Source: Idiomarinaceae bacterium HL-53
GTDB lineage: Bacteria; Pseudomonadota; Gammaproteobacteria; Enterobacterales; Alteromonadaceae
DNA length: 64,000 nucleotides
Reading direction: 5' to 3'
Assembly: GCA_001458075.1 (NCBI GenBank)
Contig: LN899469.1
Coordinates: forward strand, 1,090,659-1,154,658
Shown: piece by piece, positions 1 through 64,000 of the stretch
Numbering within the stretch: the stretch's first letter is position 1
How the letters are laid out: every line of letters begins with the position of its first letter
Notes under the pieces: model-generated
What the model was told of the DNA's origin: nothing
The model's input: the letters and a program-made list of their open reading frames with translations, nothing else
Database searches by the model: none
Position numbers and translations under genes: made by a program

Positions 1-783
1 GTTCGTAATGATTTGGCCTGCCGCTACAATGGGATCGACACCACCCCATGGCCGTGAACCATGCGTTTGTACGCCTTTTACGTTGATTTCGAAACGATCA
101 GAAGAGGCCATGAGCGGCCCCGAACGATACCCAATATGACCCGTAGTACCAGCACTCCATACGTGAATACCAAACACGGCTTCTGGCTTTTGCTCTGCAA
201 ATAAACCTTCCTCAAGCATGAGCTCAGCGCCGCCTTCTTCGCCTTTAGGCGCGCCTTCTTCCGCGGGCTGGAAAATAAACATCACTGAGCCTTCAATATT
301 TTCGCGGTTTGCTGCCAGATACTCTGCTGCGCCCATGAGCATGGCTACATGCAAATCATGGCCGCATGCGTGCATGACACCAACTTCCTCGCCTCGGTAT
401 TCACCTATCGCCGTGGAGCGAAAAGAAACATCGGTTTGTTCGGTCACGGGTAGCGCATCCATATCGGCGCGTAAAGCCACCAAAGGTCCCGGCTTCCCGC
501 CGCGTAAAATGCCGACCACGCCAGTATGCGCCACGCCCGTTTGCACTTCCATGCCCAGCGCCTCTAGGTGCTCCGCGACAATACCCGACGTTCTGAATTC
601 ACGGTTGCTGAGCTCTGGGTGTTGATGAAAGTCGCGCCGCCACTCGATTACCTTTTGCTCAAGTGAAGTGTCGATGCGAACGGTATTCGCTTCGGCCGTA
701 TTCATAGAGAGCCCACCACATGCGGTGAGGCAAAGCATTGCGATACTCGCGGTTAATTTATTGAGTTGTGGTAATTGTGACAT
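1..783 (-). CDS. M20-family amidohydrolase lipoprotein, C-terminus cut by window edge
   Basis: My own reverse translation of this stretch gives 261 uninterrupted codons that run off the left edge. The N-terminus has a hydrophobic segment ending in a lipobox LTAC (Cys22), so it is probably a lipoprotein. The M20D amidohydrolase/carboxypeptidase signature is clear: RRDFHQHPE near 49-57, RADMDALP near 105-112, HACGHDLH at 138-145 (metal ligands Cys140, His142) and FQPAEEG at 171-177 (catalytic and metal-binding Glu pair). The family hydrolyses N-acyl or aminoacyl amide bonds, for example N-acyl amino acids; the substrate cannot be read here. The start is chosen because GGGAG lies about a dozen bases upstream. 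It follows the FecR operon on the same strand but is separated from it by a terminator. The missing part should hold the end of the dimerisation domain and the last metal ligands. Confidence 0.9.
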   Translation of the reverse strand, partial: MSQLPQLNKLTASIAMLCLTACGGLSMNTAEANTVRIDTSLEQKVIEWRRDFHQHPELSNREFRTSGIVAEHLEALGMEVQTGVAHTGVVGILRGGKPGPLVALRADMDALPVTEQTDVSFRSTAIGEYRGEEVGVMHACGHDLHVAMLMGAAEYLAANRENIEGSVMFIFQPAEEGAPKGEEGGAELMLEEGLFAEQKPEAVFGIHVWSAGTTGHIGYRSGPLMASSDRFEINVKGVQTHGSRPWGGVDPIVAAGQIITN

Positions 784-833
784 GACACTCGCTCCCGTTC
801 GTTGATAGTTCAGTATGACAGGAACTGAAATAA

Positions 834-865
834 AAAAGCCAGTTCTCATTCGAGAACTGGCTTTT
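834..865 (-). terminator. Rho-independent terminator of the FecR-repeat operon
   Basis: A perfect 14-bp stem (AAAAGCCAGTTCTC at 834-847 against 852-865) has a 4-base loop. On the minus strand it is followed by a run of T. It lies 18 bases beyond the stop codon of the giant FecR gene, so it ends that operon before the M20 gene. Confidence 0.85.
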
Positions 866-882
866 GTGCGTAACTTGAGCGT

Positions 883-3800
883 TTAAGGCATGCGCTCGAA
901 TATTTCGATACCGCGTACTAACTCACCATTTTCTATGAGCCAGGCGTCTATCATAGCCGCGATTCCCTCAGCTTCTTGACCGACGAAAGTGCCGGTGAGT
1001 GCACCGCTGTCGAATATTCCGGTGCCCTCAAGGGTTATTTGATTGTTATTGAACAAGGTTAAAAAGTCTTGCTGTAAAGCACTTAACGTATTTCCTTGCC
1101 CTTCATAGGTCAGATTCACATCAAACGTGCCGAAATAGAAGTCTACGTCGATAGCGCCCTCTGTGAGTGCTATCTGACTTCCATTCGCTGTGTTGATCAG
1201 ACCCCCTGTACCGCTAACCCAGCTATAGCTTGCCGAGCCAACGTTGATTTGTAAATCTGCCAAGGCGTCGGTGTTCGTGGCATTACTTACAATCATGTAG
1301 AAGTAGGGCGATGTATTGTCGTAAGGCACGTTGCCGTTCTCGCTATCTACTTCTTCGAGTGTGTAGCTTTCCGGCGCCCAGTAACCCCACAGAACGTCTT
1401 CATTGTCTGTACCTGTGACGATTGAATGACCAGCGCCGGTCCAATCATCTGCCGGATTTTGAGATTGTGTGGAGAATAGAGCACCCATGCCATTCATGCC
1501 TTCACCAAACAAGGCAAGCAGTGGATAATCTTCACCAGGAATTATATTAAATAGTAAGCCAGTCGTACCGTCGTCGGTGACTTGACTGAGTGCATTATTG
1601 GCACCATACAAACGATGATTTCGGCCAGGGTAAAGATCAGCCACGGTATCACCCGTAATCGGCTCGCCTCCGGTGAGGCCGCAAGGGAAGTCGGGGTTGC
1701 CTCCACAGAGAATGAATGGATAAAGACCGAATCCTGTGACTTGTTGACCGTCCATAAAATCCACATACAGACCAGCGAGTAAGCCATCAAGCCCCCAAGC
1801 GTCGTCTCCAGTTAACGTGCCATAGAAACGAATATCTTTGAAGTTCAATCCGTTACCATCATCAGCTAGCTCTATGTAGCTGTTGTAAAGATCGAATACG
1901 CTTCCCGTACCCCCCATGTAACCTGTGTAGGCACCCTCATAATACTGATAACCAATGTCGATGAGTAATTGCTGACTTTCATTCTCCGCGTCCAGATCAA
2001 GAACGATAGTGCTGTCATAGTCCAGTAGAAAATCAAGACCGTTTGACAGCTCCATACCGGTATTCGTATACAAAGTGAATTCCAATTGCCCCGAGTGGTT
2101 TGCATTCGCTATATCGAGTGCGGAACCCGGTGATCCGATCGTGTAATCGGAGATCAGGTAGGGCATGTTGCGCGTATTGTCCATCGTATCACCCCAGAAG
2201 TTCTCTAGGCTATACGAGCCACCTTCCCACACGCCCCAGTAAACGGTATTGAGTGAATTGGGATTTGAAACCTGCATATTGATATTTTCTGAAAACAGCG
2301 GCAGTGCGCCTTGATCCACTTGGAACGTATACGCATTGGTATTTACGTAAGTTGGAGCAAAGGTGCCTGCACTTATTTCAGTGATGTCCGCGTTACCGAA
2401 CGCTTCAAGCTCTGCGAGGTTTTCATCTAAAATGCCTGCATTGGTTAAGTTTTTACCTGCGATAGTCGGGAGGTTACTGAATGAACAGTCGTTGTTGTAA
2501 TAACAATGCGCGAACGCAAGTGTTCCGAAACCGAAATTCGTCTCGTCGCCGACAAGGCCCACTAACAAGCCCGCCAGTAAGCCATCCACGTTATAGTTAC
2601 CGTCTGAACTATACTCGCCATTTTTACCACTAAGTGCACCAAATAGTCTGGCGAATTCAACAATTGGCGTATCACCTTGCTCGAAGAGTTCAATATAGTG
2701 CTCATAAAGGTCTTGTACACTGCCCGACCCGAGCAATTCATGCACAATACTGAAACCTTCTGCTGAATAGGTTAAATCGAGTTGAACGGTGATGGTTTCA
2801 CTCGTCGGATCGATTTCCAACGTACTTGTCGGTTTTACAGCAAAGTTATCACCATTTGCGAACGCAATTGGCGTTGCGCCTGCAAACCTAAAGCTCATGG
2901 GTGAAGTGTAACTGTCGAGCGCGAGCGAAGCGGGGCCGTAATCCTCAAGATTAAACCCAGAATTATATACATGCGCATACGCAAATTGACGTTCGCCACT
3001 GCCTTCTAATGGATCGGTAAAGTCATCATCTGCTAAATCGTAGAAGTTCCAGTTACCCGCGTTGTACCACCCCCAGTAAATGGCTTGATCTGCGCGGGCG
3101 TCTGGCATCAAGGCATAGGCAGGATAAATAAATGCGTTGTTGGTATCGATTGTTCGCCAGAAAGCATAGTCGGTACCTTCTATATAATAAGGAGCCCAAA
3201 GCACATCACCTTGGCCCGAGCTGCCAGTGAACGAAATGCCCGGGTTCAAATCCACCCTTGGAACGTATCCGTAAGCCATTAACCCGCCATACACCTCTGG
3301 CTGTGGTGGAATTTCAGGCTCAGGATTTGGTTGTTCACAGCTCTCGCCCATCCAGCAATACAAGAAGTAGTGCAGGCCGAAACCGTTCCCAGTTTGGCCA
3401 TTAAGGTCTTGAATGGCCATATAAAGGCCGGTGAGCATCGCATCGATACCGCTTGCTTCCGTTCCGGTCATAGAGCCGTAGAGTCGTGCCAAATCAACAA
3501 TACTGTCGACAGCCGAGCCCTCTTCCATTTCTATGTAGCTATTGTAGAGATCTTCAACGGTACCTGAGCCGAATAGCTCACGGTTAATGAGGTCTTCATC
3601 ACCTGAATATTGGAAGATGAAATCTAAATAGACAGTGCCACTGCCAAAGTCGACCATAATCTCTGAACCAGAGCTTAGGCTTACGCTTTCGCCATTGCCA
3701 AACTCGATGCCCGTACCGCCGCCAAGCTGGAATACCGCTTCGCCTTCTTGTGCATGTTGAGCGGACACTACGCTGGTATAGTCTTCGAACGACTCAATTC

Positions 3801-6800
3801 GATTGTCAGCCATCAAGTAGGGGAACACATGATCGTTAGCCAAGGTATAACCAAGCGCATCTTTCAATGTGTAGGTACCGGGTGCCCAAGCACCCCACTC
3901 AATCACCGTCGTAGAGTCCGGATTCCACTGCGTAAGTGCATAGGTATTATGTTGCTCTGGTAATAAGCCGAGCGCCTCAAAGATTAGGCTTGATGACTGA
4001 ATCATCACCGGGAAAATACCATTGGGGCCTTGCTCTGCTTGGAAAGCACTCAGATCACGAACACGTTCTAGGTATCCCATAGTTGAGAGACCAATGCCCG
4101 CAGTTGGTACCTCGAGTGGTGGCGTGTAAGCAAACACGCCAGAGCCACGAAAGGTTTCATCATCTTGAATGGCCGTAATAAGCGCAATCAACGCATCAAT
4201 ACCCGAGCCCCCCAGCTCTCCAAACATACTGCCAGCGTCAAAGCCGTCGCCTTCTAATGAAATTGATCCGTTTTCGCTTAGGAAGGCGAGTAAATCGAGA
4301 TTACTTCCGGTAAGCATGGCTTGATTACCATCGTCATCGAACACCAACATGACGCCCATGCTGCCATCGGCAAAGTTAATGGTGACATTACCTTCAACAA
4401 ACGGCAGTACACGCCCGTCGGTTTCTGACACGAGGCCAGAACCTGAGATCTGATCAAAACGTTTTTCACCTTGTGTCGGTAAATCGCCCTCATAAGCATT
4501 CGTGAAGAGTACAAAGTGATAATTCGAAGCGGTGTCTAGCCAAGTGGGTTCTTCACCCTCGCTCTCTGCGGCGAGATACAATTGGTAGGCGTCTGCCATC
4601 CAATAACCCCACATGACGGCAACTTGACCGTTTTCGGTATCAAACTCAATCGCGTCGAAAGTAGTTCCTTGCTCCATGGCTGAAGCATCGGTCGCAATAA
4701 AACGCAAACTCCCATCACCACTTTCTTGAGCTGTAAGCAATCCGCTCTCCTGCAGGTAGGTAAACCACGATCCCATGCCATCTGAGCGCAGTTGCACCTC
4801 ATTATTTTGACCCAGTGCGCGGAAATTAGGTGCCTCAAATCCTGAAACTTGAGCACCAACATATGGGCAGGGGAAGTTAACTAAGCAATCGTTAAGGAAT
4901 GCCAGCATGCCATAGCCTTCCACAATCTCTTGAGTTTCAGGGTCCTCAATTATTAATTGTAGTGCGGCTAGGAAGGCATCGATTCCCCAGTCTTCGGAAC
5001 CGCTCACTACGGCGTATAAGCGCGAGCCTTCCTGAATAATTGGGTTTGCACTCATTTCTTCAAGCGCAATAAAGTTTGCGAACAACTCCATAAAGCTGCT
5101 ACTTCCACTCATATTACGCAGCTCTGTTTCTTCGCCATATGTGAAATCAATCGAGATCAATACTGAGTCTTCGAATGGGTTCACCGACACGAAAGACGTA
5201 TTGCCGACTGAGAAGAGAGCGCCATTGCTTAACGACACGCCAGGTCCGCTACCGAGCGTAAAAGTGATGCCAGATTGGAAGTGGTAATTGGTCACTAAGT
5301 CCGCAAACAACGTCGCATCGGTAATGGGGTTACTAGTGAGCAGATACATGAAGTCGAGACCGGTTTCCACTGGCTCACCCAGTGAATTTAGTAATTCGTA
5401 GTCGGTCTCGCTCCAGCTTGCCCAATTGATATCTGAATTCGAGGTCAAGAAGGTGCTGCTCGTGTTCAAATAACCACGATTCGCATTATTGTTCCCCGTG
5501 AACGTGAGCACGTCGTTCCCAAAAGATAATAAGTTCAACTCACCTGCGGGCTGCTCTGCTGCGTCGGTTAAAAGGCCAAAGACACCATAAGGTGAGAAGC
5601 CAACGCCGAATTCAGGGAGTGGTTCTGGCTCAGCAGTTTGTGCAAATACACCGGTACCACGGAAGATTTCTTCACCTTGTATTGCTTCAATTAATGCAAT
5701 CAATGCATCCATTCCGGCGCCGGCAAAATCGCCTTGCATGCTACCTGAATCGAATCCATCGCCCACTAAGGTGACGCCATTTTCGCCATTTAAGAATGAG
5801 AGTAAATCTAAGTTAGAGCCGGTGAGGACAGCTTCGATGCCTTCGTCATCAAAAACTAAAACCACGCCCATCGCCGCTTCATCAAAGTCGATATTAATCG
5901 TGCCGTCGAGGAATGGCAGCACGCGGCCGTCGGTATCTGATATCAAGCCTGAACCACCGGCAACTTCAAAACGTTTCGAACCCGTGGTAGGCAAGTTGCC
6001 TGTGTACTCCTCGGAAATGAAAATATAGTGATAGCTACTCGTGTTATCGAACCAAGTTGCTTCGTTGGTTTCAGTATCTAAGGTGTAGGCTTCGTAACTT
6101 TCGGCATCCCAATGACCCCACAAAACAAATAACGAACCATTTTCAGTTTCAATTTCTGTTCCCACGCTTTCATTGAGGAAGTTCGAGCTGACACCGGCGC
6201 CATCGGTACCGAAAAATCTGAGCGTACCCTCTTCATTTTCTTGAGCTGAAAAGAAAATGTTCTCTTCAAATAAGCTTAAGAATGTTTGGTCAGTACTGGA
6301 GCGAATTGTAATGTTACCGTTACCACCGAAGGTCAACCCGTCAGGTATGTCATTTGAAAGCGGTAATGTTGCTCCAAGAACAGGGCAAGGGAAGTTCACA
6401 ATACAGTCATTGACGAATGCCAACATGCCGTAACCTTCCACGTTTTGCTGGGTTTCGGGATCTTCAAGTAAGACATAAAGTGATGCGAGGAATGCGTCGA
6501 GCCCCCAGTCTTCCGAACCACTCAATACTGCCCAAAGACGGCCGTCCTGAATAATCGGATTCGCGCCTGTTTCAGTGAGCGCGATAAAGCTCTCAAATAG
6601 CTCCTGAAAGGATACTTCGCCCACCATGGTGCGATTTGCACTCGCTTGGTTGTAGCCAAAATCGATGGCGATAGCGATGTCTTGGGTGGATGGGTTGAGC
6701 GTAATACTTGAATTCTGACCAATCACGAACGACGCGCCGTTCTCCATGGTTACACCCGGGCCACCGCCAAATGTGAAAACGAGGGGGGCAGAGACGTGCC

Positions 6801-7989
6801 AAGTATCCATAATAAAAGATAGAGAATCCTCATCGAACACTGGGTTGCTGGTCAATAAATACATGAAGTCGAAGCCCGTATTGACCGGATCGCCAATCGA
6901 GTTTGTTAATGTATAATCGCCCACAGCCCAGCGTGCCCAGTTAATATCCGAGCTCGAGGTGGAGAAGAAATCTGCGGTATCGATATAACCTTGCTCGAAT
7001 TCATCTCCTCCCACAAAACGTAAGGCTGGAATCGTGTAATCGCCGATAAGGAACTCACCGGTAGGATTAATCGTATTGTCTGCGATGATTCCAAAAATAC
7101 CGAAAGGTGAGAAGTCCAAACCCCAAGTTGGCAAGTCGTCTGGCTCGGGTAAGTTTTCTTCAATATCGTCTTCACCTTGCTCTGTATTGGTATTCTCAGG
7201 CGGAGTGACAGGATCGCTCGATCCAGGTTGGTTGGTGCCGGGTGGTGTATTGCCGGGTGGATTGGTTCCACCGCCTAAATTCTGTGGTGGAGACGGATCG
7301 TCTTCATTCTCTTGTGCTTGCTGGCTTTCAAAGAAGGCTTCAGCTTCAACTGGCGCTGGCACTGGCGCCGTATTCTCGTCAGGCACATAGAATGTTTCGC
7401 CTGCGCCAATCAGCTGACTACCACCGTTGTTTGAAACCTCAACCGAACCTTGTTCTACTTGGACAAAAGTACCTTCAGGGAGATCGTTAAAGTCTCCCCC
7501 TTGGCCTAGCGGCACATGCACAATGGAAAGCACCGTACCGCGAATTCCCATGGTTGCCACGGGCGTTTTGAATTCCACGTTCTCGGGCTTGGCTCGACCG
7601 ATAGCTCCGGTCACTGCACGCAAACCACCTCGTACTAATTGAGTACGCTGAACGCTCGCATCAGGGTTATTCTCGTCATATTCGTACTCTTCAATTAAAA
7701 ATGTCGACTCTGGGCGTACTGCTACTAAGCTGTTATCGCTAAAACGTATTTGCGCACTTGAGGCACGTTGCGTCGTAATCACGTCTTGATTCAAGAGGTC
7801 GGTGCCACGTTCGGCAGGGTTAGTCTCCTCATTGCGAGTGAGTTGCACGGTGCCGTGTACAAATAATAATTGGCCGGCAGGAGCAGTATTTTCTTGTGCA
7901 GAGAGAGGGGCGCTCGTGCCCATCATAAATGCCATGCTCATAGCGAGCAGAGCGGCAATCCATGCGTTACGTGAAATCTTAGAAAACAT
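883..7989 (-). CDS. Giant secreted FecR-domain protein with eight beta-rich modules
   Basis: The product has 2368 residues. A signal peptide (about 1-31, ending APLSAQ) is followed by a FecR-type domain (about 45-205; TPVATMGIRGT is the typical core), then a Pro/Gly/Asn/Glu-rich linker (about 215-285), then eight beta-rich modules to the C-terminus. Each module carries a W-x-W motif of the form (V/I)xWGxWxxxxYxL, near residues 351, 624, 856, 1127, 1365, 1639, 1919 and 2201, so the period is 230-280 residues. Several modules end in a G-x-F-x-G pattern and a short strand like ...GTGVFA, which recalls small lipocalin-like or TbpB-like barrels. No membrane segment follows the signal peptide, so it is exported. 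The start overlaps the upstream TPR-barrel gene by 11 bases, which implies translational coupling. FecR domains here usually bind carbohydrate or ligand rather than a sigma factor. Function unknown; I infer a surface or periplasmic protein handled by the neighbouring barrel. Confidence 0.85.
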   Translation of the reverse strand: MFSKISRNAWIAALLAMSMAFMMGTSAPLSAQENTAPAGQLLFVHGTVQLTRNEETNPAERGTDLLNQDVITTQRASSAQIRFSDNSLVAVRPESTFLIEEYEYDENNPDASVQRTQLVRGGLRAVTGAIGRAKPENVEFKTPVATMGIRGTVLSIVHVPLGQGGDFNDLPEGTFVQVEQGSVEVSNNGGSQLIGAGETFYVPDENTAPVPAPVEAEAFFESQQAQENEDDPSPPQNLGGGTNPPGNTPPGTNQPGSSDPVTPPENTNTEQGEDDIEENLPEPDDLPTWGLDFSPFGIFGIIADNTINPTGEFLIGDYTIPALRFVGGDEFEQGYIDTADFFSTSSSDINWARWAVGDYTLTNSIGDPVNTGFDFMYLLTSNPVFDEDSLSFIMDTWHVSAPLVFTFGGGPGVTMENGASFVIGQNSSITLNPSTQDIAIAIDFGYNQASANRTMVGEVSFQELFESFIALTETGANPIIQDGRLWAVLSGSEDWGLDAFLASLYVLLEDPETQQNVEGYGMLAFVNDCIVNFPCPVLGATLPLSNDIPDGLTFGGNGNITIRSSTDQTFLSLFEENIFFSAQENEEGTLRFFGTDGAGVSSNFLNESVGTEIETENGSLFVLWGHWDAESYEAYTLDTETNEATWFDNTSSYHYIFISEEYTGNLPTTGSKRFEVAGGSGLISDTDGRVLPFLDGTINIDFDEAAMGVVLVFDDEGIEAVLTGSNLDLLSFLNGENGVTLVGDGFDSGSMQGDFAGAGMDALIALIEAIQGEEIFRGTGVFAQTAEPEPLPEFGVGFSPYGVFGLLTDAAEQPAGELNLLSFGNDVLTFTGNNNANRGYLNTSSTFLTSNSDINWASWSETDYELLNSLGEPVETGLDFMYLLTSNPITDATLFADLVTNYHFQSGITFTLGSGPGVSLSNGALFSVGNTSFVSVNPFEDSVLISIDFTYGEETELRNMSGSSSFMELFANFIALEEMSANPIIQEGSRLYAVVSGSEDWGIDAFLAALQLIIEDPETQEIVEGYGMLAFLNDCLVNFPCPYVGAQVSGFEAPNFRALGQNNEVQLRSDGMGSWFTYLQESGLLTAQESGDGSLRFIATDASAMEQGTTFDAIEFDTENGQVAVMWGYWMADAYQLYLAAESEGEEPTWLDTASNYHFVLFTNAYEGDLPTQGEKRFDQISGSGLVSETDGRVLPFVEGNVTINFADGSMGVMLVFDDDGNQAMLTGSNLDLLAFLSENGSISLEGDGFDAGSMFGELGGSGIDALIALITAIQDDETFRGSGVFAYTPPLEVPTAGIGLSTMGYLERVRDLSAFQAEQGPNGIFPVMIQSSSLIFEALGLLPEQHNTYALTQWNPDSTTVIEWGAWAPGTYTLKDALGYTLANDHVFPYLMADNRIESFEDYTSVVSAQHAQEGEAVFQLGGGTGIEFGNGESVSLSSGSEIMVDFGSGTVYLDFIFQYSGDEDLINRELFGSGTVEDLYNSYIEMEEGSAVDSIVDLARLYGSMTGTEASGIDAMLTGLYMAIQDLNGQTGNGFGLHYFLYCWMGESCEQPNPEPEIPPQPEVYGGLMAYGYVPRVDLNPGISFTGSSGQGDVLWAPYYIEGTDYAFWRTIDTNNAFIYPAYALMPDARADQAIYWGWYNAGNWNFYDLADDDFTDPLEGSGERQFAYAHVYNSGFNLEDYGPASLALDSYTSPMSFRFAGATPIAFANGDNFAVKPTSTLEIDPTSETITVQLDLTYSAEGFSIVHELLGSGSVQDLYEHYIELFEQGDTPIVEFARLFGALSGKNGEYSSDGNYNVDGLLAGLLVGLVGDETNFGFGTLAFAHCYYNNDCSFSNLPTIAGKNLTNAGILDENLAELEAFGNADITEISAGTFAPTYVNTNAYTFQVDQGALPLFSENINMQVSNPNSLNTVYWGVWEGGSYSLENFWGDTMDNTRNMPYLISDYTIGSPGSALDIANANHSGQLEFTLYTNTGMELSNGLDFLLDYDSTIVLDLDAENESQQLLIDIGYQYYEGAYTGYMGGTGSVFDLYNSYIELADDGNGLNFKDIRFYGTLTGDDAWGLDGLLAGLYVDFMDGQQVTGFGLYPFILCGGNPDFPCGLTGGEPITGDTVADLYPGRNHRLYGANNALSQVTDDGTTGLLFNIIPGEDYPLLALFGEGMNGMGALFSTQSQNPADDWTGAGHSIVTGTDNEDVLWGYWAPESYTLEEVDSENGNVPYDNTSPYFYMIVSNATNTDALADLQINVGSASYSWVSGTGGLINTANGSQIALTEGAIDVDFYFGTFDVNLTYEGQGNTLSALQQDFLTLFNNNQITLEGTGIFDSGALTGTFVGQEAEGIAAMIDAWLIENGELVRGIEIFERMP
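886..7134 (-). repeat. Eight tandem protein modules coded in the giant FecR gene
   Basis: The coding region for residues about 286-2368 is a tandem array of eight related modules recognised by the W-x-W motif. The first four form two A-B units of about 505 residues that are very similar (compare GFDFMYLLTSNP with GLDFMYLLTSNP, and SGSEDWGLDAFLA with SGSEDWGIDAFLA). The last four are more diverged, although they keep the W-x-W motif and the GFG...F..C pattern. This indicates one fairly recent duplication on top of older ones. It is protein-level repetition, not short DNA repeats. Confidence 0.75.
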
Positions 7990-9328
7990 AACTTATGCTC
8001 CCTTGCACTAATGTTTGATCTAAGTCGAAGAAGGTAATTGATGAGTTTTGCTCACGAACTTGAGCGAATAAACTTCCTCGCCAATGCTCGTTGGGCTGCC
8101 AGTTCCATTCAATTCGCGCTCTCCAACTATCATCTTTTCTTACGGTTGCTTGGCCACGATTAAAAATAGCAAAGCCAGCTTGATCATATTCTTGACGATC
8201 GTAACCTAGGGTGCCTACAAAATTATGTTGTGCATTCAACACCCAGTCAGCATTGAGTGAGGCTCGTAATTTGGTGGCATCGCCACCTTGTCGCGTTGGT
8301 TCTCGACTAACAGTTTCAAGCTCAGCGATTACTTGAGGACGCAAACGAATATGCTCGTTTACGCTATATAAAAAGGTGGTGTCGAAAGACCAACTGCTGA
8401 AATCGTTTCTGCTCTCAGCATGATTAAATTCTCTGTAGCTCCCAGTTACATGAATTGCAGAGCGCTGAGACACTGCGTGACGAGCGCCAAGGCTGATGCC
8501 CGACTGTGTACGATAGCGTGTGTTATCGAGCCATAAATTCGCAACTTCACCGCCGAAGCGTAGCTCTGTTCGATTATTTACAGGTACGCCCACAGTCGCT
8601 GCAGCATGCAACATGGTGGTATCAAAGATACTTGCTTCGCTATTATGGTTCACCCGCATTTGACCCATTACGCTGGTTTCCAAATAGGCACCGGTCTTTT
8701 CTTGATAACGCTTAAAGTAAACGCCGCGCAACGAGTTGTACATTGTATCGTCAGCCTCTAATACGGCTATCCCTTCCAAAATTGTGCCGGCAAACAAATC
8801 AAAACTATCTGGGTAGTTCAAGTAGTTACTGTCATAACCCGTGTCGAGTGAAATCATGATGAGTTGCGACTCATCCTGTGAACCAGTTCTGCGCTGAGCG
8901 ATCACCTCACGAAACCGAGTCATTGCTTCTCGAGCGCGTGGAGGAGGATTTAGGTTTTCAAGGAAGTTGAGCTGGCGCTCTGCTGCATTCACTCGGTCTA
9001 ATTGCAGGTACACTGCAACTAACTCTAAACGCGCACCTGCATGACGTGGCTCAGTCGCAATCACACGTTCAAGTGCAACTGAGGCCTCAAACAGCTCGCC
9101 AGCACGCACTGCAGCGACACCGAGCCAATAATCGAAATTGGTATCGCCAGCAAAGATATTTTCTTGTGCTTTAAATACAGCGAACGCCTCTTGCGCGCGC
9201 TGTTGTTGCAGGAGGGCTCGCCCTTCAGTTACGGTTGCATTCAATGTCGTTGTTTGTGCGTAAACATTGGCGTTTATAACGAGCCCTAATAATACGGCTG
9301 ACAATATTACTCTAATAAGCATAATCAC
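7979..9328 (-). CDS. TPR plus outer-membrane beta-barrel protein (Slam/DUF560-like architecture)
   Basis: The product has 449 residues. A signal peptide (about 1-24, ANVYAQ) is followed by TPR-like helices (about 30-145: GRALLQQQRAQEAFAVF, then ALERVIATEPRHAGARLEL) and then by a region of about 290 residues of alternating amphipathic strands that ends in an aromatic residue (ISYVF), as outer-membrane barrels do. The barrel begins with a GYDSNYL motif, which is typical of TPR-barrel proteins related to surface lipoprotein assembly modulators (type XI secretion). It overlaps the upstream gene by four bases and the downstream FecR gene by 11, so the three are made together. I infer that it passes the giant protein, or the small upstream protein, across or onto the outer membrane. 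A passive porin-like role is the alternative. Confidence 0.75.
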   Translation of the reverse strand: MIMLIRVILSAVLLGLVINANVYAQTTTLNATVTEGRALLQQQRAQEAFAVFKAQENIFAGDTNFDYWLGVAAVRAGELFEASVALERVIATEPRHAGARLELVAVYLQLDRVNAAERQLNFLENLNPPPRAREAMTRFREVIAQRRTGSQDESQLIMISLDTGYDSNYLNYPDSFDLFAGTILEGIAVLEADDTMYNSLRGVYFKRYQEKTGAYLETSVMGQMRVNHNSEASIFDTTMLHAAATVGVPVNNRTELRFGGEVANLWLDNTRYRTQSGISLGARHAVSQRSAIHVTGSYREFNHAESRNDFSSWSFDTTFLYSVNEHIRLRPQVIAELETVSREPTRQGGDATKLRASLNADWVLNAQHNFVGTLGYDRQEYDQAGFAIFNRGQATVRKDDSWRARIEWNWQPNEHWRGSLFAQVREQNSSITFFDLDQTLVQGSISYVF

Positions 9329-10005
9329 ACTCTGTAATGCTGAGATGGAAAATCTACGTTAATCTCATGGGGTAAAATCGAATAAGATTTGCCATGGTGC
9401 TCGTCGAGCACACACACTGCAAAGCCTTGCGGTTTGGATGAGTTTACAATGGTGTGGTAATTACTTCTGAGTTGGATTTGATGAATAAAGTCGTTGTGCC
9501 GACTCGGCACCGCAAGTCTACATTCATGAGATGTGGATTGGCAATGTATGAGGAGAAGCCAATTAGTATTGTCTTTCTGAATTGGACGAACATATCGTGT
9601 ATAGCCGAGGCTGTTGGCAGTGATGATATAGGTTAGTTGATCTAAGAACTCGAGATCTTGATTTACAGAGACGGTACTTTTTCTAAGCGACCATATAAAA
9701 GGAAAAATTCTGCCTCGAAGGAATATTACTCGAACATCGGAACAGTCATTAAACAATTTCGTCGGCTTGATACAACGCACCTGGAAGGTGCAGTAGACAG
9801 CGCCCAAAATAGAAATCTCTGGATCTGGGCTCGTGAAGATTAAATCTTCGATATAAGTCACGAAGAGGTCTTGGTTTTCATCTTGCGAGGCAATGCTCCG
9901 AGTTTCCAATGGCACCAGAATTTCATGGATAGCCCCTGAATTACAAATGAATAGAAAGAGTGAAGGCTTCAAAAGACTGATGGTGGAGGGTGAGATGCGT
10001 CCCAT
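9325..10005 (-). CDS. Unrecognised secreted protein, first gene of the FecR/barrel operon
   Basis: I do not recognise this protein. An ATG at 10020 would give 231 residues, but the ATG at 10005 has a good AGGA eight bases upstream, so I prefer 226 residues. It begins with a hydrophobic segment (about residues 10-25, LLKPSLFLFICNSGA) that looks like a signal peptide. The rest is rich in beta-prone and aromatic residues with several cysteines. It ends in an ATGA overlap with the TPR-barrel gene, which is strong evidence that it is a real gene of the same operon. It may be a periplasmic partner of the barrel or the FecR protein. Opposite-strand open frames here are shorter and have no ribosome site. 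Confidence 0.6.
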   Translation of the reverse strand: MGRISPSTISLLKPSLFLFICNSGAIHEILVPLETRSIASQDENQDLFVTYIEDLIFTSPDPEISILGAVYCTFQVRCIKPTKLFNDCSDVRVIFLRGRIFPFIWSLRKSTVSVNQDLEFLDQLTYIITANSLGYTRYVRPIQKDNTNWLLLIHCQSTSHECRLAVPSRHNDFIHQIQLRSNYHTIVNSSKPQGFAVCVLDEHHGKSYSILPHEINVDFPSQHYRV

Positions 10006-10074
10006 GATAAATGTCCTCATGTCCTTTTATTTAATATTTGTCGGGAGCACGAAATCTTTACATATTTTTAACGG

Positions 10075-10102
10075 ATTATAGCCCAGATTCATGGAGGAAC
10101 AA
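10075..10102 (-). promoter_or_regulatory. Sigma-70-type promoter for the FecR/barrel operon
   Basis: On the minus strand a -35-like TTGTTC (10102 to 10097) is followed after 16 bases by a perfect -10 TATAAT (10080 to 10075). It lies about 70 bases before the start of the first gene of the leftward operon. Confidence 0.45.
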
Positions 10103-10123
10103 GTGAATGGAAGTTTTTCTTTA
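10096..10123 (+). promoter_or_regulatory. Possible ECF-type promoter before the sigma/anti-sigma operon
   Basis: GGAACAA at 10096-10102 followed after 15 bases by TCTTTA (10118-10123) resembles the GAACTT / TCTGA pattern of RpoE-like promoters. It would let the sigma factor drive its own operon. It overlaps the -35 of the divergent FecR operon promoter. The match is partial. Confidence 0.28.
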
Positions 10124-10200
10124 ACTTATTCATATTGGTAGGGAATAAATACATGGGCAACTTCGTTTAATGATTAGAGATAACAATTGAGGAAGAAAGC

Positions 10201-10704
10201 TTGAGCATACAGAGAAGCGAGTGGTTGCAGTGGTATCCGGGAGCATTAGCGCTTGCTCGGCAATTGCTCAGCGGGGCAGATGAGGCAAAAGACATTGTGC
10301 AGAGCGCTTATATTAAATGCTTTGAGCATTCACGCATACCAACCGAGCCAGCCGCTCAGCGAGTTTGGCTGCTTAAGGTGGTTCGCAATAGCTGTATCGA
10401 TTACTTACGAGGTATACGCAAATTTAGTGATGAATCAAGCGAAGAACGATTGGACTCAAGCGCGACGCCAGAACAATCGCTCTCGCAAGAACAGCGCAAG
10501 AATCGACTACAAGAGGCACTGGCGTTGTTGTCGATAGATATGAGAGAGGTGCTGGTTTTGCGGGAAATGAATGAGCTATCTTACGCGCAAGTAGCAACAT
10601 TGCTGAACATTGAGCCCGGAACCGTGATGTCGCGCTTGCATAGAGCTCGCATGGCACTGAGAGCGCGTTTGCAACAAATGAATGAAGACGGAGGTGAGGT
10701 ATGA
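10201..10704 (+). CDS. ECF-family RNA polymerase sigma factor
   Basis: The product has 167 residues with the usual ECF layout: sigma region 2 (about 8-75; GADEAKDIVQSAYIKCF and the RVWLLKVVRNSCIDYLR segment), a short acidic linker, and region 4 (about 105-160; LSYAQVATLLNIEPGTVMSRLHRAR helix-turn-helix). It redirects RNA polymerase to a small regulon. The start is a TTG with GAGGAAG upstream; no ATG gives a full region 2. The stop overlaps the anti-sigma start by ATGA, so the two are made in step. The targets are unknown; the divergent FecR/barrel operon is a candidate because of position only. Confidence 0.88.
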   Translation: MSIQRSEWLQWYPGALALARQLLSGADEAKDIVQSAYIKCFEHSRIPTEPAAQRVWLLKVVRNSCIDYLRGIRKFSDESSEERLDSSATPEQSLSQEQRKNRLQEALALLSIDMREVLVLREMNELSYAQVATLLNIEPGTVMSRLHRARMALRARLQQMNEDGGEV

Positions 10705-11174
10705 GCCAGGTGCTTACATGTGAACACATTGAGCCAATGCTCTCTGGGTTTTTAGACAACGAACTGTCGCAATCGGAATCACAGCGGGTCGCATTGCATG
10801 TGAAACAGTGTGAGAAATGCGCAGCATTACTTGCGGAGATGAAAACGATGCAGAATGATTTACAAGCAATCGCAAAACAAGATCAGGGACATACTCAAGC
10901 GGAAATTGATGCGCTAGATCAATTGCTGAACGACACTCCCTCGCGTTGGTTAGGAACGATCGCATGGAGCCTCGTTGTGATGGGTGGCCTTATTGTGAGT
11001 GGCTTCTTTGTCTATGAACTCGGATTGACGCTGTGGCAAGATACAACTCAACCCTTGTGGCTCCGCGGTGCCATTGCAGCACTATATGTTGGCTTTGCTG
11101 GGCTATTTATCATGGTTCTGCGCCAGCGCTTAAAGTCTTTAAAAACTGATAAATATAGAAAGGTAAAATTATGA
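10701..11174 (+). CDS. Zinc-finger anti-sigma factor, membrane-anchored
   Basis: The product has 157 residues. The N-terminal 45 residues form an anti-sigma zinc-binding domain (zf-HC2/ZAS): Cys7 and the HVKQCEKC motif (H-x3-C-x2-C). After a soluble linker there are two hydrophobic segments (about 78-100 and 115-135), so it probably sits in the inner membrane with the sigma-binding domain in the cytoplasm. It overlaps both its neighbours by four bases. Members of this family hold the partner sigma factor inactive until a redox or envelope signal; H-x3-C-x2-C members are often redox-responsive, but that is not shown here. Confidence 0.82.
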   Translation: MSQVLTCEHIEPMLSGFLDNELSQSESQRVALHVKQCEKCAALLAEMKTMQNDLQAIAKQDQGHTQAEIDALDQLLNDTPSRWLGTIAWSLVVMGGLIVSGFFVYELGLTLWQDTTQPLWLRGAIAALYVGFAGLFIMVLRQRLKSLKTDKYRKVKL

Positions 11175-11497
11175 GCCACATTATTGTATGCACCACTGAA
11201 ACCGTTGCCGGAAAAGACATTGGTGAAACCCTTGGGATCGTTCGTGGTAACACGATTCGTGCTCGTCATGTGGGCAGAGATATTCTCGCGGGGCTAAAAA
11301 ATATCGTGGGTGGTGAGTTACATGACTACACCAAGCTCATGGCAGAAGCGCGTGAGCAGTCGATTGATCGAATGCTTGATGAAGCCAGAGATTTGGGTGC
11401 CGATGCCATTGTGGGCGTTCGCTTTTCGACCTCAGTGGTGGCTCAGTCAGCTGCGGAAATTCTGGTATTTGGCACCGCAGTGAAGTTCAAAAGCTAA
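11171..11497 (+). CDS. YbjQ/UPF0145 family protein
   Basis: The product has 108 residues and matches the YbjQ family (heavy-metal-binding-like, pentameric fold in solved structures): TTETVAGKDIGETLGIVRGNTIRARHVGRDI and the AREQSIDRMLDEARDLGADAIVGVRF region is the family core. The role is unknown. It overlaps the anti-sigma gene by ATGA, so it belongs to this operon, and its last codons overlap the convergent selO stop. Confidence 0.88.
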   Translation: MSHIIVCTTETVAGKDIGETLGIVRGNTIRARHVGRDILAGLKNIVGGELHDYTKLMAEAREQSIDRMLDEARDLGADAIVGVRFSTSVVAQSAAEILVFGTAVKFKS

Positions 11498-12969
11498 GTA
11501 CCACAGAAGGTATTTCCGATTTGTTCTTGTGGCTTGGGTGGGCGCGCAAAGCGATGTTCAAGCGCGGCTCTATCGAAAGGCTTCTGTAACTGCAGAAGCA
11601 AGTCATGAAAGACCGCTAAATCACCTTGTTGCTCAGCCTCTGTGATGGCTTCGGCGACGAGGTGATTGCGTGGAATAAGTGTGGGATTCACTGTTTGCAT
11701 TTGTTGGATTGCCTCGGTTCGTGTTCGTCCAAGTCGGTTAAGTCGTTCCGACCATTCGTGTAACCAAGGCTCCCAAGCAGCTTTGTCGCCGAGTTCAGAG
11801 TGAATCTGATGTGTGTCTAACCAATATTCGAGATGTAAAAACAACCGAGTGTAGTCCACGCTTTGCGCTTCCGCGAGGCTTAGCATGGCTTCAACCCACG
11901 CCTTGTCTTCCGCATTAATTACTTGTTCTGGGTTACCAAGCCCCAATTTTGCCAACATACCTTGATAATAAAACTGCTCATAGCGAGGCAGGAATTGTTG
12001 CACGATCTGCTTCATATCATTCACTGCTAACTCAGTATCCCCTCGCGCTGGAATGTGCAGGGTGAGAAGGCTTTCGGCAAGCCGTGAGAGGTTCCATTGC
12101 CCAATAATCGGCTGGCGCTCAAAGCGGTAGCGTCCATTCTTATCAATATAGCTATAAACTTGATCGCGTTTGAAAGAATCCATGAACGCACATGGGCCAT
12201 AATCAATCGTATCGCCCAGAATACTCATATTATCGGTATTCATCACACCGTGAATAAATCCAACTTGCATCCATTTTGCGATGAGCTTTGCCTGCCGCGT
12301 TACCACAGTGTCGAGCAGCGCGACTGCAGGATATGGGGTGTCTTTGAGTTCTGGAAAATAACTGTCAATGAGCCAATGCGTGAGCGCCTTCACTTGTGGC
12401 TCACCCCCATGTACAGAGGCAAATTGAAATGTTCCCACGCGCACGTGACTGCGGGCCACGCGGGTGAGAATGGCGCCAGGTTCTGCTTGTTCGCGATACA
12501 CCCACTCACCGGTAGCAACGGCTGCAAGGGCACGTGTCGTGGGAATATCGAGTGCGGCCATACTCTCACTGACCAAATATTCTCTGAGCACAGGTCCTAA
12601 TGGCGAGCGCCCGTCACCGCCTCGAGAGAAAGGGGTTCTGCCGGCCCCTTTGAGTTGAATTTCCCAATGCTGCCCATCTTTATCTTGAGCTTCTGCAATA
12701 GTGATGGCTCGACCATCACCGAGACGCGGATTGAAATGTCCAAATTGATGCCCTGCATACGCCGCTGCATAGGGTTCAAATTCCGCAAGTACCTCAGTTC
12801 CGGCTAAGAGCGGCAAAGCCGAATGCGTGTCTTGCAGCGCGGCGGGAAGTATCAGATTTTTTGCGAACTCAGTATTCCATGCAATCCATTGTGGCTCAGC
12901 GACTTCGGTAGGCGCCACCTTGGTATGGAAAAATTCGGGTAGTGTCTGAAATTGAGTGCGCGTAAACAT
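11494..12969 (-). CDS. selO: SelO/YdiU protein adenylyltransferase (AMPylator)
   Basis: The product has 491 residues, the usual length. SelO is a pseudokinase-fold enzyme that transfers AMP from ATP to Ser, Thr or Tyr of proteins, linked to oxidative stress in E. coli. The diagnostic stretches are present: GAGRTPFSRGGDGRSPLG (about 107-124), REYLVSESMAALDIPTTRA and HGVMNTDNMSILGDTIDYGP (metal-binding Asn/Asp). The C-terminus ends FCGT, so a Cys is kept near the end as in homologues where a C-terminal cysteine pair gives redox control; only one Cys is visible in the tail itself. It is convergent with the YbjQ gene. Confidence 0.93.
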   Translation of the reverse strand: MFTRTQFQTLPEFFHTKVAPTEVAEPQWIAWNTEFAKNLILPAALQDTHSALPLLAGTEVLAEFEPYAAAYAGHQFGHFNPRLGDGRAITIAEAQDKDGQHWEIQLKGAGRTPFSRGGDGRSPLGPVLREYLVSESMAALDIPTTRALAAVATGEWVYREQAEPGAILTRVARSHVRVGTFQFASVHGGEPQVKALTHWLIDSYFPELKDTPYPAVALLDTVVTRQAKLIAKWMQVGFIHGVMNTDNMSILGDTIDYGPCAFMDSFKRDQVYSYIDKNGRYRFERQPIIGQWNLSRLAESLLTLHIPARGDTELAVNDMKQIVQQFLPRYEQFYYQGMLAKLGLGNPEQVINAEDKAWVEAMLSLAEAQSVDYTRLFLHLEYWLDTHQIHSELGDKAAWEPWLHEWSERLNRLGRTRTEAIQQMQTVNPTLIPRNHLVAEAITEAEQQGDLAVFHDLLLQLQKPFDRAALEHRFARPPKPQEQIGNTFCGT

Positions 12970-13035
12970 TGCTTCCCCTTCGTATGATTCTTTCGTACTT
13001 TAACATGAATGAATACGGCAATGAGTGAGAGAAAG

Positions 13036-13536
13036 ATGAAGTTATTTTTGGTGTATGTTGGAGGCAGCGCTCCAGGTGCAAATATTGAGTTGCATGATGT
13101 TCGCTTTGTGGTTGGAAATGCTATTGAAGATTGTTACCCCCAATTACGTGCACAGTGGTATGGAACGAAGAAAGGGTTACATTTAGACAGCTATGTGGAG
13201 ATTCACCATGTCGATGGCTATGCAATTCAGTTGCAAAAAGAGCCGAGCGCACAAACAAAGAAACTTTATTTCGTGAATTTTGGCGGCTATTTACCCGGTA
13301 AATTAGCCGAAGTTCATGAATTTATGTTGTGCGTTGCAGGCAGTAGTGACGAAGCTAAACAACTCGGGAAGTCGCGCCTATTGGTGAATAGCGAAATGCC
13401 ACATAAAGATGATTTATATGAACTTGACGATTTATTGCAAGTTGATTTGCTCGATGGTTGGCATGTTCACCTTGAATACGACGGCATATCTCAGCCGCTA
13501 GCGCCCGACTGGGCTGGCTATGAGGTGATTGGTTGA
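13036..13536 (+). CDS. DUF1543 domain protein
   Basis: The product has about 166 residues from ATG 13036 (MKLFLVYVGGSAPGANIELHD), which has a GAGAGAAAG ribosome-like stretch just upstream; earlier in-frame ATGs at 13009 and 13021 lack one. It contains two similar halves, LFLVYVGGSAPGANIELHDVRF and LYFVNFGGYLPGKLAEVHEFML, each with a GG...PG...(E)xH pattern, which is the duplicated DUF1543 domain. It is small, soluble and has no signal peptide. Function unknown. It stands alone between divergent selO and rimO. Confidence 0.8.
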   Translation: MKLFLVYVGGSAPGANIELHDVRFVVGNAIEDCYPQLRAQWYGTKKGLHLDSYVEIHHVDGYAIQLQKEPSAQTKKLYFVNFGGYLPGKLAEVHEFMLCVAGSSDEAKQLGKSRLLVNSEMPHKDDLYELDDLLQVDLLDGWHVHLEYDGISQPLAPDWAGYEVIG

Positions 13537-13558
13537 GAGCCCGGAGCTGTAGTATAAT
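13529..13558 (+). promoter_or_regulatory. Sigma-70 promoter for rimO-dgt
   Basis: A perfect -10 TATAAT (13553-13558) lies 18 bases after TTGGTT (13529-13534), 44 bases before the rimO start, overlapping the end of the DUF1543 gene. Confidence 0.55.
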
Positions 13559-13602
13559 CTGTCGATATTTCGACCCATTATTTTGCGCAAATTAGGAGCC
13601 TC

Positions 13603-14991
13603 ATGAGCGTTCAAACTTTCGACCCGAATCAATCTGCCTCTCAAAACTTGGAGAAATCTGCAAATGCCGCAGGGCGTATTGGTTTTGTAAGTTTGGGCTG
13701 TCCGAAAAACTTAGTCGATTCAGAACGGATTTTAACGCAATTGCGTGTGGAAGGTTATGAGGTGGTGCCACAGTACAACGACGCTGAACTCGTCATTGTA
13801 AACACCTGCGGATTCATCGATTCAGCAGTACAAGAGTCGTTAGATGCCATTGGTGAAGTCTTGTCAGAGAATGGCAAGGTGATCGTTACCGGGTGCCTCG
13901 GTGCGCGCGATGCTGAAATTCGCGAAGTGCATCCGAACGTTTTGGCGATCACGGGTCCGCATGCCTATGAGGCTGTGATGGGACATGTGTATGAACATTT
14001 GCCAAAACCAACACAAATTCCTTTCGAACAATTAGTGCCCGATACTGGGGTGAAGCTTACGCCACGTCATTTTGCTTATTTGAAGATCTCTGAAGGGTGT
14101 AACCATCGCTGTACTTTTTGCATTATTCCCTCGATGCGCGGCGATTTAGTGAGCCGTCCTATTGGAAACGTACTCGACGAAGCACAGAGGCTCGCCAGTG
14201 CAGGGGTGAGAGAGTTATTAGTCATTTCACAAGACACAAGTGCCTATGGGGTTGATGTGAAGCACCGTACTGGCTTTTGGCAAGGTCAACCTGTCAAAAC
14301 GCGCATGTTGGAGCTCTGCCAAGCGCTTTCGCAATTGGGTATTTGGGTGCGTTTACATTATGTTTATCCTTATCCTTCTGTAGACGATGTAATCCCGATG
14401 ATGGCAGAAGGTAAAATTTTGCCATATCTCGATATTCCATTTCAGCATGCGAACAAACGCATTTTACGGCTTATGAAACGTCCCGGCTCCGCCGATCGAG
14501 TGCTTGAGCGTATTCAAAAGTGGCGTGAAATTTGCCCTGAACTCGTGATTCGCAGTACCTTTATTGTGGGTTTCCCCGGGGAAACGGAAGCGGAGTTTGA
14601 AGAGTTACTCGAGTTCTTGCGAGTTGCACAATTGGATCGAGTGGGCTGTTTCACTTATTCTCCTGTAGAAGGTGCAGTTGCCAATGACTTGCCAGATCCT
14701 GTGCCCGAGGCGGTGAAGCAAGATCGATTAGCGCGCTTCATGGCGGTGCAATCAGAAATTAGTGCAGCGAAGTTGCAAGCACGGATTGGTCAAGAGATGC
14801 GAATTCTCATTGATGAAGTGACACCAGACGGCGCCGTGGGTAGAACCTATGCCGACGCGCCTGAAATAGACGGCGTAGTGCATTTAACCGATGAGTTCGA
14901 TGTGCAGCCGGGTGATTTGATTTGGGGTGAAATTATTCACGCCGACGCACACGATTTATGGGCGGTAAAAGTAGACGATTCGGATGATTGA
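13603..14991 (+). CDS. rimO: Ribosomal protein S12 methylthiotransferase RimO
   Basis: The product has 462 residues. It adds a methylthio group to Asp89 of ribosomal protein S12 using radical SAM chemistry and two 4Fe-4S clusters. Visible: the N-terminal UPF0004 domain with [15 protein letters not shown] (about 27-41) and further cluster cysteines in VNTCGF and TGCLG; the radical-SAM motif CNHRCTFC (Cys166, Cys170, Cys173); and a C-terminal TRAM domain (about 395-455). The length is about 20 residues above E. coli RimO because of an N-terminal extension. A good AGGAG precedes the ATG. The end overlaps dgt by eight bases. Confidence 0.96.
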
Positions 14992-16438
14992 TTTTCGAAA
15001 GAAGATAACGACACAGAGACCTCAACCGTCTGAGAACGCGGGTGTAGACTCTCAACTTGCGTTTGAAAGCGATCGCGGCCGCATCATTAATTCTGCCGCA
15101 GTACGCCGGCTGCAACAAAAAACTCAAGTGTTTCCACTCGAGCGAAACGCAGCGGTTCGTAGCCGGTTAACGCACTCTTTGGAGGTGCAACAAACCGGCC
15201 GTTTTATCAGCCAGCAAATTTATCGCGAACTCAAGCAGCGGCAACTCGATTACGGGCTCTTAGATATAGAGCGCGCCTTCGAATCACTCGTAGAAATGGC
15301 GTGCTTAATGCACGATATGGGGAATCCGCCATTTGGTCATTTTGGTGAAGCGGCTATTTCAGAATGGTTTGCCTCTGTATTGCCCAACCTTCCGCAGTTC
15401 TCGGCTGAAGCCTCGGCAGAAGCGCAAGCACTCGCATTTGAATTAACCCAATTTGAGGGTAACGCGCAAGCAATTCGACTCATCGCGAACTTACAGCGCT
15501 TAAATCTAACCTATGCACAAACGGCTTGTGTGTTGAAATATACGAGGCCCGCTACCGCCCCGAAGCCCGAACCTGAAGCGCCGCTTAATTACCTAATGAA
15601 GAAGCCAGGTTACTATCGTTCAGAAGCATTATTCATTGCCGCGTTACAAGAGGCGTTAGATATCACACCTGGGCATCGCTACCCGCTAACCTATGTTATG
15701 GAAGCTGCGGATGATATTTCTTACTGTTTAGCAGATTTAGAAGATGGGGTAGACAAGGGGCTGCTCTCGGTCGCACGCTTAGTTGAACTCTTGAATGAAG
15801 AATTTAAACGTCAGTGCGCTCAAGATTGGCAAGGTAAATACTTTAATGACCAGAGCTTCCATGAAATATTGTCGGGGGCATTGGAAAAGTCTGCGCAAGA
15901 GCCGATTAATAAAGCACATGAATTCTTTATTGCATTGCGGGTGAGCCTTATTTATCCATTGGTTCAACATGCTGCACAGCGATTCGTGGATCACATTGAA
16001 TCTATTTACCATGGACATCTCAATCAAGCCCTACTCGAGGACGGCTCGCCTGCCCATGCGGTGATTAATACCTTAAAAGCGGTTGCGGTGCGCCATGTAT
16101 TTGCAACCGCGGAAGTCGAAACCTTAGAGTTGCAAGGGTATCACTTGCTCACGGGAATATTGGAGCACTATTCCCCATTATTACAACTTTCAGGAGCGCA
16201 ATTCCTAGGTTTAACGCAAGGGAAGCAGCGCGGATTGCTGCGCGAAAGTCGCTTGTTTAATCGCTTACCGCGGAAGCATGTAAAGGCTTACCTAGAATTG
16301 CTAAAGCAGCCTCATAAAGAGCCCGAATTATGGGAAATATATTGCCGCTGTCGCCTATTGCAAGATATGGTGAGTGGCATGACTGATCAATTCGCACTAG
16401 ACGAATACAGAACGCTAACAGCGGGTTCTGCACAATAA
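14984..16438 (+). CDS. dgt: dGTP triphosphohydrolase (dGTPase)
   Basis: The product has 484 residues, close to E. coli Dgt (505). It hydrolyses dGTP to deoxyguanosine and triphosphate in the cytoplasm. The HD-domain metal site is visible: SRLTHSLEV (about 62-70), [13 protein letters not shown] with His110-Asp111, and [11 protein letters not shown] for the late Asp. It overlaps the end of rimO by eight bases, so the two are probably co-transcribed. The paralogous family YfbR is much shorter and is excluded. Confidence 0.92.
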
Positions 16439-16454
16439 CAAAGTGGAAGTAAAC

Positions 16455-17429
16455 ATGAGCGTAAAGCAAATGATCAAAAAGTTAGCCCCCAGTGCGTTAG
16501 CTGTAATGCTGGTAGGCTGTACGGTAACCTCTAATTCAACACAAGAAGGTTCAATTGAGCGCCCACAGGCGGCGCCTGCAGCGGTGAAAACACTTGACTG
16601 GTTTTGTGCGCGGCTCCCCATTTCAACGCATTTGCAAGGTGAAAATCTGACGCTTTACGTGCGTGACAAAACCTATACGCTCACGCCAATGCAAGCTGCA
16701 TCTGGGGCTCGCTTTCAAGGTGAAAATGGGCAGGTTGAGGTATGGCAAAAAGGAACCGAAGCCACGGTAATTCTGAATGGGCAAACACTTCCTACTTGTT
16801 ATCAGCAAGGCACCTTGCCAAAGCAGTTTTCAGCACGAGGCAATGAGCCCTTTTGGCAATTCGCGCTCGACGGAGACTCTTTAACAATGCGCACGCCGAA
16901 TGGCGAGGCCGTGGGCCGGTTTACTGTGACGCGAGATTTTCGAATTCAGCATACACTTGCAGCAAGCACGAGTTTAGGCGCGGTTCGTGCGCAAGTAGTC
17001 AAACGCACTTGTACCGATACAATGACTGGGTTGCCTTATCCTTATGAAGTGAGTGGCACGTTAGGAGCCCAAGCTATTGCGGGTTGTGGTGGCTTACCAG
17101 AAGATGTCTTGCAAGGAGCTGAATGGCATGTAGATGCAATTAATGGGGAGTCGGTTGGCAGTCAAATTATCACGCTCACCTTTTTACCCAACGGGCGCTT
17201 AACAGGTAGTACCGGTTGCAACCGTTATTTCGGTCAATATCAATTGTCGGGTGAAGGCATATCTATTTCACAACTGGGTATGACCCGCATGGCGTGCGCG
17301 CCCGAGGTTGCAAGATTTGAGCAGCGGTTTACGCAACAATTACGTCGAGTAAACCAATTCACAGTGGATGCTGTGGGTGCGCTCGAGCTGCATAGTACAG
17401 ATGGTAAGATTCGCGCGTTCGCGCTTTAA
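16455..17429 (+). CDS. Three-domain lipoprotein: MliC-like, COG3650-like, META
   Basis: The product has about 324 residues from ATG 16455, which has GGAAG upstream; the in-frame GTG at 16443 is less likely. A signal peptide ends in the lipobox LVGC, so it is a lipoprotein. Three segments follow. The first resembles C-type lysozyme inhibitor MliC (about 45-115: FxCA..., MQAASGARFQ, VEVWQKGTEATVI). The second resembles the COG3650 region (about 125-215: ARGNEPFWQF). The third is a META/HslJ domain (about 225-320: LTFLPNGRLTGSTGCNRYFGQY and MTRMACAP). These are known envelope-stress or lysozyme-defence modules, and the fusion suggests protection of the cell wall. It sits just before the condensin-like operon but no functional link is visible. 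Confidence 0.8.
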   Translation: MSVKQMIKKLAPSALAVMLVGCTVTSNSTQEGSIERPQAAPAAVKTLDWFCARLPISTHLQGENLTLYVRDKTYTLTPMQAASGARFQGENGQVEVWQKGTEATVILNGQTLPTCYQQGTLPKQFSARGNEPFWQFALDGDSLTMRTPNGEAVGRFTVTRDFRIQHTLAASTSLGAVRAQVVKRTCTDTMTGLPYPYEVSGTLGAQAIAGCGGLPEDVLQGAEWHVDAINGESVGSQIITLTFLPNGRLTGSTGCNRYFGQYQLSGEGISISQLGMTRMACAPEVARFEQRFTQQLRRVNQFTVDAVGALELHSTDGKIRAFAL

Positions 17430-17450
17430 GTATTCAGGGATCAGAATTGC

Positions 17451-20400
17451 ATGGCTCAATTGCAACGTATTATTCTTATTCACACTCATTTGCCGGGCGT
17501 TGTTGAACTCAATATCGACGGCCATGCCAATATTTGTGGTACCAATGCTTCGGGGAAGACGACCTTGCAGCGGCTCATTCCCGTTTTTTACGGGGAGCAG
17601 CCGAATCGTGTAGTACCCCGTACACGCAAGAAGTTTGATGAGTTTTATCTGCCTTACGACAATAGCTACCTTGTGTATGAGTACACGAACGGCCACGATC
17701 AAATGTGCCAAGTCGTGCTCACTCGAAAATCGGATGGGGGGGTTGAGTACCGGTTTGTTCCTGCTCCTTATGCGCCTGAGCAATTGTTAGTCGAGAGCAA
17801 GAAGGGGGCGCAAGGCGTTTCTCAAGCCGACTGGTTGCTGCGCTTGCAAGAGGCAAATGTAAAACCAAGTCAGAAGATTACCGCTACAAGCGAGTATCGC
17901 GCGATTATTCAAAATGATGTGTCGATGATGCGAGGGCAAAATCGAGACAACTTGCGCATGCGTCAAAATGCGGCGCGCTTTGGTCTTTGTAAAAGTCCTC
18001 AAAATTTGAGGCATATTGAAAAGCTCGTTAGTGCGGTACATGCTAAAGAGGGCAAAATGGATACGTTGCGCACCATGCTTGCAACGATCCTGGAAGAAGA
18101 GGGGAACCATCGACCAACTCAGCCTATGAAGGCTGCGAAAATAAGGCATTGGCTACAACAAATGCGCCTTTATCATGGGCTTGAAACTCTTGAAAAACAA
18201 TACACAGACGTAGGGCATTGGGTAAAAGAAACACAGCAATCGCTCGCCACCTTATGGCAGTTAAAGCCGTTGTTAGAAAAAGACGCTATGACGTTGAAGC
18301 AGCGACTTGCGGACACGAGTGAGGAGCTCGCGAAGCTCGAAGACCAAAGGCGCGCTGAAAAGGCTCAGTATGATGAGCAACGTGACGCACTTCGTGATCG
18401 GAAAATCAGCGTTGAAAAGTCACATGCTTTTACTACGCAATGGCTCGATCGTAACCAAGCACAATATGATACCTATGTGGACCAAGATTTCGCGCGTATC
18501 GCGCGAGACTATGAAGCGCTTCCTATATTACGTGAACAGCTTTTAGAGACCAGTGAGAGTTATCAAGTACTGCTCGAAGCTCACTCGAGCCAACGCCAAG
18601 CCATAGACCAACAAAAACTCAAGCTACGTGAGTCGCTCGATAGAGTTTTAAAACGTAACCAAGAAAAACTGCGAACGGTTGAGGCCGAGCAAAGAAGAGC
18701 ACGAGAGACTTTTGAGGCAGAACAAGATCACCGGAAACAGAGTTTTGAGGCAGAACAACAGGCTTTAAGTGAGCGCTTCCAACAGGAACTCAATGCACTT
18801 CATGAACAATATACAAGGTTAAAAATTGCTGCCGAGCAACAAGGGTTTACTGCCGACGAACAAGCGCAATTATCACAAGTTGAGCATCGAATTGAATCGG
18901 CTCAGAGCCACCTAGACAGCGCTTTAGACATTCTGGAGACGGCACGTGTTGAAGTACAAAAAGCGATGCAAACGCAAACTCAGGCCGACGATTCATTAAC
19001 GAGTGTGCGCAAAGAGTTTCACCGACTTGAGCAACAAGAACAACAACTCCTCAAGCTGCTACAACCGGATGAGCGCAGCTTGAGGTTTTTCTTAAATAGC
19101 CACGTTGAGAATTGGCAAGAAACCTTGGGAAAAGTGATTGCGGAGCCTTTGCTCGCTAGAACCGACTTACAACCAACCCTCGCTGAAAAAAGTAGCAGCA
19201 TTTTTGGGGTTAATTTAGATACTTCAGCGCTTGAAGTGCAAAGTTTTGCGGCGGCGGAAGCTGAGATTAAAGCGGAGTTAGAGCGTGTAATGGCTGAACG
19301 CAAATCGGCTGCACAGGAAGTGAAAGCAAACGAGCAAATACTGGCAAAAGCGCACGACACCTATAAAGAGAAACAAACTCTTCAAGCACAGGCTCAGCAA
19401 CAAGTTCGGAAGTTAGAGCAGGAGCGTGGCTATGCGAAAGAGGCCAAACAGCGACTCATGCAAAACCTTGAGCAAGGCTTACGAGAGCGAAGCGATCAAG
19501 CAAAAAGTGAAGCACTGAAGTTAGAGAAGAAACTTGCCAAAGTAAAGGTGGCAAATGCGGAAGAGCTCAAAATTCGCAAACATGAATTTGAGTCTCAACT
19601 CTTGGAGCTCAAGGCAGACGCGCAGGAGCGTTTTGCGGAGTTCGATGAAAAACGTTCACAACTTGAGCAGCAGGTAAATGAAAAGCGCGCGCAGGTTGAA
19701 GAGCAGGTACAAGCGCTCGAAGTGGAATTTGACGAAACATTGGCTGCGCAAGGCATTGATAAAGCAAAACTGACCCACTTGAAAGCAGAGAAAGAGCGCC
19801 TTGAAGGTTCCATTCGGGAGTTGGAACTGCAACAAGACGCGCTGCATCAATATCGTCGCTTTATGAGTGAGGAATATTCGGTGCAGCGGCCCGAAATGCT
19901 TGAGCAGGAGCGCAATGAACAGCAAGAATTACGCAGCGTGGAGCGAGAGCTTGAGGCACTTGAGAGCCATTGGCGCACTGTGCAAACCGAGATTGAAGGC
20001 AAAAGCGGAAAGCATAGAGAAACACAGAAGCAGGCTCAAGTTGCGTTAACAAGTGTGAGTCCTTTTATTGACCAACTCGAGCAGCTGCCGGTAGCGGAAT
20101 ATCCCGCCGAAGCAACGTTCGCTGCAACCGATATTGATGAGCGTATTCAGCGTTGCTCAGAGGCCTTAGCACATAGAAAGAAGGCCGAGGGGCGGTTAAA
20201 AACGCAATTGGAACAGTTTGAAAGTGCGTTGCGCAAAGACGCGACCCCAGACTTTTTGGAAACCATGGAACAGCAATTAGGCTATCGTGATGGTCTTACC
20301 TTGCCACAAGACACCTATCAAACGCTCGGTGGGCTAATGACGTTGTTGCAGGATAGGCAAAGCCAGGTTGTTGAGCAGGGGCTAACCATTGGCAATGCAT

Positions 20401-21116
20401 TACTTAATTTCTTCTCAATCTTTGATGATATTAACAAGCGTGTTGGGCATTTTAGTAAGCGTTTAAGCGAGGTGGTCAGTGACGACTTGAGCCTTGATGA
20501 AATTGAAAAGTCTGAGGTTCGCATTACGTCGACTATTGATGAACTTGGCTTTTGGGAGCCGTTGAAAAAATGTGCGAAACATATTGTGCGCTGGCGTGAA
20601 TCCGGCGAAAGTTTGCCAAGCAGCGAATATATGGAAAGCTTAGGGGAAGTGGCTGAAATGTTGCGCGCAGATCAAGACTACGCACTCGAATCGCTGCTGC
20701 GTATTGAGCTGCATTTGCGCGAGGCGGGCGCAGATCTTGTCATTCGTAACGATCGTCAGCTGATGGAGTCTTCAAGCCACGGTATGGCCTACCTTATTTT
20801 ATGTAAGTTTCTCCTCGCATTTACCCGCTTGCTACGGGGCGATGCGGATACGCAAATTCATTGGCCAATCGATGAGATTGGCACTTTGGCCTACCATAAT
20901 GTCGAAAAGTTGTTCCTAGCTTGCGATAAAAATCAGATTCATATTGTCGGCGCATTCCCGAACCCCGAGTCTGATGTGCTCTTACTCTTCAAGCATCGTT
21001 ATTTAATTGAAGTGAATGCTGAGAAGCCGAGTGAGCGCAAATTGAAGCGCATTGAGCCGCGCGTTTCAGAGTTGACGAAGCGCTTACAAGCAGCGCGTGC
21101 GGAGGTGAGTGCATGA
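17451..21116 (+). CDS. SMC-type ATPase of a condensin-like (Mks/Muk-like) complex
   Basis: The product has 1221 residues in the classical SMC layout. The N-terminal head has Walker A GTNASGKTT (residues 30-38). Two very long Glu/Gln/Arg/Lys-rich coiled coils flank a short non-coiled, hinge-like region (about 540-610: LRFFLNSHVENW...). The C-terminal head has a signature-like SSHGMAYLILCK (about 1106-1117) and Walker B with catalytic Glu in IHWPIDEIGT (Asp1141, Glu1142). Size and ends fit the DUF3584 (PF12128) group of SMC-like ATPases; canonical Smc and MukB differ in their head motifs. The next two genes overlap in frame and look like MukE/MksE and MukF/MksF partners, so it probably folds or organises DNA. 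Confidence 0.82.
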   Translation: MAQLQRIILIHTHLPGVVELNIDGHANICGTNASGKTTLQRLIPVFYGEQPNRVVPRTRKKFDEFYLPYDNSYLVYEYTNGHDQMCQVVLTRKSDGGVEYRFVPAPYAPEQLLVESKKGAQGVSQADWLLRLQEANVKPSQKITATSEYRAIIQNDVSMMRGQNRDNLRMRQNAARFGLCKSPQNLRHIEKLVSAVHAKEGKMDTLRTMLATILEEEGNHRPTQPMKAAKIRHWLQQMRLYHGLETLEKQYTDVGHWVKETQQSLATLWQLKPLLEKDAMTLKQRLADTSEELAKLEDQRRAEKAQYDEQRDALRDRKISVEKSHAFTTQWLDRNQAQYDTYVDQDFARIARDYEALPILREQLLETSESYQVLLEAHSSQRQAIDQQKLKLRESLDRVLKRNQEKLRTVEAEQRRARETFEAEQDHRKQSFEAEQQALSERFQQELNALHEQYTRLKIAAEQQGFTADEQAQLSQVEHRIESAQSHLDSALDILETARVEVQKAMQTQTQADDSLTSVRKEFHRLEQQEQQLLKLLQPDERSLRFFLNSHVENWQETLGKVIAEPLLARTDLQPTLAEKSSSIFGVNLDTSALEVQSFAAAEAEIKAELERVMAERKSAAQEVKANEQILAKAHDTYKEKQTLQAQAQQQVRKLEQERGYAKEAKQRLMQNLEQGLRERSDQAKSEALKLEKKLAKVKVANAEELKIRKHEFESQLLELKADAQERFAEFDEKRSQLEQQVNEKRAQVEEQVQALEVEFDETLAAQGIDKAKLTHLKAEKERLEGSIRELELQQDALHQYRRFMSEEYSVQRPEMLEQERNEQQELRSVERELEALESHWRTVQTEIEGKSGKHRETQKQAQVALTSVSPFIDQLEQLPVAEYPAEATFAATDIDERIQRCSEALAHRKKAEGRLKTQLEQFESALRKDATPDFLETMEQQLGYRDGLTLPQDTYQTLGGLMTLLQDRQSQVVEQGLTIGNALLNFFSIFDDINKRVGHFSKRLSEVVSDDLSLDEIEKSEVRITSTIDELGFWEPLKKCAKHIVRWRESGESLPSSEYMESLGEVAEMLRADQDYALESLLRIELHLREAGADLVIRNDRQLMESSSHGMAYLILCKFLLAFTRLLRGDADTQIHWPIDEIGTLAYHNVEKLFLACDKNQIHIVGAFPNPESDVLLLFKHRYLIEVNAEKPSERKLKRIEPRVSELTKRLQAARAEVSA

Positions 21117-21736
21117 TGCCCTATGGTGCGCTGGTAGAGCAGTTGTTAGCGGGTCAGTTTATATGCGAAGTGACCGCGCCGGAAGCATTTCAAAAACTTG
21201 CAAATGAAGAAGTGCGTGAAGTCATTGACACGTATTTGGCGCCGCTCAATCGTCGTATTGCTCAGAGCCAAGATGGTTCGGTTTTCTTTTTAGCTTGGAA
21301 TCATTTACATAACGAGGTGAGAGAGCAGCTGAAGCAGCAGTTTTCGCAAACAATGAATGCACTGCTCCCGTTGCTCGACTGGATGCAAATTGTACAAGAA
21401 GCTTTAGGTAAGGACAGTACTATTGCGCCAGGCGATACGATTAAATTCCACGAGTTCGTGCAGAAAACAGAAGACCACCAAGGTTTGCGTCAACGGTTCT
21501 CGCAATTGGCGTCCGATCGCTTTTTTAACTCACAAGCCGACAACCTCGATGCGCAGATGAAAACCGTGTTTAAACGGTTGAAAGAACATGGCTATCTTAT
21601 CCAACCTCATGCAGAACGGCAGTACTTTGTCGCGACCGGCAAAGTTGAGTACCTAATTGAGCTGATTCGCTTTATACGAGACGAGGAAAACTTGCCAGTA
21701 GAAGAATCGGCGAAGCAAGAGGAGCTTTGGTCGTGA
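21113..21736 (+). CDS. Condensin-like subunit E (MukE/MksE-like)
   Basis: The product has 207 residues and overlaps the SMC gene by ATGA. It is a soluble, mostly helical protein. The middle (FHEFVQKTEDHQGLRQRFSQLASDRFFN) and the C-terminal half (MKTVFKRLKEHGYLIQPHAERQYFVATGKVEYLIELIRFIRDEE) look like winged-helix units of MukE/MksE-type proteins. Assignment rests on size, fold-like pattern and its place between an SMC ATPase and a larger helical subunit; sequence identity to named families is not visible by eye. Confidence 0.62.
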   Translation: MMPYGALVEQLLAGQFICEVTAPEAFQKLANEEVREVIDTYLAPLNRRIAQSQDGSVFFLAWNHLHNEVREQLKQQFSQTMNALLPLLDWMQIVQEALGKDSTIAPGDTIKFHEFVQKTEDHQGLRQRFSQLASDRFFNSQADNLDAQMKTVFKRLKEHGYLIQPHAERQYFVATGKVEYLIELIRFIRDEENLPVEESAKQEELWS

Positions 21737-22977
21737 GTGAGGGCGTTCAACAGCTGCGTATGGTGGAACTCGGCGCCGAGCGGTTGAAGCTCTTAGGTAA
21801 CTACGCCGAACCATTAATGCGCGCCTACACGCAAGGTGAGTTTGATGAAACCGCTGTAGGTGAACGCGTTCTGCAAAAGCTGATTCAGGCCAGAATTCTT
21901 TGGCGCCCCGATGAAAACCTAGGGCTCAAACTGCGCCCACAAGTGACGCACATGATCGCCAGCATGATTGCAGACGAAAACCGTCGGCAAACTCATACTG
22001 AAATAAGTGGTGAATTGGACCGCATCGAAGCTACCGTTGCGAGCTATAAAGAGGCTCAGCATAAAGGCAATTTCAGTTATGCTGATTTGCAGTTGCAAAC
22101 ACTTACAGAAGTAATTTATGACCTTGCCGGGCAATTCGAAGAGGCCATCGACAGCTTGTGGCAACGGCTAAACTCCCACTTTGGCTTTGTTGCGAACCTC
22201 AACGATAAGATTCGGGAAAACGAGCGTGCGCAAAAACAAATTCGCCGCTTACTTGAAGGGCTCGAGATCATAAAGCTTAGCGAGATGATTGAGCTTGCTG
22301 GAACGAGTTCCGAATTGCGTAAATTGCTTGTTGTTTACTTACAACAGCAACTCACGGTGCATCACGGTAGTTTGCTTGTGGTGCAAGAGCGGATGACCGA
22401 ACTTCTCACTCGGTTCAGAGAGCAACAAGCACGCTCTCTATTGGTGAGTAACATGGCTGCGTATTTGCGACAGCATCCAGAGTTTACGCCGGGTGACTAC
22501 GCTTGGCGTACGGTTGTGCCGAGTCTTGTAAACCAATCGTCACCGTTAATTCCCGCGGTTTCAATTGCGTTTGAGCGAGCCCAAGATCAAGAGCCGCTCG
22601 CTGAAATGGTGGCACAGATCCCGCGGCGAGACGCGATTAGAAAATCCTCCGAGCAGAGTTCACAGCCGGTGAAGATAACCCATGGTGAAGACGCGCAACT
22701 CATCGCGCGCCAAGCTCAACTGCGGCAAGGCGTGGAGGCTTATTTCGTGGCCGCTCTCTCAAGTCGGGATGGTGAAGCGCTAAGCGCACTCGACTACGCT
22801 CATGAGCAGAAATTAAGCTGGGATCCGGAGATTTGGCTATTCCAAGTTATTGCTGAATACCAAGGCCTAGCGGCTAACGAAAGGCCTTTCTTTCAGCTCA
22901 CCTACCAAGAGCGCCCCGTCTCTTACTTCAACCAATTGCAGCTCGTACAAGACATCGAACTCAAATATTTGGGCTAG
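21733..22977 (+). CDS. Condensin-like subunit F (kleisin, MukF/MksF-like)
   Basis: The product has about 414 residues from GTG 21733, which overlaps the previous stop as GTGA and has GAGGAG eight bases upstream; an in-frame TTG at 21727 is too close to that site. It is almost entirely helical, with an N-terminal winged-helix-like part (about 10-95) and a long helical bundle (about 100-240), as kleisins of the MukF/MksF type have. It should bridge the ATPase heads. The gene order ATPase-E-F is the reverse of the F-E-B order known for Pseudomonas mks. No MksG/JetD-like nuclease follows; the next gene is convergent. Confidence 0.62.
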   Translation: MSEGVQQLRMVELGAERLKLLGNYAEPLMRAYTQGEFDETAVGERVLQKLIQARILWRPDENLGLKLRPQVTHMIASMIADENRRQTHTEISGELDRIEATVASYKEAQHKGNFSYADLQLQTLTEVIYDLAGQFEEAIDSLWQRLNSHFGFVANLNDKIRENERAQKQIRRLLEGLEIIKLSEMIELAGTSSELRKLLVVYLQQQLTVHHGSLLVVQERMTELLTRFREQQARSLLVSNMAAYLRQHPEFTPGDYAWRTVVPSLVNQSSPLIPAVSIAFERAQDQEPLAEMVAQIPRRDAIRKSSEQSSQPVKITHGEDAQLIARQAQLRQGVEAYFVAALSSRDGEALSALDYAHEQKLSWDPEIWLFQVIAEYQGLAANERPFFQLTYQERPVSYFNQLQLVQDIELKYLG

Positions 22978-23022
22978 CAATGCATGGACAATCGCTCTCA
23001 ACAAGCAAAGCAAGGAGTGCCT

Positions 23023-24555
23023 TTACTGCTCATCGAGACGCTTACCTAGCGTGCCTTGATGTTGTTTAATAAAGGCTTGGAGCTGATCGATTGTAAGTGG
23101 CGGTGACATTAAGAAACCTTGTAGTTCTGTGCAGCCATTTTCGCGGAGCAGCAAGGCTTGTTCGGTCGTTTCTACTCCTTCTGCAACGGTACGCAATTTG
23201 AGGGATTGCGTCATTGCGAGGATAGCTTTCACGAGCTGTAAATCATCGGCGCTCTCTGTCATTTCTCGGGTAAACGAGCTATCGATTTTGAGCTCTTGAA
23301 CTGGGAGTTTGCGCAGCACACCAAGCGATGAATAACCGGTGCCAAAATCGTCGATTGAAAGCTGAATTCCTTTTGCTCGCAGTTTTTCAAGAATCGGCAA
23401 CGCGATCTCGAGGTTTTCCATCACTGCTGTTTCAGTAATTTCGAGCTGAATGACCGACCAATTTTCCTCTAACGAGGCAAAGCGCTCAAAGAATAATTCA
23501 GCGCCTTGTCTGCTGGCCAGATCGCGGGCTGAAATATTGATTGATAACCTAGGAATCGCTTTATCTCGACCCAAAAGTCCACATTGAGTCAGTTCTTGAA
23601 TCGATTTTCGACACACAAAATCTGTGATGGGTTGAATAAGCCCCGCTTGTTCAGCAAGCGGAATAAAAATGTCGGGACGGATATTACTCTTTTCTGGTCG
23701 TAACCATCTAACTAATACTTCAACGCCGGTAATACGTTTTGATTGCGTGTCAAACTGAGGTTGGTATACCAACGAAAGTTCTTGTTTCGCAATCGCCTCA
23801 CGCAAATCTGCGAGCATTTCTAAACGGGTTTGAGCTTCTTCGCCATAAGAGCGGTTGTAAACTCGTATTTCACCGAGTCCCAATTGTTTAGCTTCTTCTA
23901 ACGCCAGCGTGCTCGCTGCCAGTAAGCTTTTCAATGCATCGGCATCGTCAGGAAAGGTAGCAATACCTACTCGTGCGGAAACAAGCAACCCTGGCGAACC
24001 TGGCGCTCTGAGCTGCATCAATTGTTGTTGAATACTCTCGACTGTATTAAACGCTTCGCATTGATTTTCATTAGTAATAGCAACCCCAAACTCATCACCT
24101 GCTAAACGCCCAATGAGACTGCCAATTTTAAATTCGGCTTTTAATGTCTCCGCAACTTGTTGCAACAAAAGATCACCCACTTGTTGCCCCGAAGTATTGT
24201 TTATCTGCCGAAAGTTATCTAGGTTTATAAGGAGTAGCGTGACGGTTGATTTTTGTAAGGTTGCAACACTGAGGGCCCGTTCTAGCTCACGACGAAACAT
24301 ATGCCGATTGAGCAAACCGGTGAGAGAGTCACGTTCCGTAAGATTGCGCTGATATTTTAAGCTGCCTAACGACAAGAAGAAAAACATAACACCGGTAACG
24401 AGAACGTAAAACCAACCTTTGTAGGTTTGAATTTTAGATAACGCGTTCAAGTCGTCTACAATGCTTTCAACGGCACGGTCGGAGAATATAATCCAAAGTA
24501 TTCCAAAGACCATGTAGATCAGAGTTATGCGTAGCGCACTTCGAAACGGTGACAT
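23023..24555 (-). CDS. Membrane GGDEF-EAL cyclic-di-GMP protein
   Basis: The product has 510 residues: two N-terminal membrane segments (about 7-27 and 48-66), a GGDEF domain (about 75-240) and an EAL domain (about 255-500). The GGDEF site reads AGDEF (in RLAGDEFGV) and has no RxxD inhibitory site, so cyclase activity is possible but uncertain. In the EAL domain the first motif is EVL (GVEVLVRW), which keeps the catalytic Glu; the DDFGTGYSS, KIDSSF and VAEGVET motifs are intact, so it probably hydrolyses cyclic-di-GMP. It lies after the chemoreceptor gene but a terminator separates them. Confidence 0.88.
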   Translation of the reverse strand: MSPFRSALRITLIYMVFGILWIIFSDRAVESIVDDLNALSKIQTYKGWFYVLVTGVMFFFLSLGSLKYQRNLTERDSLTGLLNRHMFRRELERALSVATLQKSTVTLLLINLDNFRQINNTSGQQVGDLLLQQVAETLKAEFKIGSLIGRLAGDEFGVAITNENQCEAFNTVESIQQQLMQLRAPGSPGLLVSARVGIATFPDDADALKSLLAASTLALEEAKQLGLGEIRVYNRSYGEEAQTRLEMLADLREAIAKQELSLVYQPQFDTQSKRITGVEVLVRWLRPEKSNIRPDIFIPLAEQAGLIQPITDFVCRKSIQELTQCGLLGRDKAIPRLSINISARDLASRQGAELFFERFASLEENWSVIQLEITETAVMENLEIALPILEKLRAKGIQLSIDDFGTGYSSLGVLRKLPVQELKIDSSFTREMTESADDLQLVKAILAMTQSLKLRTVAEGVETTEQALLLRENGCTELQGFLMSPPLTIDQLQAFIKQHQGTLGKRLDEQ

Positions 24556-24685
24556 GGCAATCCTTGGTTTCTTATATCTCTTCGGAGGTAGTCTAAATGA
24601 CCTCTGTGTTTATGCGCAATAAACAAGAGTAAAACAAAGTTAAGGAATAGCACCGAAATGGTAGAAAAGCGAGTGATAAGAAAAA

Positions 24686-24705
24686 AGGCGCAACAATATG
24701 CGCCT
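24686..24705 (-). terminator. Rho-independent terminator after the chemoreceptor gene
   Basis: On the minus strand AGGCGCA, a six-base loop and TGCGCCT are followed by six T (24686-24681). It lies 12 bases past the chemoreceptor stop. Confidence 0.8.
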
Positions 24706-24717
24706 CTAACGAAGAAG

Positions 24718-26358
24718 TTACGCGTCAACACGGAAGCGTCGTACTCTCTTTTGCAAGCCAGTAGCGAGTTCACTTAAATCTTGACTAGCGCCACCAACTT
24801 GGCGGGTACCAGCGGAAGCAATGGTTGCTTTGTCGGTAATGCCAGAGAAGTTACTATTGATCTCCTCCGCAACTGTAGATTGCTCCTCTGCAGCGGTTGC
24901 TATCTGTGCGTTCATGTCATTGAGCTTGGTCACTAACTCATTGATTGATTGAAGCGCCTCGCCTGCGCGTTGTGCTTGCTCAACGCTCTCGCTCGTTTGC
25001 GTTTGGCCTCGCTGCATGGTTGCCGCCGCGTTAGCTGCGCCTTGCTGCATGGTTTCAATCAGTTTTTGAATTTCACGAGTAGAATCTTGTGTTCTCGTTG
25101 CCAGCCCTCTAACTTCATCTGCAACAACTGCAAACCCTCGCCCGTGTTCACCGGCTCTTGCGGCTTCAATTGCCGCGTTGAGGGCAAGTAAATTTGTTTG
25201 GTCTGCAATTTCTTCAATCACCGAGATAACAGTACCAATAGAGCGACTATTCTCTGTGAGTTCTGCCATTGCTTCTGCAGCATCTTTAACAGCAATGGCC
25301 AACTCATTGATCGAGGCTTGTGAACGATTCACCTCATTCTGGCCCTTGGCAAATTCGGCTTGTGCCGACTCTGCAACCTGAGCCGCTTCTACCGTATGGC
25401 GAGCGACTTCATCAACGGTACTCGACATTTGATTGATCGCAGACGCGCCCATTTCTGTAAGACTTTGCTGTTCTTCTGCTGCTCGTGAATTGTCTTTCGC
25501 CGTTTGCGATAACTGTGTTGATGCCGCGGCAAGTTCATCTGCGGCTTCTGACATTTCGCGAATCATAAGATTTAAGTCTTTCGATAGTTTCGCAACCGAG
25601 GCCATGATACTTTTCTTGTGTTTGGTTGTGACATCAACCGTTAGATCGCCCGCAGCGATTCGGTTGATAAGCTCTGCTGCTTCCTCTGGCTCACCCCCGA
25701 TCGTTTTCGTTAAACGGCGTACAATGCGAAGCGCGATGACCACACCGACACCTGTCGCGATTAAAGTCACTAAAATCATCAGCGCAGTGAAACCGCCAGT
25801 AGACAATCGAACTTCTTCGATTTGGCCGCTAATACTCTCCTCCTGCACGTCGATCAATGCGTTAATGCGATTCAACCAAGTTGTATACGCGGGAGAAACC
25901 GACTCAAGTAAGAATAGGCGAGCTTCGTTTCGACTCTGGTTATTGAGAATTTCAGTTAACTCATCTGTCAGGGAGAGTGTTTCGCGCTCAATTTCTTGAA
26001 TTGCTTGATAGAGTTCACGCTCACGCGCGGTGGGCTGACGAAGGTTCGCATACGAGTCGTTGAGATCGCGCGCAGCCTCTTCATAGAAACTCTCTAATCG
26101 TTCGATGTCTTGGTAATGCGCTCTGCGCTCTGACAGATCCTCTGTGAGCACTGCATCGCGGATTGCAATAGCACGGTCGTGCACACTGCCGCGAAAATTA
26201 ATCGCATAGCGCTGCTCGGCACTCTCTACATCGGAAACCTGAGCTAACTTTCGGTCGGTCATCGCCACGTTGATAATACCAACGAGCGTGGTTGCAACCA
26301 TGAGACCTAAAACAATGCCGAAGCCGACATAAAGCCGAGTTGCTATGTGCATAAGCAC
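24718..26358 (-). CDS. Methyl-accepting chemotaxis protein
   Basis: The product has 546 residues. Membrane segment 1 (about 9-30), a helical periplasmic ligand domain of the four-helix-bundle type (about 31-188), membrane segment 2 (about 189-212), HAMP (about 213-268) and a signalling domain with the conserved hairpin tip [34 protein letters not shown] written here in part as [14 protein letters not shown]. The C-terminus ends RRFRVDA with no CheR/CheB-binding pentapeptide. It signals to CheA; the ligand is unknown. Confidence 0.94.
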
Positions 26359-26427
26359 TCCTGAATTTGAATTGAATTCTGTTTACGTAACTTTACAGCG
26401 GAATGGTTCACTTCCATGTGAACAAGT

Positions 26428-27039
26428 TTAAGCGGCGGCGAGAGCGTTGATTGCTTGCGTAGCTTGATCTAATGCAGAGGATTTCGCTTCTTCATTCAGA
26501 TTGAGACCTTCAGCACGGATAATGGTTACGTCGGTAATGCCAATAAAATTTAGCACGCCGGTAAGATAGCTTTCCTGATGTTCAAGTGCTGCGGCTGCAC
26601 CTTCTGAATAAATTCCACCTCGCGCCGACGCGATAATTGCCTTCTTACCCTTTAAAAAACCTTCTGGGCCATTCTCTGTGTATCGGAAAGTGCGGCCTGC
26701 TTGAGCAATTCGATCAATCCATGCTTTCAACTGCGACGGTACAGAGAAATTGTACATAGGGGCGCCAATTACAATGAGATCCGCAGCAAAAACTTCTTCT
26801 AACAACGCCTCGGTGAGCGCAATTTCAACCTGCTGGCGCTCACTACGCTGACTTTCTTCGGTAGACCCTGCGGTCAGAATTTCTGAGTCCAAATGTGCGA
26901 TAGGCTGCGCAACAACATCACGAGCTACGACTGCTGCGTCCGCATTGGTTTCTGTAAGCCTTGCAACGACTTTGTCGCTCAACTGACGGCTTACCGAATG
27001 TTCAGCAAAAAGTCCTGCATCTATTTTCAATATTTTCAT
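26428..27039 (-). CDS. azoR: FMN-dependent NADH:quinone/azo reductase AzoR
   Basis: The product has 203 residues, the length of E. coli AzoR. It is a flavodoxin-like enzyme that reduces quinones and azo compounds with two electrons, protecting against electrophile stress. Visible: APMYNFSVPSQLKAWIDRI (FMN-binding loop, about 95-113) and SARGGIYSEG (about 137-146). A ribosome site AGGG precedes the ATG. It is divergent from a LysR regulator, a common arrangement for azoR, so it is probably the target of that regulator. Confidence 0.93.
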   Translation of the reverse strand: MKILKIDAGLFAEHSVSRQLSDKVVARLTETNADAAVVARDVVAQPIAHLDSEILTAGSTEESQRSERQQVEIALTEALLEEVFAADLIVIGAPMYNFSVPSQLKAWIDRIAQAGRTFRYTENGPEGFLKGKKAIIASARGGIYSEGAAAALEHQESYLTGVLNFIGITDVTIIRAEGLNLNEEAKSSALDQATQAINALAAA

Positions 27040-27128
27040 TTTATAACCCTCTTGTGTATTGGTTTTTTCGATGCAAGTAGAATACTTTGTTCCAATTATT
27101 TGAGTAGGGGGTTAAAATGGAAAATATT

Positions 27129-27144
27129 GTTCCATATGTGGAAC
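27129..27144. promoter_or_regulatory. Palindromic operator candidate between azoR and the LysR gene
   Basis: GTTCCATATGTGGAAC has perfect six-base arms (GTTCCA / TGGAAC) and contains the T-N11-A pattern of LysR-type sites. A second GTTCCA half-site lies at 27089-27094. The palindrome ends just before the GGAGG ribosome site of the regulator gene, so binding there could also repress the regulator itself. Confidence 0.5.
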
Positions 27145-27154
27145 GGAGGTTGTT

Positions 27155-28093
27155 ATCCAAGATCTAACAAACTACGCGCTTTTTGCAAAAGTTATTGAGG
27201 TAGGCAGTATAAGCGCAGCCGCGCGAGCCTTAAAAATTCCCAAGTCGACTTTGAGCAGACGGCTCTCGCAGCTCGAAAACGATCTAGGGGTTCGATTATT
27301 GCAAAGAACCACGCGGCAACTGGTACTTACCGATATCGGTCGTGAGGTGCTCGTGCACTGCAAGGCACTTGCAGACTCCGCAGAAGCAGCAGAAATGGTC
27401 ACTCAGGTCGCAAAAGAGCGCCCCATGGGGCGGGTGCGCGTGAGCTGCCCATATGCGATTAGCCAAAGCTTACTGGTGCAGATATTGCCGGAGTATATGT
27501 CGACCTTCTCTGATGTGAAAATAGACCTAGTCACGACGAATCAACCCGTGAACTTAGTGGAACAAGAGATTGATGTTGCGTTGCGCGTGAGATCTGAAAT
27601 CGAGGATTCATCGTTAATAGCCCGTAGAATTATACCGTCTCCACAATCTTTGTTTGCGCACCCAGAGTTTATTCTCGCGCATGGACGGCCGACGCATCCA
27701 GCTGACATCGTGACTTGGCCTGCTTTGAGCTTGCACCAATCGTCTGGACGCTATCAATGGCAACTCCAGCACGGGCTCGGAGAGCAGTTCACGCTTAGAT
27801 ATCAAGCAAGGTTAGTGACCGATGATATGTGGATGTTAAAAGCGGCTGCGATAGCACAGCAAGGGGTGGTGGCACTGCCGAATTATCTTTGTTTAGAAGA
27901 GGAGCGCAATGGCTTGCTCAAAAGAGTCTTGCCGGAGTGGCAAATGCCAGTTGGAATTATGCACTTAGTGTACCCATCTCGCCGGGGTCTATTACCCTCG
28001 GTGAGAAGTTTAATTGAATTTTTAGTGAGTCGACTGCCAGACGCAGCTGGGGCCGTAGGAATAAAATATGAAAGAGATCGTGGTAATTCATGA
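27155..28093 (+). CDS. LysR-family regulator, probably of azoR; no canonical start codon
   Basis: Read from 27155 the frame gives about 312 residues with a complete LysR N-terminus: DLTNYALFAKVIEVGSIS then AAARALKIPKSTLSRRLSQLE, the winged helix-turn-helix. The effector domain follows (about 90-300). The frame is open from 27116 but holds no ATG, GTG, TTG or CTG before a TTG at 27251, which would remove half of the DNA-binding domain. A strong GGAGG (27145-27149) sits five bases before ATC at 27155, so a rare ATC start, or a sequence error, is the best reading. It regulates the divergent azoR by inference. The end overlaps the next gene by 26 bases. Confidence 0.78.
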   Translation: MQDLTNYALFAKVIEVGSISAAARALKIPKSTLSRRLSQLENDLGVRLLQRTTRQLVLTDIGREVLVHCKALADSAEAAEMVTQVAKERPMGRVRVSCPYAISQSLLVQILPEYMSTFSDVKIDLVTTNQPVNLVEQEIDVALRVRSEIEDSSLIARRIIPSPQSLFAHPEFILAHGRPTHPADIVTWPALSLHQSSGRYQWQLQHGLGEQFTLRYQARLVTDDMWMLKAAAIAQQGVVALPNYLCLEEERNGLLKRVLPEWQMPVGIMHLVYPSRRGLLPSVRSLIEFLVSRLPDAAGAVGIKYERDRGNS

Positions 28094-29009
28094 GAATCCA
28101 GAATGGTTAGTACCTCTTTATGAGGCTTTTAAAGAGCGGGGATACACGTTCCGTGAATGGTTTGTGAATGAAGGTGTGATCGCCTACGACCAGCCTCCAG
28201 CAGACGCGGTTTATTACAATCGCATGAGTGCTTCTTCTCACACTCGAGGGCATCGGTATGCACCCGAATTTGCGCGAATGGCGCTCACTTGGCTCGAACA
28301 AAATCCTGTCACCGTAGTGAACGGGACTCACGCGCTGTATTTAGAAGTATGTAAAATCTCTCAGTATGCGGCGCTAACAGCTGCAGGGGTAAAGGTACCG
28401 AGAACCCGCGCGGTTAATGGGCGAGACGAGTTAACACATGCTGCTGAAGACTTTCAGCAGTGGCCTCTGATCCTTAAACCCAATCGAGGAGGCAAGGGAC
28501 TAGGCGTAATGCGGTTCGATGATTTGCCGTCGTTGCAAAACTTTATTGAAAGTGACGACTATGAAACGCCGCTCGATGGCATTTGGTTACTACAAGAGTA
28601 TATAAAGCCAAAGAATAACCGGATCACACGCTGCGAATTTGTTGGGCGTGAATTTATTTATGCCGTAAACGTCGATACCTCAGATGGCTTTGAGCTCTGT
28701 CCAGCGGATGTGTGCGCAATCGATGATGCCTTCTACCCGACGGGAGTGAATGCAGAAAAACCAGCTAAGTTTCAATTGACACAGCATCTAGATGGGCATT
28801 TGTTGATTACGAAATTACGTGATTTTCTGCATGCGGCTCGTGTCGATGTCGCGGGTATTGAGGTTATCGAAAATGAAGCCGGTGAACTCTTCGTGTACGA
28901 CGTCAATACCAATACGAACTACAATCAAGAGGCGGAGCGCGCGGCTCAAGCCGAGGTTACGGGAATGGGCGCGTTGGCGGATTACTTGATTGGTTTGGCA
29001 CAACAGTAG
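28068..29009 (+). CDS. RimK-like ATP-grasp ligase
   Basis: The product has 313 residues. The ATP-grasp fold is visible: LILKPNRGGKGLGVMRF (glycine-rich loop with the nucleotide-binding Lys, about 132-148), LLQEYIKP (about 178-185), and the metal-binding end VFVYDVNTNTNYN-type motif, here ELFVYDVNTNTNYNQE (about 286-301). RimK-type enzymes join an amino acid or peptide carboxylate to an amine. The substrate is unknown. It overlaps the LysR gene, so it may be co-transcribed with it, and overlaps the convergent binding-protein gene by 53 bases. Confidence 0.82.
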   Translation: MKEIVVIHENPEWLVPLYEAFKERGYTFREWFVNEGVIAYDQPPADAVYYNRMSASSHTRGHRYAPEFARMALTWLEQNPVTVVNGTHALYLEVCKISQYAALTAAGVKVPRTRAVNGRDELTHAAEDFQQWPLILKPNRGGKGLGVMRFDDLPSLQNFIESDDYETPLDGIWLLQEYIKPKNNRITRCEFVGREFIYAVNVDTSDGFELCPADVCAIDDAFYPTGVNAEKPAKFQLTQHLDGHLLITKLRDFLHAARVDVAGIEVIENEAGELFVYDVNTNTNYNQEAERAAQAEVTGMGALADYLIGLAQQ

Positions 29010-29889
29010 ACCCGTGTTGATGCTGACGAATTAATGTTTCAAACTCATTGAAATATTCAGGGGTGTTTCGGTAGTACTCACCGAGCACCTCTAAGAATTC
29101 AGTGTCTTGATGTACTTGTGGAAGCACTTCATTGATTCTCTCAACCATGGCTGCGCCCCATTCATTTTGGGTACAACCAATCGCCCCAATCACTTGTTTA
29201 CCCTCAACTTCCTTAATCGGGATAAAAGCCATGTTGGAGCCTGCGACTGCGCGGTCGTATTCCACCAAGGCGGGATAATCGATGGTAAAGTGAACGCGAT
29301 TCGCACGAATCATTTCCAATATTGCGGTGGTTGCATCATCGCCCGTCCGCAAAACTCGATAGTTGCTATCGCCTGCATGAGAATCGATAATCGTTTGTAA
29401 TTGCCCGAAGCGTCTACCGTCAGGGTAGCCAAACCGATAGTCATTACTCTCTAAGAGTGCACTCAATTGAATCGGGTTACCAAACTCTTGGCTCAACTGT
29501 TCTGCTAATTCAGGAGTGGTAATCACGCCATGCGGAGGGTACCAATGCGTAGGCTCAGTGAAGTGCACATTTGGGTGCTGGCCAGGGTTATAAATCATGC
29601 ACGGAAAGCACTGCTTTGTGTCTCGTTCAAATTCAACACCGATTCGTGTTTGCGGCATAATCGTGGTACGAAAATAGAGCGCCGGCAGTGCGCGTTCAAC
29701 AGCATCTGTGAACGCATCACACATCCCTTTGTCTTGCATGGGGCCGCTCAACACATGAAAGGGCGGCGCGCTATTGATTGCCCAAGTTAACATGCGGCTT
29801 TCCTCAACGGCTGCCGCCACCGCGGTACCGAGTTTGAACGCGGTGAAAAGTGTTACAATTGTTAACAGGTATTTAGTTCGTATCGTCAT
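28957..29889 (-). CDS. Periplasmic substrate-binding-like protein (SBP_bac_3/TIGR02285 type)
   Basis: The product has 310 residues with a signal peptide (about 1-27, TAVAAA). The body has the two-lobe pattern of family 3 binding proteins: MLTWAINSAPPFHVLSG near the start, FGYPDGRRFGQLQTIID and the RANRVHFTIDYPALVEYD region. No permease or ATPase gene is adjacent, as is usual for TIGR02285-type stand-alone members of unknown role. The 3' end overlaps the convergent ATP-grasp gene by 53 bases; the C-terminal Pro-rich tail there may be a late extension. Confidence 0.75.
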   Translation of the reverse strand: MTIRTKYLLTIVTLFTAFKLGTAVAAAVEESRMLTWAINSAPPFHVLSGPMQDKGMCDAFTDAVERALPALYFRTTIMPQTRIGVEFERDTKQCFPCMIYNPGQHPNVHFTEPTHWYPPHGVITTPELAEQLSQEFGNPIQLSALLESNDYRFGYPDGRRFGQLQTIIDSHAGDSNYRVLRTGDDATTAILEMIRANRVHFTIDYPALVEYDRAVAGSNMAFIPIKEVEGKQVIGAIGCTQNEWGAAMVERINEVLPQVHQDTEFLEVLGEYYRNTPEYFNEFETLIRQHQHGSTVVPNQSSNPPTRPFP

Positions 29890-29981
29890 GTGTTCAATGT
29901 AATAATAACGTTAACAGAACTCAAGCGGATTTACCCATTACGAGGTAAGTCTTGCGTTAGACTAATCATCGAGAACAAACT

Positions 29982-30521
29982 ATGTCTTTGTCATTTGCGA
30001 CTGCATCTACCGCAACCTACCAATCGGTAGATCCCGCCTATAAAAACTATCTGCGCATCCATACCAGTATGACTATGCTCATGTTGATTGGTTTTGCCAT
30101 AATCGCTTGGCTGTTACCCTGGCCATTACCAACCTGGATTCCGTTTACAGCAATTGCACTACTCTTGATGTTGTGGCTTATTTTGCTGATGTTTTGGGTG
30201 TCTAGACGTTATGCAGTGACACAGTATGCAGTAGGCGAAGACTTTATAAGTTATCGCGTCGGGGCTTTGTGGCACAAGGAGGTTGCAGTTACATTTAACC
30301 GCTTACAGCATACTGAACTCGCGCGAGGGCCTATTGAGCGTTGGCTGGGGATTAGTCGGTTACTTTTGTACACGGCAGGTGGGCAGGGGGCTGATTTGAG
30401 TATTCCTGGTTTACCAGCACAAACTGCAGAAGAATTGAAAGAGAAACTTACTCAAAAAGTGCGACAAGAAACGCTGTTAAGCGAGGCGATTACCGAAGTG
30501 GGAGCGGAGCACGATGGCTAA
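29982..30521 (+). CDS. Bacterial PH-domain membrane protein, YdbS-like
   Basis: The product has 179 residues: two membrane segments (about 36-55 and 58-80) followed by a bPH_2 domain (about 85-165; RRYAVTQYAVGEDFISYRVG, FNRLQHTELARGPIERWLGISRL). YdbS and YdbT-type proteins pair in many bacteria and are thought to act in the inner membrane; the role is not settled. It overlaps the next gene by eight bases. Confidence 0.85.
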   Translation: MSLSFATASTATYQSVDPAYKNYLRIHTSMTMLMLIGFAIIAWLLPWPLPTWIPFTAIALLLMLWLILLMFWVSRRYAVTQYAVGEDFISYRVGALWHKEVAVTFNRLQHTELARGPIERWLGISRLLLYTAGGQGADLSIPGLPAQTAEELKEKLTQKVRQETLLSEAITEVGAEHDG

Positions 30522-31971
30522 TCTCGAGGCGTATGAGTTTGAGCGCGGTATTTGGCATCGGTTACCTGTTGTATCTTTGATTTTCTTCTTTTTAAGCAGT
30601 ATCAAAAGCACGTTAAAACATGGTTATCAAATGTTGCCCGGGCTCGTAGGCATTCTCGTTTTTGTCGATTCGGTAAGGCAGTATATTCCACTTGCATTAG
30701 GAGTTTTTGCGTTCGTATTTGTTATCGCGGTGGTGTTGCAGTTTTTGCGCTTCCGTTACTTATTAGGCGAGAAAGGCATTTCAGTTCAACGCGGCGTTTT
30801 CACTCGCACTGAGTTAAATCTTGATTTTGAGCGGATTCAACAGGCAGATATACAGTTTCCATGGTACTTGAGACCTTTTGACTTGCGCGTTGTGCGACTC
30901 GAGAGTGCCGGTGCAAAAGGAAGTGAGGTTGAGCTCGTTGGCCTTACTTCGCAACAAGCGTTGGCAGTGCAAGCGCTAGTGAGTGACTCAGATCTGCCTG
31001 CGACCGCCGCCATGGAAAATGACTCAAAGCCTGAGGAGCAAGACATTGCTCAATTTAAACTCGCGCTCTCGTTTGCCGATGTCTGGCGTATTGGGCTGAT
31101 GCAAAATCCGTTTATTGTGCTGGGTATAATCGTCGCATTCATAAACTCGAATGATCGCATTCGCGACAATGTTGAGGCGCGTGTCGAGAGTTTTATTGGG
31201 CAATTTCCAGATCGAAACACGGTGGTTTTGGTTCTGATTGGCATTAGTATCGTTTTCATTACCTTGATTATGTTGGCGTCGATATTATTCGCAATTAATA
31301 AGTATTATTCATACGAATTAACTCGACATGGGCAAAGATACCGATTTGATGCAGGTTTATTAAGTAAGCTCAACCGAGGGTTCAGTGCACGCAAATTGCA
31401 AGGTGTGTCAGTTCGCCAAGGGTGGGTTGCGCGTGCAATGCAGCGTGTGCAAATGGAGCTTGCGCAAGCCGGTGGTTTAGGCCAAAAGAAAGAACGTTTT
31501 TTAGTGCCCTCGTTATTGCCCGAACCACTCTCATGCCTCTCAAGAGACTTACGCTTGCCCGAAGTTGACACTTGGCACCGAATTCATCCGTTAAGTATTT
31601 TTACTTGGAGTTTGCTCGCCGGCATCGCCGCCACATTCATTTGGAATATTTGGATAGGGCTTGCAGCGCTGGCAGGTTTGGGTGTCATTCTTTTCGGCTA
31701 TTGGCGGCAGCGGGGCTGGTTTGTTAGTGAGCAGTGGCTGGCCACGCGCAGAGGATTGATTGGGCGTTCATGGCGCTATATGCCGATTGCTAAGATGCAA
31801 GCGATCGAGTGGCATCAAGGGCCATTAGAGCGCGCGCTCGGCATTGGCACTTTAGTTATTAAGAGTGCGTCGGTAAATTATAATTTGCGGCACATCTATG
31901 AGGCGCAGGCGGAGCAGCTCGCCACAGAAATAATCACTCAAACCAGTGGCAATCAACTACGATGGATGTAA
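30514..31971 (+). CDS. Bacterial PH-domain membrane protein, YdbT-like
   Basis: The product has 485 residues with three bPH_2 repeats (about 70-160, 275-350 and 405-480) separated by hydrophobic hairpins (about 38-72, 190-270 and 365-395). Recurring motif: RFRYLLGEKGISVQRGVFTR, ELTRHGQRYRFDAGLLS and WFVSEQWLATRRGLIGR, each followed by (F/L)xRIQ.../KLQGVxV.../KMQAIEW. It is the usual partner of the preceding gene and overlaps it by eight bases. Confidence 0.86.
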   Translation: MANLEAYEFERGIWHRLPVVSLIFFFLSSIKSTLKHGYQMLPGLVGILVFVDSVRQYIPLALGVFAFVFVIAVVLQFLRFRYLLGEKGISVQRGVFTRTELNLDFERIQQADIQFPWYLRPFDLRVVRLESAGAKGSEVELVGLTSQQALAVQALVSDSDLPATAAMENDSKPEEQDIAQFKLALSFADVWRIGLMQNPFIVLGIIVAFINSNDRIRDNVEARVESFIGQFPDRNTVVLVLIGISIVFITLIMLASILFAINKYYSYELTRHGQRYRFDAGLLSKLNRGFSARKLQGVSVRQGWVARAMQRVQMELAQAGGLGQKKERFLVPSLLPEPLSCLSRDLRLPEVDTWHRIHPLSIFTWSLLAGIAATFIWNIWIGLAALAGLGVILFGYWRQRGWFVSEQWLATRRGLIGRSWRYMPIAKMQAIEWHQGPLERALGIGTLVIKSASVNYNLRHIYEAQAEQLATEIITQTSGNQLRWM

Positions 31972-31980
31972 TTGGAGAGC

Positions 31981-32727
31981 CTAGGCCTTCCAATATTGTT
32001 CAACCGTCACGTGCCCAGGTTTGCGCCGCAAGTTCAAGTTCATCCCTCGTGCTTCAAGCAGCTGGCGCGTATCTTGAATCATACCCGGGTTACCGCAAAG
32101 CATGACTTGTGCGCTTAGATCGAGCTTGCATCCAGCTGCTTTTTCCAATTGCTCGTTCTCAATTAAATGAGGAATGCGACCCTTGAGCGTATTCGCTTGA
32201 TGGTCGCGACTCAGAATAGGAATATAGCGGAATTGTTGAGGGTGAGTTTCTTGCCATTCAGCAATGAGCTCTTGGTAGCACAGATCTTCAGCGGTCCGCA
32301 CAGCATGAACTAATACAACACGCTCAAAGGTACTCCAGGGTTGGCCTGATTTGAGCATACTGAGAAAAGGGCCGATACCTGTGCCTGTGCTCATCATCCA
32401 CATACTATGGGCTGGCGGGACGTCTTTTAACGTGAAAAAACCACTGGGTGGTTGAGTCACTAAGAGCGTATCTCCCTCACGCATGGCATTAAGTGTGGGG
32501 GTGAAAAGGCCGTCGGGCACAATAGTAATGATAAATTCGATTTGTGATTCTGTGGGTTGGCTCACCAATGAGTAAGCGCGGAAAATGGGTTTGTCGTGGG
32601 TTGGCACCCCGATACGAACGAATTGCCCGGGTATAAAATCGAACGGCGGTACCTCAATACGGAGGCTTAACAAGGTCGGGTTCCAATATTTTTTCTCAAC
32701 GATTCTACCTTCAACCCAACCTGACAT
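31981..32727 (-). CDS. fpr: Ferredoxin/flavodoxin-NADP(+) reductase
   Basis: The product has 248 residues, the size of E. coli Fpr. It moves electrons between NADPH and ferredoxin or flavodoxin with FAD. Visible: FAD motif RAYSLVSQP (about 50-58), STGTGIGPFLSML for the NADP pyrophosphate (about 112-124), AQVMLCGNPGMI (about 207-218) and the C-terminal VTVEQYWKA with an aromatic near the end. It is convergent with the PH-domain genes and divergent from the hydrolase. Confidence 0.93.
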   Translation of the reverse strand: MSGWVEGRIVEKKYWNPTLLSLRIEVPPFDFIPGQFVRIGVPTHDKPIFRAYSLVSQPTESQIEFIITIVPDGLFTPTLNAMREGDTLLVTQPPSGFFTLKDVPPAHSMWMMSTGTGIGPFLSMLKSGQPWSTFERVVLVHAVRTAEDLCYQELIAEWQETHPQQFRYIPILSRDHQANTLKGRIPHLIENEQLEKAAGCKLDLSAQVMLCGNPGMIQDTRQLLEARGMNLNLRRKPGHVTVEQYWKA

Positions 32728-32770
32728 GTAAACTCACCCTTTGCATATTCATTTGAAGCCTTATTGTATT

Positions 32771-33709
32771 ATGGATGTAGTGACCGATTCTAGTTCTAGG
32801 TTAACAGGAGAGAAACCCGACATTCAGTGGGTGGACTGGCAATGGCAAGCACCCGAAGGATTCGTGCTCCGAGGCCAACACACCGAACCGCGTGGTTTAC
32901 CGATACTGCACTTTATTCATGGTAACAGTTATTGCGGCATGATTTACGCGCCGCTTTGGGAGCTCCTTGCGCCTCACTTTGATATTTTTTTGCACGATAC
33001 GCAGGGCCATGGCAATAGTGAGCATGGGGGGCGGTTTGTTGGTTGGGAACGCAGCGCTGCGTTAGCAATGGAGGTTTGGAGGAAATTTTCCGAAGCCTTC
33101 TTGTGGAGCGGGGAAATGCCACTGCAAATTGGTATGGGTCACAGTTTTGGTGGTGTACTCACAACTGCAATGCAGGCGCAGAGCCCTCAGTTCTTTGATC
33201 GTTTATTGCTACTCGACCCAATTGTTATGCCTCCGCTCATGCTTAATTTTTTGCGTGTGTTGGGCGCGTTCGGTTTGTACCGCTTAAATCCGCATGCGAA
33301 GCGTGCAGCAAGGCGCAGGCCACATTGGCCTTCGCCAGATGCGGCACTAGAAGCACTCGCAAACCGTGGTATGCACAAGGGCTGGACGCCTGCGGCAATG
33401 GAAGCTTTTGTTACCTACGGCCTTGAAGAAAATGCCCAAGGTGAATGGCAATTAAAATGCTTACCTAGCCGAGAGGCCGAAGTGTTTAGTAGTTATTTAC
33501 CGGGTTTATGGAAGGCAATTCCCACCTTGCACGTTCCTACAGATGTTATTGTAGGCAAGGAAACTTACCCGTTTGTGCTTGAGTCGATGCAACATTGGCG
33601 CAAGGTGAATCCGCGCACCAATATTCTTGAAGTGGAGGGCGGGCATTGTTTTATGCAACAACACCCGCGCAGAACGGCCCAAGTTATTTGCGAACTACTG
33701 CTACGCTGA
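32771..33709 (+). CDS. Alpha/beta hydrolase
   Basis: The product has about 312 residues from ATG 32771; a TTG at 32741 would add ten residues but would overlap the control region of fpr. The fold is clear: LHFIHGNSYCG (oxyanion-hole HG), a nucleophile elbow GHSFGG with Ser125, a cap region rich in Arg/Ala/Leu, VPTDVIVGKE for the acid strand and GGHCFMQQHP with the catalytic His. There is no signal peptide. Substrate unknown. The last bases overlap the convergent M48 peptidase gene. Confidence 0.84.
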   Translation: MDVVTDSSSRLTGEKPDIQWVDWQWQAPEGFVLRGQHTEPRGLPILHFIHGNSYCGMIYAPLWELLAPHFDIFLHDTQGHGNSEHGGRFVGWERSAALAMEVWRKFSEAFLWSGEMPLQIGMGHSFGGVLTTAMQAQSPQFFDRLLLLDPIVMPPLMLNFLRVLGAFGLYRLNPHAKRAARRRPHWPSPDAALEALANRGMHKGWTPAAMEAFVTYGLEENAQGEWQLKCLPSREAEVFSSYLPGLWKAIPTLHVPTDVIVGKETYPFVLESMQHWRKVNPRTNILEVEGGHCFMQQHPRRTAQVICELLLR

Positions 33710-35531
33710 ACTCCGGGAGAGGCTCGCTAATACAGTTCGCCAATGTGTAAATAAGTTTGTATTCGAGTTCGGTAACTTGTTGGTCTGCCTCAATACAAGC
33801 GAGCCAACATGACACCAAGCGCTCTTTATGTTTTGCACCCCAACGATCCATTCTATCGAGTGCTTTCGCCAAAGCAGAGAAGTTGAAGTTATCTGCCGAT
33901 ACGGGCGCAAGATTTGTCCCAAATGCCTCAGCACCTGCTTGAAAGGCCTGCTCGACTTGCGCGTTCTCGGTATGCCCGTACCAAGCAAGAATGCTAAGCG
34001 AGAGTGCTAGGTCTTTTCGCGCATGTTGTTTTACTGCAGCAACATGCGGGTTTGGACGTAAGTCGGCCTTTAGGTAACGCACCAGAACTTGGCTCAGGCA
34101 CCACTCATATAAGCTAGTATCGCCCCCAATTTCGGGTAACGCTCGAGCCAACTCAATAAACTTTTGCTTCTCTTCAAGAGTAAGCGTTTTCAGCGCAGGC
34201 ATCACAAGTTCTATTAACGGCAAACGCTGACTCGTATCGAGTTTGGCGAGATGTTCGTAGTCTTGTTGGCAGCGAGCAAGGCTTGCGTCAGAGAATTTGT
34301 TTGCAGCAAGATACGCTAACTGTGACGTGCGTTTTTCGGTTTGGTCACTTAATAATAGTGCCGCAGCAAATGCAGTTGCGTGGGCTGGGCTGCGTGCTTC
34401 TTCACGGAGCACTTCAGGCAGCGCCGCTAACATCATGAGCGTTTGCTGAAAAGGCTGCTGCTGGTTTTGGTTCTGGCCTGCTGCTGTCTCAGAACTTGTT
34501 GATGTCTCTGTATTTGCAACGAATTCACCATTCCAATGCGGCAATATGCGCTTGATTCGTTTTTCAAGTGGCGGATGTGTTGCGAATAGTGAAAAGGCAC
34601 GACCAATCGCCTGCCCGAAGAAAAGGTGTGAAGCTTCACTTGCTTTTTTATGCTCCACTTTACTGCCAGCTTGGAGTGCACCAATTTGCTGCAAAGCGCC
34701 ACCGATACCCTCAGGCTCTCGGGTAAATTGCACCGCAGAAGCGTCGGCGAGATATTCTCGCTGTCGGCTCACGGCAGCCTTAATTATATTCCCAAATAAC
34801 ACGCCAATTGCGCCGATAATCAACAATGCCAAACCTAGCAGGGGTAACGGGTTTTTGTCGTTATTTCGCCTGCTCCCAGCAAACGCGCCGGTACGAAGCA
34901 ATAAATAGCCGGCATGGGAAATAAATAAGATGCCGTGGAGTAGCGCCATGATTCTGATATTCATGCGCATATCGCCGTTGAGAATATGAGCGATTTCATG
35001 GGCGACAACGCCTTGGAGTTGTGCACGATTGAGTTGCTCAACACAGCCTCGTGTAAGGCCGATGACCGCATCTTTTGGACTGTAGCCGGCGGCAAACGCA
35101 TTAATACCTTGTTCATGCTCGAGCAAATAGACAGGCGGAACTGGCATGTTGGCAGCAATGGCCATTTCTTCTACAACGTTGAGAATTTTGCGCTCAAGTG
35201 GATCACGGCTGTCCGGATCAAGTCTACGACCGCCTAATTGCTCTGCAACTACGCGTCCACCTGGACGCAAAATCATCCACTTAAAGGCGACGGCAAGTCC
35301 AATAGCTGAAACGACAATTCCCGCACACGCGAGTAATATGTCCCAATTAAATACCCACTGAGGTTGCTGGTAGACATCTTCAACGGTTCTAGCGCCACCG
35401 AAGAAGATCGCAACTACAAGACCTGTAAGCGCGACCAGCGCAAGTACCGCGAGTATGAATAAACCCACCAAGAGTCGCGTATTCTTGCGCGCAATTTCTT
35501 GGTGTTCAAAAAAGTTCATTGCACCCGACAT
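33684..35531 (-). CDS. Membrane M48-family metallopeptidase, HtpX-like
   Basis: The product has 615 residues. Two membrane segments (about 20-45 and 60-85), a zinc site HEIAH (His178, Glu179, His182) with the Glu ligand further on, two more membrane segments (about 200-215 and 240-262) and a long soluble C-terminal region (about 340-615) that HtpX lacks. It is probably an inner-membrane protease. The start at 35531 is set by AAGGA six bases upstream. It follows the lemA gene by 29 bases; LemA-M48 pairs are common in gammaproteobacteria. Confidence 0.88.
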   Translation of the reverse strand: MSGAMNFFEHQEIARKNTRLLVGLFILAVLALVALTGLVVAIFFGGARTVEDVYQQPQWVFNWDILLACAGIVVSAIGLAVAFKWMILRPGGRVVAEQLGGRRLDPDSRDPLERKILNVVEEMAIAANMPVPPVYLLEHEQGINAFAAGYSPKDAVIGLTRGCVEQLNRAQLQGVVAHEIAHILNGDMRMNIRIMALLHGILFISHAGYLLLRTGAFAGSRRNNDKNPLPLLGLALLIIGAIGVLFGNIIKAAVSRQREYLADASAVQFTREPEGIGGALQQIGALQAGSKVEHKKASEASHLFFGQAIGRAFSLFATHPPLEKRIKRILPHWNGEFVANTETSTSSETAAGQNQNQQQPFQQTLMMLAALPEVLREEARSPAHATAFAAALLLSDQTEKRTSQLAYLAANKFSDASLARCQQDYEHLAKLDTSQRLPLIELVMPALKTLTLEEKQKFIELARALPEIGGDTSLYEWCLSQVLVRYLKADLRPNPHVAAVKQHARKDLALSLSILAWYGHTENAQVEQAFQAGAEAFGTNLAPVSADNFNFSALAKALDRMDRWGAKHKERLVSCWLACIEADQQVTELEYKLIYTLANCISEPLPEFSVAVVRK

Positions 35532-35560
35532 GAACTATCCTTGTGTTAAAAATCGCGTGG

Positions 35561-36157
35561 TTAGAATTTGACTTCAGGCGCCTGTTGAATTGCAGCGCTG
35601 TCTTCAAATTCGAGAAGTGTTGCGTCTGTGCCATGACCAAACATGCCAGCGAACACGACATTTGGAAACGATTGACGATAGGTGTTGTAGGTCATCACAG
35701 AGTCGTTAAATGCTTGGCGAGAGAACGCAACCTTATTTTCAGTACTGGTTAGCTCTTCACTTAACTGCATCATGTTCTGATTCGCTTTTAGATCAGGGTA
35801 GGCTTCCATAACAACGTTTAGCCTACCTAACGCACTTCCTAAAGCGCCTTCGGCACCTGCAAGTTGCGCCATCGACTGAGCGTCTCCAGGTTGTTGCTTC
35901 GCTGCCTCCAATGCCGACGCGGCTTGGTTTCTTGCTGCCGTAACAGCTTCTAAAGTTTCTCGTTCATGACTTAAATAAGCTTTTGCCGTTTCAACTAAGT
36001 TCGGAATGAGGTCGTAACGACGTTTTAACTGCACTTCAATTTGCGCAAACGCATTTTGAAAACGGTTCTTGAGAGCAACGAGTTGGTTGTATACGCGCAC
36101 AATCCATAGCACAAGTACAACAACCACTGCGAGAATGATCCAGCCAGTGACGCTCAT
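35561..36157 (-). CDS. lemA: LemA family protein
   Basis: The product has 198 residues: one N-terminal membrane anchor (about 3-22, GWIILAVVVVLVLWIV), then a helical bundle with the family core VYNQLVALKNRFQNAF (about 23-38), QIEVQLKRRYDLIPNLV and the late VAFSRQAFNDSVMTYN. The role is unknown; the gene is the usual partner of the adjacent M48 peptidase and they form one operon. Confidence 0.93.
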   Translation of the reverse strand: MSVTGWIILAVVVVLVLWIVRVYNQLVALKNRFQNAFAQIEVQLKRRYDLIPNLVETAKAYLSHERETLEAVTAARNQAASALEAAKQQPGDAQSMAQLAGAEGALGSALGRLNVVMEAYPDLKANQNMMQLSEELTSTENKVAFSRQAFNDSVMTYNTYRQSFPNVVFAGMFGHGTDATLLEFEDSAAIQQAPEVKF

Positions 36158-36312
36158 AGGGGTTCCCTCTTATTGTTCGTTATTTTGAAAGTATTGTCTG
36201 AATATAGCGAATAGAATTCAGTTCAGCCATAAAACAAATGTAACGAAATTGGCGTTTTTCGCTGAATTCGAGTACTTTATTGGACACTTCTTAATGAGCC
36301 TGAGTGTCTTAC

Positions 36313-36942
36313 ATGTCGACCGTAAGTGGAAATCTTTTTGTTGTTGCTGCGCCCAGCGGCGCGGGAAAATCAAGCTTAATCCGTGCGCTTTTGGCGCGGC
36401 ATCCCCAAGGTACCATGCAGGTGTCAGTGAGCACCACTACACGCAAACCGCGTCCGGGAGAAGTTGACGGAGAACACTACCATTTCGTAGATGAAGCGAC
36501 CTTCTTGCAACAAGTCGAAGCTGGCGATTTTTATGAATATGCGAAGGTGTTCGATCATTACTACGGCACCGCAAAAACAGTGATTGAAGATGTGCTCAAG
36601 TCGGGTGTTGACGTGTTTCTCGATATCGACTGGCAAGGCGCGAGACAGGTGAAAGCTGCCTATCCCGGGGTGCATACGATTTTTATTCTGCCACCCTCTT
36701 TAGAAGAGTTAGAGAGGCGATTGCGGGAGCGGGGGCAAGATAGCGACGAAGTCATTGCGAAACGAATGGCGAAAGCGCAGCACGAAATGTCGCATTATGC
36801 TGAATTTAGTTACATTTTAGTGAATCAAGATTTCGATGAATCGGTGCAAAATTTCGAGCACATTGTGTTGAGTCAGCGGTTACGTCGTTCGAAGCAACAA
36901 ATTCGATATCGCGAAATTTTGCATGATCTCTTGGCGGAATAG
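36313..36942 (+). CDS. gmk: Guanylate kinase
   Basis: The product has 209 residues from ATG 36313, matching the family; an in-frame GTG at 36304 adds three residues and is less likely. It phosphorylates GMP to GDP with ATP. The P-loop APSGAGKSS spans residues 13-21; the GMP-binding region is [17 protein letters not shown], and the lid is [17 protein letters not shown]. It heads the group gmk-rpoZ-spoT, which is a typical gammaproteobacterial order. Confidence 0.97.
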
Positions 36943-36959
36943 ACCGTTTAAAGTACAAT
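36931..36959 (+). promoter_or_regulatory. Sigma-70 promoter for rpoZ
   Basis: TTGGCG (36931-36936, inside the end of gmk) is followed after exactly 17 bases by TACAAT (36954-36959), 57 bases before the rpoZ start. Confidence 0.55.
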
Positions 36960-37015
36960 CAGCTCCCCTTGGCGTGAAGTCAGTGTAATAGTATTCGAGT
37001 AGAGCGGAGAAACAA

Positions 37016-37303
37016 ATGGCACGGGTTACAGTTGAAGACGCAGTAGATAAGATTGGCAACCGTTTTGATTTGGTATTGGTTGCTGCCAGACGCGCGCGTC
37101 AAATAGCAAACTATGGAAAGGCGCCATTAGTCGAAACCAGCAATGAAAAAGCAACTGTGATTGCATTGCGTGAAATTGAAGCCGGTTTAATTGACGCGGC
37201 ACGATTAGATAAAGAAGATCGAGCAGCGCAGTATGCTCAAGATGAAGCTGAAGTAGCTGCAATGACTGCGTTACAGCAGGGCGACGCACCTTCAGAGCAG
37301 TAA
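37016..37303 (+). CDS. rpoZ: RNA polymerase omega subunit
   Basis: The product has 95 residues and carries the family pattern: [30 protein letters not shown] and the [11 protein letters not shown] segment. Omega helps assemble the polymerase and binds ppGpp with beta-prime in E. coli-type enzymes, which fits the adjacent spoT. The start has GGAG upstream. Confidence 0.97.
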
Positions 37304-37340
37304 TTCTCAGGTTCATTGCTGAAGTTGTAGAAAGAAATTG

Positions 37341-37380
37341 TGAAACAAAAACGAGTGCTGCGGCACTCGTTTTTGTTTCA
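37341..37380 (+). terminator. Perfect 18-bp hairpin terminator between rpoZ and spoT
   Basis: The arm TGAAACAAAAACGAGTGC (37341-37358) pairs perfectly with 37363-37380 around a TGCG loop. The rising arm is followed by an A/T-rich tail with GTTTTTG inside, so the stem itself supplies the T run. It works on either strand in form; here it ends rpoZ and leaves spoT to its own promoter. Confidence 0.82.
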
Positions 37381-37458
37381 ATCGTATTTGTCGATTGGAA
37401 AATCCTGCTGAAAGCCGTATTCTTTGATTAGTTGCCGCTAATTCTTTGAGAGTCTTGA

Positions 37459-39573
37459 GTGTATTTATTTGAAGGCCTAAAAAAACAAATTGAAGCTTAT
37501 TTACCGCCGGATTCAGTTCGCAAGGTGGAAGAGGCTTTTCATGTAGCATTTGAAGCCCATGCCCCGCAAAAGCGTGCCAGTGGTGAGCCATATATTACGC
37601 ACCCCGTTGCCGTCACCTCGATGCTGGCCGAAATGCGTCTAGATCATGAAACTTTGATGGCGGCGCTGCTTCACGATGTCATTGAAGATACAGAGAAAAC
37701 CCACGAAGACCTAGCAGAACAGTTTGGGGCAACGGTCGCTGAGCTTGTCGAGGGCGTTTCTAAATTAGATAAACTGCAGTTTAACAGTATTGAAGAAGCG
37801 CAAATCGAGAACTATCGCAAAATGATTATGGCGATGGTTCAAGATATCCGAGTCATTTTAATCAAGCTTGCCGACCGTACGCACAACATGCGAACTATTG
37901 AGCATCTTCGCCCCGACAAACGTCGCCGCATCGCTCGAGAGACCCTCGAAATTTACGCGCCCCTTGCACATCGTTTGGGTATTCATGACATTAAAGTAGA
38001 ACTGGAAATCTTGGGCTTTTGGGGCTTATACCCTTGGCGGGCACGGCTTCTCGAGAGTGAGGTAAAGCGGGCGCGGGGCAACCGGAAAGCCGTACTGGAG
38101 AGAACCCTCGAAGAAATACAGGCACGATTGGAGCAAGCGGGCATTCAGTCGCGTGTATCGGGTCGAGAAAAGCACCTTTACAGCATTTATCGCAAGATGC
38201 TGATGAAAGAGTTACGCTTCAAAGAAGTGATGGACATTTTTGCGTTTCGTATTGTGGTTGATTCGGTGGACACCTGCTATCGAGTGCTAGGCGCGGTACA
38301 CAATCTCTATAAACCGATTGAAACGCGTTTTAAGGACTATATCGCAATCCCTAAGTCGAACGGTTATCAAAGCTTGCATACGTCTCTAAAAGGGCCTCAT
38401 GGCGTGCCAGTGGAAATACAGATACGCACCGAAGAGATGGATCTCATGGCCGACCGCGGAGTCGCCGCGCACTGGCTCTATAAAGATGCGGAAGAAAGTG
38501 GCACTACTGCACAAATTCGCGCGCAAAAATGGATGCAGAGTCTATTAGAGCTGCAACAGAGCGCCGGGAACTCGTTCGAGTTTATTGAGAATGTAAAATC
38601 TGAATTGTTTCCAGATGAAATTTACTTATTTACCCCAGACGGTCGCATTATAGAACTGCCGCAAGGTGCTACACCAGTTGACTTTGCCTATGCGGTGCAT
38701 ACCGATATTGGCAACACTTGTATTGGTGCGCGGGTTAACAACAAACCCTATTCGCTTAGTAAGCCTTTAGAAACAGGACAGACAGTTGAAATTAGAACTG
38801 CAGCTGGCTCACGGCCGAATATTGCATGGCTTAACTTTGTAGTGACCGGTAAGGCGCGTTTGAAAATACGCCAATTCCTAAAGAATCAGCAGTCGAATGA
38901 GGCGCTCCTACTCGGTGAACGATTGTTACGTGCTGCACTCGGCTCGTTCCGCTTCGACGACATAAGTGTGGAAGAGTTTAAGCGTGTTGCCAAGGAAATG
39001 AAGCTCGACAGCCAAGATGCGCTCTTAAAAGAGATTGGCTTGGGCAATCTAATGAGTGTAGCGGTAGCCCGACGGTTGGTTGGAGATCACCAACGGTTAC
39101 GATCTGCTTCGGAAGGAGAAGAGCGAGGCAGGAGCCTTGCAGTAAAAGGCGCCGATGGATTGTTATTGAGTTTTGCTAAATGTTGCCGGCCGATTCCAGG
39201 TGACGACATTATCGCGCATGTAAGTCCGGGCAAGGGCTTAGTGATTCACCGACGTGAATGCAAGAATGTACGTGGCCATGAAGATGAGCCGGGTCGTTAT
39301 TTCCCTGTTCAGTGGGACAATAAGCCAGACAGTCAATTTGTTTCCGAAGTGCGGGTTGAAATTGTAAATCATCAAGGGGCTTTGGCGCGCCTGACACAAG
39401 TGATTGCTGAGACTGGCTGCAATATTCAGGGCTTAAAAACCGAAGAAGTAGACTCCACCATTTATTACATTGACGTTGCCATTACGATAAGTAATAGAAA
39501 ACATCTTGCCGATGTGATGCGCAGAATTCGTAAGATGCAGCATGTTCAACGTGTAGCTCGTTTAAGGAAATAA
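37459..39573 (+). CDS. spoT: Bifunctional (p)ppGpp synthetase/hydrolase SpoT
   Basis: The product has 704 residues, the size of E. coli SpoT. Order: HD hydrolase domain (about 20-190; HPVAVTSM, then [10 protein letters not shown] with the HDxxED pair), a synthetase-like domain (about 200-340; [22 protein letters not shown]), TGS (about 390-450; [25 protein letters not shown]), a helical and Cys-containing region (KCCRPIPGD) and an ACT domain (about 630-704). It sets the (p)ppGpp level; in SpoT, hydrolysis dominates. The start is GTG. It lies just before ridA. Confidence 0.95.
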
Positions 39574-39574
39574 T

Positions 39575-39967
39575 ATGTCTAAAGTGATAGTTAAAACAGA
39601 TCGCGCACCTGCTGCGATCGGCACTTATTCGCAAGCTGTGAAAATTGGTACCACCGTTTATTTATCGGGGCAAATTCCGCTCGTACCTGACACCATGTCG
39701 ATGGTAAGCGAAAATTTTCGTGAGCAAGCACAGCAAGTGTTTAAAAACCTGGCTGCGGTTTGTGAAGCTGCAGGCGGCGTTCTGCAGGATATGGTAAAGG
39801 TTAATATTTTCCTAACTGATTTATCGCAATTTGCAACGGTAAATGAAGTCATGGCTGAGCATTTTGAGCAACCCTACCCAGCCCGAGCTGCAATCGAAGT
39901 GAGCGCCTTGCCGAAGGGCGCTCAAATTGAAATAGACGGAGTGATGGAGCTGCCCTCAACGAACTAA
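39575..39967 (+). CDS. ridA: RidA enamine/imine deaminase
   Basis: The product has 130 residues (RidA/YjgF family). It hydrolyses reactive 2-aminoacrylate made by PLP enzymes. Visible: [20 protein letters not shown] (about 17-36), [10 protein letters not shown]-type strand ([10 protein letters not shown]) and [20 protein letters not shown] with the ligand-binding Arg. Only one base separates it from spoT. Confidence 0.95.
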
Positions 39968-41316
39968 GCGAGCTCAGCTTCTTTGAGATCATCCTCAATT
40001 TTGATGGGTTTCATTAAGAACATGGAGGCGATCGCAACCACTGCAAGAATAAAGCAGTAGAAGGTGTGAATACTCACCGAAAGCGGAGAGATTCCGAAGC
40101 TGGCGCCAAGTAACAGCGCTTGTGCGCCGTATGGAAGGACCCCTTGCACTACACAAGCAAAAATATCTAAATAGCTCGCTGCTTGCCGAGGAGCAAGGCC
40201 GCCTTCTTTTGCTAACCGTTTACTTACTTCACCTGATATCAGGATCGTGACCGTATTGTTTGCAACGGAAAGATTGGTTACTGCGGTGAGGCCTGCTATT
40301 CCAAACGACGCGGCGCGAGATTTTTTACGACTCAACTTGCGAGTGACGCGCTCTACGTTTTTCGCTAAAAACGCGAGCCCACCTTGTTGCCTAATGAGCG
40401 CAGAGAGACCGCCGATTAAGAGTGATAGCAGGAAGATTTCTTGCATGCTTGTGAAGCCGGTGTAAATGTCTTGGCTAAAAGCAACCCACTCATAACCTAC
40501 TGCAACCATGCCAAAAGCCGCCGCCATAATCACGCCGAGCGTAAGTACAACAAAAACATTCAAGCCAGTGACCGCGAGAATAATAATGGCAAAGTAGGGG
40601 ATGGCGAGCCAGAGATTGGCGTCGGGAACATTAATTGGTGTATCACTGGTTTGGAAGAATGCTAACACTACAATAGTAAGAATTGCGGCGGGAAGTGAAA
40701 TACGTAGATTCGTTCGAAACTTGTCTTTCATCGAACAGCCTTGCGTCCGAGTTGCCGCGATGGTGGTGTCAGAAATAAATGACAGGTTGTCCCCGAACAT
40801 CGCGCCGCTCACGAGTACACCCGCCATAAGTGCTGGGTCGATGCCTGCGGCCTGACTTAAGCCTAGTGCAACTGGACCGAGCGCGGCGAGGGTGCCCATA
40901 GACGTGCCCATAGCTGTTGAGACGACCGCGGCAATTAAAAAGATACCGGGTAGAATAAAACTAGGTGGAATAATTCCAAGCCCGAGTGCAACCATTGCGT
41001 CGACACCGCCGGTCGCAGCTGCCACTGTGGAAAAGGCACCTGCGAGCAGATAAATCATACACATGGTCACAATATTTGGATGCCCAACCCCCTCAACAAA
41101 GGTTTGAATGCGTCGATTGAGCGACTCTTTTGACATCCAAACGGCCAAAATAATCGCAGGCAGAATCGCGACAGGGCTCGCGAGTTGATAAAACGCCATA
41201 TCAACGCCTTGGCTTGAGAAATAAATGCCAGTACCAAGAAATAGTGCAAGGAAAACAAACAAAGGCAGCAAAGCGCTCGCTCTCGGTTCAGGTTGGTTAA
41301 TTACTGAATCAGTCAT
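39964..41316 (-). CDS. metT: NhaC-family carrier, probable methionine transporter MetT
   Basis: The product has 450 residues with about 11 hydrophobic segments and the pattern of the Na+/H+ antiporter NhaC family, including [16 protein letters not shown] (about 138-153), [21 protein letters not shown] (about 184-204 in length terms) and [16 protein letters not shown]. By family alone it would be called a Na+/H+ antiporter. The three MetJ boxes placed about 20 bases before its start point instead to the methionine transporter branch MetT, predicted for other Alteromonadales by comparative genomics. It ends convergent with ridA, overlapping its stop. Confidence 0.72.
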
Positions 41317-41335
41317 AATGCTCTCATGTTATTTT

Positions 41336-41359
41336 AGACGTCCAGAAGTTTATACGTCT
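41336..41359. promoter_or_regulatory. MetJ operator: three tandem met boxes
   Basis: Three adjacent 8-base units fit the met-box consensus AGACGTCT: AGACGTCC at 41336-41343 (7 of 8), a central AGAAGTTT at 41344-41351 (weak), and ATACGTCT at 41352-41359 (7 of 8). A lone AAACGTCT lies at 41395-41402. MetJ binds tandem boxes cooperatively with S-adenosylmethionine, and this site is close upstream of the NhaC-family gene. Confidence 0.75.
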
Positions 41360-41519
41360 TATGCTGTGGAGTGCAAGCCCCAATCGAATTGTTTAAACGT
41401 CTCATTTCGTAATCCCGATCAACAGTAGTACACTAACATAATGCTTTGAGGTGTCATGTATTCTCTCAGCGCCGCCGTACTTTGAATCACGCACTTTGAA
41501 TAAGTTAAGGAAGTAAGTA

Positions 41520-43046
41520 ATGAGCCCAGATGATCTGCATTTACAACTGCGCAATTTAAGGGAAGAAGACTACTCACAGTTAAAGTTGCTGATGGATAAA
41601 GTGTATGACGATATTGGCGGAGCTTGGGAAGAACATACGATTCGTAAGCTCGTGCGTGAGTTCCCAGAAGGGCAAATTTGCCTTGAAGACAATGGCACGA
41701 TTGTGGGCGTAGCACTGACAGTAAGGGTGACTTACGACAGACTCAGTAATCCACATCAGTATGATGACTTGTTGGGTAAGCGCGATACCATTTTGAATGA
41801 ATCGGAGGGCGATGCGCTCTACGGTCTCGATGTTTTGATTCACCCAGATTATCGAGGTTACCGCTTAGGCAGACGTCTTTATGATGCCCGCAAAGAGCTG
41901 TGCATGCAGTTAAACCTAAAAGCGATTCTAGCGGGTGGGCGTATTGTGAATTACCACCGCTATGCAGATGAAATTAGTGCAAGCCAATACTTAGAAAAAG
42001 TACGTCGCAGAGAAATTTACGATCCGATTCTAACCTTCCAACTTGCGAACGACTTCACGGTCCGCCGGTTACTCTACAAATATTTGCCGGAAGATAAGAA
42101 GTCAAAAGGTTATGCCACACTCCTCGAGTGGAGTAACTTTCTTTACGAACCTGCAGACACCATTATTAGCGCGCGTTCACGGAATGTGAGAATTGGTGCT
42201 GTGCAATGGCAAATGCGGGCGGTTGATTCAGTAGAAGAGCTTCTCAAGCAAGTTGAGTATTTCGTAGACGCACTCTCAAGCTACAAGAGTGATTTTGCAC
42301 TCTTCCCCGAGTTTTTCAATGCGCCGCTGATGGGGCTTACAGACCAAAGTCGACAAATGGAGGCGATTCGTTTCCTAGCCGGTTTTACAGAGCGCTTCCG
42401 CAAAGAAATGTCACAAATGGCCGTGAGCTACAATATTAATATTGTTACCGGCTCTATGCCTCTGCAAGAAAACGGTGTGTTGTACAACGTGTCGTACTTG
42501 TGCCGTCGTGATGGCTCCGTTGAAGAACAACGCAAGATTCATATCACACCTCATGAGAAACGTGATTGGGTGATAGAGGGTGGTGACAAGGTTCAAGTAT
42601 TTCAAACCGATGCGGGGCGCGTTGGCATTCTAATCTGTTATGACGTTGAATTCCCTGAGTTGGGACGCTTAATGGCTGAGGAAGGGCTTGAAATTCTATT
42701 CGTGCCATTTTGGACGGACACCCGTAACGCCTATTTACGAGTGCGCCATTGTGCTCAAGCGCGCGCCGTTGAAAATGAGTGTTATGTGGTGATTTGTGGC
42801 AGTGTGGGGAACTTACCTGAGGTTGAAAGTTTAGACGTGCAATATGCGCAATCGAGTGTGTTTTCACCCTCCGATTTTGCCTTCCCTCACGATGCTGTAA
42901 TGTCGGAAACAACACCAAATACGGAAATGTTGATGTTTTCAGATTTAAACTTAGATGAACTGCGTTATCTGCACAATGAGGGTTCAGTGACGAACCTAAA
43001 AGACCGCAGAACTGATATGTATAGCGTGGTTAAGAAGTGGCGTTAA
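41520..43046 (+). CDS. GNAT acetyltransferase fused to a nitrilase-family amidohydrolase
   Basis: The product has 508 residues. The N-terminal 200 residues form a GNAT domain (LRNLREEDYSQLKLLMDK, then DVLIHPDYRGYRLGRRLYDAR as the acetyl-CoA loop). The C-terminal part (about 225-505) is a carbon-nitrogen hydrolase with the triad Glu in LFPEFFN, Lys in RKIHITPHEK and Cys373 in LICYDVEFPEL. Fused proteins of this kind are known and of unknown substrate. The start has GGAAG upstream. It shares the control region with the divergent metT gene, but no met box is close to its start. Confidence 0.9.
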   Translation: MSPDDLHLQLRNLREEDYSQLKLLMDKVYDDIGGAWEEHTIRKLVREFPEGQICLEDNGTIVGVALTVRVTYDRLSNPHQYDDLLGKRDTILNESEGDALYGLDVLIHPDYRGYRLGRRLYDARKELCMQLNLKAILAGGRIVNYHRYADEISASQYLEKVRRREIYDPILTFQLANDFTVRRLLYKYLPEDKKSKGYATLLEWSNFLYEPADTIISARSRNVRIGAVQWQMRAVDSVEELLKQVEYFVDALSSYKSDFALFPEFFNAPLMGLTDQSRQMEAIRFLAGFTERFRKEMSQMAVSYNINIVTGSMPLQENGVLYNVSYLCRRDGSVEEQRKIHITPHEKRDWVIEGGDKVQVFQTDAGRVGILICYDVEFPELGRLMAEEGLEILFVPFWTDTRNAYLRVRHCAQARAVENECYVVICGSVGNLPEVESLDVQYAQSSVFSPSDFAFPHDAVMSETTPNTEMLMFSDLNLDELRYLHNEGSVTNLKDRRTDMYSVVKKWR

Positions 43047-43056
43047 GCTACTTCAA

Positions 43057-43548
43057 TTAAGTACGCCAGTGCCCGAGGGTGAGGAATAGAGAACCGACCG
43101 CAAGATATCCAGCCGCTGCTTGTGCAGCGCCTGCGGCCAACTCTACGCCCATCAGTTGGGCCAAGTTATGAAGCCCCATGAGGATTGCAACACTCAAAAA
43201 GAGGCTCAACCAAATAGCGAGACTTCTGCGCAGAATAGTCATGCCAGCGAGTACCCAAAGTACAAGAAAGATTGCCCCACAAAGAATGAACCAAAAAGGA
43301 TGCCACCAGAATTGCGGAGCCCCCTGAACAGCGGTGAAGAAAAACGCTTGCGCTGACCAGAATTCGGTATGGTTAAATAGCGCCCAAACCTGATAAGAGT
43401 TCAGTTGCGCCGTAACTTCAGGGCCAGGGTAAGTAGCTACGGTATTAAGTAATCCATGAATAAATACGATGAGTAGCAGTGCCGCGAATGCTGCTAAACA
43501 GGTGCCAAGCCGCCATTGTCGGCGACGATAAAACAACCCTCTCATCAT
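43057..43548 (-). CDS. Unrecognised four-helix membrane protein
   Basis: The product has 163 residues. I do not recognise it. Four hydrophobic segments are visible (about 15-37, 83-103, 107-125 and 132-157) with a loop of about 45 residues after the first that holds several Trp and Phe residues (VQGAPQFWWHPFWF). The N-terminus is Arg-rich, so it points inwards. Its stop is 10 bases from the convergent nitrilase-fusion stop. It is well coded and probably real. Confidence 0.65.
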   Translation of the reverse strand: MMRGLFYRRRQWRLGTCLAAFAALLLIVFIHGLLNTVATYPGPEVTAQLNSYQVWALFNHTEFWSAQAFFFTAVQGAPQFWWHPFWFILCGAIFLVLWVLAGMTILRRSLAIWLSLFLSVAILMGLHNLAQLMGVELAAGAAQAAAGYLAVGSLFLTLGHWRT

Positions 43549-43631
43549 GCGTTTGGATCCCTTGTAGTTGGAGTTTCGAAGCCATCATAGCAAGATTGTT
43601 TAAGAAAACCATCTTGTGAACGTCGCTTTCT

Positions 43632-44858
43632 TTAATGCGCTCTCGTGGCTTGCATTAACGCTTGGCAAAAATTACTCGCTGATACGAAGCATTGACCAAT
43701 ATCGAGCTCAGTCAAATACATTTTGCTTGCCAGTGCTTCTACTCGCTTCCAATCACCATGCTCATAGGCTTCCACTAGGCGTAATGCGTAACCTACTCGC
43801 CCTTTGCGCTCGAGAATGGCGCGGTTAATCTCTTGGCTCATCGGTAACCGTTCGAGTACCTCTTCCATCGGCGTGCGCAACAAGACATCAAGAAGTGAAA
43901 GTAAACCGGTCATAAAACTAGCGTTGTCTTTGCTCTCGCCCACAGAGAGGCGTTCAAGTTCTGCCATAAAATGAGCGCGCGTGAGAGATTTTAACACAAG
44001 CTCTTCAGGTTGATCTTTTGCGACATTCGCAAGCGCCACCAGCGCGACGTACTTTTTAAGTTCCTTTTCACCAACAAAGGCAACCGCGTGTTGAATATCT
44101 TTAATTTCTCTCCCTTTGTTAAAGGCGGCGCTGTTCACGAACTTTAACAAGCTGTATGTAAGCGAGAGATCATTGCGAATGATCTCTGCTATTTGCTTAA
44201 AGCCGAAGTCTTGTTGGTGCACCGCAGCTAACAATTCCATTAGAATAAGCTGCTGTGGTGCGAGTACTTTGCGTTTTACTATTTCAGGGCGCTCGAAAAA
44301 ATAGCCTTGGAAATATTCAAAGCCAAGCTCGAGGCAGCGAAGATATTCCTCTTCTGTTTCTACACGCTCTGCAAGCATAGGTACATTATGTTCTCGAAAG
44401 GGTTTCATTCGCGCTGGCAAGGTAATTAAAGGCTGTTGCTGAATATCAACTTTAATGAGCGAAACGTAGGGTAATAAATGTTCCCAGCGTTCGTTAAAAT
44501 CATGGTCGTCGAGTGCAATTCGATAGCCGAGTTCAGAGGCTTTTTTGCATGCAGAAATTAAGTCTTTGGTAACATCAACCGTTTCTAACACCTCAATCCA
44601 CACAGTGTCTGATTGCAAAAAGCCAGGGAATTTGTGCAGGAGTGTATTGGTATGAAAATTGATAAACGCAGTTTTCCCTAAGCAGACGGTACGAATATCG
44701 CCAATTAAATGTTGCTGCAGTAGCAGCTTAGAGGTGGCTTCGTCGGGGTGAATGTCGGGAAATTCATTTCTTTGGCTGTTTCTGAACAGAAGTTCATACC
44801 CGTACACATTCTTTTGCCGATCGAGAATGGGTTGCCGCGCAATATAGGAGAAAGCCAT
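43632..44858 (-). CDS. EAL-HDOD signalling protein (YuxH/CdgJ-like)
   Basis: The product has 408 residues with an N-terminal EAL-like domain (about 5-195) and an HDOD domain (about 200-400; LLKFVNSAAFNKGREIKDIQHAVAFVGEKELKKY). The EAL site is degenerate: YELLF stands where E(A/V)L lies and the DDFGTG motif is replaced by LDDHDFNERW, so it probably does not cleave cyclic-di-GMP. CdgJ-type relatives affect motility and biofilm. It is divergent from recG. Confidence 0.88.
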   Translation of the reverse strand: MAFSYIARQPILDRQKNVYGYELLFRNSQRNEFPDIHPDEATSKLLLQQHLIGDIRTVCLGKTAFINFHTNTLLHKFPGFLQSDTVWIEVLETVDVTKDLISACKKASELGYRIALDDHDFNERWEHLLPYVSLIKVDIQQQPLITLPARMKPFREHNVPMLAERVETEEEYLRCLELGFEYFQGYFFERPEIVKRKVLAPQQLILMELLAAVHQQDFGFKQIAEIIRNDLSLTYSLLKFVNSAAFNKGREIKDIQHAVAFVGEKELKKYVALVALANVAKDQPEELVLKSLTRAHFMAELERLSVGESKDNASFMTGLLSLLDVLLRTPMEEVLERLPMSQEINRAILERKGRVGYALRLVEAYEHGDWKRVEALASKMYLTELDIGQCFVSASNFCQALMQATRAH

Positions 44859-44997
44859 AAATATATGATGATCCTAATAATCAATTACAGTCACAATAAC
44901 GCAATCACCTACAGTTCGGCAACTAGTCTACGCGCCATTCGGTCGGTATACTCAATTTACGTGATGAATTGATTGCCAAAACAAAGGCCGCTATTAA

Positions 44998-47079
44998 ATG
45001 CAACGCACGCCACTCGCTCAAATTGAACTCACAACCCTCAAAGGGGTGGGGCCTAAAGTTGCCGAGAAACTTGCTAAACTGGGTTTGGTAAGCATTCAAG
45101 ATATGCTCTTTCATTTACCCGTTCGGTATCAAGATCGTACGAAAGTAACGCCAGTTTCGAGAGTGCGCGTGCAGGAGCATGCAACGGTGGTCGGCACTTC
45201 TTTGGGAGTGAAAACCCATTTTGGTCGCCGCCGCGCGTTGTTAGTGTCAGTTTCCGATGGAACGGGTACGCTGACCGTGCGTTTGTTTCAGTTCAACAAG
45301 CATCAGCAAACCTTATATGCTGAAGGAACTCGCTTGCAATTATTTGGTGAAGTGCGACCTGGGCCAACTGGGCCTGAAATGATTCACCCAGAAATGAAGG
45401 TGCTAGCGGCGAGCGAGGCAACTGATTTACCCGCAACACTTACGCCAATTTATCCGGCGACCGAAGGGTTACACCAAATTGCAATTCAGAAGCTCGCGGC
45501 GCAAGCTTTGAGTTACCTTAACTCAGAGAGTTTGCCTGAATTATTGCCTGAGAGTTTACGCAACGGTTTACCTGCGCTGCATGAGGCCATTCGGAAGCTT
45601 CACGGGCCGACGCTGAGCGACGATGTGGCAGCGTTGATGAACGGTGAGCATCCAGCCCAAAAGCGGCTTGCGCTCGAAGAGCTGCTAGCGCACCAATTAG
45701 GCATGCTCAAGGTAAGAAGCCAAGCGCAGCAAGTTGCTGCACCGGCAATACCCCCAAGCCAGGCGCTTGTGCGCCGATTACTGGCACAACTACCCTTTGA
45801 GCCGACCGGCGCACAGCGGCGAGTTGTAAATGAGGTGGAGCGCGATCTTAGGCTGTCTTTCCCGATGCTTCGGCTTGTGCAAGGCGACGTGGGGTCGGGT
45901 AAAACGCTCGTTGCGGCTATGGTGGCTTTACAGGTGATCGAGGCGGGCTATCAGGTGGCGCTCATGGCGCCAACAGAATTGCTCGCGGAACAGCATTATC
46001 GCAGTTTTTCCATGTGGTTTGAGCCGCTCGGCATAGAAGTAGGTTGGTTAGTTGGAAAGCAAACGACCAAGCAGCGAAATGAAGCCCTCGACAAGATTGT
46101 GTCTGGGCAAGCGCAATTTGTCGTGGGAACACATGCGCTTTTTCAAGAGCAGGTCCAGTTTAAGCAACTCGCGCTCGTCGTGATTGACGAGCAACATCGG
46201 TTTGGCGTTCATCAGCGATTAGCTCTTCGTGAGAAGGGTGAGCAGCAGGGAATTCATCCACATCAACTGGTAATGACTGCGACACCGATTCCGCGTACGT
46301 TAGCGATGACCGCTTATGCTGATTTAGCCACCTCGATTATTGATGAATTACCGCCTGGGCGAACGCCAGTCACAACCGTAGCGATTCCTGATACCAGAAG
46401 AGAAGAGGTTATTGAGCGTGTTCGCAACAACGTTCAGCAGGCGCAGCGGCAGGTATACTGGGTTTGTACATTAATTGAAGAGTCTGAGGCGCTGCAGTGT
46501 CAGGCGGCTGAAGATACCGCAGCGCAGTTACAGATCGCGCTCCCAGAATTACGTGTGGGGTTAGTGCATGGCCGCATGAAACCGGCCGAAAAGGAAGCCA
46601 TCATGCAGCGCTTTAAGGAAGCGGAACTCGATCTTTTGGTGGCAACCACAGTGATTGAAGTTGGAGTGGATGTTCCGAATGCTAGTTTAATGATTATTGA
46701 GAATCCGGAACGTCTTGGGCTTGCTCAGTTGCATCAGTTGCGCGGGCGAGTTGGGCGCGGCTCTGTGGCTTCACATTGTGTTCTGCTTTATAAAAGCCCG
46801 CTGTCAAGGCAAGCGAGTGAGCGGCTGTCTGTATTGAGAGAGAGTAATGATGGCTTTGTGATCGCGGAGCGAGATTTGGAATTACGAGGGCCAGGAGAAC
46901 TTTTGGGCGCAAAGCAAACAGGCTTGGTAACCATGAAAGTCGCAGATCTAGTGCGCGATGCTGCGTTATTGCCAACCATTCAAATACTCGCAACTGAAAT
47001 TCACGCCAACTATCCAGCGCAAGCGGAGCAACTTATGCAACGATGGCTGCCGCAAGGTGAACGTTTCGCACAAGTTTAA
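44998..47079 (+). CDS. recG: ATP-dependent DNA helicase RecG
   Basis: The product has 693 residues, the E. coli length. It reverses stalled replication forks and unwinds Holliday junctions. Visible: an N-terminal wedge with an OB fold (about 60-150), Walker A GDVGSGKT (about 297-304), the DEQH box in VVIDEQHRFG, motif III MTATPIPRTLA, and the helicase C motifs (VGVDVPNASLMIIENPERLGLAQLHQLRGRVGRG in part). The start is an ATG with no clear ribosome site but matches the family N-terminus (TTLKGVGPKVAEKL). Confidence 0.96.
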   Translation: MQRTPLAQIELTTLKGVGPKVAEKLAKLGLVSIQDMLFHLPVRYQDRTKVTPVSRVRVQEHATVVGTSLGVKTHFGRRRALLVSVSDGTGTLTVRLFQFNKHQQTLYAEGTRLQLFGEVRPGPTGPEMIHPEMKVLAASEATDLPATLTPIYPATEGLHQIAIQKLAAQALSYLNSESLPELLPESLRNGLPALHEAIRKLHGPTLSDDVAALMNGEHPAQKRLALEELLAHQLGMLKVRSQAQQVAAPAIPPSQALVRRLLAQLPFEPTGAQRRVVNEVERDLRLSFPMLRLVQGDVGSGKTLVAAMVALQVIEAGYQVALMAPTELLAEQHYRSFSMWFEPLGIEVGWLVGKQTTKQRNEALDKIVSGQAQFVVGTHALFQEQVQFKQLALVVIDEQHRFGVHQRLALREKGEQQGIHPHQLVMTATPIPRTLAMTAYADLATSIIDELPPGRTPVTTVAIPDTRREEVIERVRNNVQQAQRQVYWVCTLIEESEALQCQAAEDTAAQLQIALPELRVGLVHGRMKPAEKEAIMQRFKEAELDLLVATTVIEVGVDVPNASLMIIENPERLGLAQLHQLRGRVGRGSVASHCVLLYKSPLSRQASERLSVLRESNDGFVIAERDLELRGPGELLGAKQTGLVTMKVADLVRDAALLPTIQILATEIHANYPAQAEQLMQRWLPQGERFAQV

Positions 47080-47090
47080 GGCAAATGGGT

Positions 47091-47119
47091 TTGGGCAAAC
47101 GAGTTGCATAGAGTAAACT
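47091..47119 (+). promoter_or_regulatory. Sigma-70 promoter for the ubiE operon
   Basis: TTGGGC (47091-47096), 17 bases and TAAACT (47114-47119) lie in the gap between recG and ubiE, about 31 bases before the ubiE start. Confidence 0.5.
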
Positions 47120-47149
47120 AGGCGCAGAATTTTCGAGGACGAGCGATCT

Positions 47150-47902
47150 ATGAGAAAACAAGACGACACCACGCATTTTGGCTATAAAACTGTGGGCGTG
47201 GGTGAGAAGGCGAAACTGGTCGCAGGCGTATTCGATTCCGTCGCTGCTAAATACGATGTCATGAACGATGTTATGTCGATGGGAATCCATCGTTTGTGGA
47301 AGCGCCAAACGATCGATAGTAGTGGTGTTCGAAGCGGTCAGCGAGTGCTGGACTTAGCGGGTGGTACCGGCGATCTTGCTGCTAAGTTTTCGCGTCTAGT
47401 GGGCCCACAAGGTGAAGTGGTTTTAGCGGACATTAATGATTCCATGCTCAGTGTTGGGCGTGAGAAGCTACAAAATATGGGGATTGTTGGGAATATCTCT
47501 TATGTTCAGGCAGACGCCGAGAAGTTGCCATTCCCAGACGATTACTTCGACTGTATTACCATCGCTTTTGGTCTCAGGAATGTAACGCATAAAGAAGATG
47601 CATTGCGTTCCATGTTGCGCGTTTTAAAGCCGGGTGGGCGACTACTTGTTTTAGAGTTTTCCAAACCGCAGGAAGAATGGTTGTCGAAAGCATACGATAT
47701 GTATTCTTTTCATATTTTGCCGAAAATGGGTGAATTTATTGCGAAAGACAAGGAAAGCTATCAATACCTCGCTGAGTCTATTCGTATGCATCCAGACCAA
47801 GAAACGTTGAAGCAAATGATGGAAGACGCCGGATTTGCGCAAGTAACTTATCAGAATATGACCGGTGGTATTGTGGCATTGCACAGAGGCTTCAAATTCT
47901 GA
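47150..47902 (+). CDS. ubiE: Ubiquinone/menaquinone C-methyltransferase UbiE
   Basis: The product has 250 residues. It C-methylates the ring of demethylated ubiquinone and menaquinone precursors with SAM. Visible: [17 protein letters not shown] (about 33-49), the SAM loop [15 protein letters not shown] (about 66-80) and [24 protein letters not shown]. It starts the operon ubiE-ubiJ-ubiB-tatABC; its stop overlaps the ubiJ start by one base. Confidence 0.97.
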
Positions 47903-48495
47903 TGTTCGCGCAAGCTATCTATGCGAGTATCGAAAGTAGCCTCAATTTAGCGCTACGCCATGACGATTCTGCCAATCAACGGATAGGCTCCCTTGCGGGT
48001 AAAGTAGTGCATTTGCAAATTCGCGAAATACCTTTGCCATTAATTATTCGCTTTCATCAAGATCAAGTGCAATTTCATGGTTCCGAGTGGTCTGAGTTCG
48101 ACGCGAAGGTAAGCTTCTCTATTTTCGATGCACCGCTTTTGCTGGATGCAGCAGACGCGACACATGCCATTCAGCTAGGCAAGGTTGCCTTGCAGGGCGA
48201 CCCGATTTTGCTACAACAGGCGTCGCAAGTGTTTATGCAATTGGACATCGATTGGGAAACACTTTTGGCTGCCCAAATTGGTGATGTTCCAGCCTATTTG
48301 ATTGCAAAGCGAATGCGTGCTGCGCATGATCCAATGCGCTTTAAGAAAGCGCAACGCAGAGCGAGTGAGCTGTTAGTGGATGAACTCGAGATTGCTGCGA
48401 GTCGGACCGAATTTGAGATATTGAAAACTTCAGTGCAGGCGCTCGAAGCGAAGCTAGCACGCACCGAAAGCCGGTTTAAAAATGCATTAAATTAA
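47902..48495 (+). CDS. ubiJ: Ubiquinone biosynthesis accessory factor UbiJ
   Basis: The product has 197 residues: an SCP2-like lipid-binding domain (about 20-120) and a C-terminal coiled coil (about 160-195, [23 protein letters not shown]). UbiJ binds ubiquinone intermediates in the Ubi complex. It lies in the conserved order between ubiE and ubiB; that place supports the call as sequence conservation in this family is low. Confidence 0.92.
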
Positions 48496-48508
48496 ACAAG
48501 AGAGTCAC

Positions 48509-50158
48509 GTGCGGGTATTTAGATTCTACAAAATTATTAGTGTTTTATTACGCTACGGCATTGACGAAATGTTGCCGAGAAAACGTGTGCCTTTGTGGGC
48601 CAAACTCGCGCGGCTAAGTTTGTTTTGGTTACGCAATCAGCACAAAGAGAAAGCCTTAGGCGAGCGGTTGCGCTTAGCATTAGAAACGCTAGGGCCGGTG
48701 TTCGTGAAATTGGGGCAAATGCTTTCAACGCGTCGAGATTTATTCCCGCCGGATGTGATTAGTGAATTGTCAAAACTGCAAGATCGCGTGCCGCCTTTTC
48801 CGGGAGAGCAGGCCCGTGAGGTTATTGAAGCTTCATTAGGGTTCCCGTTAACAACTATCTTTGCCAACTTTGAAACGCCAGCGCTCGCGTCTGCGTCAAT
48901 AGCACAAGTGCATGCAGCAACGCTTAAAAGCACGGAGAAGCATGCAGCGAAAGATGTGGTTGTAAAGGTGATTCGCCCAGACATTTTGAAAACCATACAT
49001 GCGGATCTTGAGTTGATGATCTCTGTGGCTCAGGTCGCTGCTAAAATACTGCCTGATGGGCGGCGCCTCAAACCCGTTGAAGTCATACGAGAGTACCGTA
49101 AAACCCTACTAGATGAGCTTAACCTAGCGCGAGAAGCGGCAAATGCGATTCAGTTGCGCCGTAACTTCACCGATTCTGAATTATTATATATTCCAGAGGT
49201 TTATAGCGATTATACACGGCAAAATGTGATGGTGATGGAGCGCATCGCAGGGATTCCGATTAGCGATGTGGATGCTCTCACCAGTGCAGGTATTCCTTTA
49301 AAGGTTTTGGCGGAGCGCGGTGTGGAGGTATTTTTCACGCAAGTGTTTCGTGACAGCTTCTTTCATGCAGATATGCATCCGGGCAATATCTTCGTTGATC
49401 CGTCACGTCCTGAGCAGCCACGATATTTGGCGGTTGATTTTGGCATTGTCGGTACATTGAGCCGCGAAGATAAGCGTTATCTCGCTGAAAATTTTATTGC
49501 CTTCTTTAACCGCGATTATCGACGGGTGGCGGAATTGCACATTGATTCAGGCTGGGTGCCAGCGCACATTAATGTGGAAGAATTTGAGTCGGCGATTCGC
49601 ACGGTGTGCGAGCCAATTTTCGAGAAGCCGTTGGCTGAAATATCATTTGGGCATGTTCTTGTGAACTTGTTTAATACCGCGCGTCGTTTTGAGATGGAAG
49701 TGCAGCCGCAATTGGTATTGCTTCAAAAAACCTTACTTTACGTTGAAGGCTTAGGCCGAAATTTATATCCACAACTCGATTTATGGAAAACAGCCAAACC
49801 CTTTTTAGAGCGTTGGATGCAAGAACAAATGGGCTGGCGCGCGATGCTTCGCAGTGTACAGGAACAAGCGCCGCGTTGGGCCGAGAAGTTACCAGAGATG
49901 CCCATGCTACTTTACGATACATTGACTACGATGCGCACACATCAACGCCAAGAAGCGAGTTTAGTGATAGCGAATGAGCAGTTGGCACGAGCTGTGGCAG
50001 TGAGCCGCTGGTGGACTATGCTGGCAGGAAGTTTAACAGTTACCAGTGGTTTGTTTTTTGCGTCAGGTGTACACGAATACGCGACATTGGGCGCATTGGC
50101 GTTCAGTGCAGTAGCCTGGGTATGCGCGTGGCGTAAAACGCCGCAGCGAAAAGTTTAA
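48509..50158 (+). CDS. ubiB: Ubiquinone biosynthesis kinase-like protein UbiB
   Basis: The product has 549 residues, as in E. coli. It is an atypical ABC1/ADCK-type kinase-like ATPase needed for ubiquinone synthesis. Visible: [20 protein letters not shown] (KxGQ motif, about 65-84), [13 protein letters not shown] (Ala-rich loop), [11 protein letters not shown] (catalytic Asp/Asn region) and AVDFGIVG. Two C-terminal hydrophobic segments (about 500-540) anchor it. The start is GTG. Confidence 0.96.
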
Positions 50159-50180
50159 ATAAGAGAAATGGGGAATTCAG

Positions 50181-50426
50181 ATGGGTATTAGCATATGGCA
50201 ATTATTAATTGTACTGCTGATTGTCGTGCTTCTGTTCGGAAGCAAGAAATTACGCTCGCTCGGAGGCGATTTGGGGTCTGCGGTAAGAGGCTTCAAAAAG
50301 GAAGTGAATGACTCAGAAGCGAAAGAGCAGAAAGCAAAACGCATCGAAGAGCAAGACGCTGATTTTGATAATCAAACTCAGTCTAAAGAAGCCGCTCCAA
50401 ATGATGACAAGAAACAGTCTGACTAA
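50181..50426 (+). CDS. tatA: Sec-independent translocase subunit TatA
   Basis: The product has 81 residues: one N-terminal membrane helix (about 4-20), an [10 protein letters not shown] hinge, an amphipathic helix (about 22-45) and a charged tail. It forms the pore of the twin-arginine translocase. Confidence 0.96.
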
Positions 50427-50428
50427 TT

Positions 50429-50761
50429 ATGTTTGATATTGGCTTCTGGGAGTTCGTGGTCATCGGTATTGTTGGGCTGCTTGTGATTGGGCCCGAACGG
50501 TTGCCGTCTGCGATTCGTTCGATACAAAGAACGCTCGGGCAAGTAAAGCAATTCGGTAACCGCATGCAGGCGGAGCTGAACCATGAGCTACGTGTGAAAG
50601 AGTTGCATGACAACTTAAAGAAGATTGAATCACTCAAAAGCCAAGAATCGTTGTCTCCTGAGCTACAAAAGTCATTAGAAGAGTTGGAGCAGGCCGCAGC
50701 GCGTGTCCAAAGCCCGTATGCTGAAGGAAAATGGAAAGAATTCAAGAAGGATGACGAATGA
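50429..50761 (+). CDS. tatB: Sec-independent translocase subunit TatB
   Basis: The product has 110 residues, with the TatB-specific MFDIGFWEFVVIGIVGLLVIGP start (Glu8 in the membrane helix) and a long amphipathic helix. Two bases separate it from tatA; it overlaps tatC by ATGA. It receives the twin-arginine signal with TatC. Confidence 0.96.
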   Translation: MFDIGFWEFVVIGIVGLLVIGPERLPSAIRSIQRTLGQVKQFGNRMQAELNHELRVKELHDNLKKIESLKSQESLSPELQKSLEELEQAAARVQSPYAEGKWKEFKKDDE

Positions 50762-51486
50762 ATTCGCCGACTTCCTTACTAGACCACCTGATTGAGCTGC
50801 GAAAAACACTGTTGCGAAGTGTGCTTGTAGTGCTCACGATTTTCCTTGCACTTGCTTATTTTGCTCGCGATCTTTATCACTTTTTTGCCACACCGCTGAT
50901 GGCGGTGTTACCAGCAAATACGAGTATGATCGCGACCGACGTAGCCGCACCGTTCTTTGCACCGTTCAAGCTTACCTTCGTGATCGCGATTGCGCTCTCC
51001 ATTCCATTCTTATTGCATCAGTTGTGGCGGTTTGTCGCACCGGGCTTGTATCAGCATGAACGGAGGCTCATTGCACCTTTGCTGATTAGTTCGAGTGTGT
51101 TGTTTTATGCAGGCATTGCGTTTGCTTTCTATATTGTGCTGCCACTCGCATTTGGTTTCTTTACAGCGATGGCTCCGGAAGGTATTACCATTGCGACCGA
51201 TATTTCGAGCTATTTGAATTTTGTGTTGGCAATCTTCATCGCATTTGGCATTGCGTTCGAAATTCCTGTCGCGATTATTTTACTCTGTTGGACAGGGGCT
51301 GTTACGCCTGCTCAGTTGCGCGAGAAACGGCCTTATGTCATTGTGGCAGTATTCGTTATCGGTATGTTATTAACTCCTCCTGACGTGATTTCCCAAACGC
51401 TTCTTGCCATTCCTATGTGGCTTCTCTATGAGGTGGGAATTATGTTGGGTGGTGTGTATACGAGGTCTCGGGACGTAAAAAAATGA
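50758..51486 (+). CDS. tatC: Sec-independent translocase subunit TatC
   Basis: The product has 242 residues with six membrane helices. Characteristic features: SLLDHLIELRKTLLRS at the cytoplasmic N-terminus, the FAPFKLTF loop with the E/F conserved in the family, and AFGIAFEIPVAIILL. It binds the twin-arginine signal peptide. The stop overlaps the next start by four bases. Confidence 0.96.
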   Translation: MNSPTSLLDHLIELRKTLLRSVLVVLTIFLALAYFARDLYHFFATPLMAVLPANTSMIATDVAAPFFAPFKLTFVIAIALSIPFLLHQLWRFVAPGLYQHERRLIAPLLISSSVLFYAGIAFAFYIVLPLAFGFFTAMAPEGITIATDISSYLNFVLAIFIAFGIAFEIPVAIILLCWTGAVTPAQLREKRPYVIVAVFVIGMLLTPPDVISQTLLAIPMWLLYEVGIMLGGVYTRSRDVKK

Positions 51487-51941
51487 AAAAACGAATCGTA
51501 ATTATGTGGGTAATATATGGTGCGTTTGCGTTCACGGCAAAAGCGCAAGACGCGGGTGGCGAAACGCTGCCGAGCTTGGTAGAAAAGTTGCAGACCTGTC
51601 GGGGCATCGACAACGCGATTGAGCGTTTAGTTTGTTTCGACAATATTGTGGCGGCATTGCCGGCGCCCGAATCAATTGCACCAACGCCCATGACAGAAGG
51701 TTCTTTGAACGAAGAAGACGATGAGACACAGTTCCTAGATATCGTGGAAATGTGGCAGGATAATCGTGACTATTGGCATTTTAAATTGCGCAATGGCGAG
51801 GTTTGGAGACAAACTGAGTTTGAGCGTGGCTTTCCAATTGAGTCGGGGCGTAAATATTACATTCAAAAAGGGTTTTTTAACTCCCACTTTCTGCGCACGC
51901 CTGGTTTGAACCGACGGATTCGAGTAGTGCAGGAAAATTAA
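51483..51941 (+). CDS. TagO/VasI-like periplasmic protein inserted before tatD
   Basis: The product has 152 residues and a signal peptide (about 1-21, FTAKAQ). A Cys pair in CRGIDNAIERLVCFDNIV resembles the C-x(n)-D...RL.CYD motif seen in TagO/VasI-type accessory proteins near type VI secretion loci. No type VI genes are in the window, so the role is unclear. It overlaps tatC by ATGA and touches tatD, so it is part of the Tat operon here; E. coli has no such gene there. Confidence 0.65.
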   Translation: MKKRIVIMWVIYGAFAFTAKAQDAGGETLPSLVEKLQTCRGIDNAIERLVCFDNIVAALPAPESIAPTPMTEGSLNEEDDETQFLDIVEMWQDNRDYWHFKLRNGEVWRQTEFERGFPIESGRKYYIQKGFFNSHFLRTPGLNRRIRVVQEN

Positions 51942-52752
51942 TGCATTGGATAGATTGCGGTCTTAATCTTCTTAGCTCACAGTTTGCCGACCCGGAAACG
52001 GTGCTGGCGAGTGCTGTAGCCGCGAATGTATCGCAATTTGTGCTGATTAGTAGTGACCTACAAGAGAGTGAGGCCGTTGCTGCCTTTTGTGCCGGCCGCC
52101 AAGATTGTATTGGGACGGCGGGGGTGCACCCGCATCAGGCTGAGCAGGTTGCTGATGGTACACTAGAGCAATTATTTGCGCTTGCTGAACAGCCTCACAT
52201 TCGTGCAATCGGTGAGTGTGGCCTTGATTACAATCGAAACTTTTCTCCACCCAAAGTGCAGCGTACAGTATTTGCGAAGCAGGTTGAGATCGCAGTGCAA
52301 CTGCAATTACCGCTGTATTTGCATGAACGTGATGCGACCGATGATCAAATTGCCATTTTAGCCGAGCATCAAGGGTCACTACCTCCTCTATTTGTGCACT
52401 GTTTTACACAAGGACGGGAGGCGCTTGAGCGCTACCAAGCGTTCGATGCCTATTTTGGTATAACCGGTTGGGTATGCGATGAAAGGCGCGGTAAGGAACT
52501 GGCACAGGCGGTGCCATTGATTCGCCAGGATAGACTTCTTTTAGAAACCGATGCTCCTTATTTACTGCCCCGAACTTTGCGACCCAAGCCGACAAGCCGC
52601 ATTAATTATCCTCATTATTTGCCGCATGTTGGTGAATATGTTGCTAGATTAAGGGAGACATCGGTAAAGGAATTGGCGGAGCAAGTGAATCAGAATGCCT
52701 ATCGTCTGTTTGGTGAATGGCCATGTGCCTCAGGCAATGGAGAAGTGATGTC

Positions 52753-52756
<4 letters not shown>
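51941..52756 (+). CDS. tatD: TatD-family metal-dependent hydrolase/DNase
   Basis: The product has 271 residues, a TIM-barrel metal enzyme with 3'-5' exonuclease activity in E. coli. Visible: IGECGLDYNRNFSP (about 89-102), PLYLHERDA, VHCFTQG and LLETDAPYLLPR. The first metal motif reads WIDCGLNLLSSQF, where most family members have DxHxH; here the second and third residues are changed to C and N. It starts at the last base of the TagO-like gene. Confidence 0.88.
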
Positions 52757-55633
<2,877 letters not shown>

Positions 55634-55649
55634 AGCTCACTGAGGCGGC

Positions 55650-57128
55650 TTACCCTTCCTGCAGGGAAAGCCCTCCAAAGTCCTTTTGGAACTGTTGCTC
55701 TTCGATCAATAAACTTGCTAAGTAACGATTTTCAGTAAAAAAGCGGCTCGGGAGTTGGAGCACGATACACTCGCCTTGCAGCTTTGCTTGTATTTGTGGG
55801 ATGCGGTCGTTATTGCGGCGTTGGCAGAGCAAAACTGCGATTCGCAAAATGCGAGTGAGCAGCGCAAGTTCCCCTTTCTGTAATGTGTCTGGAGCGCTGT
55901 CTTCATCGATAATCCCACCGACGCCTTCGAGTATTTTGAGCAACGCTTCACGCTCCTGAACTGAGAAACCGGGTAAATTAGAATGTTTTAACAAGTAGCG
56001 GCTATGCCGGCTTGCTCTTTTATAACTCAAACTTAAACCGATCTCGTGTAAATAAGCCACCGCGCGTGCAACTGCCTGCATCGACTCCTCATTCAACGCT
56101 GGGTGATGAAGCTGCGATCGTAACTCATGATAGGTGTTGAGCACCCGAATACTCTGCTCGAGATCGGTTTGATAATGGGCCGACAAACTCTCTAGCGTTC
56201 TTAATTGTACGTCGTCATGCTGAAGTTCTTTTAGCATGCCATAAACCAAGCCTTCCCGAAGTGCGGCTTCCGTTGCTTCGATTGTTTGCAAACTAAGTTC
56301 TTTGAAAAGCGCGACTAAAATACACAAACCAGGCAAGAAAACGAGAACGCGGTCGGCCTTTAACCCCGGCATCGTTAAGTTTTCTAAATCGGTATATTCA
56401 GAGGCCTCAGCCAGGAGGGCTTCGAGCCAATCTTGTTTGAAAACCTCAGGTTGTTCTCGGAATCTCGCAATTTCTTGGAGTGCTTTAAAAGTGCCGCTAG
56501 CACCGAGTACTCTGAGACCTTGTGCCTGTGCAAATGCGCTGGTGTGCGGCGCAATGACCTCTTGTGCTGCAGCAACTGCATTCGCAATGCGTTCGGCACT
56601 AATGTGACCACCTGGGAAAAACTGTTGCTTCCAAGTGACACAGCCCATGTGCAAGCTGCGAACGATAAGTGGTGTATAACCTTCTCCAATGGCAATTTCC
56701 GTACTCGCACCCCCGATATCACAGACCATCAGTGCATGGTTAGTGGCGGTGGTGTGCGCAATGCCCTGATAGATCGTTTGTGCTTCCACTTCACCGGAAA
56801 TAATCTCGATGGGATGCCCTAACACGGTTTGCATTGCTACAAGAAAAGGATCGTCTGCAGCGAGTTTACGCAGGGCTGCAGTGCCGACCGCTCGAATGTT
56901 CTGAGGAGCAATATCGTTTACGCGGTCGGAAAAGATAGCGAGACAATCGAGGGCTCGTTGTTGTGCATCGGCAGAGAGCGTGCCATCTTCCTGCAACCCC
57001 TCTGCGAGCCTGATTTTACGTTTAATTTTGGAAACAATTTGAATAGAACCAGCCACCACCCTCACCACGAGCATGTGGAAGCTATTGGAGCCTAAATCAA
57101 TCGCTGCATAATAACTCTTCGATCGCAT
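55650..57128 (-). CDS. ppx: Exopolyphosphatase (Ppx/GppA family)
   Basis: The product has about 492 residues from ATG 57128 (MRSKSYYAAIDLGSNSFHM), with GGAG upstream. A GTG at 57179 would extend it by 17 residues into the end of rhlB and is less likely. Ppx/GppA enzymes remove phosphate from polyphosphate or pppGpp. Visible: AIDLGSNSFHMLVVRV (phosphate 1 loop), GEVEAQTIYQGIAH, CDIGGASTEIAIGEG and a C-terminal HD-like domain (about 300-480). It cannot be separated from GppA by eye; pairing with rhlB is usual for either. Confidence 0.87.
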   Translation of the reverse strand: MRSKSYYAAIDLGSNSFHMLVVRVVAGSIQIVSKIKRKIRLAEGLQEDGTLSADAQQRALDCLAIFSDRVNDIAPQNIRAVGTAALRKLAADDPFLVAMQTVLGHPIEIISGEVEAQTIYQGIAHTTATNHALMVCDIGGASTEIAIGEGYTPLIVRSLHMGCVTWKQQFFPGGHISAERIANAVAAAQEVIAPHTSAFAQAQGLRVLGASGTFKALQEIARFREQPEVFKQDWLEALLAEASEYTDLENLTMPGLKADRVLVFLPGLCILVALFKELSLQTIEATEAALREGLVYGMLKELQHDDVQLRTLESLSAHYQTDLEQSIRVLNTYHELRSQLHHPALNEESMQAVARAVAYLHEIGLSLSYKRASRHSRYLLKHSNLPGFSVQEREALLKILEGVGGIIDEDSAPDTLQKGELALLTRILRIAVLLCQRRNNDRIPQIQAKLQGECIVLQLPSRFFTENRYLASLLIEEQQFQKDFGGLSLQEG

Positions 57129-57144
57129 AGGCTCCGGCTCGGTA

Positions 57145-58413
57145 TTAACCGTTTTTACGTGGGCGCGATTGACCGCCACGACGGTTGTACTGCTTACCGC
57201 TCTGCATACGACGCTTATGCGGAATGTGCGGCTTTTTCAAGTCGTTGAGTAGCGCTTCAGGATTATATTTAGTGACCGGAATCGCGTGCCCAATGTAGTC
57301 TTCAATTGCGGGCAAGTTATAAACATATTCTTCGCAAGCAAGACTGATTGCTTTACCACTTGCCCCCGCACGACCTGTACGACCAATTCGATGTACATAA
57401 TCTTCACAGTCATCGGGTAAATCGTAGTTATACACATGGCTCACTGAAGGAATGTGTAAACCGCGCGCAGCCACGTCGGTCGCAACTAAAATATCAATTT
57501 GACCTTGTGTAAATTGCTCAAGAATCTTGAGGCGTTTACGTTGTGGCACGTCGCCCGTGAGCAAACCAACTCGATGTTTGTCTGCAGCCAACCAGTGATA
57601 GACCTCGCTACACCCATGCTTGGTATTGCTAAATACGATCGCTTTTTCTGGCCAGTCTTCCTCGATTAATGTAAGCAATAGCTTAATTTTATCGGGTTTA
57701 CTCGGATAAAGTAGTTCTTCCTCGATGCGCGCACCAGTCATCTGCTCTGGTTCTATTTCTATCGCAGTCGGGTCGTTCATATGCTCGTATGCCAGTTCTT
57801 TTACGCGGAACGACAGGGTCGCAGAGAAAAGCAAATTCAAACGCTCACCCGGCGGTGGCATTTTTTTCAACATGTAGCGGACATCGTCAATGAAGCCCAA
57901 GTCGTACATGCGATCGGCCTCATCGAGGATCACTACGTCGATATTATCGAGCTTATAGATCCCCTGCTTGAAGTAATCGATCAAACGACCGCAGGTACCA
58001 ATCAGTACGTCAACGCCTTCCTGCAATTCGGCGCGTTGAGCTTCGTAATTTTCGCCGCCGTAAACTACCATTGCCTTCATGCCGCAAGATTTTGCGATGG
58101 CTTCAGCATCATTATAGATCTGTACCGCAAGCTCTCGCGTAGGAGCCATAATAAGGGCGCGAGGTTGTGTTGAATCGTTTAAGCGTTTCGGCCGAGTTGC
58201 TAAATAGTTAAACATGGCAACTAGGAACGCGATGGTTTTACCGGTTCCTGTTTGTGCTTGGCCAGCCACGTCTTTACCCTGCAACGCTACAGGCAAGCTC
58301 ATGGCTTGAATTGGCGTACAGTACTCAAAGCCGAGATTTTTGAGTGCATCCAGTACGTTAGGATGTAAACCGAGCTCGGCAAACTGGGTTTCTGTTAAAT
58401 GTTTATTTGTCAT
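57145..58413 (-). CDS. rhlB: ATP-dependent RNA helicase RhlB
   Basis: The product has 422 residues, DEAD-box. Visible: Q motif ([13 protein letters not shown]), Walker A AQTGTGKT (53-60), [12 protein letters not shown] in [18 protein letters not shown] and the [10 protein letters not shown] motif VI. The C-terminal tail is basic ([12 protein letters not shown]). RhlB works with RNase E in the degradosome. It is divergent from trxA, which is the E. coli arrangement near rho. Confidence 0.95.
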
Positions 58414-58459
58414 AACTAAATTGTATCAGGTTTACGCTTGCATTAGGAAACAGAAATGC

Positions 58460-58489
58460 TTCAATATGCGTACAAGAGTGTTCTATAAT
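58460..58489 (+). promoter_or_regulatory. Sigma-70 promoter for trxA
   Basis: A perfect -10 TATAAT (58484-58489) lies 18 bases after TTCAAT (58460-58465), 45 bases before the trxA start. Confidence 0.55.
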
Positions 58490-58534
58490 GTGTGTCGATT
58501 AGCACGCGCATGCAACTAAATTTGGAGAAGTAAC

Positions 58535-58861
58535 ATGAGTGATAAGATTGTTCAGCTAAGTGACGACAGCTTTGACGCTGACGTAATCAACGCTGACCAG
58601 CCAGTCCTTGTCGATTTTTGGGCTGAGTGGTGTGGGCCGTGCAAAATGATCGCGCCAATTCTTGATGAAGTCGCGACAGAGTTTGATGGCAAGTTGAAAG
58701 TGGGTAAGCTGAATGTAGATCACAACAATCAAACGCCTCCTAAGTACAATATTCGTGGTATTCCAACGCTCTTATTGTTCAAGAACGGTGAAGTTGTGGG
58801 TACGAAAGTAGGTGCCATGTCAAAAACTCAGTTAGCTGAGTTCATCAACGAGCACGTTTAA
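58535..58861 (+). CDS. trxA: Thioredoxin 1
   Basis: The product has 108 residues with the active site WCGPC (Trp32-Cys36) in the [14 protein letters not shown] motif and the cis-Pro loop GIPTLLLF. It reduces protein disulfides, including those of ribonucleotide reductase. GGAG lies seven bases before the ATG. It precedes rho as in E. coli. Confidence 0.97.
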
Positions 58862-59142
58862 TACGTAAGTTTTAGCCGCTGTTGCAGTGGGGTTGTGAAA
58901 TGCTCATGAGAGTACCGCGCTGCAACAAAGCGGTTAAAAACTGGACGTTCCTCGAATTTGGTGTTACTTTTATTTCCATCGCACTTCTAAGGCCTTCATT
59001 GACTTTCCCGAGGCCTACTGAGTAACAGGATTTCCGTAGAGCTAGATAACCGCAGTTGCGTACTTTGAGTGCTCACAAGTGGTGTGCTAGCGATAACTTA
59101 ATCAACTGAAACAATAATCAAAGACCAACCAACCTACCGCTT
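58862..59142 (+). other. Structured rho leader, with a possible 41-codon leader ORF
   Basis: The longest gap in the window. An 18-bp stem with a two-base bulge forms from TTTTAGCCGCTGTTGCAG (58870-58887) and its complement at 58920-58939, with a loop of about 32 bases. There is no T run after it, so it does not look like a simple trxA terminator. A 41-codon ORF (58900-59025, ATG CTC ATG AGA..., with GGGG seven bases before it) could be a leader peptide like rhoL of E. coli, though no sequence likeness was seen. rho itself has no clear ribosome site upstream. In E. coli the rho leader serves Rho autoregulation; the same is inferred here. Confidence 0.4.
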
Positions 59143-60405
59143 ATGAATCTAACAGAACTGAAAAACAAACCTGTCAATGAACTGGTCGAACTCGCAGCCA
59201 GCATGGGTTTAGACAATATGGCCCGCCTGCGCAAGCAGGACATTATTTTTGCAATTTTAAAAGCCCACGCGAAAAGTGGTGAAGATATTTTCGGCGACGG
59301 TGTGCTGGAAATCCTCCAAGATGGATTTGGTTTTTTAAGGTCGGGTGACTCCTCTTATTTAGCTGGACCAGACGATATTTACGTATCTCCAAGCCAAATT
59401 CGTCGGTTTAACTTGCGCACGGGTGACACGGTCGCCGGCAAGATAAGACCCCCAAAAGATGGCGAGCGCTACTTCGCACTCTTGAAGATTCGAGAAGTTA
59501 ATTTCGACAAGCCAGAAAACTCCCGCAACAAAATTCTTTTTGAAAACTTAACGCCACTGCACGCCAATGAACGCATGGTGATGGAGCGTGGTAACGGCTC
59601 TACAGAAGACATTACAGCACGTATCCTCGATTTGGCCTCACCGATCGGTAAAGGGCAACGTGGATTGATCGTCGCGCCTCCGAAAGCGGGTAAAACGCTT
59701 CTATTGCAAAACATTGCGCAGTCGATCGCAGCAAACCACCCAGACTGTAATTTGATGGTATTGCTGATTGATGAACGACCAGAGGAAGTGACTGAAATGC
59801 AGCGCTTGGTGAAAGGGGAAGTGATTGCTTCTACCTTTGATGAACCAGCGAGCCGTCATGTGCAAGTTGCGGAAATGGTGATCGAGAAAGCGAAGCGTTT
59901 GGTAGAGCATAAGAAAGATGTCGTGATTTTGCTCGACTCGATTACTCGCTTGGCACGTGCGTATAACACGGTGATTCCAAGTTCGGGTAAAGTCTTAACG
60001 GGCGGTGTGGACGCTAATGCCTTGCACAAACCAAAGCGTTTCTTCGGTGCGGCGAGAAATGTGGAAGAGGGTGGAAGTTTAACCATCATTGCGACTGCGT
60101 TGATAGACACGGGCTCAAAAATGGACGAAGTGATTTACGAAGAGTTTAAGGGAACCGGTAATATGGAACTCCACTTAAACCGTAAGATTGCAGAGAAGCG
60201 TGTATTCCCAGCAATCGACTTTAACCGTTCAGGAACTCGCCGTGAAGAGCTACTCACAACGCAGGACGAGCTTCAGAAAATGTGGATTCTGCGCAAAATT
60301 GTGCATCCTATGGGTGAAATTGAAGCGATGGAATTCCTAATTGATAAGCTACAAATGACGAAAACTAACGACGAATTCTTCGAGTCGATGAAACGCCAGA
60401 AGTAG
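59143..60405 (+). CDS. rho: Transcription termination factor Rho
   Basis: The product has 420 residues, the E. coli length. Order: N-terminal helical domain (about 1-47), cold-shock-like RNA-binding domain (about 50-125; [20 protein letters not shown]), and a RecA-type ATPase with Walker [11 protein letters not shown] (about 176-185), Walker [17 protein letters not shown], the Q loop and the R loop. It forms a hexamer that ends transcripts. Confidence 0.98.
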
Positions 60406-60425
60406 TTTGATTTGTTTCTGAAAGG

Positions 60426-60457
60426 AAGCCGTGTAACGAGAGTTACGCGGCTTTTTT
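60426..60457 (+). terminator. Rho-independent terminator after rho
   Basis: AAGCCGTGTAAC (60426-60437) pairs with GTTACGCGGCTT (60442-60453) with one G-U pair and a GAGA loop, followed by T (60454-60457). It lies 21 bases past the rho stop. Confidence 0.88.
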
Positions 60458-60482
60458 GTAGGTTTTTTCAATCGCTTTACAC

Positions 60483-60510
60483 TGAATTTGCGTAATAAAA
60501 GCCCTATAAT
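60483..60510 (+). promoter_or_regulatory. Probable promoter for ubiD-fre
   Basis: A perfect -10 TATAAT (60505-60510) lies 46 bases before ubiD. The -35 is weak (TGAATT at 60483-60488, 16 bases apart). Confidence 0.42.
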
Positions 60511-60555
60511 CAAGTTTCATTTTCCGAGACTGAAACACAATAGTGAGCAGCTTGC

Positions 60556-62028
60556 ATGAAATACCGTGACTTACGTGACTTTATTGAGCAGTTAGAGGCA
60601 CGTGGACAGCTAAAACGCATTACCCGCGAAATAGACCCCTACCTAGAAATGACCGAGATTGCCGACCGTACTTTGAAAGCAGGGGGGCCGGCGCTGCTGT
60701 TTGAAAACCCCAAAGGTTCACAAACCCCGGTACTGGCCAATTTATTCGGTACGCCAGAGCGAGTAGCGCTTGGCATGGGGCAAGCCGATGTGAATGCGTT
60801 AAGAGAAGTAGGTAAATTACTCGCGTATTTGAAAGAGCCAGAGCCACCCGCAGGACTCAAAGATGCAGTCAGTAAATTACCATTACTCAAGAAAGTATTA
60901 AGTATGGGTCCGAGGGTACTCAAGAAGGCACCGTGTCAAGAAGTTGTGGTTGAGGGTGAGCATGTTGATTTAAATACGATCCCTATTCAAACCTGTTGGC
61001 CAGGAGATGTGGCACCACTTGTTACGTGGGGGCTCACGGTGACGCGGGGACCACACAAGAAGCGACAAAATTTAGGTATTTATCGCCAGCAGTTACTTAC
61101 GAAAAATAAACTGATTATGCGTTGGTTAAGTCATCGCGGTGGCGCGATAGACTTTCAGGAGTTTAAGAAGGCACATCCGGGAGAAAAATTCCCCGTAGCA
61201 GTAGCTCTTGGAGCTGATCCTGCAACGATTTTAGGAGCGGTGACGCCGGTACCAGATACATTGTCTGAATATGCATTTGCAGGACTATTGCGAGATAGCA
61301 AAACCGAGGTTGTACAATGTTTGGGAAGCGATCTACAAGTGCCAGCGCAAGCCGAGTTTGTGCTTGAAGGCTATATTGATCCGAATGAAACAGCGCCAGA
61401 AGGACCCTATGGTGATCACACGGGTTATTACAACGAAGTAGACACGTTTCCAGTATTTACCGTTGAGCGTATCACGCATCGGAAGAATCCGATTTATCAC
61501 AGTACCTACACAGGGCGACCGCCAGACGAGCCTGCGATTCTGGGCGTGGCTTTGAACGAAGTATTTGTGCCTATTTTACAAAAGCAATTTCCCGAAATTG
61601 TTGATTTTTATCTCCCGCCAGAAGGGTGTTCATATCGCATGGCGGTTGTGACCATGAAAAAATCATATCCGGGGCATGCAAAGCGGGTCATGATGGGTGT
61701 ATGGAGCTTTTTGCGCCAGTTTATGTATACCAAGTTTGTGATCGTATGCGACGACGATGTGAATGCGCGAGATTGGAAAGATGTCATTTGGGCCATGACC
61801 ACCCGAATGGATCCTGCGCGGGATACGACTTTTGTTGAGAATACCCCGATTGATTACCTCGATTTTGCATCTCCGGTGTCTGGTTTAGGCTCTAAAATGG
61901 GTATGGACGCGACGAATAAATGGCCGGGAGAAACGGATCGTGAGTGGGGCGTACCCATTGAAATGAGCGCTGATGTGAAAGCGCGTGTAGACGACATGTG
62001 GGAAGAATTAGGGATATTGAATGACTGA
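60556..62028 (+). CDS. ubiD: 4-hydroxy-3-polyprenylbenzoate decarboxylase UbiD
   Basis: The product has 490 residues. It removes the carboxyl group of the ubiquinone precursor with prenylated FMN and Mn. The prFMN and catalytic region includes [10 protein letters not shown] (about 173-182), [15 protein letters not shown], and the active-site [15 protein letters not shown] (about 280-294) with the E-(R)-E-type acid residues. It shares an overlap of eight bases with fre, the E. coli order (ubiD-fre). Confidence 0.96.
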
Positions 62029-62731
62029 GCTAAACCAATTTTCTTGTGAAGTAATGTCAATTGAACCTCTCACTGAATCGGTGTATCGAGTGCGTCTAAC
62101 GCCCGAAGTACCCCTTAACTTTGTTGCCGGTCAATATATTTCGATCGTGATGAATGCACAGGACTATCGGCCTTTTTCCATTGCATCGGCGCCGTCGGAA
62201 ACTCGTTTTATTGAGCTTCATATTGGTGCTACGCCCGATAATCCCTATGCATGGGAAGTGTTAGAGCGAATGCGTTCAGAGGGGCGAGTTGAGATGACCG
62301 CACCACAAGGCGTTGCGGGGTATCGCGCAAGCAGCGAACGGCCTTTATTGCTAGTTGCAGGCGGTACTGGTTTCTCCTATGCCTGGTCAATTGCTTCTGC
62401 ACATTTGGAATCTGAGAGTCATCGTCCACTTGTTTTCTATTGGGGCGCAAAGCAACAACAAGACCTTTATCAACATGAGGCACTGCTGGCTCTAGCGACA
62501 CGAGACGAGCGCTTTAGTTATCGCCCAGTTTTAGAGTCTCCACCTGCGGATTGGGCTTTTGCGAAGGGCTGGGTGCACCATGCTGTGCTTGCCGATTTTG
62601 AGAGTTTAGCCGAGTTAGATGTATACATTGCAGGGCGCTTTGATATGGTGAAAACGGCTCGCGACGACTTTTACAAAAAAGGGCTTCCGAAAGAGCAGTT
62701 GATGGGAGATGCGCTTAGCTTTATAGATTAG
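62021..62731 (+). CDS. fre: NAD(P)H-flavin reductase Fre
   Basis: The product has 236 residues (LuxG/Fre type). It reduces free flavins. Visible: the flavin-binding [10 protein letters not shown] (about 47-56), the NAD-loop [16 protein letters not shown] and [17 protein letters not shown] near the C-terminus. It overlaps ubiD by eight bases. Together they support flavin and quinone metabolism; reduced FMN supply to UbiD's partner UbiX is a plausible link. Confidence 0.93.
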
Positions 62732-62739
62732 CGATTTGG

Positions 62740-62768
62740 TTGGAAGTCGTTTGAAAGCGCGTTATACT
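62740..62768 (+). promoter_or_regulatory. Sigma-70 promoter for the TPP-riboswitch transcript
   Basis: TTGGAA (62740-62745), 17 bases and TATACT (62763-62768) place a start near 62775, about 20 bases before the riboswitch aptamer. Confidence 0.6.
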
Positions 62769-62795
62769 TCGCGCCAGTCAATGATATTGACGATG

Positions 62796-62880
62796 TTACC
62801 AAAGGGGTGCCGAAAGGCTGAGATGCAATCTGCGAACTCTTTGTACCTGATCCGGTTAATACTGGCGTAGGGATTGGTAA
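62796..62880 (+). ncRNA. TPP (THI-element) riboswitch aptamer
   Basis: The canonical conserved blocks are present in order: GGGGTGCC (62804-62811), GGCTGAGATG (62817-62826) and ACCTGATCCGGTTAATACTGG-type block (62845-62865, ACCTGATCCGG then TTAATACTGGCGTAGGGA). Outer stem P1 is formed by TTACCAA (62796-62802) and TTGGTAA (62874-62880). It binds thiamine pyrophosphate and controls the following TonB-dependent receptor. Confidence 0.95.
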
Positions 62881-62901
62881 GCAACACACCCAAACTCCGC
62901 A

Positions 62902-62941
62902 TAACCGGATCTCATCTTTGTTGGTTTAAAAGAAGAGATCC
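62902..62941 (+). promoter_or_regulatory. TPP riboswitch expression platform: ribosome-site hairpin
   Basis: GGATCTCATCTTT (62907-62919) pairs with AAAGAAGAGATCC (62929-62941) with one A-A mismatch. The right arm holds the ribosome site (AGAAGAGA) of the receptor gene, whose ATG is at 62945, so the hairpin hides it. TAACCGGATC (62902-62911) is also the exact complement of GATCCGGTTA (62849-62858) inside the aptamer, so it can pair there instead when no TPP is bound. This reads as translational repression by TPP. Confidence 0.75.
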
Positions 62942-62944
62942 CAA

Positions 62945-64000
62945 ATGAAATTAAAAACAGCTCTAATTCCATATTTTTCTACACTCATTCTTACTGCGCC
63001 TGTGGCTGCACAAGAAGGCGAAAACGATTCTGACGCAAATGAGAGCATTGAGCGCATCCAAGTGCTCGGTGAGTTTAGAGCAAAGGGAATCGAAGACATT
63101 CCAGCCAGCGTGAGTGTGCTCTCCAAAGAAGATATTGCACAACGCCAAGCCGCTCATATTGAGGACATTCTGGGCATGGCGGCGAATGTCAATATTGCCG
63201 CTGGCGCCTCTCGAGGCCGATTTTTTCAAATCCGTGGTATTGGCGAACGCAGTCAGTTTGTCGATCCAATCAATCCTTCGGTCGGCTTGGTAATTGATGG
63301 GATCAATTATAGTGGTCTCGGTGCTGCAGCAAATACTTTTGACCTGGGGCAGGTTGAAGTTTTTCGGGGTCCGCAGAGCACACGTTTCGGTGCCGACGGC
63401 ATGGCGGGTGTCATTTATTTAACGAGTACTCCCGTGACCGAGTACCGAGATGGAATCTTGGCGGTCGAACGTGGTAACTATGACACATATAGCAGCGGAC
63501 TTGCCGGCACCTGGCGTCACAATGAACAGGCGGCATCACGTATCAGCGTGTATCAGTATGCAAGTGATGGTTTAACTCGTAATATCTTTTTAAATCGCGA
63601 CGATACGCAAGCTCAAGACGAGACCGTGGTGCGCGTAAACACAGATTGGCAGTTGAATAAAGATTGGGCGGGTGTCGTCACTCTGCATCACTTCGACGTC
63701 GATAATGGTTATGACGCGTTTTCATTAGATCTCACTCGAGAAACTTTATCGGACACACCGGGTGTTGACCAGTTACAGAGCACAGCGGGTCGTGTGCGCG
63801 TAAATTATTCTGGTTTTTCTAACTTTGAAACCGAGTTAAGCGTCTCTTTGCTAACCGCTGATGAGCTTTATGCGTTCGATGAAGATTGGGCATTCGAAGG
63901 GATACGCCCAGATTGGGAATACAACTCGTATGATGAATACGCGCGGGAGCGCCGCCAAGGGGAGTTTGAAGTTCGTCTTCTCTCGAATACCCCGCTTGCG
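62945..64000 (+). CDS. TonB-dependent outer-membrane receptor under TPP control, C-terminus beyond window
   Basis: My translation gives 352 uninterrupted codons to the window end. A signal peptide (about 1-21, PVAAQ) is followed by a TonB-box-like ERIQVLG (about 33-39), the plug domain (about 45-165; IPASVSVLSKEDIAQRQA, FFQIRGIGERSQF, VEVFRGPQSTRFG) and the first barrel strands. TonB-dependent receptors under TPP riboswitches are predicted to import thiamine or its phosphates. The barrel end and any inner-membrane transporter partner lie outside the window. Confidence 0.92.
   Translation, partial: MKLKTALIPYFSTLILTAPVAAQEGENDSDANESIERIQVLGEFRAKGIEDIPASVSVLSKEDIAQRQAAHIEDILGMAANVNIAAGASRGRFFQIRGIGERSQFVDPINPSVGLVIDGINYSGLGAAANTFDLGQVEVFRGPQSTRFGADGMAGVIYLTSTPVTEYRDGILAVERGNYDTYSSGLAGTWRHNEQAASRISVYQYASDGLTRNIFLNRDDTQAQDETVVRVNTDWQLNKDWAGVVTLHHFDVDNGYDAFSLDLTRETLSDTPGVDQLQSTAGRVRVNYSGFSNFETELSVSLLTADELYAFDEDWAFEGIRPDWEYNSYDEYARERRQGEFEVRLLSNTPLA

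Follow-up and report, generated by a model that had tools for sequence, protein, structure and literature searches.

The closest described counterparts of this locus are type XI secretion systems (T11SS), whose exporters of the Slam/NilB/HrpB kind (DUF560, PF04575, with the PF24575 TPR domain) join N-terminal TPRs to a C-terminal barrel, described as 14-stranded in the relevant parts of PMC5449769 and PMC8406197. Their cargo includes TbpB/haemophilin-type proteins (PF01298); section 15 of PMC12282271 describes Sphingomonas and Psychrobacter proteins with two to three handle-barrel pairs and does not place FecR among the cargo architectures that it covers. FecR proteins have been linked to CHASE2 in a Burkholderia FecR-LysM/CHASE2 operon (PMC5192318) and in Sinorhizobium SMc02177 (PMC5498481), and the passages of these two papers drawn on here mention no TPR barrel beside FecR. 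No description of a TPR-barrel/FecR pair was found in the open PMC set.

In the stretch of DNA analysed here (the window, 64,000 nucleotides of Idiomarinaceae bacterium HL-53, probably a relative of the salt-water genus Aliidiomarina), a gene for a TPR/outer-membrane-barrel protein and a gene for a 2368-residue FecR-domain protein adjoin on the minus strand and overlap by 11 bases (7979-7989). The two genes are best explained, and quite likely, as encoding a divergent, Slam-like exporter of the type XI kind together with the cargo dedicated to it, where export itself is what we infer from the comparisons below. The initial annotation had proposed a possible undescribed export system; in its strict sense this is not supported, since the pair resembles a divergent type XI secretion branch; a known secretion system probably has a new branch here, one whose passenger is unusually large. 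The features of the locus are as follows.

7979..9322, minus strand: TPR and outer-membrane beta-barrel gene, proposed T11SS-like exporter (Pfam, alignments, model)
8885..9241, minus strand: N-terminal periplasmic TPR helices, residues 28-146 (Pfam TPR_19; helices in the AF2 model)
8825..8839, minus strand: GYDSN motif, start of the barrel (alignments)
7979..8875, minus strand: barrel domain at the C-terminus, modelled with 12-13 strands, ending Y-V-F (AF2 model; Foldseek to outer-membrane barrels)
7979..7989, minus strand: 11 bases shared by the end of the exporter gene and the beginning of the FecR gene (same overlap in 13/46 gene pairs of relatives)
883..7989, minus strand: proposed cargo, a giant FecR-domain protein of 2368 aa (255 kDa) (ORF, Pfam, module HMMs)
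7897..7989, minus strand: Sec-type signal peptide without lipobox, residues 1-31 (by eye)
7441..7785, minus strand: FecR domain PF04773, residues 69-183 (Pfam, 36.4 bits, cut-off 24)
7129..7332, minus strand: acidic/proline-rich linker, residues 220-287 (read from the sequence)
6355..7128, minus strand: module 1, odd type (module HMM)
5620..6354, minus strand: module 2, even type, TbpB-like (module HMM, profile comparison)
4846..5619, minus strand: module 3, odd, sharing 52% identity with module 1 (module HMM)
4105..4845, minus strand: module 4, even, sharing 47% identity with module 2 (module HMM)
3280..4104, minus strand: module 5, odd (module HMM)
2440..3279, minus strand: module 6, odd (module HMM)
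1675..2439, minus strand: module 7, odd, beta-rich fold with pLDDT blocks of 65-92 over the first 240 residues (module HMM, model)
886..1674, minus strand: module 8, even, C-terminal, proposed exporter-recognition barrel (module HMM, profile comparison)
834..865, minus strand: terminator-like hairpin of 14 pairs, 3' of the giant gene (hairpin scan)

The barrel protein comprises 447 aa from the ATG at 9322, or 449 from the GTG at 9328 (ORF 7979-9328). Its earlier description as a TPR protein with a C-terminal outer-membrane barrel opening with GYDSN is borne out: TPR_19 scores 32.9 bits against a cut-off of 25, and within the motif G162, D164 and N166 are invariant in 12 sequences, and D164 and N166 in 48. 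The AF2 model of the barrel has a poor pLDDT of 58, falling below 50 over residues 147-207, within which the barrel starts; Foldseek searches with this model returned BcsC as the top match along with other outer-membrane barrels. A search of the PDB with the barrel alignment gave, among the best 60 of 144 matches, hits solely in the TPR region.

At the family level, the barrel proteins are homologous to Slam over their whole length. Alignment of the profile of 48 family members with that of 15 Slam sequences (hhalign) runs end to end over 424 collinear columns at 99.92% probability (E 7.8e-35) and about 12% identity, matching N-terminal TPRs followed by a C-terminal barrel of similar size, and the barrel part by itself reaches 99.4%. 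SlipAM (PF04575) was matched at E<=0.001 by 16 of the 48 members and TPR_Slam by 11, and four relatives lying next to FecR genes (G023, G031, G062 and G084) exceed the SlipAM cut-off. The window protein, taken singly, stays below it (12.8 bits, cut-off 22, in the Pfam scan). Among the controls used (PgaA, BcsC, DUF2860 and Porin_4), PgaA reached 96%, but with an E-value of 8e-9, and BcsC 27%; the corresponding profile scores were 268 for Slam, 75 for PgaA and 38 for BcsC. Three random 12-row subsets preserved this ranking (Slam 99.9%, PgaA 96-97%, BcsC 28-90%), and the six-sequence clade of the window, aligned at full length including the TPRs, gave 98.2% for Slam, 23.9% for PgaA and 7.6% for BcsC.

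When restricted to the barrel part, the same clade matched DUF2860 (PF11059) at 94% versus 28% for Slam. The window barrel scores 22.6 bits for this Pfam family (cut-off 22.9), passes the cut-off when scanned with its neighbours in the frame, and has last strands that fit DUF2860 better than SlipAM; for the barrel part of the whole family, DUF2860 reaches 98.5%, nearly as high as Slam. However, the eight DUF2860 members fetched total 317-368 residues, which leaves no room for a TPR domain, and no FecR gene adjoins them in the two loci inspected by eye (L030 and L031). BBP2_2 was matched by 9/48 members of the barrel family. A plain porin was rejected as an identity for the protein, Porin_4 reaching just 58% for the family's barrel part and 0.2% for the window clade.

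The giant FecR protein appears to carry a signal peptide and no membrane anchor, as first annotated: the ORF spans 883-7989, PF04773 is above its cut-off, and inspection by eye revealed the signal peptide and no C-terminal anchor. PF04773 was the sole domain in a full Pfam scan at E<=1, which detected no cytoplasmic anti-sigma domain. The protein shares this domain with FecR anti-sigma regulators, in which a single transmembrane segment accompanies a cytoplasmic anti-sigma domain, but its layout is that of a secreted protein, with a signal peptide where the cytoplasmic sigma-binding domain stands in those regulators (by eye). Profile HMMs made from the modules identify eight of them, each about 255 residues long, confirming the repeated architecture. 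The position of the linker is occupied in one relative (L117) by an (EP)n stalk that is about 330 residues long as estimated by eye. Odd modules end in a C-x(4-7)-C loop, and odd and even modules are related at 98.6% in profile-profile comparison. Nine giants were compared, with four to nine tandem modules each; the last module is even in all nine, as judged with models made from these same modules, and two of them (L092 and L116) extend about 80 residues beyond it.

The suggestion that the modules are TbpB-like small barrels, which in T11SS cargo are C-terminal and eight-stranded, fared differently for the two types. Even modules share with TbpB/haemophilin-type cargo the order WG-W, G-S-A-S-Y, VDF, G-x-F-x-G-x-x-A and a final F, and 21 of them aligned with 19 TbpB-type cargo sequences at 88.8% (E 2.5e-6; 85.4% in a separate run), against 0.1-0.2% for reversed profiles, 0.2% for the best of 40 column shuffles and 0.1% for cadherin; subsets of even modules gave 1 to 93%. 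Odd modules showed no profile match to TbpB (0.1%). For module 7, Foldseek placed TbpB second by E-value and first among matches with a probability above 0.5, in a search where no match reached E 0.001. Simpler searches gave weaker signals: a plain HMM of TbpB-type cargo, run against nine sequences, matched the giants at E 2e-4 to 0.43 (0.051 for the window), and Pfam TbpB_B_D matched 1/21 even modules (E 0.067). The model of module 8 has a pLDDT below 50 and its fold is not confident, and sequence searches of the modules against the PDB returned nothing useful. The C-terminus of short FecR proteins matched TbpB-type cargo at 53% (2-16% with subsets). The giants differ from this cargo in their four to nine tandem modules, in the lack of a lipid anchor and in the C-x(4-7)-C loop of the odd modules; as in T11SS, the gene next to the exporter encodes a protein with modules resembling cargo barrels and, as judged by eye, a signal peptide, but here that partner also carries a FecR domain.

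Under an exporter-cargo arrangement, the giant would cross the inner membrane by Sec, the TPR barrel would recognise its C-terminal even barrel, and the chain would be handed on to the cell surface; there the array of modules may stay attached or be released and may bind a ligand or a surface. If so, an eight-module chain of 255 kDa goes through a single barrel, and a natural repeat protein, whose relatives have four to nine repeats, makes cargo questions directly testable, among them whether the last barrel or every barrel is recognised and whether the chain crosses folded. It would also give T11SS a partner with a FecR domain, which the cited T11SS literature does not mention, and add a branch found in 72 of 295 sampled genomes of the window's family.

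The 72/295 family genomes that have a strong barrel match are also those that have a strong FecR match, in agreement with the conserved pairing proposed for the two genes. Strong barrel matches are those of 146 bits or more (77 in all); 15 weaker partial rows were left out, and five genomes held no rows other than these. FecR lies directly downstream of the barrel in 75/77 cases by script, and in 76/77 when the split barrel match of G171 is counted; within the 48-member barrel family, the two genes adjoin in 46. The 11-base overlap is likewise real and conserved, recurring in 13 of the 46 pairs compared in relatives. Genomes with the FecR gene and no barrel gene were sought as a refutation of the pairing, and no FecR gene of this type occurred without a strong barrel match among the 295 genomes, with two qualifications: absences hold at the sensitivity of a search that, in many genomes, scored no more than five candidates, and the FecR profile (A5) favours the barrel-linked type because it was made from FecR proteins next to barrels. 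Ten of the 85 FecR rows do not directly follow a strong barrel match; one partners the G171 barrel whose match was split, another is the latter half of a divided FecR match (G225), and the remaining eight are separate, weaker matches in open frames 176-259 aa long, each in a genome that harbors the pair as well.

FecR itself is giant only in the window's genus and one other among the genera sampled, and short elsewhere; 36 of the relative loci were picked among the strong matches, chiefly so as to cover many genera. Immediately downstream of FecR, 32/39 short-FecR loci have an ORF of 700 aa or more, versus 0/8 giant-FecR loci, and 26 of these 32 ORFs have a lipobox-like motif; a scan of three identified them as Big_9/cadherin repeat proteins. 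In the loci seen, the putative giant surface lipoproteins range from 750 to 5449 residues. A 5888-codon frame in G171:C10 was rejected as a giant FecR, as the FecR protein there has 426 codons and precedes a separate 5449-codon lipoprotein-like gene. In this lineage the FecR protein itself has probably been lengthened by module duplication; the other genera sampled have the same pair with a shorter FecR, and a giant protein of surface type, separately encoded, usually comes next.

The distribution could also be read as the barrel exporting the giant lipoprotein encoded next door, with FecR as a periplasmic adaptor or plug bearing an exporter-binding barrel and, in the window's lineage, a single protein replacing both. 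The distribution of long ORFs fits this reading, and the long neighbours would need an adaptor because a search of all 32 for a cargo-type barrel gave no match at E 0.001 (the best was 0.01). We nevertheless consider it unlikely: we know of no T11SS adaptor of such a kind, and 7/39 short-FecR loci lack a long ORF by the limits used, L026 being truncated by a contig end, L094 having the gene in two pieces, L104 having a split FecR match, and L023, L115, L121 and L123 showing no long ORF. A broader and doubtful extension would see an unnamed large T11SS branch, tied by gene order to cyclic-nucleotide signalling, as one surface-display module made up of an exporter, a FecR-barrel shuttle for a giant, a giant surface lipoprotein, a metallo-beta-lactamase-fold enzyme and a CHASE2 cyclase, with shuttle and surface fibre forming one molecule in the window's lineage, with as many as nine tandem modules of cargo type.

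That the barrel is a BcsC/PgaA/EpsL-like exopolysaccharide porin, with FecR as a periplasmic accessory, is highly improbable. The TPR-plus-barrel layout, the top Foldseek match to BcsC and the NCBIfam assignments within the 48 barrel proteins (EpsL 9, BcsC 5, PgaA 1, with no Slam among the families listed) are consistent with such a function, and PF04575 itself takes in some PgaA proteins according to PMC8406197 (in the part relevant here), but the PgaA and BcsC profile scores fall far below that of Slam, and no polysaccharide synthase gene was seen by eye among the neighbour ORFs listed.

Divergent genes for an ECF sigma factor and a zf-HC2 anti-sigma factor (10201-11174, Pfam scan) adjoin the pair, and a CHASE2 cyclase lies downstream in many related loci. 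That the giant is a periplasmic sensor for either of these, with the barrel as its outer-membrane partner, is scarcely plausible even given its FecR domain and the retention of the sigma/zf-HC2 pair in L018, L019 and L021 (by eye), as the giant has, by eye, a signal peptide in place of a cytoplasmic anti-sigma part or membrane anchor, the sigma gene already comes with a zf-HC2 anti-sigma, L022 lacks the pair and L020 the sigma ORF, and the window barrel has no TonB-receptor match.

The exporter-cargo reading concerns two genes. The initial annotation had included a third in the operon, a small secreted protein (ORF 9325-10020, 231 aa), which we rejected as part of the system: its codon score of -0.07 is not native (training minimum +0.12, off-frame mean -0.16), it has no relative among 146 other family genomes, no Pfam match over cut-off (best E 0.098) and none in NCBIfam or PHROGs, and the space upstream of the barrel gene in L018, L019, L020 and L022 is too short for a counterpart. 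The 4-base overlap falls with it, as it needs both this ORF and the GTG start at 9328, and alignment favours the ATG at 9322. The ORF may be a foreign or decayed gene, since none of 500 base shuffles of the region gives an ORF as long. At the other end of the locus, the hairpin at 834..865 has the longest stem of the seven terminator-like sites found (shuffle mean 9.3), the next longest having 8 pairs.

The window carries two overlapping minus-strand genes, a putative exporter and a giant putative cargo, together with flanking elements on the same strand:

9322 (ATG) to 7979, minus strand: TPR/outer-membrane-barrel gene, open reading frame
7989 to 883, minus strand: giant FecR-domain gene, open reading frame of 2368 codons
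865-834, minus strand: 14-pair terminator-like hairpin, 3' of the giant gene
9325-10020, minus strand: open frame of 231 codons upstream of the barrel gene

The exporter and giant genes overlap by 11 bases, and an M20-type peptidase gene comes next after the hairpin; an M20-like gene, recognised by its ends, also lies 3' of the giant gene in four loci of relatives (L018, L019, L020 and L022). The initial annotation had counted the upstream frame as a third operon gene encoding a small secreted protein, a claim we abandon on the basis of its non-native codon usage and its lack of family matches and relatives. For codon usage it scores -0.07 per codon, against a mean of +0.25 and a minimum of +0.12 for the training ORFs (those of 30 long window ORFs lying outside 880-10100) and a mean of -0.16 for off-frame readings. 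No family match over cut-off was found in Pfam, NCBIfam or PHROGs, nor any relative among 146 other genomes of the family, and the space 5' of the barrel gene in L018, L019, L020 and L022 is too short to hold it. None of 500 base shuffles produced an ORF as long, and the frame is possibly foreign or decayed. Divergent from the operon lie ECF sigma factor and zf-HC2 anti-sigma genes (10201-11174, plus strand), a pair kept, by eye, in L018, L019 and L021 and absent in L022; among the ORFs listed for L020, only an anti-sigma-like one represents it. In one relative (L021 11663-14098, minus strand), a lipoprotein-like gene of 811 codons precedes the barrel gene at a distance of 4 bases, its product yielding only a sub-threshold Big_9 match in Pfam.

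Linkage between barrel and FecR genes is tight. Of 51 inspected loci, 48 carry the barrel gene (the other three, chosen from weak matches, do not), and in 46 of these the next ORF downstream, in the same orientation, has a FecR domain. The exceptions are L025, where the barrel ORF is interrupted by a stop and FecR is still next, and L108, where the gene after the barrel encodes a CsgG/TPR protein whose FecR-like score is weak. In-frame stops affect both the barrel gene and a long lipoprotein gene in L025 (5261-10470), reflecting assembly error, decay or something else; in L108 (1953-8214) a caspase-like protein, so named by eye, lies near, providing another context for the same exporter family. 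A profile of 12 barrel relatives matched 77 of 295 family genomes and 28 of 52 genera, an initial search having found relatives in 16 of 58 genomes. The match is strong in 72 genomes, the same 72 that present a FecR match, and FecR directly follows 75 of 77 barrels by script, or 76 with the inclusion of the G171 barrel, whose match falls into two pieces. Among 17 genomes of the window's genus, both genes are present in four and both absent in 13.

In Pfam, the window exporter matches TPR_19 above cut-off and SlipAM below it, and scores 22.6 bits against DUF2860 (cut-off 22.9), passing once neighbouring matches are added. Two relatives in Aliidiomarina records share 63% and 57% identity over their best segments, which makes an origin of the window in that genus probable. 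A domain scan of the 48 full family members returned SlipAM (16/48), DUF2860 (16/48), TPR_Slam (11/48) and BBP2_2 (9/48) from Pfam at E ≤ 0.001, and EpsL (9/48), BcsC (5/48) and PgaA (1/48) from NCBIfam. Profile-profile comparison with 15 Slam proteins gave 99.4% for the barrel part, against 20% for BcsC, 58% for Porin_4, 88% for PgaA and 98.5% for DUF2860. Over the whole length, Slam reached 99.92% (E 8e-35), BcsC 27% and PgaA 96% (E 8e-9). When the comparison was restricted to six sequences from the window's genus, the barrel part favored DUF2860 (94%) over Slam (28%), and the full length gave Slam 98%, PgaA 24% and BcsC 8%. Because of these scores, we assign Slam, DUF2860 and the window's barrel family to one grouping, in which the window's family has the TPR-barrel layout of Slam. 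An AF2 model from a three-sequence input (pLDDT 58) presents TPR-like helices and 12-13 strands, and Foldseek matched it to outer-membrane barrels (37 matches at E ≤ 0.001, BcsC top). Other genomes of the window's genus (L053-L055, L058) contain frames of 308-320 aa over the SlipAM cut-off, with no room for a TPR domain.

The giant protein (255 kDa, calculated pI 4.05) comprises a signal peptide, identified by eye, a FecR domain, a linker rich in proline and acidic residues, and eight modules. The modules fall into two types: five odd ones, which close with G-F/Y-G...F and then a C-x(n)-C loop, and three even ones, which end in R-G-x-x-x-F. Modules 1-2 and 3-4 are two copies of one pair (52% identity between the odd members, 47% between the even ones); the other comparisons between window modules give 22-34%, and for most of these modules the closest counterpart is the collinear one in L018. 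The module counts of nine giants are 4, 4, 5, 5, 6, 6, 6, 8 and 9, the last module being even in all nine according to models built from these same modules, with some 80 residues behind it in L092 and L116. By eye, the L117 giant (3362-9787) has a near-pure (EP)n stalk of about 330 residues between FecR domain and modules.

Even modules matched 19 TbpB-domain proteins at 88.8% (E 2.5e-6) over 146 columns reaching the C-terminus, at 85.4% in a second alignment and at 1 to 93% in sub-sets, against 0.1-0.2% for reversed alignments, ≤0.2% for 40 column shuffles and 0.1% for cadherin repeats; FecR N-terminal domains gave 0.3%. Odd modules scored 0.1% directly; comparison of the odd with the even modules, to which they are related, gave 98.6%. 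A single TbpB-type HMM was weak (E 2e-4 to 0.43 over nine giants, 0.051 in the window), and Pfam TbpB_B_D hit one of 21 even modules (E 0.067). The AF2 model of modules 7-8 resolved module 7 alone, and its low TM scores arise because half of it is low-confidence. Foldseek gave no match to it at E ≤ 0.001; TbpB (4o3w) ranked second (E 3.5e-3, prob 0.72). Behind it, among the 50 matches listed, come small barrels of the lipocalin and avidin kinds with prob up to 0.85.

Three T11SS papers (PMC12282271, PMC5449769, PMC8406197) describe cargo, some of it soluble, with a variable N-terminal part and a C-terminal eight-stranded barrel, and contain no occurrence of the term FecR. The giant fits this plan with FecR as N-terminal part, differing in the extra modules between. 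The window pair most likely represents a divergent form of type XI secretion, new in the design of its cargo, and works like a PF04575 system, although its exporter is not classed as a PF04575 member because it falls below that cut-off. Homology, gene order and module structure of the pair are shown by computation; in the mechanism we propose, the giant would cross the inner membrane by Sec, the TPR barrel would recognise its last even barrel, and the giant would then pass through the outer membrane, to be displayed at the surface or released, and may bind a ligand.

Giant FecR ORFs were observed solely in the window's genus and one other (g50). Eight fetched giant loci revealed no long ORF and no metallo-beta-lactamase-type or CHASE2-type gene; the ninth is the window, with its M20 gene next. 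In 39 loci FecR is short (292-856 aa), and in 32 of these the next ORF is at least 700 aa long, 26 with a lipobox-like motif; none of the 32 has a cargo-type barrel at E 0.001, and the three scanned are Big_9/cadherin-type proteins. Pattern searches located a metallo-beta-lactamase-type gene in at least 16 of the 39 and a CHASE2-type tail in at least 18, counted within fetched stretches, several of which end before such genes could show; one beta-lactamase-fold protein was confirmed, and one scanned CHASE2 protein has a nucleotide cyclase domain. We interpret these arrangements as alternative ways of meeting one need: in the first, a short FecR is paired with a long surface protein from its own gene; in the second, FecR itself is the long molecule. 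The longest neighbor of a short FecR seen is a 5449-codon lipoprotein-like gene directly 3' of it (L245 243-16592, minus strand).
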